From a virus: a stretch of 31,351 nt of DNA. The position numbers were made by a program, and so were the translations under genes. The notes beneath the pieces were generated by a model, which worked only from the letters and a program-made list of their open reading frames with translations, was not told the origin of the DNA and ran no database searches. Position 1 is the first letter of the stretch; each line of letters opens with the position of its first letter. Location: IMG/VR virus record IMGVR_UViG_3300047678_000496, positions 1 to 31,351 of that record. One strand, given 5' to 3'. Of this stretch, positions 1-31,351 are shown one piece after another.

Positions 1-7
1 CCGCGGC

Positions 8-490
8 ATGAAGGGTCCACGCATCAAGGCCCGCGTCATCTCGACTCACGGCTCAAAGTCGGTGGGGCTGCCCGTCTACGAGCTTGATCGCCCTGACCTG
101 GGGATTCGCCTGATTCTGCGGGACAACTTCTACAACTGGAAGCTCACAGTCATGGCGGGCCTGCCCATCGTGGCCGACTTCAGCGGGCTCTTTCATACCA
201 CGCCGCCAGTCGAGCCTGACTACACCGGCAACCCGCTTTCCGCCTGCTACTTCGAAGGCTTCCCGCGCGAGCTCGTGTTTGGCTACTACGAGCCGAGCGA
301 CAAGCGGCACTGGTCGGCTGAGATCAACGGCGGAGACCAGGCGCTTTGGGCTGTGGTGTTCCTGATCGTGAAGGCCTTGGGCGCGGTGAAGCCGTTCGTC
401 TGGAACACCCGAGAGAGCCATCGAAAACAGCTCGATGAGGAGCGTGCCGCCTGGCAGGCGGAGCGGGCGGCCGAGAAGGCGGCTGGCTGA
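8..490 (+). CDS. Conserved phage protein of unknown function
   Basis: A 160-residue protein that I cannot assign to a named family. The ATG lies seven bases from the window edge, so an upstream start or ribosome site cannot be judged. The sequence is a mixed alpha/beta domain rich in aromatic residues (Tyr/Trp/Phe clusters at about 24-45 and 75-105), followed by a hydrophobic helix (about 113-127) and a charged C-terminal helix rich in Glu, Arg and Ala. It has no signal peptide and no Cys pair. Its TGA shares one base with the ATG of the next gene (TGATG), so the two are probably translationally coupled. It is the first visible gene of the early operon; its role is unknown. Confidence 0.75.
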   Translation: MKGPRIKARVISTHGSKSVGLPVYELDRPDLGIRLILRDNFYNWKLTVMAGLPIVADFSGLFHTTPPVEPDYTGNPLSACYFEGFPRELVFGYYEPSDKRHWSAEINGGDQALWAVVFLIVKALGAVKPFVWNTRESHRKQLDEERAAWQAERAAEKAAG

Positions 491-1362
491 TGGCGAAGAA
501 CACGCCCATCGAGTGGACGGACCACAGCTGGCCGGTGCTGAACGGCTGTCGCCGCAAGTCCGAGGGCTGCCGTAATTGTTACGCCGAGCGTCTGATCGCG
601 ACGCGCCTGCGGCACACGGCCAAGTACAAGGGGCTCGCCATCTACACCGAAGGCGGGCCGCGATTCACTGGCGAATCGCGCCTCTGGATTCCCGACTTGG
701 CCATGCCGATCAAGCTTCGTAAGCCGGCGAGGATCTTCGTTGCGGACATGGGCGACCTGTTCTTCGAGGGCAACTCGAACGAAGAGATCGCTGCCGTCTT
801 TGGCGTGATGGCCGCGTGCCCGCGTCATACCTTTCAGGTGCTCACCAAAAGGCCTGAGCGCGCGGCGGAGTGGTTCAAATGGTTAGGTGACGCCGGGCTC
901 GACCGTGTCGCGTGCGCCGCTGATGACGCGCTCGCGGCCCTCCCGCGCAGCAAGCGCGCGCTGCTCTTCGCTCCGGGCCGCGGCGCTACTGCGTGGCCGC
1001 TGCCCCATGTGCACTTGGGCGTGAGCTGCGAAAACCAGGACGCCTGGAAGCGCCTCGCGATTCTCGTCCACCAATGCCCAGCTGCTGTGCACTGGGCCAG
1101 CTGCGAGCCGCTGCTCGGGCCGATCAAGATCGGCGGCACTGGCGCCATCCACCTCGGCTGGCTCGTGCTGGGTTCGGAGTCCGGGCCTGGGGCTCGCCCG
1201 ATGGAAGTCGACTGGGCGCGTAGCCTCGTTGACCAGTGCGTTGAGAACGGCATCCCCGTTTTCACGAAGCAGATCGCCACTGGCCAGAACGGTAAGGGCG
1301 GAGACCCAGCGACTTGGCCGGCGGGCAATTGGCCTCGCCAGTATCCGGAGGTTCGAGCGTGA
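490..1362 (+). CDS. Phage Gp37/Gp68 family (DUF5131) three-Cys protein
   Basis: A 290-residue protein with the N-terminal signature of the phage Gp37/Gp68 family (PF07505/DUF5131): TPIEWTDHSW near residues 5-14, then Cys20, Cys27 and Cys30 in a C-x6-C-x2-CYAE arrangement. The later VLTKRPER and LGVSCENQ segments are also typical. The three-Cys cluster resembles the iron-sulfur site of radical-SAM-type enzymes, but no reaction is established for the family, so catalysis is an inference. The length is about normal. The next gene, a cytosine methyltransferase, starts with a GTG overlapping its TGA (GTGA), which makes a functional link with DNA modification worth considering but not shown. Confidence 0.88.
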   Translation: MAKNTPIEWTDHSWPVLNGCRRKSEGCRNCYAERLIATRLRHTAKYKGLAIYTEGGPRFTGESRLWIPDLAMPIKLRKPARIFVADMGDLFFEGNSNEEIAAVFGVMAACPRHTFQVLTKRPERAAEWFKWLGDAGLDRVACAADDALAALPRSKRALLFAPGRGATAWPLPHVHLGVSCENQDAWKRLAILVHQCPAAVHWASCEPLLGPIKIGGTGAIHLGWLVLGSESGPGARPMEVDWARSLVDQCVENGIPVFTKQIATGQNGKGGDPATWPAGNWPRQYPEVRA

Positions 1363-2927
1363 GGCAGCCTGAACTAAGAGCGTCGTTCGATTCGGACGAG
1401 ATGTTCGTCGACTCCTTTGCCGGCGGTGGCGGCGCTTCGGAAGGTGCCGAGCAAGCCATCGAGAAGCCGGTCGACGTGGCCATCAACCACGATCCGCAGG
1501 CGATCGAGATGCATCGTCGGAACCACCCCGAGACGAAGCACTACACGACTGACATCTGGGCAATCGACCCGGTCGAGGTGTGCCGCGGGCGGCGCGTCGC
1601 TGCGCTTTGGAGCTCCCCAGCATGCACTCACTTCAGCCGCGCGAAGGGCACGAGCACAGCGCTTAACGCCGAGATTCGCGACCTGGCTTGGGTGATCATC
1701 AAGTGGGCCGAAGCGGTGCGGCCACGGGTCCTATTTTGTGAGAACGTTACGGAGTGGTCGACCTGGGGGCCTCTGCTTCCCAACGGTCGCCCCGACCCGG
1801 CGCACAAGGGCGAGACGTGGCGCGCGTGGGTCGCGAAGCTGATCGACCTTGGCTACGAGGTGCAGTGGCGCGAGCTGGTCGCCGCTGACTACGGCGCGCC
1901 GACGACGCGCAAGCGGCTCTACGTGATCGCCCGCTGCGATGGCCAGCCGATCGTTTGGCCGGAGGCGACCCACGGGAAGGGTCGCGAGTACTCGTGGCGC
2001 GCGGCTCACGAGATCATCGACTGGAGCCAGCCTTGCCCCAGCATCTTCGAGCGAAAGCGCCCGCTTGCCGAGGCTACCGAAATGCGGATCGCTCGCGGCA
2101 TCGAGCGCTACGTGCTGGGCGCTTCTGACCCGTTCATCGTTCCCGTCACTCACCAGGGCGACCAGCGTGTCCACGACATCAGGGAGCCGCTGCGCACGGT
2201 CACGGCGGCGCACCGCGGCGAGCTCGCCCTGGTCGAGCCTTTCGTCGTCCGCCATGGTCACTATTCGACCGTCACGGGTGCTGGCCTCTACGAGGGCTGC
2301 GGCGCCGGGACGTTTCGCGGCCAGCCGCTTTCTCAGCCGCTCGCAACGGTCTGCGCCACCAACGACAAGCACCTAGTCGCGCCGATTATCACGAAGCACT
2401 ACGGAGATCCGGGCCGCTCGGACGGAAAGGGCGGGGCGGTAGTCGGGCACGAGCTGACGCGACCGATTGGCGCGGTGACGTCGCGAGATCACCACTCGCT
2501 GTCGGCTGCATTCCTCACGAAGTTCTACGGCACCTCGACCGGGGCGCCGATGGATCAGCCGCTTCCAACGGTCACGGCTGGCGGTGGTAAGGGCGGCGGT
2601 CACCTCGCGGAGGTGCGTGCGTTCTTGCTTCGTTACAACCGGACAGGCAGCGCCAACGACCTGCAGCTGCCGCTGCCCACCATCACGACGAAGCCGCGCT
2701 TCGGCATCGTGACGATCCGCGGGGTCGACTACGAGATCTCCGACGTGGGCATGAGGATGCTCATCCCTCGCGAACTCTATCGAGCGCAGGGCTTCCCAGA
2801 CTCCTACTTGATCGACGGCTTCACGAAGGAAGTCCAGATCCGACTGTGCGGCAACAGCGTCTCGCCAATTGTGGCGAAGAAGCTCGTCGCCGCCAACCTT
2901 CGCGGGGAAAGGGCGGCCGCGGCTTGA
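1359..2927 (+). CDS. DNA (cytosine-5) methyltransferase
   Basis: A 522-residue C5-cytosine methyltransferase that would transfer a methyl group from S-adenosylmethionine to cytosine in DNA. Visible motifs in order: AdoMet-binding FAGGGGASEG (motif I, residues 20-29), catalytic-loop SPACTHFS with nucleophile Cys89 (motif IV), ENV at 128-130 (motif VI), ADYGAPTTRKRLYVIAR-like motif VIII (about 176-192), and near the C-terminus REL-RAQGFPDSY (motif IX) and CGNSVSP (motif X). The Ser-Pro-Ala-Cys form replaces the usual Pro-Pro-Cys. The target-recognition region (about 250-455) contains five degenerate repeats of P-L-x-T-V-T-A type. The GTG start at 1359 is chosen because GGAGG ends seven bases upstream and it overlaps the previous stop; a start at 1314 would overlap the previous gene by 49 bases. 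It probably protects phage DNA from host restriction. Confidence 0.93.
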   Translation: MRQPELRASFDSDEMFVDSFAGGGGASEGAEQAIEKPVDVAINHDPQAIEMHRRNHPETKHYTTDIWAIDPVEVCRGRRVAALWSSPACTHFSRAKGTSTALNAEIRDLAWVIIKWAEAVRPRVLFCENVTEWSTWGPLLPNGRPDPAHKGETWRAWVAKLIDLGYEVQWRELVAADYGAPTTRKRLYVIARCDGQPIVWPEATHGKGREYSWRAAHEIIDWSQPCPSIFERKRPLAEATEMRIARGIERYVLGASDPFIVPVTHQGDQRVHDIREPLRTVTAAHRGELALVEPFVVRHGHYSTVTGAGLYEGCGAGTFRGQPLSQPLATVCATNDKHLVAPIITKHYGDPGRSDGKGGAVVGHELTRPIGAVTSRDHHSLSAAFLTKFYGTSTGAPMDQPLPTVTAGGGKGGGHLAEVRAFLLRYNRTGSANDLQLPLPTITTKPRFGIVTIRGVDYEISDVGMRMLIPRELYRAQGFPDSYLIDGFTKEVQIRLCGNSVSPIVAKKLVAANLRGERAAAA

Positions 2928-3430
2928 AGCCACTCAGCGACGAGCAGCGAGCCGCGCGCTTTTGGGCGAAGGTAAACAAGACGCCTGGATGCTGGCTCTG
3001 GACCGGCCACACCAACGAAAATGGCTACGGGGTGGTCGACACGAAGCGGTCAGGAAAACGGATTGTCGAGCGGGCTCATCGCGTTGCGTGGAAGCTCGTC
3101 ATGGGCCCCATCCCGGGCGGCCTGCATGTTCTCCACGACTGCGACAACGTTCTGTGCGTTAGGCCTGGCCCTGGCCACCTGCACCTGGGTACTCAGCGGT
3201 TGAACATGGCCGAGATGGGCATCAGGGACCGCGCGGCGCGTGAATTCCGAAAACCCAATACCAAACTGAGCGACGCCCAAGCGCTGGAGATCCGCGCGTC
3301 GAAGGCCCGCGGGCGCGACCTCGCGCTCATGTACGGAGTTTCCCAGCAGACCATCTGCGACATCAGACATGGGCGCACGCGCCGGAAGGCGCGACGCCAT
3401 CAGACAGAGGAGCAGCTTCGCAGTGCCTAA
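2924..3430 (+). CDS. HNH endonuclease with C-terminal helix-turn-helix
   Basis: A free-standing HNH-family nuclease of 168 residues if started at the TTG that overlaps the methyltransferase stop (TTGA). The N-terminal RFWAKVNKTPGCWLWTG segment (about 12-28), AHR (51-53) and LHDCDN--CVRPGHLHLGT (about 70-90) are the standard HNH layout, with His71 and the following His/Asn residues as the expected metal and catalytic positions. Residues about 115-150 (LSDAQALEIRA ... YGVSQQTICDIRHGR) form a resolvase-like helix-turn-helix that probably binds DNA. It may be a homing-type nuclease or a nuclease recruited to phage DNA metabolism. The start is uncertain: an in-frame codon at 2846 would extend it but would overlap the methyltransferase by about 80 bases. 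Confidence 0.87.
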   Translation: MKPLSDEQRAARFWAKVNKTPGCWLWTGHTNENGYGVVDTKRSGKRIVERAHRVAWKLVMGPIPGGLHVLHDCDNVLCVRPGPGHLHLGTQRLNMAEMGIRDRAAREFRKPNTKLSDAQALEIRASKARGRDLALMYGVSQQTICDIRHGRTRRKARRHQTEEQLRSA

Positions 3431-3869
3431 CGAAACCCACATTTTGCAGGCCAAGGTTGACCGGATCGCCCACGAGATTGCCAAACGTCTCGAGGGCAAG
3501 TGCCACGTCACCCTGGTGGCTTTCTACAACGGCGTTTCAGTAGGAGGCGTGGGCTTCTGCTCGAACCTCGACCTCGACTCGCTGGTGGCCACCGTAGAGG
3601 CGCGCATCGTGCGCTGGTGCGGGGCGCCGCTGCCCGACCCGGACCCGACGCTTTGGGTGCCGGGAGAGGTCGAGCTCAAAGCGCTGGCCGAGTACTGCCG
3701 GGATGAGCTGCCGCTGGCGTGTGCCTTCGGTTTGTTCTGCGGCGCCGGCGTCGACCACGTCTTCGCTAGCTACCTACAGCGAGAAGACTTGCTGGTGTTC
3801 TTTCACGAAACGCTGCTTCCGCAGCTGAAGGCGCGCCAAGCCGTCGCGCCGCAACCGGAGGCGCCGTGA
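3423..3869 (+). CDS. Hypothetical protein, early operon
   Basis: A 148-residue protein of unrecognised family. The GTG at 3423 is chosen because AGAGGAG lies ten bases upstream and the HNH stop is at 3428-3430; an in-frame start at 3369 would lie deep inside the HNH gene. Predicted organisation is an amphipathic N-terminal helix (about 8-28), a short beta region (VTLVAFYNGVSVGGVGF), then alternating helices. It contains several scattered Cys residues but no clear metal motif. Its TGA overlaps the GTG of the next gene (GTGA). No function is proposed. Confidence 0.72.
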   Translation: MPNETHILQAKVDRIAHEIAKRLEGKCHVTLVAFYNGVSVGGVGFCSNLDLDSLVATVEARIVRWCGAPLPDPDPTLWVPGEVELKALAEYCRDELPLACAFGLFCGAGVDHVFASYLQREDLLVFFHETLLPQLKARQAVAPQPEAP

Positions 3870-4579
3870 GCAAAGGTCGCTTCGCTGCGGTGACAGCAGC
3901 CTTCCGCGACCTGGCGCGGGCCTGCGTGGCACTGGAGACGGCGTTCGCTGACCTGGAGGCAGAGGACAACGTGCCGCGGCCGCGCGCCTCGAAAGATCCA
4001 TCGGTGGAGCCCGTCGCGCCTGGGCGGCAGAAGCCACTCAAGATCATTCCGGCTTTGGATGGGGCTTGGGTAATCGCCGGAGACATTGATGCCATCCTGT
4101 GCGGGCGCGACGGTTGGCAAGGGGCGACCGATTCGCCAGCCAACCGGACCGAGTTCGCGCGCGCCGAAGCCGCTCCGGTAGCGAAATGGCCGCGCTGTGT
4201 CGCATGCGGCGACGATGGCGCCGGAACAGGCTGCATGGCGTGTGCTTATCGACGGGAGCGGCAGCCGCAATCCATCCAAACCTCACCATTCCCGGAGGTG
4301 GCGCAGAGGTCGGTGGGGGCTGCAAACATCAGTGGCGCAGTCCACTCAGGCGGTGAACCACGTGAGGCTGCGGTCGACATCGGGCCGCGCTGGCACGGTG
4401 GGTTCACTCGCAAAGGAGAGATCGCACCCCAGCCACCCGCCACCACCGGAGAGGACCGGCCCGTGACTAGGGCAGAGCTGGCCAAGGCTGCCCGACGCGC
4501 GGCGCACCGTGGCTACCTGCACGACCACGCGCAAAATGCTCTGCATGCCTTGGCTGAAGCGCTGGAGGAAAAGCCGTGA
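3866..4579 (+). CDS. Hypothetical protein with central CxxC-x8-CxxC zinc knuckle
   Basis: A 237-residue protein with no recognised family. The clearest feature is a four-Cys cluster, Cys111-x2-Cys114-x8-Cys123-x2-Cys126, that looks like a compact zinc ribbon. It is preceded by a helical N-terminal region (about 5-33) and followed by a probably disordered segment (about 130-195) and a C-terminal helical part (about 200-235) rich in Ala, His and Leu. It starts at a GTG overlapping the previous TGA and its own TGA overlaps the next GTG, so it is coupled on both sides. The layout would fit a nucleic-acid- or protein-binding adaptor, but that is inference only. Confidence 0.72.
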   Translation: MSKGRFAAVTAAFRDLARACVALETAFADLEAEDNVPRPRASKDPSVEPVAPGRQKPLKIIPALDGAWVIAGDIDAILCGRDGWQGATDSPANRTEFARAEAAPVAKWPRCVACGDDGAGTGCMACAYRRERQPQSIQTSPFPEVAQRSVGAANISGAVHSGGEPREAAVDIGPRWHGGFTRKGEIAPQPPATTGEDRPVTRAELAKAARRAAHRGYLHDHAQNALHALAEALEEKP

Positions 4580-4953
4580 AGGTCCTAGACGAGCTGAAGC
4601 GGCTAGCGAAGGCGGCGACGCCGGGACCGTGGCGCTCAGGGCGCAGTGACATGCGCTCGTACGACGCGGCGACCGGTGAGCAGTTCAAGAACATCTACGG
4701 GCCGAACTTCGAGCCCAAGCTGCACCTCGGTAACAAGATAGCTATCGAGGTAGCGAAGGCGGTCGGAGAGGCATCGCTTGAGGATGCCGCCTTCATCGCC
4801 GCCGCCAACCCGCAGACCATCCTAGCGCTGGTCGAGGTGGTGAGGGCGGCTAAGGAGATGCGCGCGAATTGGTCGGAAGCGAACCTGACCCGGCACCCGC
4901 TCCCGGCCATATTCGACGCCGCCCTGGCCAAGCTGGAAGGAATCAAGCCGTGA
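4576..4953 (+). CDS. Ead/Ea22-like phage protein
   Basis: A 125-residue protein that resembles the Ead/Ea22-like family of phage early-region proteins. The features seen are an N-terminal LKRLAKAATPGPW segment (residues about 7-20) and a DAAFIAAANPQTILALVEVV stretch (about 70-90), both characteristic of that family, followed by a C-terminal helix. The biochemical role of the family is not established; members usually lie in accessory blocks of lambdoid and other phages. The GTG start overlaps the preceding stop, and the gene overlaps the following GTG in the same way. Confidence 0.75.
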   Translation: MKVLDELKRLAKAATPGPWRSGRSDMRSYDAATGEQFKNIYGPNFEPKLHLGNKIAIEVAKAVGEASLEDAAFIAAANPQTILALVEVVRAAKEMRANWSEANLTRHPLPAIFDAALAKLEGIKP

Positions 4954-5285
4954 GCACCAAGCCCTTCGTTCCCGCGAACCAGGTTGAGGCTGAGTTGTTC
5001 GCCCGGCTCTCCGCCGCAACCGCTCGCGTCGCCGAGCTAGAGGAGGAATCGCGCTCCGGCGCGTGGACACAGCTCAAGTACATGGCTGGCGGCGAAGAGC
5101 TAATCTGTGAACTGACTGACAAGCTCTCCGCCGCAACCGCTCGCGCTTCGGAGCTGGAGAGGGAGCTGGCTCAATGGCGCACGTCCGCTTCGATGGCTTG
5201 CGAGTCGCCGCCGGACAGGTGCGATTGTGCCGGTTGCCGATTCGCTGAGCAGCTCAATGTCGCGAGGACGGAGCAGGAGACATGA
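4950..5285 (+). CDS. Small coiled-coil protein with duplicated heptad segment
   Basis: A 111-residue protein dominated by helices. A segment of the form LSAATARxxELExE occurs twice, 39 codons apart, and reflects a perfect 23-base direct repeat in the DNA. Heptad spacing of Leu/Ala/Val suggests a dimeric coiled coil. The last third is Cys-rich (MACES, CDCAGC), which could bind a metal. The start is the GTG at 4950 overlapping the previous TGA, rather than an in-frame codon at 4869 inside that gene. No family was recognised. Confidence 0.7.
   Translation: MSTKPFVPANQVEAELFARLSAATARVAELEEESRSGAWTQLKYMAGGEELICELTDKLSAATARASELERELAQWRTSASMACESPPDRCDCAGCRFAEQLNVARTEQET
5006..5145 (+). repeat. Pair of identical 23-bp direct repeats
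   Basis: The 23-base sequence at 5006-5028 is repeated exactly at 5123-5145. The copies are 117 bases apart, a multiple of three, and encode the same coiled-coil heptads in the surrounding gene. A recent in-frame segmental duplication is the simplest explanation. There are only two copies, so this is not a CRISPR array. Confidence 0.85.
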
Positions 5286-5521
5286 TCCGGTTCGTAGACA
5301 TTCGCTGCGCTGAGACGGGCTACAAATTCGCCTTCTGGGACACGGTCACGGACAAGTTCTTTTGCTACTGTGATGAGCAAGCATGGGGCACGTGGGAAGA
5401 ATTCGAGGACGCCGCGGTCCACGACGAGCACCCAGCAGACAACGCGCTCCTTGATCGGTTTGAGGCGCTCTGCCCGGAATGGCTCATCGCTCCCGACGGG
5501 AAGGGGGAGACGAATGGCTGA
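5282..5521 (+). CDS. Small hypothetical phage protein
   Basis: A 79-residue acidic protein starting at an ATG that overlaps the previous stop (ATGA). The N-terminal half alternates hydrophobic and aromatic residues (RFVDIRC, YKFAFWDT, KFFCYCDEQAW), which suggests a small beta sheet; the C-terminal half is an acidic helix. I do not recognise the family. Position inside a coupled string of small early genes suggests an accessory role. Confidence 0.68.
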   Translation: MIRFVDIRCAETGYKFAFWDTVTDKFFCYCDEQAWGTWEEFEDAAVHDEHPADNALLDRFEALCPEWLIAPDGKGETNG

Positions 5522-5720
5522 CCGCTTCGACATCACGACCCACTGCGCGCTTTGCGGCGCCGCGTTGCCGGGAGTTGACCCGGCATGGTCCTGTCCGCAT
5601 TGGTGGGGCGGTCACCCGAACCTTAGCAATGACGCCGTGGAGCCCTTCGCCGACAACCCAAAGATGCTTTGCAAGTGCGGAGAGCCCAAAACGCCCACTG
5701 AATCGACGGGCGGGAGATAG
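5514..5720 (+). CDS. Small zinc-ribbon-like protein
   Basis: A 68-residue protein starting at ATG 5514, with a purine-rich AAGGGGGAG just upstream and an eight-base overlap with the previous gene. It contains CALCGAAL near residues 12-19, a further Cys before HWWGG, and CKCGEPK near the C-terminus. Two CxxC/CxC pairs around a short Trp-rich loop look like a minimal zinc ribbon. A longer in-frame reading from 5370 would lie almost wholly inside the previous gene and is rejected. Its role is unknown. Confidence 0.68.
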   Translation: MADRFDITTHCALCGAALPGVDPAWSCPHWWGGHPNLSNDAVEPFADNPKMLCKCGEPKTPTESTGGR

Positions 5721-5723
5721 AGA

Positions 5724-6098
5724 ATGGCTATGACCCCGGAAGAAGCTGCTGCTGGACGTGCATTGCTGGATGCTCACGACTCCGCTGACGACCCAAACGG
5801 CGACATGGCCGCATGGCTCTGGTCCAACCGCGAGGAGCTGGTCAGGTGTGCGGAGCTGGCGGCAACCGAGACAGCTTGCTGCGCCATCACGCCGCTGGGC
5901 GACGAGAGCGCCTTCTGCGAGCGGCCGCTTGGTCACGATGGGCCGCACAGTAGCGACCCCCGCCTAGCCCACGCGCTCGCCAACCCGCCGGGGCCGAGGC
6001 ATGCCGTGGTGCGCGAGGCTCTGGCATCGGCGAGGCTCGACGGGGAAACGTATTGCCTTCCAGATGCGGGCGGAACGCAGAAGCCGGAGGGCGAATGA
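5724..6098 (+). CDS. Hypothetical protein, early operon
   Basis: A 124-residue acidic protein with no recognised family, beginning three bases after the preceding stop. It has a helical N-terminus (EEAAAGRALLDAH), a Cys/His-containing middle (ACCAITPLGDESAFCERPLGH, about residues 51-71) and a flexible Pro/Gly-rich tail. The Cys and His residues could bind a metal, but the spacing is not a standard motif. Its TGA overlaps the ATG of the Csf1-like gene, so it may be co-translated with that module. Confidence 0.66.
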   Translation: MAMTPEEAAAGRALLDAHDSADDPNGDMAAWLWSNREELVRCAELAATETACCAITPLGDESAFCERPLGHDGPHSSDPRLAHALANPPGPRHAVVREALASARLDGETYCLPDAGGTQKPEGE

Positions 6099-7171
6099 CG
6101 CCCAGCATTCTCACGTGGCAGGCGCACGGCTCGCCCAAGGTCGCCGGGCGCCGCTCTGTTTGCGGCGGCTGCTATCTTTGCGCAGGCTCAACCGGTAGCG
6201 GCGTGCTGGTCGAGAAGTGGATGGGCGACAGTTTCACGAGCCAGACTTTGGCGCGTTGCCCGTGGTCGCAGCACGTTTGCGAGGCGTGCGCCTACGTGGC
6301 CTCGCGCATCTCGCCCGTGCTCGGGCGCGATGCGAAAGAGGGCAAGAAGTTCGGCGGCAACTTCCGGAACTATTCCTGTGGCTTCGATGAGATCGGATAC
6401 TGGAACGCCAGCAAGGGAGAGAAGCCGATGATTCGCGCGTTTCTCGAGCGCGAGCACACAGAACCGTGGTTTCTGTGTGTCGCCGATAGCGGCCAAAAAC
6501 ACATCATTCCCTTTGCTCGCATGAACGGCCCCGGACGCGCTGGCGTCGTCTCGTTCGACGAGCAGACGATCGATGTTCCGGCCGATGTCTCGCTGACTGC
6601 CGAGATGGCCGCACTGCTCACGCTTGGCGTGACCAAGGACGAGCTCGGATCGCGCGACTACTACGCGCGGAGTTGGAAGGAGCACCGTGCGGAGGTCGAT
6701 GCTTTCGAGGCGCGGCATGGCGCGCAACGTGGCGGCGGATGGTTCACCCTGGCCCTGTGGCTAGCCCAACGAGACAACGAGGAACATGCTCGACGAGAAA
6801 CAGAAAAAGAGGCTCGAGACGCTAAGCGTCGAGATGATTCTCGCGCTGCGAAGCGCGTACTGAGAGAGCAGGGCGGAAGGCCCCCGATGACGTATTGGAC
6901 GCAGCTCCAGGACCGGATCCGAAGCGCAGCAAGGCAGACGGCAAGCGCCAGCGAATGGGCAAGCCTGATGCAGCGCCGGCTCCAGATCGGAAGCCTATCC
7001 AAGGAAGACTCGAGGGCATTGGTTGAGCTGGTGCGCTTCTGCGACGAACACGGCGCGCACTCCGACTTCCTGGCTGCTGTCGAGCGCGACCACTCGCTCC
7101 TGATGGCCCTTGTGCAGCTGATTGTCGAAGAACGAAAGGCGGCGGCGAATGCTCCAGCAGACCCGGTATGA
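6095..7171 (+). CDS. Csf1-like (type IV Cas8-like) zinc-finger protein with extra C-terminal helical domain
   Basis: A 358-residue protein whose first 230 residues resemble Csf1, the small Cas8-like subunit of type IV CRISPR complexes. Seen: an N-terminal Cys cluster (Cys23, Cys26, Cys29), a GDSFTSQ segment (44-50), then a P-x-S-x3-C-x2-C motif (56-65), together giving a likely four-Cys zinc finger; next EPWFLCVADSGQKHI (about 123-137) and a short segment reading LLTLGVTKDEL before a Tyr-rich helix. This order matches my recollection of Csf1 relatives, but I could not run a profile search. Residues about 240-270 are a charged linker, and 270-358 form an extra all-helical domain. The ATG overlaps the previous stop, with GGAGG four bases upstream. 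The next gene is Cas7-like, which strengthens the call. Confidence 0.6.
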   Translation: MTPSILTWQAHGSPKVAGRRSVCGGCYLCAGSTGSGVLVEKWMGDSFTSQTLARCPWSQHVCEACAYVASRISPVLGRDAKEGKKFGGNFRNYSCGFDEIGYWNASKGEKPMIRAFLEREHTEPWFLCVADSGQKHIIPFARMNGPGRAGVVSFDEQTIDVPADVSLTAEMAALLTLGVTKDELGSRDYYARSWKEHRAEVDAFEARHGAQRGGGWFTLALWLAQRDNEEHARRETEKEARDAKRRDDSRAAKRVLREQGGRPPMTYWTQLQDRIRSAARQTASASEWASLMQRRLQIGSLSKEDSRALVELVRFCDEHGAHSDFLAAVERDHSLLMALVQLIVEERKAAANAPADPV

Positions 7172-7808
7172 GATGGTCGTGCGCGCAAAGGATCCGGTCG
7201 CGCATGCGTCCGAGACGATCGGGAATAGCTCGATCTTCAATCGCAAGAAAGTGCGAGTGCCGGGCGGCGACACTCTCGCGATCCCGTACCTAAGTGGAGA
7301 CTCAATTCGGCACCAGCTGCGCGAAGCGGCCGCGTACGGCACGCTCCACGCTGCCGGTCTGTTAGACGATCCGCAGTTGTCGGAAGGTGCGCTTCGGCTG
7401 CTGTTCAATGGCGGCGCAGTCACAGGGCGGGGCAACGCTGCTGTGGTCAACCTGGATTCGTATCGCAAACTCGTGGCACTGTTCCCACCGCTGGCCCTGC
7501 TTGGCGGCTGCTCAGATAACCGACCGATCCCTGGGCAGGTAAACGTTGACGAGGGCAATCTGCTTTGCTCGGAGATGCTGCACTTGGCCCCGCCGTGGGT
7601 GGTCAAGTGGGCCGCGGACACAGGCGAGCGCATTGACTCCGCGCGCGCCAGCGTCGAAGAGGTTCAGCGCGTCCGCATGGACGCGACGCTCATCCCAGAA
7701 AAGGTCAAGCTACTGTCCGACACGGCAAAGGCCAACCAGCGCGAGAGCGTCGAACAGCGCGCAATCGACGGCTGGATGGCTGCCGCTGGCGGCACCGAGG
7801 ACGCATGA
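7149..7808 (+). CDS. Cas7/Csf2-like RAMP-fold protein
   Basis: A 219-residue protein resembling Cas7-type backbone subunits, which polymerise along guide RNA in CRISPR effector complexes. Seen: an opening beta strand (RYEMVVRAKDPVAH), then IPYLSGDSIRHQLR at residues 45-58, matching the RAMP signature in which a Ser-Gly-x-Ser loop precedes an Arg-containing helix; later FPPLALLGG (112-120) followed by IPGQVNVDE, matching the glycine-containing strand-loop seen before the central strands of Cas7 and Csm3-like proteins. It is shorter than most Cas7 proteins (usually about 280-350), so the thumb or other insertions may be reduced. ATG 7149 has GAAAGG nine bases upstream and overlaps the Csf1-like gene by 23 bases; a TTG at 7122 lacks such a site. 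The family call is inference from motifs and context. Confidence 0.58.
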   Translation: MLQQTRYEMVVRAKDPVAHASETIGNSSIFNRKKVRVPGGDTLAIPYLSGDSIRHQLREAAAYGTLHAAGLLDDPQLSEGALRLLFNGGAVTGRGNAAVVNLDSYRKLVALFPPLALLGGCSDNRPIPGQVNVDEGNLLCSEMLHLAPPWVVKWAADTGERIDSARASVEEVQRVRMDATLIPEKVKLLSDTAKANQRESVEQRAIDGWMAAAGGTEDA

Positions 7809-8017
7809 CCGATCGAGCCTGGCAAGCTCTGCTCGCGCGCGAAGCGGCCGGGTACCATTGGATGCGGCCGATCCAACTCGTATCGGATGCGTGGACAACG
7901 ACGGGGAGCACGCTGCGCAACGACGCGCCGCTTCCCCTGCCGCCCATGTTTGGGCACGGCGACACGCCGCAAGCTGCCGCCGTCGACCTCGCTACCAAAT
8001 TGGGGCTGCTCAAGTGA
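7805..8017 (+). CDS. Small protein downstream of Cas7-like gene
   Basis: A 70-residue protein starting at an ATG overlapping the Cas7-like stop (ATGA) and itself overlapped by the next GTG. The N-terminal half is a Trp-containing helix and short strands; the C-terminal half (PPMFGHGDTPQAAAVDLATKLGLLK) looks like the phage pattern in which a DTP-x-A helix closes a small domain. It is too short for a Cas5 or Cas6 protein. It could be an accessory subunit of the module or an unrelated small phage protein. Confidence 0.66.
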   Translation: MTDRAWQALLAREAAGYHWMRPIQLVSDAWTTTGSTLRNDAPLPLPPMFGHGDTPQAAAVDLATKLGLLK

Positions 8018-8289
8018 CCAAGCGCAGCAACGGGGCGGCGAAGGCTGCCCCCAAACGGAAGCCAGGTCGTAGCCTCACCGAGGCAGAGCGCACGACGCTT
8101 GGCTACGGGACGATCAAGCTCAGGCTGCCACTCGATGCGCTCGCGCAACTGGCCGAGCTGTCCGACGAGGGAGATGCGAGCCGGGCCGAGATCGTCGACT
8201 CGCTGATCCGAATCGAGTGGGCGGGGACACCAGGGCGCAAGCTGCGCAGCAAGCGCGACGAGCTTGCGGCGGACATTGCGCGCGGGTGA
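8014..8289 (+). CDS. Ribbon-helix-helix-type DNA-binding protein
   Basis: A 91-residue basic protein. After a Lys/Arg-rich N-terminal arm, residues 32-70 read as a short strand (TIKLRLPLDAL) followed by two helices with a SRAEIVDSLI segment at the second helix, the usual arrangement of ribbon-helix-helix repressors. Such proteins act as dimers that insert a beta ribbon into the DNA major groove. It is the last gene of the plus-strand operon and starts with a GTG overlapping the previous stop. It may autoregulate the operon or the adjacent Cas-like module; no operator was identified. Confidence 0.7.
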   Translation: MTKRSNGAAKAAPKRKPGRSLTEAERTTLGYGTIKLRLPLDALAQLAELSDEGDASRAEIVDSLIRIEWAGTPGRKLRSKRDELAADIARG

Positions 8290-8305
8290 GCGCGGACAAA
8301 ACAAA

Positions 8306-8337
8306 AAGCCCCCAGCGCCGCGAAGCGCTGAGGGCTT
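8306..8337. terminator. Bidirectional hairpin terminator between converging operons
   Basis: A 13-bp stem with one mismatch (8306-8318 pairing with 8325-8337) and a six-base loop. An A-rich tract (ACAAAAA) on its left becomes a U-run for transcripts from the minus strand, so it is a good intrinsic terminator for the late operon. On the plus strand the stem is followed by TTAAGTTT, a weaker U-tract. It lies 17 bases after the last early gene and about 40 bases from the last late gene, exactly where one is expected. Confidence 0.85.
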
Positions 8338-8379
8338 AAGTTTGTCGGAGCCGTTCTTAAAACGGAGCGCGGGATTTGA

Positions 8380-9225
8380 TTACGGCCTGAGCCGCTGGCA
8401 GCGCTTCGTGTATGCGCGGAGCGGCGCCGCGGAGCCGAGTCGGTCCTGGGCTGGCAGGACTTGCTCCCCGATTTCGTCGAGGCTCTCCTCGAGACACCGA
8501 GTGTACTGGTCGCGCGCCGCCTCTCGCTTGAGCATGCCGGCCACCTGCTCTCGAAGCAGAGCGACGTCCGCCCGGGTGGCCTCTTGGCTCACCAAGATGG
8601 CGTCCGCCTTGGCGGGGTCGACGCCCGGCTTGGCGATGGCGGTGACGCCGCCGCCGAGCCCGAACACCAGCAGGAGCGGCATCAGTCCGTAGCGCTCTGC
8701 CAGGCGGGTTGCCGTCGTGCGCACGACCTTGCCGATAGCCGCGTCCGTTTTGGTCGGCTCCGAGCTCGGAGCCGGCGTCGTCGGCCGCTGCTCAGCCTTC
8801 GGCGGCCATCCGCCTGGGCTCTGGGCCTCGGTCCTGACGCGCTCCCGGCGCTCCAGCTCGTCGTTGCGCTTCTCGGCGGCGGCAAGGGCGCTTCGGAGGT
8901 CGGGCTCCGCGGCGGGGCCTGGCGGCTCGCTCCTGGGCGTTTCGTCCAAGGGCATCCTGATGCCCGTCGCGGGGGTCGGCGCGCGCTGCGTGGGGGCAGC
9001 GTGGGCGGAGGCGGGCACGGTTCGCGCTGCCTCGAGCGGGAGAGGTGGCGGGCCCGGCATGGCCGTCAGGGTCGGGCTGCGCTTGGGCGCGGGCTGCGGC
9101 GAGCCGTCGAGCCCGGGATGGTGCCGGACTGCCCGCTGTTCCGGTTGCTCCGCGCCCGTGATGATGGTGCGCGGCAACTCGGGCGAGCTAGGTGCTCGGG
9201 GTCTGCGGGGCGGATCGGGCGGCAT
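8380..9225 (-). CDS. Membrane-anchored proline-rich coiled-coil protein
   Basis: A 281-residue protein, last in the late operon. The first 160 residues are Pro/Ala/Arg-rich and probably disordered, with one helical stretch (about 108-132). One transmembrane segment is predicted at about 181-198 (LMPLLLVFGLGGGVTAIA), followed by a helical, coiled-coil-like tail (about 200-281). The long Pro-rich side before a single membrane span is reminiscent of periplasm-spanning or lysis-associated proteins, but no family was recognised. The ATG overlaps the end of the upstream gene by 38 bases; a TTG at 9177 is an alternative. Part of the high Pro/Arg content may simply reflect GC pressure. Confidence 0.68.
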   Translation of the reverse strand: MPPDPPRRPRAPSSPELPRTIITGAEQPEQRAVRHHPGLDGSPQPAPKRSPTLTAMPGPPPLPLEAARTVPASAHAAPTQRAPTPATGIRMPLDETPRSEPPGPAAEPDLRSALAAAEKRNDELERRERVRTEAQSPGGWPPKAEQRPTTPAPSSEPTKTDAAIGKVVRTTATRLAERYGLMPLLLVFGLGGGVTAIAKPGVDPAKADAILVSQEATRADVALLREQVAGMLKREAARDQYTRCLEESLDEIGEQVLPAQDRLGSAAPLRAYTKRCQRLRP

Positions 9226-9844
9226 CGGTTCGGGCCTTGGCTAGCTCGGTCTCAAGCGCTTCGATCTTCGTCGCCGCTGCCCGCATCTCGCGCGTCACGA
9301 GCGCGATCAGGTCGGTCTTGAGGTCGGCGATGCTCCGCTCGATCTGGTCGAACCGCTGGTCGCCTTCCTTGAGGCGCTGGTCCTGCTTGATGTCCGAGTC
9401 TTTGAGGCGCCGGATTTCGTCGCGAATCAGCTCGTAGTTGCGGTTGCTGTTGCGGTCGGCACTTTGGATGGCAGCGAGAATCTGCTCTTGGCTCGCCAGC
9501 ACCTGGTCGTGCGCGCGCCGGGCGTCCTGCACGTCGTTGAATACGCTCTGGAAGAACGACCCCTCCCACCAGTCTGGCTTCTGCGCGTAGGGGCTGAGCC
9601 CGGCGGGCGGGGGCATCGCTGGCCGAGGCGCTGCTTCTGGGTTCGTCGGCGCCTCGCGGTCGGTTTCGGGGACCAGGGTTTCGGTGGTCTCGCGGGAGTC
9701 TTGGTCGGGCATTGCTCGGATTCGAAAGGCGGGGTTGTCGTCTTCAGGATCTGAAAGGGCTTGAGCGAGGAGCGCTGGCGGCGTGTGGGTGATGCCGGTC
9801 CAGACGCGTCCGAGCGTCACGGGCAGGCAGCCCGCGCTGATCAC
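9188..9844 (-). CDS. Coiled-coil protein, lysis region
   Basis: A 218-residue protein. Residues about 105-205 form one long charged coiled coil (regular Ile/Leu with Glu/Lys/Arg; IRDEIRRLKDSDIKQ and later IERSIADLKTDLIAL), preceded by a Pro-rich flexible segment and a short aromatic patch (PDWWEGSFFQSVF, about 89-101). There is no signal peptide or membrane span. The start is uncertain: GTG 9844 overlaps the endolysin stop (GTGA), while ATG 9712 would give a 174-residue protein lacking the less phage-like first 44 residues. Coexpression with endolysin and a membrane coiled-coil protein suggests a role at lysis or at the envelope, not proven. Confidence 0.7.
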   Translation of the reverse strand: MISAGCLPVTLGRVWTGITHTPPALLAQALSDPEDDNPAFRIRAMPDQDSRETTETLVPETDREAPTNPEAAPRPAMPPPAGLSPYAQKPDWWEGSFFQSVFNDVQDARRAHDQVLASQEQILAAIQSADRNSNRNYELIRDEIRRLKDSDIKQDQRLKEGDQRFDQIERSIADLKTDLIALVTREMRAAATKIEALETELAKARTDAARSAPQTPST

Positions 9845-10653
9845 GAGTCGGCCTCGAGTAGCGCCCAGGTTTTCTCACCGACGATTCCGTCGGCTGTCAG
9901 CCGCTGGCTGCGCTGGAACGCCACCACCGCGTCGCGTGTCTTCGCTCCGAAGTCGCCGTCGGGCTTCAGCTGCGCGCCGCGCTTCACCAGCGCCTCTTGC
10001 AGCTTGACGACGAGCGGACCCTTGGCGCCCAAGCGGAGCAGCGGGCGCACCTCGGGAAGCGCCGCGACGTAGACGGGGAGCGGCTCGGTCAGCTCGAGCG
10101 ACTGCGCCCGAATCGACGCAACCACCGACTTGCAATGGTGGGCGATCCGCTCGGCTGGAGTCTTGCCCCAGCCCTGATAATAGCCAGTCGGCGTGATGCC
10201 GAACTGGCCAAGCACTTCGGCATTCTCTTTGGTGCGCGCAGCCGCGCTGCTGACGCAGTAGAGGCCAGCGCTGAAGCGCTCGGTTCGGCCTTCGTTGGCG
10301 GCACGGAGCACCGTCGAGCGGCCCATGTTCACGAAGACCGCCCGGACCAGGTCTTCGGCGCCAGCGACGAGCGACGGGTACTTGCGAAACTTGGTGACGT
10401 AGCTCTTGCTTGAGCCGTCGGCCTGCGGCGTTGTGTCCGTGTACTCGAAGGTTGCACCGTTCCAGCTCGAGCCGGCCTGGATCGCACCCAGGTTAAACGA
10501 GCCGACGCCCGGCGGCTTCCACCACTGGCCGTAGCCGCTCTCGAGAGAAGCGATGGACTGCAGGTGCTGCAGCTCCGAGATTGTGCCTTCGCGGCTGAAG
10601 ATGTTTGCGAAGGCCGCGCGGAGAGCGATGCGCATTTCGGTGTGGGAAAGCAT
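9841..10653 (-). CDS. Endolysin: lytic glycosidase domain plus peptidoglycan-binding domain
   Basis: A 270-residue endolysin predicted to cleave peptidoglycan glycan strands at lysis. The N-terminal domain has an HLQSIASLESGYG segment, where Glu38 in the Glu-Ser-x-Tyr-Gly context is the likely catalytic acid of a lysozyme-like or transglycosylase fold, followed by a GSFNLGAIQ strand. The last 65 residues form a peptidoglycan-binding type 1 domain (LLRLGAKGPLVVKLQEAL ... DGDFGAKTRDAVVAFQ ... VGEKTWALL). No signal peptide is seen, so a holin should be needed. ATG 10653 is preferred to an in-frame codon at 10701 because GGGGAG lies eight bases upstream and it shares one base with the previous stop. 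Confidence 0.9.
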   Translation of the reverse strand: MLSHTEMRIALRAAFANIFSREGTISELQHLQSIASLESGYGQWWKPPGVGSFNLGAIQAGSSWNGATFEYTDTTPQADGSSKSYVTKFRKYPSLVAGAEDLVRAVFVNMGRSTVLRAANEGRTERFSAGLYCVSSAAARTKENAEVLGQFGITPTGYYQGWGKTPAERIAHHCKSVVASIRAQSLELTEPLPVYVAALPEVRPLLRLGAKGPLVVKLQEALVKRGAQLKPDGDFGAKTRDAVVAFQRSQRLTADGIVGEKTWALLEADS

Positions 10654-11249
10654 CAGAGACGCTCCCCGCCAGGGACCAGGATGATGCCCTTGGCCGCGCA
10701 CTCATCGGTGAGCTTGACCACCTCTGGCCCGTTCTTCTCGCCGCGGCGCTGCGCCTCGACGAGCCGGTTGTAGGCCCAGTGTAGGCGCACCGACTCCAGA
10801 ATGAACTCGACCGTCTCGCGGTTCCGATGCTCATCGCAGAGGTAGAAGTGGCGATGCTGCCCGAGGCGGGCCATGCCGGCGGTGAACTCCGAACAGCCTG
10901 GGCGTTTGCAGGCGTGGAGTGTGTCGACCTTGCCGGTTGGCTTGCCGTAGAACTCCAGCTCGTTGTCGAGTTGGTACTGCTGGTAGCAGGCGTCAGCCTC
11001 GGCGGCCGTCGCGTGCCCGTCGCGGTGGTACTTGGCCTGGTGCGGGCGCTTGGCTTCCGTGTCCCGGTTCAGCGACTCGACGAATCCAGAACCGAGCTGC
11101 TTCTCGAGCCGCTCTGCCTCTTCGCCCGTAGCCGGCTCGCGCCAGCCCGCGCAGTAGCCGATCGCGTGAGCGGCGCTGCTGCCCGTGCCCGACGTCATGT
11201 CCCAGCGCTTATCGGACTCGCGTTGAAGAGCTTGGATGTAGGTCGTCAT
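10653..11249 (-). CDS. Hypothetical protein with Cys/His metal-site-like motif
   Basis: A 198-residue hydrophilic protein of unrecognised family, placed between a small membrane protein and the endolysin. A central segment has HACKRPGCSEF (about 112-122), then HRHFYLCDEH (about 132-141), a spacing that would suit one zinc ion. The rest is mostly helical and charged. The ATG at 11249 has GAGGG about eight bases upstream. Its stop overlaps the endolysin start. Its role in lysis is suggested only by position. Confidence 0.72.
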   Translation of the reverse strand: MTTYIQALQRESDKRWDMTSGTGSSAAHAIGYCAGWREPATGEEAERLEKQLGSGFVESLNRDTEAKRPHQAKYHRDGHATAAEADACYQQYQLDNELEFYGKPTGKVDTLHACKRPGCSEFTAGMARLGQHRHFYLCDEHRNRETVEFILESVRLHWAYNRLVEAQRRGEKNGPEVVKLTDECAAKGIILVPGGERL

Positions 11250-11259
11250 TCGAATGCCC

Positions 11260-11400
11260 TCAAGCTGCAGCCGCGTACTGCGGCCGCGGTTGTTCTCGCC
11301 GTGCTTTCTTCGCCTCGCCCCACGCCCAGGGCAGCAGCACGGTCAGGACAATCACCACGGCAGCGCCAACGGTGACGGCCTTGTCGTAGGCGTGGCGCAT
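11260..11400 (-). CDS. 46-residue single-span membrane protein (holin/spanin-like position)
   Basis: A short gene that overlaps the upstream stop as TGATG (ATG at 11400). It encodes 46 residues: a short N-terminus with one net basic character, one hydrophobic span (AVTVGAAVVIVLTVLLPWAW, residues 8-27) and a basic/Gln/Pro-rich tail ending in several Ala residues. Size, single span and placement just before the endolysin cluster suit a small holin or a membrane partner in lysis, but sequence alone does not identify it. The good spacing to both neighbours and the coupled start support it as a real gene. Confidence 0.66.
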   Translation of the reverse strand: MRHAYDKAVTVGAAVVIVLTVLLPWAWGEAKKARREQPRPQYAAAA

Positions 11401-12062
11401 CACTCCGCCCTAAAGCAAAGCGCTGCTGTCACTATCGTGTGTCCCGGAATGCAGCGCCGAACAGCGCCGCCCTCACCGGTCGGACAGCGGCTCACGATCC
11501 CGACGACGTCGCTCCGGGTGTCGAGCACAGGCGAGCCCGACCAGCCAGCGTTGATGGTTTGATTTGTGGCAAACCAATCCCCACCGATCCAGCCCTTGAC
11601 CTTGCCAGCCGAAGACTCGCGAAAGATCGGGCTGTAGCTGAGCACGTTGTCGTCGACGAGCGGGGAGGGTCCGACCCGAAGCGGCGCGACCATGTCGGGG
11701 TCGCCCAGCGCGAGGAACGCCACGTCCACCGAGTCGTTGCGCTCGATCAGATAGGCGTACCCGTGGCCCCAGCCCGACGGCGCGTAGAAGTGCAGCCGCG
11801 TTGTGTTCGCGGTACCGGCAGGCACGCAGTGCGACGCCGTCGCCAGCATCGTTTGCCCCTGCCGCGCAATCGCGAATGCGGCGCAGTGCGGCTCGTAGCT
11901 GTAGGCGTACCGACACTTCTCCTCGGGGAAGCCGAGGCACGTCGGAGGCGGCGCCGGCTGGAGCAGCGTCACGACACTGTCGGGGCGGATGGGCGCTGGC
12001 GCGCGCGGGGCCGCGCAAGCGACGATGACGAACGCCAATAGCGCGACGGCGAGGCGGATCAT
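11400..12062 (-). CDS. Lipoprotein with trypsin-like serine protease domain
   Basis: A 220-residue protein with an N-terminal lipoprotein signal (hydrophobic 1-15, Cys16 in a V-A-C context) and a trypsin-like protease domain. The catalytic triad is visible: His78 in TASHC, Asp113 in SVDVAFL, Ser175 in NAGWSGSP, with the usual strand after the Ser (VVGIV). Extra Cys pairs (42/50/60/79, 193/204/216) suggest disulfides and an extracytoplasmic location. It would be tethered to the outer or inner membrane. It lies between membrane proteins and the endolysin, where spanins are usually found, so it may help break the envelope, process a virion or surface protein, or act in exclusion. The ATG overlaps the previous stop (ATGA). 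Confidence 0.85.
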   Translation of the reverse strand: MIRLAVALLAFVIVACAAPRAPAPIRPDSVVTLLQPAPPPTCLGFPEEKCRYAYSYEPHCAAFAIARQGQTMLATASHCVPAGTANTTRLHFYAPSGWGHGYAYLIERNDSVDVAFLALGDPDMVAPLRVGPSPLVDDNVLSYSPIFRESSAGKVKGWIGGDWFATNQTINAGWSGSPVLDTRSDVVGIVSRCPTGEGGAVRRCIPGHTIVTAALCFRAE

Positions 12063-12274
12063 TCGCCCGTCCCGGCGACTTTTCGCTTTGCGTCGAAGGC
12101 GGCATCGAGAGCAGCGTCTGCCGCCTTCTCGTGGGCCGTCACCTGGAGCGCGCGGGCGAGCGCTTCCTTTGGGTTGGGCGACTTGAGCACCCGCTCAAGC
12201 AGCTCGACCGTTTCGATGACGAGCCCGGGTGGGACTTTGGCGGCGGCGCGCGCCAGCGCTTCGGGGATGTTCAC
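12059..12274 (-). CDS. Small helical protein, lysis region
   Basis: A 71-residue helical protein beginning at GTG 12274, which has a strong AAGGAGG seven bases upstream and overlaps the preceding TGA. A longer reading from 12523 would run through the upstream gene and gives an Arg-rich, non-protein-like extension, so it is rejected. The sequence is rich in Ala, Glu, Lys and Leu (IPEALARAAAKVPPG ... LLERVLKSPNPKEALARAL) with no membrane span. It is coupled to the protease gene. No family was recognised. Confidence 0.74.
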   Translation of the reverse strand: MNIPEALARAAAKVPPGLVIETVELLERVLKSPNPKEALARALQVTAHEKAADAALDAAFDAKRKVAGTGE

Positions 12275-12933
12275 GGGCAGGCCTCCTTGAGCTGGCGACG
12301 GTGCTCGACCTGAAGAGCCGGCCACTCGGGGCACGACTCCTTGGAGTCGTAGCGGGGTAGGCAAACGGCGATGACTTTGGCCGAGTACTCGGCGTCGATG
12401 GCGCGCAGCTTCGACTCGTCGCAGGGCAACCGCTTCTCGACGGCGGCGCAGCCCAGCAGCGGCACCGCCAAAGCGCACAGCGAGAACGCGATCAGCAGAC
12501 CCGTCGCGGCAAACACCGACCACATTCCGCGAAACTCTGCGGGCTCGTCGGGGATATCGTTGTGAAGGCGGGAGCGGTCTTGGGCGACCAACTTGACGGG
12601 CTCCGGCATGATACTGACCGTCGTATCGGTATCTTCTGGTGGCTTCTTTTTCGGCGGTTCGACAGGTCGCTGATCACCGCGCGAGGCCGTGAACCAAGCG
12701 CCCACCGCAAACACCAGCGCGACGGCAATGTCGAGCCAGCTCTTGGCCATCTCGAGGGCCTTCGGCAGCGTGCCCAGCGCGACCAGCAAAGCCGGGACGC
12801 CCTTCTGCACCCACGCGGGAAGGTACCACCAGAAGGCCTTGGAGGCGGTGAGCAGCCGAACGACGGCAAGCACAATGCCCGTGATGGTCAGGACGGCTTG
12901 AGCAACGGGAGGGATGTGCAGATATTCGGGCAT
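12271..12933 (-). CDS. Multi-span membrane protein with C-terminal lipobox-like, Cys-rich part
   Basis: A 220-residue membrane protein starting at ATG 12933, with AAGGA about seven bases upstream; an in-frame start at 12981 is less well supported. Hydrophobic spans appear at about 11-29, 45-55 and 67-82, then a Pro/Lys-rich linker and a final span at about 137-163 that ends in LLGC, a lipobox-like tetrad. The last 60 residues hold four more Cys and are hydrophilic. The first half has the layout of a phage holin. The second half, from an internal ATG at 12525, would read as a complete small lipoprotein resembling an outer-membrane spanin. As written, it is one continuous frame, so this could be a holin-spanin fusion or a nested gene. 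Confidence 0.7.
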   Translation of the reverse strand: MPEYLHIPPVAQAVLTITGIVLAVVRLLTASKAFWWYLPAWVQKGVPALLVALGTLPKALEMAKSWLDIAVALVFAVGAWFTASRGDQRPVEPPKKKPPEDTDTTVSIMPEPVKLVAQDRSRLHNDIPDEPAEFRGMWSVFAATGLLIAFSLCALAVPLLGCAAVEKRLPCDESKLRAIDAEYSAKVIAVCLPRYDSKESCPEWPALQVEHRRQLKEACP

Positions 12934-13058
12934 GACGTGTCCTTGCGCTCCGAAGAGCCGTGAGTAGGTCGACCGCCACAAATCCGCAGCTCAGCGAGAC
13001 GCTTGCCCGAGGAGGAAACCAGCGTCGCGCGAGCAGGCGGGTGGGCGGTTAGAATCTG
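12934..13058. other. Intergenic gap between fibre adaptor and lysis region
   Basis: A 125-base non-coding gap, one of the longest in the window. It contains the Shine-Dalgarno of the next minus-strand gene near its left end. No convincing promoter, hairpin or RNA gene was seen. Its position between virion and lysis genes is where a late-lysis promoter or processing site could lie. Confidence 0.4.
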
Positions 13059-13382
13059 TTAGCCAACAACCACGGCCTTGCAGTCGAAGGCGATGGTGTG
13101 GAAGAGGCGCTCACCCTGAGTGGTGAGAAACTCGGCGGTCATCTTGTGCGTCTTCCCGACGGTGCCGCCGCCGAGCATCGCCGAGATGATGAAGCCAGTG
13201 ACGTCGGGCGTCGGCGTGCTGAGGATCGTCACCGACGAGGACGGGGTGTTGGCGCCGTCGTCTTCCTCTTCGTAGACCCCGACGATCGAGGAAATCGTCC
13301 CGCCCTTACCGGACAGAATTGTAGTGCGGCAATCCCAGCTGAATTGCTCGATAGAATCAGGCCTTTTGGGGGAAAGTCTCAT
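13059..13382 (-). CDS. Phage fibre-tail adaptor-like protein
   Basis: A 107-residue protein resembling the small phage structural proteins often annotated as fibre-tail adaptor. Visible features are an N-terminal FSWDCRTTIL followed by a G-x-T-I-S-S strand, a central Thr/Ser-rich strand region, then GGGTVGKTHKMTAEFLTTQGE near 71-91, matching the family pattern of a GG-x-x-G turn, a strand and a TTxG-(R/E) turn. It should be all beta. It starts four bases after the repeat fibre stops and probably works with that fibre. The assignment is from pattern memory and modest. Confidence 0.6.
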   Translation of the reverse strand: MRLSPKRPDSIEQFSWDCRTTILSGKGGTISSIVGVYEEEDDGANTPSSSVTILSTPTPDVTGFIISAMLGGGTVGKTHKMTAEFLTTQGERLFHTIAFDCKAVVVG

Positions 13383-13385
13383 GGT

Positions 13386-15839
13386 TCAACCAATGCGGCC
13401 GCGGCGGGTTCCGTGGCCGACCCGGCCGCGAGGAGCGATATGGCCGACCCGCTCGCGCGCGGGCGCGAACCCGATTCGGCCTGGGCCTGCGGGGTCGACA
13501 ACCGCCGCGTCGTGCTGCTCGAGCTGGGCGCTCGGTGTCTGGAGTTGGTTCGCCGAAAGGAAGGCGAAGTAGTTCCGCCCGCGCGCCTGGGTCGGCGCCT
13601 GCGTGACGATTGCGGCAACGGACCGAGCCAGCGCGCGCGCCCGCGAGGGCGTCTGCACTTGCACGGCCGAGAGCGCGAAGCCAAGCGCCCGTGTGACGAC
13701 GAACGTCTGCACCGCAGTTGCCGCGCGGTTGATGCCAGCCCCGATCGCTCGCGCCGGCGCCTGGACGACGGTCGCCGCGAAGGTCCGGAAGTACCCGCGC
13801 CCGACGATCGCGGTAGGCGTCTGCGTGTTGGTGGCGGCGATCGCCTGGCGGTTCAACGCGCGCACGCGCGTAGGCGCTTGGGTTGACGTGGCGGTTAGCC
13901 TGCTAGCCAACGCGCGGACGACCGTCAGCGCCTGGAGAGCTATCGCCGTCGCCACCCGTCCGACCGATCGCACCGGGGCGGCCGTGGTTTGCGACTGCGT
14001 GGCGGACCGGGTCCTCCCCACTTCACGGAGGCGTGCGGGCGTCTGGCTTGCGGTGACGATACCGACCGAGCGAGCAACGGCTCGCAATCGCACGGGGGCC
14101 TGGGTCTGCGTGCCTGCGAGTTGCCGCCCGATGGCCCGGACCAGCGAGACCGTCTGGGTGACGGCCGCCGACAGCGTCATGCTCTGGCCGCCGCTGCCGT
14201 TCTGCTGGACGCCGGCGGTGGGGGTCTGGGTCTGGGTGAAGCTGAGCGCTCGGGCGAGCGCACGGGTCAAGGCGAGAACCTGGACGGCGACGACCAGCAG
14301 CGTCCGGGCGAGAGCTCTCGAGGCCAGGCTGGGCGCCTGGGTTTGCGTGGCCGAGCGGACGACCCCGACGCTGCGCAGGCGGGAGGGGGTCTGGCTGGCG
14401 GTGACGGCCGCCACCGACTTGCCCACGTCGCGCTGGCGGGTCGGCGTTTGCGTGCCGGTGACCACGGCCAGAGGCCGCGCAAGGTCGCGCGTGCGGGTCG
14501 GCGCCTGCGTGGCCGTGACTAATTTCGTAGCCCCGACGGCCCGAGCCCGAACCGGGGCCTGGGTCTCCGTCACGGACTTCACGGCGCCGACGTTGCGCGC
14601 GACCGCTGGCGTCTGAGCAGCCGTGGCGGAAATGGTTTGGGTGTAGAGCTGGCCCTTCAGGACGGTCAGCGCCTGCGCGATCGTGGCGCTGATAGCGCGC
14701 GCGATCGCGCGCACGTAGGACGGCGCCTGCGCCGCGGTCAGGGACTTCGTCACCGCGAGGCCACGGGCCACCGTCGACGCCTGGGTCTCGGTGGCCGCCC
14801 GCGCCACGCCGACGGCCTTGGAGCCAACGGTGGCCGCCTCGACCTGCGTCGCCGATACCGAGCGCCCCACGAGCTTGATGGGGGAGGGCGTCTCCGCGTT
14901 CGTCACGCTGAAGGTGAAGGGCAACGCGCGGGCCCGAGTGGGCGTCTCGACGTTCGTCTGGCTCTTCACCGCGGCCACGCCGCGCACGATCGAGAGGGTT
15001 TGCGCCTGGGTGGCGCTGATCGTCATTGGCGTGTTGGAGCCGCCGCCGCTGCTGCCGAACGAATAGATGACCGGGAGAGGTGCCCGGAAAACCTGCCAGG
15101 GCTTGTCGAGATAGGACCGCGCCTCGAGCTGCGACCAGGTGCGTTGGCTCTCGCCGTACGCTTCGACAATCTGGTTGCCGCTCTCGGCCTCGGAGGTGTT
15201 TACGTCGAAGCGCTTGCGCCCGATGTAGAGGCTCTCCGACGTCGCCGCGCCGGTCGTTCCTGAGCCGTTTTGGCCCGCCGCCATGGGGGCCAGGCCGTTG
15301 TAGCCAGGGCCGCGCAAGTAGATGTTGATTCCGCTCGCGTTGTTCGTTCCGTCGTAAGTGATGACGAAGACGTAGCGAGTCTTGTCCGCCAAAACCGCTG
15401 AGGTGACGCGCCTGACGTTGACCGTCGCTCGCGTGAGTACGAGGCCGAAGCCGTACGACGCTCCGCCGTAGTGGCGCCCAATCTGGTGCCCGCGGTCGTT
15501 ATTCGCATCGGTCTGCGCGGCAATGCAGAGGTCTGCAAACGCGTTCGTCGTGAAGATGCCGAAAAACGTTGCCGGCGTCTGGTGCAGGTTCGCGGTCGCC
15601 GCGTACGTCCCGAAGTTGAGGTCGCAGGCCCCTTCCGCTCCACCCGTGAAACGCCACGCTGGCCCCGCTTCGCTCGTGATCCGCGACGCGGCCGTGATGG
15701 TCGGTCGGGTGTTCTTGATGTACGAGAGGCCGTGGTGGCCGTGGAACAAGAAGACGCAGCCCCGCAGTAGCGGATTTTGCGCCGCCAGTTCCACGCGCTG
15801 CCACGGCGGCATCCCGCGAACGAACGGTTCGGGGCGCAT
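13386..15839 (-). CDS. Large tail fibre: LamG-like lectin domain plus about 27 short tandem repeats
   Basis: An 817-residue fibre. Residues about 20-260 look like a concanavalin/LamG-type lectin domain (WRFTGGAEG; YVFVITYDGTNNASGINIYLRG fits the strand pattern). A Gly-rich hinge leads to residues about 272-775, built from roughly 27 degenerate repeats of 18-19 residues with a consensus like (S/A)-x-T-x-T-Q-(A/T)-P-x-x-x-R-x-(V/L). The repeats alternate hydrophobic and polar residues, as expected for a fibrous beta structure. The C-terminal 40 residues are Arg/Gly-rich. DNA of the repeats is less conserved than the protein pattern, so the array is probably old and under selection. It likely binds cell-surface glycans. 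The antisense strand shows long open frames, which are composition shadows. Confidence 0.85.
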   Translation of the reverse strand: MRPEPFVRGMPPWQRVELAAQNPLLRGCVFLFHGHHGLSYIKNTRPTITAASRITSEAGPAWRFTGGAEGACDLNFGTYAATANLHQTPATFFGIFTTNAFADLCIAAQTDANNDRGHQIGRHYGGASYGFGLVLTRATVNVRRVTSAVLADKTRYVFVITYDGTNNASGINIYLRGPGYNGLAPMAAGQNGSGTTGAATSESLYIGRKRFDVNTSEAESGNQIVEAYGESQRTWSQLEARSYLDKPWQVFRAPLPVIYSFGSSGGGSNTPMTISATQAQTLSIVRGVAAVKSQTNVETPTRARALPFTFSVTNAETPSPIKLVGRSVSATQVEAATVGSKAVGVARAATETQASTVARGLAVTKSLTAAQAPSYVRAIARAISATIAQALTVLKGQLYTQTISATAAQTPAVARNVGAVKSVTETQAPVRARAVGATKLVTATQAPTRTRDLARPLAVVTGTQTPTRQRDVGKSVAAVTASQTPSRLRSVGVVRSATQTQAPSLASRALARTLLVVAVQVLALTRALARALSFTQTQTPTAGVQQNGSGGQSMTLSAAVTQTVSLVRAIGRQLAGTQTQAPVRLRAVARSVGIVTASQTPARLREVGRTRSATQSQTTAAPVRSVGRVATAIALQALTVVRALASRLTATSTQAPTRVRALNRQAIAATNTQTPTAIVGRGYFRTFAATVVQAPARAIGAGINRAATAVQTFVVTRALGFALSAVQVQTPSRARALARSVAAIVTQAPTQARGRNYFAFLSANQLQTPSAQLEQHDAAVVDPAGPGRIGFAPARERVGHIAPRGRVGHGTRRGRIG
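13520..15026 (-). repeat. Array of about 27 degenerate 54-57 bp coding repeats
   Basis: The fibre gene contains consecutive units of 18-19 codons, recognisable from a recurring Thr-Gln-(Ala/Thr)-Pro box followed by Arg and an aliphatic residue. Units vary strongly in DNA sequence but stay in frame, and only a few depart from the box (for example the unit with the SGGQSMTL insertion near the middle). This is a protein-level repeat, not a CRISPR or VNTR array with identical units. Confidence 0.85.
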
Positions 15840-15842
15840 AGC

Positions 15843-16343
15843 TCAGTACGTTCCGTAGTGACCCTGAATCTCGACGAGATGGTTGCCGCCGGTCGTGTCC
15901 GTGGTCTGCCCGGTGTTTTGCACGAAGAAGAGCAGGAACTTTTCCGGGCACGTGAACCCGAACTCGCGGGTGTCGATCGTCTTGCGGTACACGCGACCAG
16001 CGGTGGTGACGGGCACATCGAGGTCGATGATGCAACGGCCGTACTGGATCAGCTGCTCGTAGGTCGTGACGGTGTAGTTCGCGTCGCCAGCCGAGAACCC
16101 ATCCGGGTACGAGCCGCTGACGCTCGACTTCGGAATCAGGAAAAGCTGAATCTTCGTGTTCGCGGTGACAGCGGACGCAGAAACCTTGCTCTGCAGCGTA
16201 ATGAAGAAGTGCGGGAACTTCGTCGTGCTGTTATCGATCTCGTCGGACTTGCGCCCAGCCAAGAGACCCGATGACGTCGCTACGCTCGCGATGGTGTGGG
16301 TCGGAGACGCAGCTGTGCCGAAGCCCGTTTTTAGATCACCCAC
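15843..16343 (-). CDS. Putative small virion protein of the fibre cluster
   Basis: A 166-residue, beta-rich protein. The N-terminal third holds the pattern ASVATSSGLLAGRKSDEIDNST (in part) that recurs in uncharacterised phage structural proteins, followed by strands with many Thr/Val/Ile and a DLDVPVTTAG segment. No signal peptide or membrane span. It lies between the large repeat fibre and a helical protein, and starts eight bases inside the latter. A fibre or baseplate-periphery component is likely; the exact role is unknown. Confidence 0.7.
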   Translation of the reverse strand: MGDLKTGFGTAASPTHTIASVATSSGLLAGRKSDEIDNSTTKFPHFFITLQSKVSASAVTANTKIQLFLIPKSSVSGSYPDGFSAGDANYTVTTYEQLIQYGRCIIDLDVPVTTAGRVYRKTIDTREFGFTCPEKFLLFFVQNTGQTTDTTGGNHLVEIQGHYGTY

Positions 16344-16998
16344 GATTCACCTCGGCTGCCGGTGGCGGCGTGGCAGCGATGACTCGCTGCAGCTCTGCCT
16401 CGGCTTCAGCGATTGCTTTCTGGATGGCGGGGCTATCGAGAAGACCCGCTTCCGCGGCGCCGGCGCGGATGCGCTCGATGTTGCGCGCCGCTTCCTCTGC
16501 CGGAAACGTGCGCTTCGCCTCAGCTACGTGCTGCTCGCGCTCGCGCCAGCCGGTGAGCTGGGCGCCGGCTTTGATGCGGGCAAGCTCGACGTCCACGTCA
16601 GTGATCGCCGCCCCTTCACCGAAGAGCTGCTCGACAGCCGAGGCCTGGAACTCGAAGACCTCAGCCTTTTCGAGCGCCTCACGCGTCGGGCCAGCTGGGA
16701 ACAGTGCCTTCAGGCCGGCGCCAATTGCCGATTGGACGAGCAGCTCCGAGGCTGACCCGTTCAGGTGCAGGAGAAGCCACTGCTGGCGGGTGGCGCTGAG
16801 CGCCTCGAACTCGAGGAGGTCGAGGCACTCGTTGACCACGCGCACGGGAACGCTCACGCGCGGCAGCGTGGCGATCGGCCGGTTGAGCTCGGCCGCGATG
16901 TCGTGGTCGCTCAGCCAATCGCCCTGCGAATCGAGCAAGGCTCCGCCGCCCGCCTCGATCACTTTCGTGACGCGGTCCCGTTGCGCTTCTGTCAGCAT
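16336..16998 (-). CDS. Alpha-helical phage protein of unknown function
   Basis: A 220-residue, almost entirely helical protein. Features include an N-terminal helix with EAQRDRV, a Leu-rich middle (QQWLLLHLNGSASELLVQ) and the pattern SAVEQLFGEGAAITDVDVELAR (in part), which I associate with uncharacterised proteins of phage structural operons. The C-terminal 60 residues are a likely coiled coil rich in Ala and Glu. The ATG has GAGGG-type sequence upstream. It may be a virion protein or a chaperone for the fibres next to it. Confidence 0.68.
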   Translation of the reverse strand: MLTEAQRDRVTKVIEAGGGALLDSQGDWLSDHDIAAELNRPIATLPRVSVPVRVVNECLDLLEFEALSATRQQWLLLHLNGSASELLVQSAIGAGLKALFPAGPTREALEKAEVFEFQASAVEQLFGEGAAITDVDVELARIKAGAQLTGWREREQHVAEAKRTFPAEEAARNIERIRAGAAEAGLLDSPAIQKAIAEAEAELQRVIAATPPPAAEVNRG

Positions 16999-17009
16999 TG
17001 GTCAGGCCC

Positions 17010-18410
17010 TCACTGCAGCTTCATCGCCCAAACGCCCGACTCCCACATGCCCGCGTACATGATGCCATTGACGGCATCGACCTTCGTGAACTCGAAGGTG
17101 CCGTAGTTGGCGGTACCCGTAGCGCTCCAGCTGTTTCCGTTGTCGGCGACAGTGTCGACGTTCAGGGGTGAGGTGCTGCTTGCGTGCGTCCAGCGGCCCG
17201 AGAACAGATTGGGGCCGTCGCCACCAACCGCCATGTGGTGCCCGTAGACGGCAGTGGTGAGCGCCGTCCACGTCACGCCGTTGTCCATTGAGCGGATGGG
17301 GTAGCCCACTCCGCCGCTGAACAGTGCGCCGCCGGGTGCGTAGTAGATCGCGTTGCCGCCGTGGACTTGGTTGACGGTGGTGACCTTCGTCCACGTCGAG
17401 CCGCTGTTCGTGGTGCGCCAAAAGCCAGCGCCCTGCGTGCCGTAAAGCCAAGTCTGTGAGTTGCCCTGACCGCTCGCGAGGTCGTACAGAAACGCGATGG
17501 TGTTGCCGGGCTGCGTGCCCTGCCAGCCGGAGATGGCTAGGTGCTCGACCCACGAGACGCCTTTGTTGAAGGACTCACCGACGCCCGGAGCCCCGCCGCT
17601 TGCGGGCGAGTGGAACGCGACCAGCACGTGCGCGAAGTCGGTCGGGTCAACAGCGATGCTGTAAACGTCGTCGTATTGGGCGAGCGCGTTCGACCAACTC
17701 GAGCGCGCGGACCAGGTCGTGCCGCCGTTGCTCGAGTAGAAGAAGTCATTCGTGGCCGCGGAGCCCACGCCGGTTCCAACGTACAGCTCGTTGCTGTTCG
17801 CGGGGTTGACTCGTACCTGCGTCACGCCGGCAAAGGTTCCGACCTCGCTCCAGCTCGAGCCGCAGTTGGTCGTCTTGTACAGACCCGGCGCGGGGCCAGC
17901 GTAGATTCCGGCCCACACCTTGCCCGGGTTGTTGGGGTCGATAGCGACGCCGAAGCCCGCGCCGTCGCCAGGCACGCCGAGCGGCGGCTGTGTGACGGTC
18001 GGTCGCCAAACGCCAGGCGTGTAGGCGGAGAGGTCGCAAGTCGGTGCCGCGCCGCCTGCGCCGGCAGAACCCGCTGAGCCGCCCGCTCCGGCCGAGCCCG
18101 CGCTGCCAGCCGCGCCGCCAGAGCCAGAAGCCCCGCCGTTGCCCGCAGATGCGTCGGCCGAGCCTGAGACACCGCCCGCGCCAGAAGAAGCCCCAGCCGC
18201 GCCAGAAGCGCCCGCGCCGCCCGTGGACGCGCCCGCGCCTGAGGAGCCAGCGTCTCCGCCGGAGCCCGCCGAGCACGTGCACACGCAGCCCTCAGGGCAA
18301 ACGAAGTCGAGGTTTTGGCGGAGTGCGCCGAGCCGGTCAGTCTCGCCCGAGGCGCAGGCGAAGAGCCCGACGATGGCTAGAGCGAGGCAGAGAAATGCTT
18401 TTTTGATCAT
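17010..18410 (-). CDS. Lipoprotein with Gly/Ser/Ala linker and six-bladed BNR (Asp-box) propeller
   Basis: A 466-residue protein with a lipoprotein signal (hydrophobic 5-18, Cys19 after L-F-A), a short Cys-rich patch (38-46), a 75-residue Gly/Ser/Ala linker (47-122) and a beta-propeller. Six Asp-box (BNR) turns of type S/T-x-(N/D)-x-G-x-(S/T)-W are visible at about 180, 226, 280, 333, 374 and 421, spaced 41-54 residues as in sialidase-like or Ycf48/Vps10-like propellers. No catalytic set of a sialidase was recognised, so glycan or protein binding is more likely than hydrolysis. Lipid-anchored, linker-spaced propellers are typical of Myxococcota surface proteins, yet this gene is within the tail-fibre operon and in its orientation. 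No Shine-Dalgarno is obvious. Confidence 0.86.
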   Translation of the reverse strand: MIKKAFLCLALAIVGLFACASGETDRLGALRQNLDFVCPEGCVCTCSAGSGGDAGSSGAGASTGGAGASGAAGASSGAGGVSGSADASAGNGGASGSGGAAGSAGSAGAGGSAGSAGAGGAAPTCDLSAYTPGVWRPTVTQPPLGVPGDGAGFGVAIDPNNPGKVWAGIYAGPAPGLYKTTNCGSSWSEVGTFAGVTQVRVNPANSNELYVGTGVGSAATNDFFYSSNGGTTWSARSSWSNALAQYDDVYSIAVDPTDFAHVLVAFHSPASGGAPGVGESFNKGVSWVEHLAISGWQGTQPGNTIAFLYDLASGQGNSQTWLYGTQGAGFWRTTNSGSTWTKVTTVNQVHGGNAIYYAPGGALFSGGVGYPIRSMDNGVTWTALTTAVYGHHMAVGGDGPNLFSGRWTHASSTSPLNVDTVADNGNSWSATGTANYGTFEFTKVDAVNGIMYAGMWESGVWAMKLQ

Positions 18411-18458
18411 TGGATGGAGCTGTCGCGTGCGTCTGAACGGAAACGGGGGAAGGGTTGG

Positions 18459-18506
18459 GGCTCGGCCAGCGGTGGCCCTCCCGCGCGAGGCAGGAGGGCC
18501 AGAGCC
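18459..18506. terminator. Imperfect inverted repeat downstream of a fibre gene
   Basis: Nine-base arms (18473-18481 and 18493-18501) pair perfectly around an 11-base loop, and flanking GGCTC (18459-18463) and GAGCC (18502-18506) can extend the structure across an internal loop. It lies about 15 bases after the stop of the minus-strand gene at 18521 and about 50 bases before the BNR lipoprotein start. There is no U-run on either strand, so a classical intrinsic terminator is doubtful; a partial attenuator or RNA-processing hairpin is possible. Confidence 0.4.
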
Positions 18507-18520
18507 GAAGCCCTAGAAAA

Positions 18521-19186
18521 TCACGCGTACTTGTTCTTGAGCGTGAACGTGATCGAGTCTCCGATCAGCAACGCGAGGCCGGTGAAGTCGCTCTTGAAGA
18601 AGAGGTTGCCGGACGTACTGGCGTCGAAGATACCCACGTTGGTGATCGTCTTGTTCGAAGTCACCACCGTGATCGTTCCCACGAGCTGATAGGTGTCGTT
18701 GGTGACGGTCGTGGTGACGCGGCTCTTGGTGCCGTTGGTGCGCGCCTCTTCCGTCGATTCCGTGAAGAGCGTGGTGTCGGTCACCGCTGTGGTACCGGCG
18801 CCGGTACCCCAGGCGACGTATCCCGGCACGGTGCCGCCGAGCCCGCTTACCAGGTTGGCGTTGATGGCCTGGCCCGCATTCGTGATGACGGTGGCGGCGA
18901 TTGCCGGCCCGTAATCGGGGGCGTAGTGGGATACCGCGAGCGCGAACGCCCCCAAGCCAACCCATTTGATCAGGCGGGCAAACGCCGATTGTTTGGGTGG
19001 AATCGGCGAGCTGAAGGTCGGCGCCGGTAGCTCCAGGCCCTGGGCCTCGCGAGCGGCCTTATGCGCTTCGCTCTCGACCCGGCTGAGCACGACGTCTTCA
19101 ACGTCACCGTTCGCACGCACGATGCGCGCGGTCGCCTCAGCGAACTGAAGACCGGACGCCCCTGCGCCTACTGCTACGCTCGTCAT
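18521..19186 (-). CDS. Tail-fibre-type virion protein
   Basis: A 221-residue protein. Its C-terminal 100 residues follow a pattern common in phage tail-fibre proteins: GYVAWGTGAGTTAV (about 121-134), a charged T-x-E-x-x-R turn, then Thr/Val strands, ITNVGIFDASTSGNLFFKS and a GDSITFTL ending. The N-terminal part is helical (residues about 10-50) with one hydrophobic stretch near 70-85. It probably sits at the tail tip or fibre base. The ATG overlaps the preceding stop (ATGA). Confidence 0.76.
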   Translation of the reverse strand: MTSVAVGAGASGLQFAEATARIVRANGDVEDVVLSRVESEAHKAAREAQGLELPAPTFSSPIPPKQSAFARLIKWVGLGAFALAVSHYAPDYGPAIAATVITNAGQAINANLVSGLGGTVPGYVAWGTGAGTTAVTDTTLFTESTEEARTNGTKSRVTTTVTNDTYQLVGTITVVTSNKTITNVGIFDASTSGNLFFKSDFTGLALLIGDSITFTLKNKYA

Positions 19187-19638
19187 TTCGACACCGCCTT
19201 TCCGCCGACCGGTTCTTCTTCGGTGGCGACTTTCACGTCTTTCGCCACGAGCCCCTGCTGTTGGAGCTTCGCGAGGAACTCCAGCTCGATGGTCGCGCGC
19301 TCAGCAGCCTTGGCCGCCGCGTCCTCTGCAGCCTTCGCCGCGGCTTCGACCGCAGCTCGAACGTCAGCGTGCGGCTCGACGCGGAACGAGAAGCTCGAGA
19401 CCTCGCCGGCCGGAACGGTCTCCGTGAGCGTGCCGCCCTTCGACGTCTGCGACACCTTCACCCACTCTTCCACGCAGGAGACGCTTACTTCCAGCAGTCC
19501 GCCTTCCTTTGGAAGCAGCTCTAACAGGTGAGCTCGGGTCGCGTCTACGGCAGCGTTGCCGTCCGGCGCCTCGAGTTCGAAATCTTGTTCGGGAAGGCCA
19601 AGCGCAGCCTCGCCAGTGACTTGGACGGTGTATTTCAT
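19183..19638 (-). CDS. Hypothetical virion-region protein with Ala-rich helix
   Basis: A 151-residue protein with two parts: a beta-rich N-terminal half (MKYTVQVTGEAALG ...) and an Ala/Glu/Lys-rich long helix (about 93-132). ATG 19638 is preferred because it begins the beta domain; an in-frame GTG at 19665 with AAGG seven bases upstream is an alternative. It has no signal peptide. It lies between two fibre genes and overlaps the next gene by four bases. Function unknown; perhaps a fibre assembly factor. Confidence 0.66.
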   Translation of the reverse strand: MKYTVQVTGEAALGLPEQDFELEAPDGNAAVDATRAHLLELLPKEGGLLEVSVSCVEEWVKVSQTSKGGTLTETVPAGEVSSFSFRVEPHADVRAAVEAAAKAAEDAAAKAAERATIELEFLAKLQQQGLVAKDVKVATEEEPVGGKAVSK

Positions 19639-19733
19639 GTGATGTGGTGCTCGGTCTCCGGGCACACCTCGGCCTTGCCGCGGGTCCCTTGGTTGTTGGG
19701 TTTTGCGCGGCCGGTGAGGGCCGAGTCAGGTGG

Positions 19734-20015
19734 TCAGTTGCGCTTGAGCGCGGCGCCGTCGATCTTGGCGGGTTTCAGCTTCCCGATCGTCTCGGCGCGC
19801 TTGTCGGCGGGAACAGGGAGGTTGCGCGCGAGTGTCTCGAGCTGCTCGGCGCTTGGGTCGGCGTCGATTTCGATTTCGACGGAGGCGTTGATGCCGTTCG
19901 TTGGGTACGAGTAACGGCGCATGGCCTTTGCGTCGCCCGTGAAGTCGGACACCGTGACCGCACGATCGAGCGGGAGTTCGGCGAGCTTGGATTCGGCCTC
20001 TGCTTTGGTGCCCAT
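19734..20015 (-). CDS. Small hypothetical protein downstream of LamG fibre
   Basis: A 93-residue mixed alpha/beta protein. Its ATG shares a base with the stop of the LamG fibre gene (TAATG), implying coupled translation. Sequence shows two short strands (AVTVSDFTG, ASVEIEIDADP) and amphipathic helices. No family was recognised. A fibre chaperone or small virion protein would fit the context. Confidence 0.68.
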   Translation of the reverse strand: MGTKAEAESKLAELPLDRAVTVSDFTGDAKAMRRYSYPTNGINASVEIEIDADPSAEQLETLARNLPVPADKRAETIGKLKPAKIDGAALKRN

Positions 20016-21163
20016 TAGAACCCGTACGGGGCGCGCATCAGGCCCTCGTTCTCGGCTCGGTCCGCCGCGCTGAGGTCCGTGGTCCAGAGCGCGTACTCAA
20101 AGGCGGTGAACGCGCCAGGGTTGCCCTTTGCGCCAGAGAGAAAGCTCTTGCCGATCGTCACGTTGTTGATCCCCGTCAACGCGCCGAGATCTTGCGCGGT
20201 TGGTCCGACGACACTCGTTCCTTCTACGAAGATTTGTGTCGTCGTGCCCGTGTGCACAAACGTGACGATGTGGATCCCTACGGTAGGCGTGCCGCCAGAA
20301 ACGTTTACTGAGCTGGGGGCGTCATCCGTTTTTGTCACTCGCCAAGTTGGCGTGTTCGTGAACCCAAGGTGCACGAGCCGGTTGTTCGACGAGTTTCCGC
20401 AGTGCAGCAGCGTGCCTAGGCCAGAACTCGGACTCACCGAGTTCACACGGACGACCATCATCGCCGTGAAGTTGTTATCGGTACCTCCCACCAGGGTGGC
20501 TGCTAGGCTCGTGGAGCACTGCAGGACGTCGCCGATGCCATCGAAGCCGATGCCGGTTCCGTACGGAGTGACCGTTGGAGACGGACACTCGTGCACGCTG
20601 TCCACGAGCGCTAGGTGGTGGCCGCCGCCCAGCAGGTCGCGCCAGGAGCTGACCGCGATCTCGTAAACGTTGTTGGTGGCGTAAGTGCCGACGTTCGAGA
20701 ACTGCAGCTGAATGCTGGTGCCCGGAACGACGTAGGTCGCGGCGGTCGGAATCTCCGCTGACCAATCGGTACCGTCGCCGTTGCGGAGGCTGTAGCGGAA
20801 CGTCGCCGTACCGCGTGCGCCACCGGTCGGAATGTCGAGCTTCAGCCCGCAGTTGATTGGCACCACACCCGAATGGGTGACCGTTGGCGGGGTCGCACCA
20901 GCAGCCGAGAGCTGGCTGCTGTACGTGCGCTCGTAGCGCCAGTGGTACCAAGCCGCGAGCGTCGAGCCGCTCGGCCAATTCGTGGGGCGGTTGTTGCCCG
21001 TGACCATGCCACGCGCCGCGAACCCGCCGCCAGCGACGCCGCCGATGCACTCGATGCGCTTCGTGCGCGGCATCCATAGGCTACCCGCGCGGGCGAAGCT
21101 GTAGGACCGCCGCGGCATGGCCTTCGCCTGGCGCATCACTTCACGTGCGGGCTGCTGCTGCAT
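20015..21163 (-). CDS. Tail fibre/receptor-binding protein with LamG-like domain
   Basis: A 382-residue protein starting at ATG 21163, which shares one base with the upstream stop; the GTG three bases earlier is an alternative. An open frame to 21406 is an Arg-rich shadow of the previous gene and is rejected. The C-terminal 220 residues look like a concanavalin/LamG lectin: FTAMMVVRVN, VTFVHTGTTTQIFVEGTSV, NNVTIGKS, then AFEYALWTTDLSAADRAEN, the usual order of strands, ligand loop and closing helix. The preceding part (about 55-160) is a beta-rich phage fibre domain (NRPTNWPSGSTLAAWY, DWSAEIP). It probably recognises host surface sugars. Confidence 0.82.
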   Translation of the reverse strand: MQQQPAREVMRQAKAMPRRSYSFARAGSLWMPRTKRIECIGGVAGGGFAARGMVTGNNRPTNWPSGSTLAAWYHWRYERTYSSQLSAAGATPPTVTHSGVVPINCGLKLDIPTGGARGTATFRYSLRNGDGTDWSAEIPTAATYVVPGTSIQLQFSNVGTYATNNVYEIAVSSWRDLLGGGHHLALVDSVHECPSPTVTPYGTGIGFDGIGDVLQCSTSLAATLVGGTDNNFTAMMVVRVNSVSPSSGLGTLLHCGNSSNNRLVHLGFTNTPTWRVTKTDDAPSSVNVSGGTPTVGIHIVTFVHTGTTTQIFVEGTSVVGPTAQDLGALTGINNVTIGKSFLSGAKGNPGAFTAFEYALWTTDLSAADRAENEGLMRAPYGF

Positions 21164-22434
21164 CACGGCTTGTCCGCTGCGATGTAACCGATCAAGACGT
21201 TGTAAGAGCGCGTGCTGCCGCTCGTGTTGGCGAGCGAAAAGCGGATGTTCGTGGAGTTGGCGGCGGCCGTGAACGTGAAGCCGGAGCCGCCGTTGTCCTC
21301 GACTACCGAGTCGCTTACCTTGACGGCCGCGCCGCCGGTTTGGTGGGCGTTCACGAGCAGCGTGCGGGTGAACAAGACCGTGCCGCCCGCGCCGTCGTCG
21401 ACCCATACGTCAGCGCTGATTTTGTAGCGCTTGCCGCTAGCGATCGCGACGTCGATGTTGACGGTCGCGCTGTTGGCGATCGTGCCCTGCTGCTGCGTCG
21501 AGGGCATCAGGTCGACGATGACGTTTTCCGTGCCTCGCGCGGGGAGTTGCGACGAGACCAGCAGGTTCGTGCCGCTGCGCTCGACACCATGGGTAAGGCC
21601 GAGTTCAACGAAATCACCAGCGGTGGTGCTACCAACGACCTTATCGGCGGCAGTCGCGTTCAACATCTTTGCGAACGTGACCGTGTCGTTCGGAATGGTC
21701 AGCGTGTTGGAGCCAGCTGGCGCCGTGACGTCGCCCGTTAGGGCGGCGCGGCGCCAGACACCACCGCTCAACTCGAGACTGGTGCCGTCCGACTGCGCCG
21801 TTCCGAGGCGCGTGAAGGTCAGCGACGTGGTGCCGACGACGATCGCGCCCGCCGTTGTGAGCATGAAGACGTTGCCGCCTCCGGTGCCGCCCGGCCCGTT
21901 CGCCGTTCCCTCTTCGACCGCGACAGTCAGACCCGTCGTGATTTCGGTGTTGGCGTCGGCGTCCGTGGACCGAGACCACGCACCAGACGCCGCTACGTAG
22001 AGGCCGTTTTGGCTGGCCGTGCTCTGGTTCTTGACCAGGACTCGGTCGCTCGCGACGACCGAAACGCCATCGATCGTCTGCGCGCCACTGAGCGTGATGT
22101 TCGCCGTCGTCGCTGCGCGCACCGACTGCTTCCAGTCGGCCAGCGTGCTGATCGCCGCTGCGACCGCGGCCGCGATGAGGGCCTCAGTCTGCGCTACCGT
22201 GGCAGCTTCTTGGGTGCCGGTGGAGCCGTTGCCCAGGCCCGTGATCTTGCGCGTGCCCATCGACAGGTTGCCGGTGGCTGCAACGCTGCCGTCCTTTAGC
22301 AACGCGCCGCCGCCCTTGACGACCTCCGCAACGGTGCCCCGCTTCGTGGCGCCGTCGTCGACAAGCGGCACGAGCGCAGTGCTCGGTACCGGCACAAGCG
22401 GGCCGGGGAGACCGGAAATTGCTACGTCTGCCAT
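21163..22434 (-). CDS. Phage tail fibre protein
   Basis: A 423-residue tail fibre. Residues about 50-95 hold the fibre motif GTRKITGLGNGSTGTQEAAT and an Ala-rich helix, and residues 105-160 match the widespread tail-fibre block with VRAATTANITLSGAQTIDG, RVLVKNQ, QNGLYVA and WSRSTDAD. The C-terminal 130 residues form a beta-sandwich-like region (KRYKISADVWVDDGAGG) that could be the receptor-binding tip. It is immediately downstream of gp48 and upstream of the LamG fibre, so both probably attach to the baseplate. Confidence 0.9.
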   Translation of the reverse strand: MADVAISGLPGPLVPVPSTALVPLVDDGATKRGTVAEVVKGGGALLKDGSVAATGNLSMGTRKITGLGNGSTGTQEAATVAQTEALIAAAVAAAISTLADWKQSVRAATTANITLSGAQTIDGVSVVASDRVLVKNQSTASQNGLYVAASGAWSRSTDADANTEITTGLTVAVEEGTANGPGGTGGGNVFMLTTAGAIVVGTTSLTFTRLGTAQSDGTSLELSGGVWRRAALTGDVTAPAGSNTLTIPNDTVTFAKMLNATAADKVVGSTTAGDFVELGLTHGVERSGTNLLVSSQLPARGTENVIVDLMPSTQQQGTIANSATVNIDVAIASGKRYKISADVWVDDGAGGTVLFTRTLLVNAHQTGGAAVKVSDSVVEDNGGSGFTFTAAANSTNIRFSLANTSGSTRSYNVLIGYIAADKP

Positions 22435-22437
22435 GGT

Positions 22438-23235
22438 TTATTCAACGATCAGGCGGTCGCCGCTCTCGGTAGTCAGGAAGTCGCCGCCCTCTGTGAGTAG
22501 GTAAGAACCGGCGATCGCTTCGAAGTCGACCAGCACGCCGCCCCAGAGGTGGAGTGGACGCAGCTTCAGGACGAGGCGTTCGAACTCAGCGCGACGCGTG
22601 ATGTCCACGACTGCGTGAGTCGGGAAGGTCGCGCCCGCGATGTAGAACCAGTACGGGAAGGTGTCCGGGTCGTCAGGTACCGGCGGCGGAGCGCGCCGCG
22701 TCAGGTCTTTGTTGACCAGGTAGTAGACTTCGTTCGCTAGCCAGTCGTTGCACTGCGGCTGCGTCGGCAGCGCCGAGCACTGCGGCTGCGTCGGGAGCCC
22801 GTCACCGGTGCACTGGTAGATGCCGACGAGCGCGACCTCGGTATAGGTGCGCGGGTCGCGAGCGACGTAGGGCGGGCCGGAGCTCCACCAGTCGTAGACG
22901 TAGACGTCGAAGCCAGCGGCCCGAAGAACGCCTTGGATGTAGCTGGGCGACTGACCGCCGGTGGCTCGCCACTCAGCCGCGAGAGCGAGACGCCCGGCGA
23001 CCACGGCAGCCGGCGTCGACATGTCCGTGAGCGACAGTCCAAACTGCCGCTCCCACTCATTCAGCTCTCGCGTCGTCTCCGGAAAGAGGTCGAGATAGAC
23101 GTTGTCGACGTACGCCTTCGTGAGCGCAGGCTGCTCCGACAAGCCCAGGAAGAACTTGCGAAGCGTCGAGTCGATGACCGCGCGCCAAGCCTGGCCCGTC
23201 GGCAACAGATGTTGAAAAGTACGAAAGAAGCTCAC
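22438..23235 (-). CDS. Baseplate protein, Mu gp48/YmfQ-like (DUF2313)
   Basis: A 265-residue baseplate wedge protein of the Mu gp48/YmfQ family, which links gp47 to the tail fibres. Residues 10-17 (LLPTGQAW) and 50-67 (LFPETTRELNEWERQFGL, split by a few residues) are the family signature. A short insertion near 142-160 carries LPTQPQC twice. The C-terminal 20 residues repeat a L-x-T-E-x-G-D unit, common in phage structural proteins. The start is GTG 23235 with no clear Shine-Dalgarno. Separated from the upstream fibre gene by an inverted lipoprotein gene. Confidence 0.86.
   Translation of the reverse strand: MSFFRTFQHLLPTGQAWRAVIDSTLRKFFLGLSEQPALTKAYVDNVYLDLFPETTRELNEWERQFGLSLTDMSTPAAVVAGRLALAAEWRATGGQSPSYIQGVLRAAGFDVYVYDWWSSGPPYVARDPRTYTEVALVGIYQCTGDGLPTQPQCSALPTQPQCNDWLANEVYYLVNKDLTRRAPPPVPDDPDTFPYWFYIAGATFPTHAVVDITRRAEFERLVLKLRPLHLWGGVLVDFEAIAGSYLLTEGGDFLTTESGDRLIVE
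22750..22794 (-). repeat. Two 18-bp tandem repeats inside gp48-like gene
   Basis: An 18-base sequence at 22750-22767 is repeated exactly at 22777-22794, with a period of 27 bases. It encodes the doubled LPTQPQC in the gp48-like protein. A small in-frame duplication; likely recent. Confidence 0.85.
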
Positions 23236-23274
23236 GGTTTTGGGTCGCTTCCGTACGCGTCAGATGTTCAGCCG

Positions 23275-23303
23275 TTGCGCTCGCGGCGCCGGCCCCGTAC
23301 GCT
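23275..23303 (+). promoter_or_regulatory. Possible weak promoter for the plus-strand lipoprotein gene
   Basis: TTGCGC (23275-23280) and TACGCT (23298-23303) are separated by 17 bases and keep the most conserved TTG and TA---T positions of a sigma-70-type promoter. The predicted transcription start is within a few bases of the ATG at 23312, and no Shine-Dalgarno is present, so the transcript may be nearly leaderless. Match quality is low in this GC-rich DNA. Confidence 0.3.
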
Positions 23304-23311
23304 TTCCGATC

Positions 23312-24223
23312 ATGAAGAGGCTGCTGGGGTTGGTGACGCTGGTGATCGCGTGCTCGTCGGGGACGGAGGCAGAGTTCGGCGACTCGAGCGCAGCGGGCGC
23401 GCTGCCCGTTGCTCATGCTGGAGCCAGCGGCGCCGTGTCGCGCGCTGGCACGGCGGGCGAGAGCGGCGGCGGAGCGAGCGCTGGCGGCACCTCGCTGGCT
23501 GCTGGCTCGCCGGCTGCCCTTGCGGGTGCCGGTGGCGAACCTGCTGAGGGTGGTGAGTCAAGCGGCGGCGCGCCATCTGCTGGCGCGCCCGCCGGATCGA
23601 GCGGCTCAACCAATCGAGCCGGAAGCCAAGCGGCAGGAAGCGGCGGAGCGGCAGGGAACGTCGGGAGCGCTGGCACCGGCGGCGCGGCAGGCAGCTCGAC
23701 CGCTGGCGCCGCTGGCACGCAGAGCGCCCCAGACCCGTGCGCTGGCGCCATTCACTGGGACAAGAGCGAGCGCTGGGCGGATCTCGTCACTGGTACGCTT
23801 CGTCACTTTGCCGGTTCGCTCTGGAAATGCCAGGCCGCCGACTACTGCAGATTCTACCCAGGTAACGGTGAGCCCAACGGCTGGGCTGCTGTGGCCGCGT
23901 GCGCGAGTGGGCCGCTCAAAGAGGCCGAGTGCCAGTGCGCTGAGGGCGCGTGCTGCGACGGATGCTACATCCGCCCGCCTTCGTACTTTTGCGGGGAAGT
24001 CGTCCGCTACGCCCGCTGCACCGGCAAGGCGCCGCTTTCATGCCCGGGCAGCAAGCCCGACATCGAAGGCGACTACTGGAACCTGTTCTGCGACGGGGAT
24101 ACTGCAGGCGAGTGCACGCGGTGGGGAGCTCATACGAAGTTCGCTGGAGCAGGGCAGTGCGGTAGCATGGGCCTGGTGTGCGTTGAGCAAGGTGACCAAG
24201 CCAGCTGCGCGGCGTGTAACTAG
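23312..24223 (+). CDS. Moron lipoprotein: Gly/Ser/Ala linker plus Cys-rich, carbohydrate-binding-like domain
   Basis: A 303-residue protein encoded opposite to all neighbouring tail genes. It has a short lipoprotein signal (1-13, Cys14 after V-I-A), a low-complexity Gly/Ala/Ser linker (about 24-138) and a C-terminal domain with 18 Cys in 160 residues. Residues about 145-197 (LVTGTLRHFAGSLWKCQ ... C ... NGWAAVAAC) resemble a small chitin-binding (CBM5/12-like) module; residues 205-303 form a second Cys cluster with CCDGC. Disulfides imply an exported, surface location. It fills the space between a fibre gene and gp48 almost exactly, as expected for a moron. It may alter the lysogen surface or be a captured host gene. 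An in-frame start at 23240 lacks a signal and is rejected. Confidence 0.83.
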   Translation: MKRLLGLVTLVIACSSGTEAEFGDSSAAGALPVAHAGASGAVSRAGTAGESGGGASAGGTSLAAGSPAALAGAGGEPAEGGESSGGAPSAGAPAGSSGSTNRAGSQAAGSGGAAGNVGSAGTGGAAGSSTAGAAGTQSAPDPCAGAIHWDKSERWADLVTGTLRHFAGSLWKCQAADYCRFYPGNGEPNGWAAVAACASGPLKEAECQCAEGACCDGCYIRPPSYFCGEVVRYARCTGKAPLSCPGSKPDIEGDYWNLFCDGDTAGECTRWGAHTKFAGAGQCGSMGLVCVEQGDQASCAACN

Positions 24224-24231
24224 ACCATGCA

Positions 24232-25650
24232 TCACGCCATCACGGCGACCTTGCCGCATTGCTGCCAGTAAAGAGCTCCAGCGATCTCGACGGCTACGAA
24301 ATTCATCGTGAAGCTCTGGCCAACCAGAAGACCAGCGAAGGCTGACCCAGCCTCGGTGAGCGCCGTCGTCCCGTCGGCTTTCTGCCATGCGACCTGACCA
24401 GACCAAGTCGAGCCACCTCCGTTGAACAGCGAGACGGCAAGCGGCTGGCCAGCATACAGCACGTTTGGCAGCTTCGCCGTTGGTGCCGCGGAGACGCCGC
24501 TAGTGATGCGCACCGAAGCCGCGCCGTCCGGAATTACGATTGTGGCGCTGGCAGCGGCGTCGAAAAGAACACCTGGAATCAGGTCCACAAAGGAACCAGC
24601 GCCAGCTCGAGCCGTGCTGAAGCGAGTCAGAGCGCTTGGCCCGACCCACTCGTTGCCATACGCCCGCACGATCCCGCCTGTGGTCCACGCGAGACCCGTG
24701 ACCGGTCCCGACATGCCAGTCGCGTCGACCTTGCAGTCATGCATGGTCAACAGCGCGGTAGTCGAGATGTTGTAGGCGATCTTAGCCGAGCCCGTCGTGT
24801 GGGCCTTGAGATCGAAGGCGCACGCGAGTTCGACGTTGGCGGAGTTGTCGACCAGCACCAGCGATGCCGTGTAGGTCGCCGGCATCGACATCTTTCCGCC
24901 AAGAATACGGAGCCTGCCGTCGTTTGCTTCGATCCCGTTGACATTCCCCGACACCGCAAGCCGGCAGTCGAGGAACGTCAACTCCGACGCGGAGGTTTGG
25001 ACGCGCGCGAGCTTGCCATTCAGGCCGCTGCCGAACGAGCACCGGATGAACGTCATCCGAGCCCCGACCGCGTTCTCTACGCACGTGCCCGTGTTGGCCA
25101 CGTTGCCGACGAAGATGATGTCGCTGACGACGGTCTCGGGGCCGCTATTGACCTGCGTGGGCGTGAGCGCGCCGTTCGTGGCGTGGTCCAGAGCCAGGTA
25201 CGTCGCCCCCGGCGTGCCTTTCAGCGAGACGTTGTCCGGGATGCTGAGGCCGGTGTAGAGGAAGTATCCCGGGCCAAACCACACGATTCCGCCGCTTACG
25301 GCCGCCGCGCTGATCGCGTTTTGGATCGCCGTCTGCGACGAGACGCCACCAGTCGGATCGGCGCCGAAGTTCGAGACGGGGAAGGTCGCTCTGGCTGCCT
25401 CCGCAATCCACTTGATTGCGTCGAGGTACTGAGAAGCGTTCGCTTTGTCCGGCGTGCCCGAAGGCGTGATTCCAGCAGCAATCAGCAACGCCTGCTGCAA
25501 ACCGAGAATGTCGTTGACCAGATCCTTTTCGAGCGGCGTGCCGTTTCCGTCACCTTCAACGGTGACGTTCTGGGCCTTCCCGTAGGGGTAGCCACCTGGG
25601 TCAATCGTAGAGACTTGCCCTGAATAGCGAACGGTAAGATCGAGTGCCAT
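24232..25650 (-). CDS. Tail fibre/tailspike with pectate-lyase-like beta-helix
   Basis: A 472-residue protein. Residues 19-80 are a typical tail-fibre attachment region: GGYPYGKAQNVT, GDGNGTPLEKDLVNDILG and AGITPSG. Residue 94 starts NFGADPTGG, and the following SQTAIQNAISAA and GGIVWFGPGYF are the entry of the pectate-lyase/right-handed beta-helix fold found in tailspike depolymerases; the next 200 residues show beta-helix-like repeats of short strands. The C-terminal 120 residues are a beta domain. It may degrade or bind host exopolysaccharide; no catalytic residues can be named. It is placed between gp47 and gp48, an unusual position for a fibre. Confidence 0.85.
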   Translation of the reverse strand: MALDLTVRYSGQVSTIDPGGYPYGKAQNVTVEGDGNGTPLEKDLVNDILGLQQALLIAAGITPSGTPDKANASQYLDAIKWIAEAARATFPVSNFGADPTGGVSSQTAIQNAISAAAVSGGIVWFGPGYFLYTGLSIPDNVSLKGTPGATYLALDHATNGALTPTQVNSGPETVVSDIIFVGNVANTGTCVENAVGARMTFIRCSFGSGLNGKLARVQTSASELTFLDCRLAVSGNVNGIEANDGRLRILGGKMSMPATYTASLVLVDNSANVELACAFDLKAHTTGSAKIAYNISTTALLTMHDCKVDATGMSGPVTGLAWTTGGIVRAYGNEWVGPSALTRFSTARAGAGSFVDLIPGVLFDAAASATIVIPDGAASVRITSGVSAAPTAKLPNVLYAGQPLAVSLFNGGGSTWSGQVAWQKADGTTALTEAGSAFAGLLVGQSFTMNFVAVEIAGALYWQQCGKVAVMA

Positions 25651-25662
25651 TGAGTCTCAGCC

Positions 25663-26856
25663 TCAGACGTAAGTAGGGTCGCCGTTGAGCTTCGCCTTCT
25701 CGCCAGCCAACAACGTGTAGGCCGGAACCTCGGTTGCCCCCAGTAGCAAGACTACCTTGGCAACCGTTGCGCCCTTCGCGCTCACGATGGAGTCGACAAT
25801 GCCACTCACTGCGGCGGCGGTGACTCGGTCCAGCCTTGGCAGGCTTGAGAGTCCCACGATGTACGGCTCGCGCGAACGCAGGTGTTCGTCGATGCCCTCT
25901 TTGAGGGCATCCCGGATCTCGGGAGTGTCAGGGCTGAGCGCGGAAATCTGCACGCCGAACCCCACGCGAGTAATCGGCAGCACGTTCTTCGCGGCGCTGA
26001 TCGGTCGTCGCGTAGCAAGGCCGGACTCGTTCAGCTCGATAGCGTCACCAACTGCCGCGAGCTGCGGCGCCGTCGGAATGCCGTCCGGGCTTCCAGAACT
26101 CGCTTCGTCGGCCTCGACGTAGATGTTCACTTGCCCAGGCGGGCCCGCGTACGGGTACGCGTTCACGATGCCCAGCACCTCTTCAGCCCATTGCTGGTAG
26201 TCCGCGTAGGCTCCGCCTTGGGGGCGGCGCTGGGCGCGGTCCAGGATGCGGCCGCGGTACCGGTCGATGGACTCAGCGTCCGCTGCGGTCACCGCCTGCG
26301 AAGCAACCGTGGCCTTGGTGGCCACGTTCGGCAGCGGGTTGGCGAATTCGAGGACGTCGCCAGCAACCAGGTTGCCCAGCGTGCCGGAGCCGTCGCCACC
26401 GTTGGGGCTCGAGATGGCGCGGATGCGGACGGGCACCGTCGCCGCGTTAAGCGGAACTGCGGCGACCACGACGTAGATGAACTGCGTCGCGTTGCGCACC
26501 AGCTGGGAGCCGGCGGCCAGGTCGCCGACCTGGTTCGTGACCGAGACATTGACGATCAATTCCGCGCGGGTGGCGGGGTCAGGATCGCCTACGCCAAAGA
26601 GCCGACCGAGCTCGACCAGTGGCCGAAGCTTACGGCCGTTGACCGTCGTCTCCTTGTCCGTGGCGTAGGCCACGAACATTTGGAGAAACATGAAGCCGGC
26701 GTACTTGAAGAGCAGGACGAAGATGCCGGCGAGCACCTTGGCGAGGACGCGGGCGAACGACTTCGGCAGCAGCGGGATCGTCTGCGAAAGCGCCGCTTCC
26801 AGCTGCCCGATGATGTTGCTGCTGAGCTCTTCGGTCGTGGGGACTACGAGGCTCAA
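25663..26856 (-). CDS. Baseplate J-like protein (Mu gp47)
   Basis: A 397-residue baseplate wedge protein of the gpJ/Mu gp47 family (Baseplate_J). Signature parts include the hydrophobic N-terminal helical region (VLAKVLAGIFVLLFKYAGF), GRLFGVGDPDPATRAEL, the beta-rich region with VRNATQFIYVV, and the central ESIDRYRGRILDRAQRRPQGG (in part) followed by ADYQQWAEEVLG, which is the most diagnostic segment. The start is uncertain: TTG 26856 overlaps the gp46 stop (TTGA) and is preceded by a G-rich stretch, while GTG 26868 would add four residues. Part of the gp45-gp46-gp47-gp48 series. Confidence 0.92.
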   Translation of the reverse strand: MSLVVPTTEELSSNIIGQLEAALSQTIPLLPKSFARVLAKVLAGIFVLLFKYAGFMFLQMFVAYATDKETTVNGRKLRPLVELGRLFGVGDPDPATRAELIVNVSVTNQVGDLAAGSQLVRNATQFIYVVVAAVPLNAATVPVRIRAISSPNGGDGSGTLGNLVAGDVLEFANPLPNVATKATVASQAVTAADAESIDRYRGRILDRAQRRPQGGAYADYQQWAEEVLGIVNAYPYAGPPGQVNIYVEADEASSGSPDGIPTAPQLAAVGDAIELNESGLATRRPISAAKNVLPITRVGFGVQISALSPDTPEIRDALKEGIDEHLRSREPYIVGLSSLPRLDRVTAAAVSGIVDSIVSAKGATVAKVVLLLGATEVPAYTLLAGEKAKLNGDPTYV

Positions 26857-27287
26857 TTGGCCCCCCACTTCTTGGTGAATTCGATAACGAACTCGACCTG
26901 CTGAATCACCACGGTGATCGTCATTTTCACGGCGTTCAAGGCAGGGATGCTGGCAACGGCGTTAACGACGCTCGCGAGCTTCGTCTCCGTCATCCACGCC
27001 AAATCGTTGGTGATGGCGTTCTCGATCCGAAGCAGGTTGGCCGACGTCGCTGGGATGCTGCGCAGTAGGAACTGCGTCTCGCTGCGGTACTGCCGCTCGG
27101 GCTTGCTCTCTTCGACGTTGCCCCACCAGGTCTTCGACTCGTCGCCCTGGTCGCCCGAGTCGGCGTCGTTGCCACCGAACAGGCTCAAGGCCACGGCGGA
27201 CTCGACACCGTCGTCCATCGTGAGTTGCCCCGCGATGCATTCGATCTCGCCGCCATCGGGCAGAAGCCTTAGAGCGACGTCAGTCAT
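26853..27287 (-). CDS. Mu gp46-like baseplate protein
   Basis: A 144-residue protein of the phage GP46 family, a small baseplate component homologous in position to gp25-like proteins. Visible features are an acidic N-terminus (DVALRLLPDGGEIE), a WWGN-x-EES segment near 54-60, LLRSIPATSANLLRIENA and DLAWM. It lies between a small virion protein and gp47, as in Mu-like gene orders. Confidence 0.88.
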   Translation of the reverse strand: MTDVALRLLPDGGEIECIAGQLTMDDGVESAVALSLFGGNDADSGDQGDESKTWWGNVEESKPERQYRSETQFLLRSIPATSANLLRIENAITNDLAWMTETKLASVVNAVASIPALNAVKMTITVVIQQVEFVIEFTKKWGAN

Positions 27288-27296
27288 GTGTGCGAG

Positions 27297-27740
27297 CTAG
27301 GTCCAGGTGACTGGGGTGTTCGGCGGCGCCACGAGCGTTGCGGTTCCGCTCTTCATCCAAACGTCGATGCGCCCAGCGATCGCGCTGGCTGCCTCGCCAT
27401 GCGTCTCTGGTGCTGCTCCGGCGAACTGGGCAGCAAATCCAACAGGGCCGGCGGGCGGCACCCCCGCGAAAGCGGGCGCCATGCCTAGCGCCACGGAGGC
27501 GCCGAAGGCAGCGAACGCCGACTCCATCGCGGGGATAGCGGCTGGCGTCGCGAATGCCGCACCGAGCGCGCCCGCGAGCGTGGCAGCGGCAGCCTCCACC
27601 GTGGTGGATGGCGGCACCACCGCAGCGGCGTACGCTTTCACGGCGTCGGCCCATTGTTGGCCGCAGCCCGCGGCGTCTTCCGCCGGTGAGGCGAAGCACG
27701 AGGCGAGCCCGTTGCTGAGAGCTGGAAGGGCGAGCGGCAT
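27297..27740 (-). CDS. Conserved Ala/Pro-rich phage structural protein
   Basis: A 147-residue, Ala-rich protein starting at an ATG sharing one base with the spike gene stop (TGATG). The pattern MPLALPALSNGLASCFASP at the start, then CGQQWADAVKAYA, VVPPS and a final GTATLVAPPNTPVTWT is one I associate with uncharacterised proteins in phage baseplate regions. Mostly helical with a beta C-terminus. No signal peptide. Function unknown, likely virion or assembly. Confidence 0.7.
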   Translation of the reverse strand: MPLALPALSNGLASCFASPAEDAAGCGQQWADAVKAYAAAVVPPSTTVEAAAATLAGALGAAFATPAAIPAMESAFAAFGASVALGMAPAFAGVPPAGPVGFAAQFAGAAPETHGEAASAIAGRIDVWMKSGTATLVAPPNTPVTWT

Positions 27741-28255
27741 CAAGTCCCTGGCGTTGGCGAAGTCGTGGGGCCGACGCCGGAACCGTGCAAATGTCCACTC
27801 AATGTGACGCCAGGCAGCGGCACCTCGGGTGTACCGGCCAGAGCCTTCACGTCACCAGGGGTCGTGATGTTCCCCTGCTGGTCGATCAGCACGCCGTTCA
27901 GGTCGATCTTGCTGCCGCTCTTGATGCTTTTGAGCGCGATAGTCCCGTCGCCCTTGCACCAAACCTCACAGACCACCTCGCCCGCGGCGTCGCGCGCGTA
28001 GGTGCGGCGCTCGCCCGGCTCGGCTTTGCCTAGGTTTTTCGGGTCCGCGTAGGCATTGACCGAGGTGGCCTCAAGACCCTCGCACTCCTCGACCATGCAC
28101 TCGTCACCGGGCAGAGGAAGCGCGTCTACCCCTGCACTGTCGAGGTGTTCGGAGGTCAGCAGTTCGTCGCCGAGGTCGACTTTGACTACGACGGTTGGAA
28201 CGCCCCCAACGTCAACGCGCGTGACGCTGTCGACGTTGCCTAGGCGACCAGTCAT
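27740..28255 (-). CDS. Baseplate spike, gp45/gpV-like
   Basis: A 171-residue central spike protein of the Mu gp45/P2 gpV type, forming the trimeric membrane-piercing tip. The N-terminal half is an OB-fold-like beta domain; residues about 103-150 are a short beta-helix (DGTIALKSIKSGSKIDLNG, IDQQGNITTPG). The C-terminal SGHLHGSGVGPTTSP contains His155-x-His157, which in P2 gpV and related spikes binds an iron ion at the apex. The next upstream gene in the operon, gp44-like hub, is separated only by the inverted HNH fragment. Confidence 0.88.
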   Translation of the reverse strand: MTGRLGNVDSVTRVDVGGVPTVVVKVDLGDELLTSEHLDSAGVDALPLPGDECMVEECEGLEATSVNAYADPKNLGKAEPGERRTYARDAAGEVVCEVWCKGDGTIALKSIKSGSKIDLNGVLIDQQGNITTPGDVKALAGTPEVPLPGVTLSGHLHGSGVGPTTSPTPGT

Positions 28256-28268
28256 GTGTGTTCCGTTG

Positions 28269-28274
28269 TATACT
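28269..28274 (+). promoter_or_regulatory. TATACT -10-like element before HNH fragment
   Basis: TATACT matches the -10 consensus at five of six bases, which stands out in this GC-rich DNA. It lies six bases upstream of the GTG at 28281 and would start transcription at or next to that codon (leaderless). No -35 hexamer is evident 16-18 bases upstream. Confidence 0.35.
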
Positions 28275-28280
28275 CAGCAC

Positions 28281-28547
28281 GTGGCATACAAGAGCAGGCG
28301 TGTTGAGCGCGAATGCGTGGAATGCAAAGGCGTCTTCCGCCCGGTGATGCCTGAAGTGCGGCGCGGCTGCGGGCTATTCTGTTCACGGAGCTGCCACCTG
28401 TCTCACGGTGCGAAGATGAAGACCGATCCGGCGCAGATAGCGCGCCGCTTTTGGAGAAAGGTCGATCGCCTTGGTAGGGTGCTGCGACGCGAGGCTAGGA
28501 CTATCAGGTCTCATCCCAGGGAAGACGCTCCGGGACCTTGCCGTTGA
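28281..28547 (+). pseudogene. Truncated HNH endonuclease N-terminal fragment
   Basis: An 88-residue frame on the plus strand between two minus-strand tail genes. The start reads as CVECKGVF, then CGLFCSRSCH, a zinc-finger typical of the N-terminus of some phage HNH endonucleases, and continues with ARRFWRKVDR, which corresponds to the RFWAKVN segment that precedes GCWLWTG in the intact HNH gene at 2924-3430. Here the frame then runs into the end of the hub gene, with no HNH core. The likely history is insertion of a homing-type nuclease gene next to the hub and spike genes and loss of its catalytic part. A small intact zinc-finger protein is the alternative. Confidence 0.6.
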
Positions 28548-29604
28548 AGGCTCCGGGGAGCGCGAGCTCCAGCGTCGCCGTCCTTCCGTCCTTCGTCGTC
28601 TTGAACTTCACGTTGCGGACCAAGAACTCGGTCTCCGCGTAGATCATTGCGCTTGGGGCCAGCACCGTCACCGTGGTGTTGGGCTTCCAGCGGTTCCCCT
28701 GTGGGTCACGCCAGGTTGGCAGATCGGGGATGGTGTAGCTCAGCATACTTGCGAACATGCGGCCCATTTTTGCCCGCGTCGCCTCCGGCGCATCAGCGCG
28801 CTCGGTGTCCTCGAGCTTGAAGGTGTTCGCGCGGAGCGGCGCCTTCAACCACGGGTTGTGCTCGGTCCATTTAGCCGGCGCCTTGCCGCGCTTCTTGGCC
28901 GCGAACCCGGTGATTTCTGAGTAGTACTCACGCGGGGAGAAGTTGGTTTCGACCGTCGTAAGCGGCGACTTTCCCTCGACGAAGTTGCACACCGGTTTAC
29001 CCGGCTCGACGGACTGCCAAATCAGCAGCTTGCCGTCGACCGTATTCGAGAGGACCAGGTTCCGCTGCTTGGCGAGCTCGACCAGGAACTCTTGGATCTT
29101 CTTGTCGGGTCCGATCCGGACCTTGTCGAAGACCTTGCCTTCCGGCGCCTGCAGCTCGACTTCGATTCCGAATGGCTTCAGGCAGGCCTCGGCGATATGC
29201 CGAATGCCGACCTTGCTGAACTCGCGCGCGATGCTCTTGCCCTTCTTGTCGGAGTCGATGAGCAGGGCCACAGGCATGTCGCTGTCAGCGCAAACCGCGG
29301 GCTTCGCGTAGCACTGCGCCGTGACGATGCTGTGGGTCGCGTCGAATTTTGCGGCCGGGTCTACGAGGTACCCTTTGAAAAGGGTCGTGAGCTGCGAGTC
29401 GATCTCGACTTCTTGGTACTTGAACGGCCGAAACAGGTCGCGAAACTCGCGCTGCTCCGGCTGAAACGGCGCCGTGAAGCTGGCCGTCGCGTAGTTGTCG
29501 ATGGCGAGGTTGAGCTCCACGTCGACCCAATTCGCAAAGTACTTCCCGCCGATCTGCAGGTTGACGAGCTCTTCGTCCTCTCCCTCCCGCATAGTGATCG
29601 CCAT
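28504..29604 (-). CDS. Baseplate hub, Mu gp44/P-like
   Basis: A 366-residue tail protein of the Mu gp44/P-type hub family (gp27-like, also called tail protein D). The early EELVNLQIGGKYFANWVDVELN (in part) and FKYQEVEIDSQLTTLFKGYLVD (in part) regions correspond to the first hub domain; AKPAVCADSDMP and IRHIAEACLKPFGI to the second; and the C-terminal beta domain ends in LALPGAFNGKVPE. The hub connects the tail tube to the spike. The ATG has GGAACC upstream, and the gene is in Mu order, after gp43 and before gp45. Confidence 0.9.
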   Translation of the reverse strand: MAITMREGEDEELVNLQIGGKYFANWVDVELNLAIDNYATASFTAPFQPEQREFRDLFRPFKYQEVEIDSQLTTLFKGYLVDPAAKFDATHSIVTAQCYAKPAVCADSDMPVALLIDSDKKGKSIAREFSKVGIRHIAEACLKPFGIEVELQAPEGKVFDKVRIGPDKKIQEFLVELAKQRNLVLSNTVDGKLLIWQSVEPGKPVCNFVEGKSPLTTVETNFSPREYYSEITGFAAKKRGKAPAKWTEHNPWLKAPLRANTFKLEDTERADAPEATRAKMGRMFASMLSYTIPDLPTWRDPQGNRWKPNTTVTVLAPSAMIYAETEFLVRNVKFKTTKDGRTATLELALPGAFNGKVPERLPWDET

Positions 29605-29615
29605 TGGGGTTCCGA

Positions 29616-31037
29616 TCAGGATGGGTAGTAGGCAATCTCGCGGCCGGCTCTTAGCTCAAGAATTTCGTCACCAGTCAGGTCGTTGGACATGATGATCAGG
29701 TCGAGCTTCTCGTCGACGGCGCGATACACCTCGGCCGATAGGTCGATGATGGTGCGGTCGCGGTCAAGAATGATGCGTCGCTCAGCCTTGAGCCCCAGCG
29801 AAGTCTGGACGAGGTAGCCAAGCGTCGTGGCGACGATGCTCTGCAGAGCTTGGTAGCTCTCGCCCGTATCGAGCTGCCCCTCGCTGACGCCGCCCATTCC
29901 GCCGAGGGCAGCGAAACCCTCGTCGCGCTTAGCGATCGCGGCGTCGAATTGCTCGGCGATCAGGGCCGCAGCGACGAGCGCCTGCGTGCGCGTCGTGAAA
30001 GTCGGCGGCGCGCCTGGCGGCGGCTTGGTTGCCACCGAAAGCACACTGCCCGCAATGGCGTTCGAGCCGAACAGGTCCGCCGCGTGGAAGTCGTTGGCGA
30101 GCTGGGTTCGGGTGGTGAGCAGCGAACTCTCGCTGCCCAGTCGCTCGGCGGGATTGGCGGCCGAGCTGTCCTGCCAGATGCTGTCCGCTAGCCGGACATA
30201 GCCGTCGAGCCGAGACTCAAGCCCGACGATGGCGTTTGCTGGCGCCTGGATGAGGTTCGAAATCTGCTGGGCGAGGAGCAGCGGCTGCCCGATCAGCACG
30301 TCCATGCCGAAGTTCAGGGCGTCCTGGATGTCTTGCATCTCGCGACGAATCTTCGTCGTGACGTTGGACACCTTTTGCATGGCGCCGCTGACTGTCTTCA
30401 GCAGGCCCTTGATCGTTGCGATGGCGCCGGCGCGGCTCGTCGCCTTCTTCAGGTCCATCTTGGCCTGGAACTGCTGAGCGAGTTGGATATTGAAGCTCTC
30501 AACGACGGCTAGCTTGATCTCGTTCTGCGCCTGCGGGTTGGCGCTGGGGTACGGCTTTGTCGTGGTCGTCCAGAATGTGACCTGAACCACGCTCTGGTTT
30601 GCGCCCGTTGCTAGGGCATCGCTCCGCGTGACCGTGCCGAATGGGATTACGTTAGTGAGCGTCCCGTACATCGGGTGCTCGAGCTTCCCGATCCCTGGCT
30701 CCATCAGCGCAGCCTCGAAGGCCGTCGCGATCAGGTCGTGGTTCGGACCTGAGAAGTAGCAGGTGAGGGGGTAGCGCCGAGAGCCGAAGCCAGTGCGCTG
30801 AACGTAGGCGTCGTTAACCTGCGGAAATTCGTGCGCGGTGCCGCGCAGATCGAACTCGCGAGAGACGTCGACGTACTGAAACTTGATGCGGTTTCGCGAG
30901 CCCGAGGGCGGCGTGTAGGCCGCTTCCCGCAGGCGCCCGACCCAAGCGGGCGGCTTGTTCGCGAGCGTGCGCGGGTCGCGCGCGAGGTTCAACCCAAGGA
31001 AGTCGAGGGCGCCTTGAGCGGTGAAGATGGAGGCCAT
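29616..31037 (-). CDS. Mu gp43/N-like protein (DNA circularisation N-terminal family)
   Basis: A 473-residue protein of the Mu gpN/gp43 family, annotated as DNA circularisation protein from its N-terminal domain but acting in the tail/baseplate. The first 200 residues fit: WVGRLREAAYTPPSGSR, RGTAHEFPQVNDAYV, GFGSRRYPLTCYFSG and EPGIGKLEHPMYGTLTNV. The rest is mostly helical. The C-terminus DEILELRAGREIAYYPS resembles the beta-tail segment found in such proteins. The ATG shares a base with the stop of the upstream gene. Confidence 0.9.
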   Translation of the reverse strand: MASIFTAQGALDFLGLNLARDPRTLANKPPAWVGRLREAAYTPPSGSRNRIKFQYVDVSREFDLRGTAHEFPQVNDAYVQRTGFGSRRYPLTCYFSGPNHDLIATAFEAALMEPGIGKLEHPMYGTLTNVIPFGTVTRSDALATGANQSVVQVTFWTTTTKPYPSANPQAQNEIKLAVVESFNIQLAQQFQAKMDLKKATSRAGAIATIKGLLKTVSGAMQKVSNVTTKIRREMQDIQDALNFGMDVLIGQPLLLAQQISNLIQAPANAIVGLESRLDGYVRLADSIWQDSSAANPAERLGSESSLLTTRTQLANDFHAADLFGSNAIAGSVLSVATKPPPGAPPTFTTRTQALVAAALIAEQFDAAIAKRDEGFAALGGMGGVSEGQLDTGESYQALQSIVATTLGYLVQTSLGLKAERRIILDRDRTIIDLSAEVYRAVDEKLDLIIMSNDLTGDEILELRAGREIAYYPS

Positions 31038-31351
31038 CAGAAGCTACCGCTCGGGTCGATCGACATGATGTCGCTGCCCTCGGTCTCCACGCTGCTGACG
31101 TTCTTGCCTGGGTCCTTGAGCTTGATGACGATCGCGCCTCTCACCGCGCCCTTTACGGCGTTGCCCAAGTCTTGCGACAGACGCGCCGACGAGTCTTCCT
31201 TAAGCGAGACGACGGCCGGGTCCTTCGAAGTTGGCGCGGCCACCGGCATGCCAGCGAGGCCGCCGCTGCCGCTCCCGGCTGCCTCGACGGGCGTTTGCCT
31301 CATGCCAGGCGGCAGCTGACCTGAGGCCTTGTCCAAGGCCTCTAGCTGCCT
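31037..31351 (-). CDS. C-terminal part of presumed tape-measure protein (partial)
   Basis: The last 104 codons of a gene that is open to the right window edge. The visible part has a Pro/Gly-rich flexible segment, then a helix and DLGNAVKGAVRGAIVIKLKDP, a pattern frequent at the C-termini of Mu-like tape-measure proteins. In Mu-like order the gene before gp43 encodes the tape measure, so this is the most likely identity; the main body lies outside the window. Confidence 0.6.
   Translation of the reverse strand, partial: RQLEALDKASGQLPPGMRQTPVEAAGSGSGGLAGMPVAAPTSKDPAVVSLKEDSSARLSQDLGNAVKGAVRGAIVIKLKDPGKNVSSVETEGSDIMSIDPSGSF

Follow-up and report, generated by a model that had tools for sequence, protein, structure and literature searches.

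Lipoproteins that phages encode beside their receptor-binding or tail-tip genes include Llp of T5, Cor of T1 and phi80, and Rtp45 (PMC9586334, PMC12685063). In T5 the Llp gene adjoins the receptor-binding gene pb5, coliphages commonly encode exclusion lipoproteins downstream of gpJ (PMC9586334), and a separate structure shows the exclusion lipoprotein Rtp45 on LptDE (PMC12685063). The known exclusion lipoproteins are small (about 6 kDa for Rtp45), have no long linker, and act in the periplasm, engaging the receptor from its periplasmic side (PMC9586334, PMC12685063). The SitA proteins of the Mx-alpha elements of Myxococcus are prophage-borne outer-membrane lipoproteins that have variable C-terminal domains, contain disordered stretches past the lipobox, and always occupy the same position in the element; some are preceded by a small upstream gene, sitB (PMC5562445, PMC8546572). 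Finally, the morons of lambdoid phages are extra genes among the late genes that have their own promoter and are absent from close relatives.

The gene analyzed here, which lies in a 31,351-nucleotide stretch of viral DNA (IMG/VR record IMGVR_UViG_3300047678_000496; hereafter, the window), resembles each of these systems in part. Our best explanation, held at a little less than even confidence, is that it is a conversion gene of the moron type, encoding an envelope protein with a lipid anchor that would be made apart from the late operon, with superinfection exclusion as its favored job. The features of the locus are as follows (window coordinates):

22438–23235, minus strand: baseplate wedge protein similar to Mu gp48 (Pfam and PHROGs), divergent from the lipoprotein gene across a 76-bp gap
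23254–23271, plus strand: TACGCGTCA-N3-GTTCAG, a conserved block immediately preceding the predicted -35 element and a possible regulator or UP site
23275–23303, plus strand: promoter predicted by comparison of relatives, with -35 TTGCGC (23275–23280), N17, -10 TACGCT (23298–23303), N8, ATG
23312–24223, plus strand: inverted lipoprotein gene, ATG to TAG, 303 aa, no internal stop
23312–23353, plus strand: host-type signal peptide II with lipobox VIAC, lipid-attached Cys14, and Ser at +2
23378–23731, plus strand: flexible Gly/Ala/Ser linker, aa 23–140
23732–23923, plus strand: extra Cys-containing module, aa 141–204, shared only with contig L037 and having no family match
23924–24220, plus strand: disintegrin-like Cys-rich head, CxCxxGxCCDGC, aa 205–303
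24232–25650, minus strand: tailspike with conserved N-terminus and pectate-lyase-like tip (Pfam and PHROGs), converging on the lipoprotein gene
25663–26868, minus strand: baseplate J-like protein (Mu gp47; Pfam), the upstream flank of the site

Consistent with the original prediction, the gene runs opposite to the late operon, the surrounding tail genes all being on the minus strand, and it fits snugly into its place, as its stop codon (24221–24223) falls 8 bases short of the spike ORF end at 24232. The N-terminus of its product matches the lipobox pattern [LVI][ASTVI][GAS]C at VIAC (Cys14); a lipobox is present in all 14 lipoprotein members checked, and the +2 residues are of the outer-membrane type. 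The window protein also has Ala at +7, a residue that, by an M. xanthus rule, may direct a lipoprotein to the inner membrane (PMC5562445). The 118-aa linker consists of 29% G, 29% A, and 17% S (75% Gly/Ala/Ser together), and the head in its full extent (163 aa) contains exactly the 18 Cys that had been counted, or 19 with the lipobox Cys. Because homologues combining a lipobox, a low-complexity linker, and a Cys-rich head share both site and orientation in other phages, comparison indicates that this is more than a chance ORF.

The resemblance between this linker and that of the BNR lipoprotein of the window, which had been pointed out previously, was also seen by us. The latter, a BNR/sortilin-like lipoprotein with a Gly/Ala/Ser linker (17010–18410, minus strand), is transcribed in the late-operon sense and has a homologue in L031 (18133–19413, 33% identity). 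Two further minus-strand genes of the window were recorded: one encodes a lipoprotein with a Trypsin_2 domain (11400–12062, E 5.6e-10), a putative phage-encoded envelope protease located near an endolysin-like gene, while the other encodes an 817-aa protein that has many imperfect TQTQAPTRxRAV-type repeats and no Pfam match (13386–15839).

With gp48, J, and the head as queries, more than 100 loci were gathered. Among the loci compared, the region between J and gp48 exists in three states: (i) empty; (ii) spike only; and (iii) spike plus inverted lipoprotein gene. At 83 more distant loci (some of them repeat fetches of one contig), J leads directly into gp48 with no gene between, and the spike, where seen, comes after gp48. 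Six of the nearest relatives (L076 and L079–L083) and the more distant L030 have the order J-spike-gp48, in which spike and gp48 are separated by -7 to +11 bp, and lack the lipoprotein gene. The gene follows the spike in the window and in 15 other contigs, 16 in total (L031, L037, L038, L040, L041, L069, L070, L072, L073, L074, L075, L077, L084, L095, and L177); of these, the L038 contig ends before gp48, and the L074 lipoprotein comprises only 97 aa. The spike gene thus precedes gp48 in the clade of the window and follows it in most other relatives, and its product has an N-terminus that is conserved across relatives but bears unrelated tips.

In a tree built from J and gp48, the carriers together with L076 and L079–L083 form one clade (support 1.0), inside which the carriers are not monophyletic and two lineages, L076 and L079–L083, are without the gene; the deep nodes of this tree are weak for counting gains and losses. 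The comparison for an empty site that the original prediction had called for therefore found one, and of the two observations that the prediction had set against itself, conservation of the gene in all related phages and silence in lysogens, the first is not what we see, since the gene is not universal among related phages. That close relatives either have or lack the gene at this site, together with a promoter predicted for the gene itself (see below), supports a moron-like gene between tail genes. It differs from the morons of lambdoid phages in being kept at one site through a whole clade while its head domain is exchanged.

The two gene-free lineages inside the clade could also be taken to mean that the gene is an insertion, either decaying or selfish, that now serves no function. 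However, every complete lipoprotein copy seen has an intact reading frame, no frameshifted copies occurred among the close relatives found, and the Cys pattern and the promoter are conserved over copies that share only ~30–45% protein identity; we rank this explanation as the least likely of those considered.

A lipoprotein gene with a CCDGC head was also detected in L179, an unrelated Mu-type phage, where it lies inverted (4927–5499, plus strand) with a gp45-like baseplate gene on one side and a D-like one on the other; the L179 tail genes and those of the window gave no match by tblastn. As this unrelated phage carries the design at another baseplate position, the comparison indicates that the design entered phage tail operons at least twice.

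A generic sigma-70 scan returned no promoter upstream of the lipoprotein gene. Comparison of relatives identified the pattern TTGCGY-N17-TAnnnT at four loci (the window, L031, L037, and L041), its end lying 6–9 nt from the ATG. In this tight form it occurs once per locus in these four and nowhere else there; 200 Markov shuffles of the window contained no copy, and the chance of such a match directly before a random start is P ~ 2e-5. The pattern was derived from these four loci, so that L069 and L070, which were found later, constitute a fair test; both match (TTGCGC-N17-TACG(A/C)T-N8-ATG), and the geometry is thus found in at least five other phages (L031, L037, L041, L069, and L070). Within the window, the only exact match to TACGCGTCA-N3-GTTCAG is the block at 23254–23271, and GTTCAG also stands ahead of the -35 element in L037, L069, L070, L072, L075, L040, and L177. 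An alternative promoter version, GTTCAGTTGACG with CCAT 17 nt on, is common to L072, L075, and L177; the L040 upstream region has TTGACA; and no clear version emerged from the upstream regions compared in L073, L077, L084, and L095. An IMG/VR scan with the promoter returned 15 contigs, in three of which the match belongs to the lipoprotein gene, whereas the other matches lie elsewhere and are not spaced in this way from an ATG. No enrichment that would mark a general host promoter was seen in 57 genomes sampled from one phylum (two matches versus two in the reversed control). The promoter-like sequence that had been noticed in the window is, on this comparison, a well-supported promoter prediction. 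As the -10 element ends 8 nt before the ATG and no Shine-Dalgarno sequence is present, the mRNA is predicted to be leaderless.

No terminator-like site was found at 24180–24290, and only 8 nt lie between the gene and the convergent spike ORF. A terminator of its own is not found in every moron, and its absence here is not decisive for assignment to that class. Because no terminator was found, late transcripts should cross the lipoprotein gene in the antisense direction.

In four carriers, L041 (9396–9641, plus strand), L073, L074, and L075, the gene that comes first behind this divergent promoter region, upstream of the lipoprotein gene, encodes a small protein of 81–111 aa with the conserved sequence AVAxYxxAKxxG...CxxAGLxxAAxLQAKxExxYxxWKxxExxDC. 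A homologue is encoded by an inverted gene at a different place in L038 (2641–2940, plus strand); Pfam and PHROG searches with this protein gave nothing above threshold.

The position of the lipoprotein gene within the tail operon could suggest a virion or lysis component, i.e., a tail-associated lipoprotein or outer-membrane spanin encoded by chance on the other strand. We consider this very improbable, given the predicted promoter, the opposite strand, and the lipid anchor, the absence of the gene from close relatives whose tail operon is otherwise the same, and an endolysin-like gene with a PG-binding domain that lies ~13 kb off (9841–10701).

Carriers L031, L040, and L075, as well as the non-carrier L080, have tyrosine integrase genes on their contigs; none was found in the window, which is a fragment, and no serine recombinases were found in 19 contigs. 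Because relatives carry integrases, we conclude from gene content that the phage group includes temperate phages. The linker style and the cellular homologues of the head (see below) indicate that the host is probably a myxobacterium-like organism. A search of 572 genomes (377 + 195) of two sampled phyla identified no close prophage, only three and one distant gp48 matches, respectively.

When the head was used as a single sequence, the genome scan gave no match; a phage alignment was required. With it, the module was detected in secreted or surface proteins encoded mostly by Myxococcota MAGs, and also by one Diapherotrites and one Paceibacterota MAG. These cellular proteins carry trypsin, Amidase_3, peptidase-like (M64-like), or IgGFc-binding domains, sometimes with two or more copies of the module, and Pfam calls disintegrin repeats in two of them. 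A profile of phage and cellular copies matched snake disintegrins weakly in the PDB (E 0.013, ~40 residues). AlphaFold2, which depended strongly on its input (pLDDT 34.5 with six sequences versus 88.6 with twenty), yielded an all-beta domain from the larger set (pTM 0.67). In VIA-align, disintegrin domains ranked first with this model (Z 5.5 and 5.1, 48–49 residues aligned), an intermediate score with half of the model covered, and most of the top rows are disintegrins; Foldseek against the PDB and BFVD gave no significant match. None of the phage heads reaches the Pfam gathering score for PF00200, and the head sequence found no match among annotated phages, the PDB, or PHROGs. The phage heads and their Myxococcota relatives share the CxxGxCCxxC core with disintegrin domains; the phage heads fall below the Pfam and significance thresholds, are matched over about half of their length, and differ in Cys spacing in the C-terminal half. 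We therefore regard "disintegrin-like" as a fair description based on sequence and model, not as a family assignment. To our knowledge, such heads have rarely been reported in phages.

The original prediction had taken the Cys-rich domain for carbohydrate-binding and had proposed a homology search. That search led elsewhere, to a disintegrin-like, disulfide-rich module of secreted Myxococcota proteins corresponding to the C-terminal ~100 aa, and the carbohydrate-binding claim is left unsupported: no carbohydrate-binding match, CBM_5_12 included, was found in Pfam, PHROGs, or the PDB, and a missing match does not exclude binding. A disintegrin-like head would suggest protein contact rather than sugar binding.

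The CxCxxGxCCDGC module ends 12 of the 16 lipoproteins, including that of the window, and is preceded in the window and L037 by the further module of ~60 aa. The other four carry different heads: L069 and L072 have a second type (44% identity), L095 has a third, and L074 has a short one without a match. The L069 head includes a stretch, YRDQDKDGFGD...NSDDCFDGN, that by eye is like the Cu-binding_MopE motif of Myxococcota surface proteins; it has no Pfam match. No pairing of head type with spike-tip type was seen in the comparison of tips and heads. The window and L069 have related spike tips and unrelated heads, L069 and L072 have the same head type and different tips, and L040 and L072 share part of the tip and differ in their heads. 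A spike-specific lock is weakened by this, as head type does not track spike tip. The exchange of heads would also accord with a bolder reading, which we regard as doubtful, in which one inverted slot beside the tailspike, in phages of what are probably myxobacteria, holds a self-promoted lipoprotein whose at least three unrelated Cys-rich heads are exchanged, forming a polymorphic marker on the surface that would control whether given phages or neighbor cells can interact with the infected cell. If the host engages in outer-membrane exchange, this marker could even pass to uninfected kin.

Variable C-terminal domains on prophage-borne outer-membrane lipoproteins at a fixed place also characterize SitA (PMC5562445, PMC8546572), so that a polymorphic lipoprotein toxin, spread among myxobacteria by outer-membrane exchange, had to be weighed. 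Disorder past the lipobox is a further likeness, and the small upstream gene of L041, L073, L074, and L075 recalls sitB. However, the gene is not followed by an immunity gene, as the convergent spike gene comes next in the window and in relatives; the lipoprotein matches no toxin family; and the heads are Cys-rich modules of the type found in secreted proteins, not nucleases. The window gene also differs in lying on the opposite strand inside a tail operon. We judge a SitA-type toxin to be improbable.

The main rival to superinfection exclusion is host fitness, i.e., lysogenic conversion for the benefit of a myxobacterial-type lysogen in which the lipoprotein would act as an adhesin on the surface, as a docking factor for proteases, or as a protective coat, aiding clumping, predation, or attachment. 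This is a tentative possibility that we take seriously: apart from these phages, the module occurs in host proteins, namely proteases of the trypsin-like kind, Amidase_3 enzymes, peptidases resembling M64, and surface proteins of the IgGFc-binding type; the head is disintegrin-like, and the disintegrin is a protein-binding fold in animals; the heads vary independently of the spike; and the window also encodes the BNR and trypsin-like lipoproteins. Host benefit does not account, however, for a gene that keeps its place next to the spike across 16 phages.

Superinfection exclusion is favored because phage lipoproteins encoded beside receptor-binding genes exclude in T5, T1, phi80, and Rtp. The window gene lies similarly, 8 nt from the tailspike gene, whose product would be the receptor-binding protein. 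In contrast to those small proteins, which lack a long linker and act on the periplasmic side, the window protein has 303 aa, a 118-aa linker, and a disintegrin-like head, and has no sequence match to them; as 303 aa exceeds their size of about 6–10 kDa, we do not class it with Llp, Cor, and Rtp45. The small size and periplasmic action of the known exclusion lipoproteins, together with heads that do not track spike tips, are the reasons for keeping the exclusion reading below one half. The Ala at +7, which may favor the inner membrane, is a further point against it, while the 15 other contigs, the empty site, the conserved promoter, the lipobox, the integrases of carriers, and the L179 case are points for our explanation as a whole.

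Under superinfection exclusion, host RNA polymerase would use the promoter in lysogens or at an early stage of infection, giving a leaderless mRNA, and the lipoprotein would be delivered to the outer membrane. The linker would hold the head off the anchor, out to where phage receptors lie, and the head would mask or alter the surface and thereby impair the adsorption of related phages. During late gene expression, judging by the anatomy of the locus, antisense transcription from the convergent late operon may shut the gene down.

The promoter provides a concrete prediction, namely expression apart from the late operon as a leaderless mRNA. Phage genes that remodel the host surface have mostly been noticed only in hosts that are laboratory strains; since the gene slot, the promoter, and the exchangeable heads are recognizable by comparison alone in uncultured phages, many more such genes may be findable by position.
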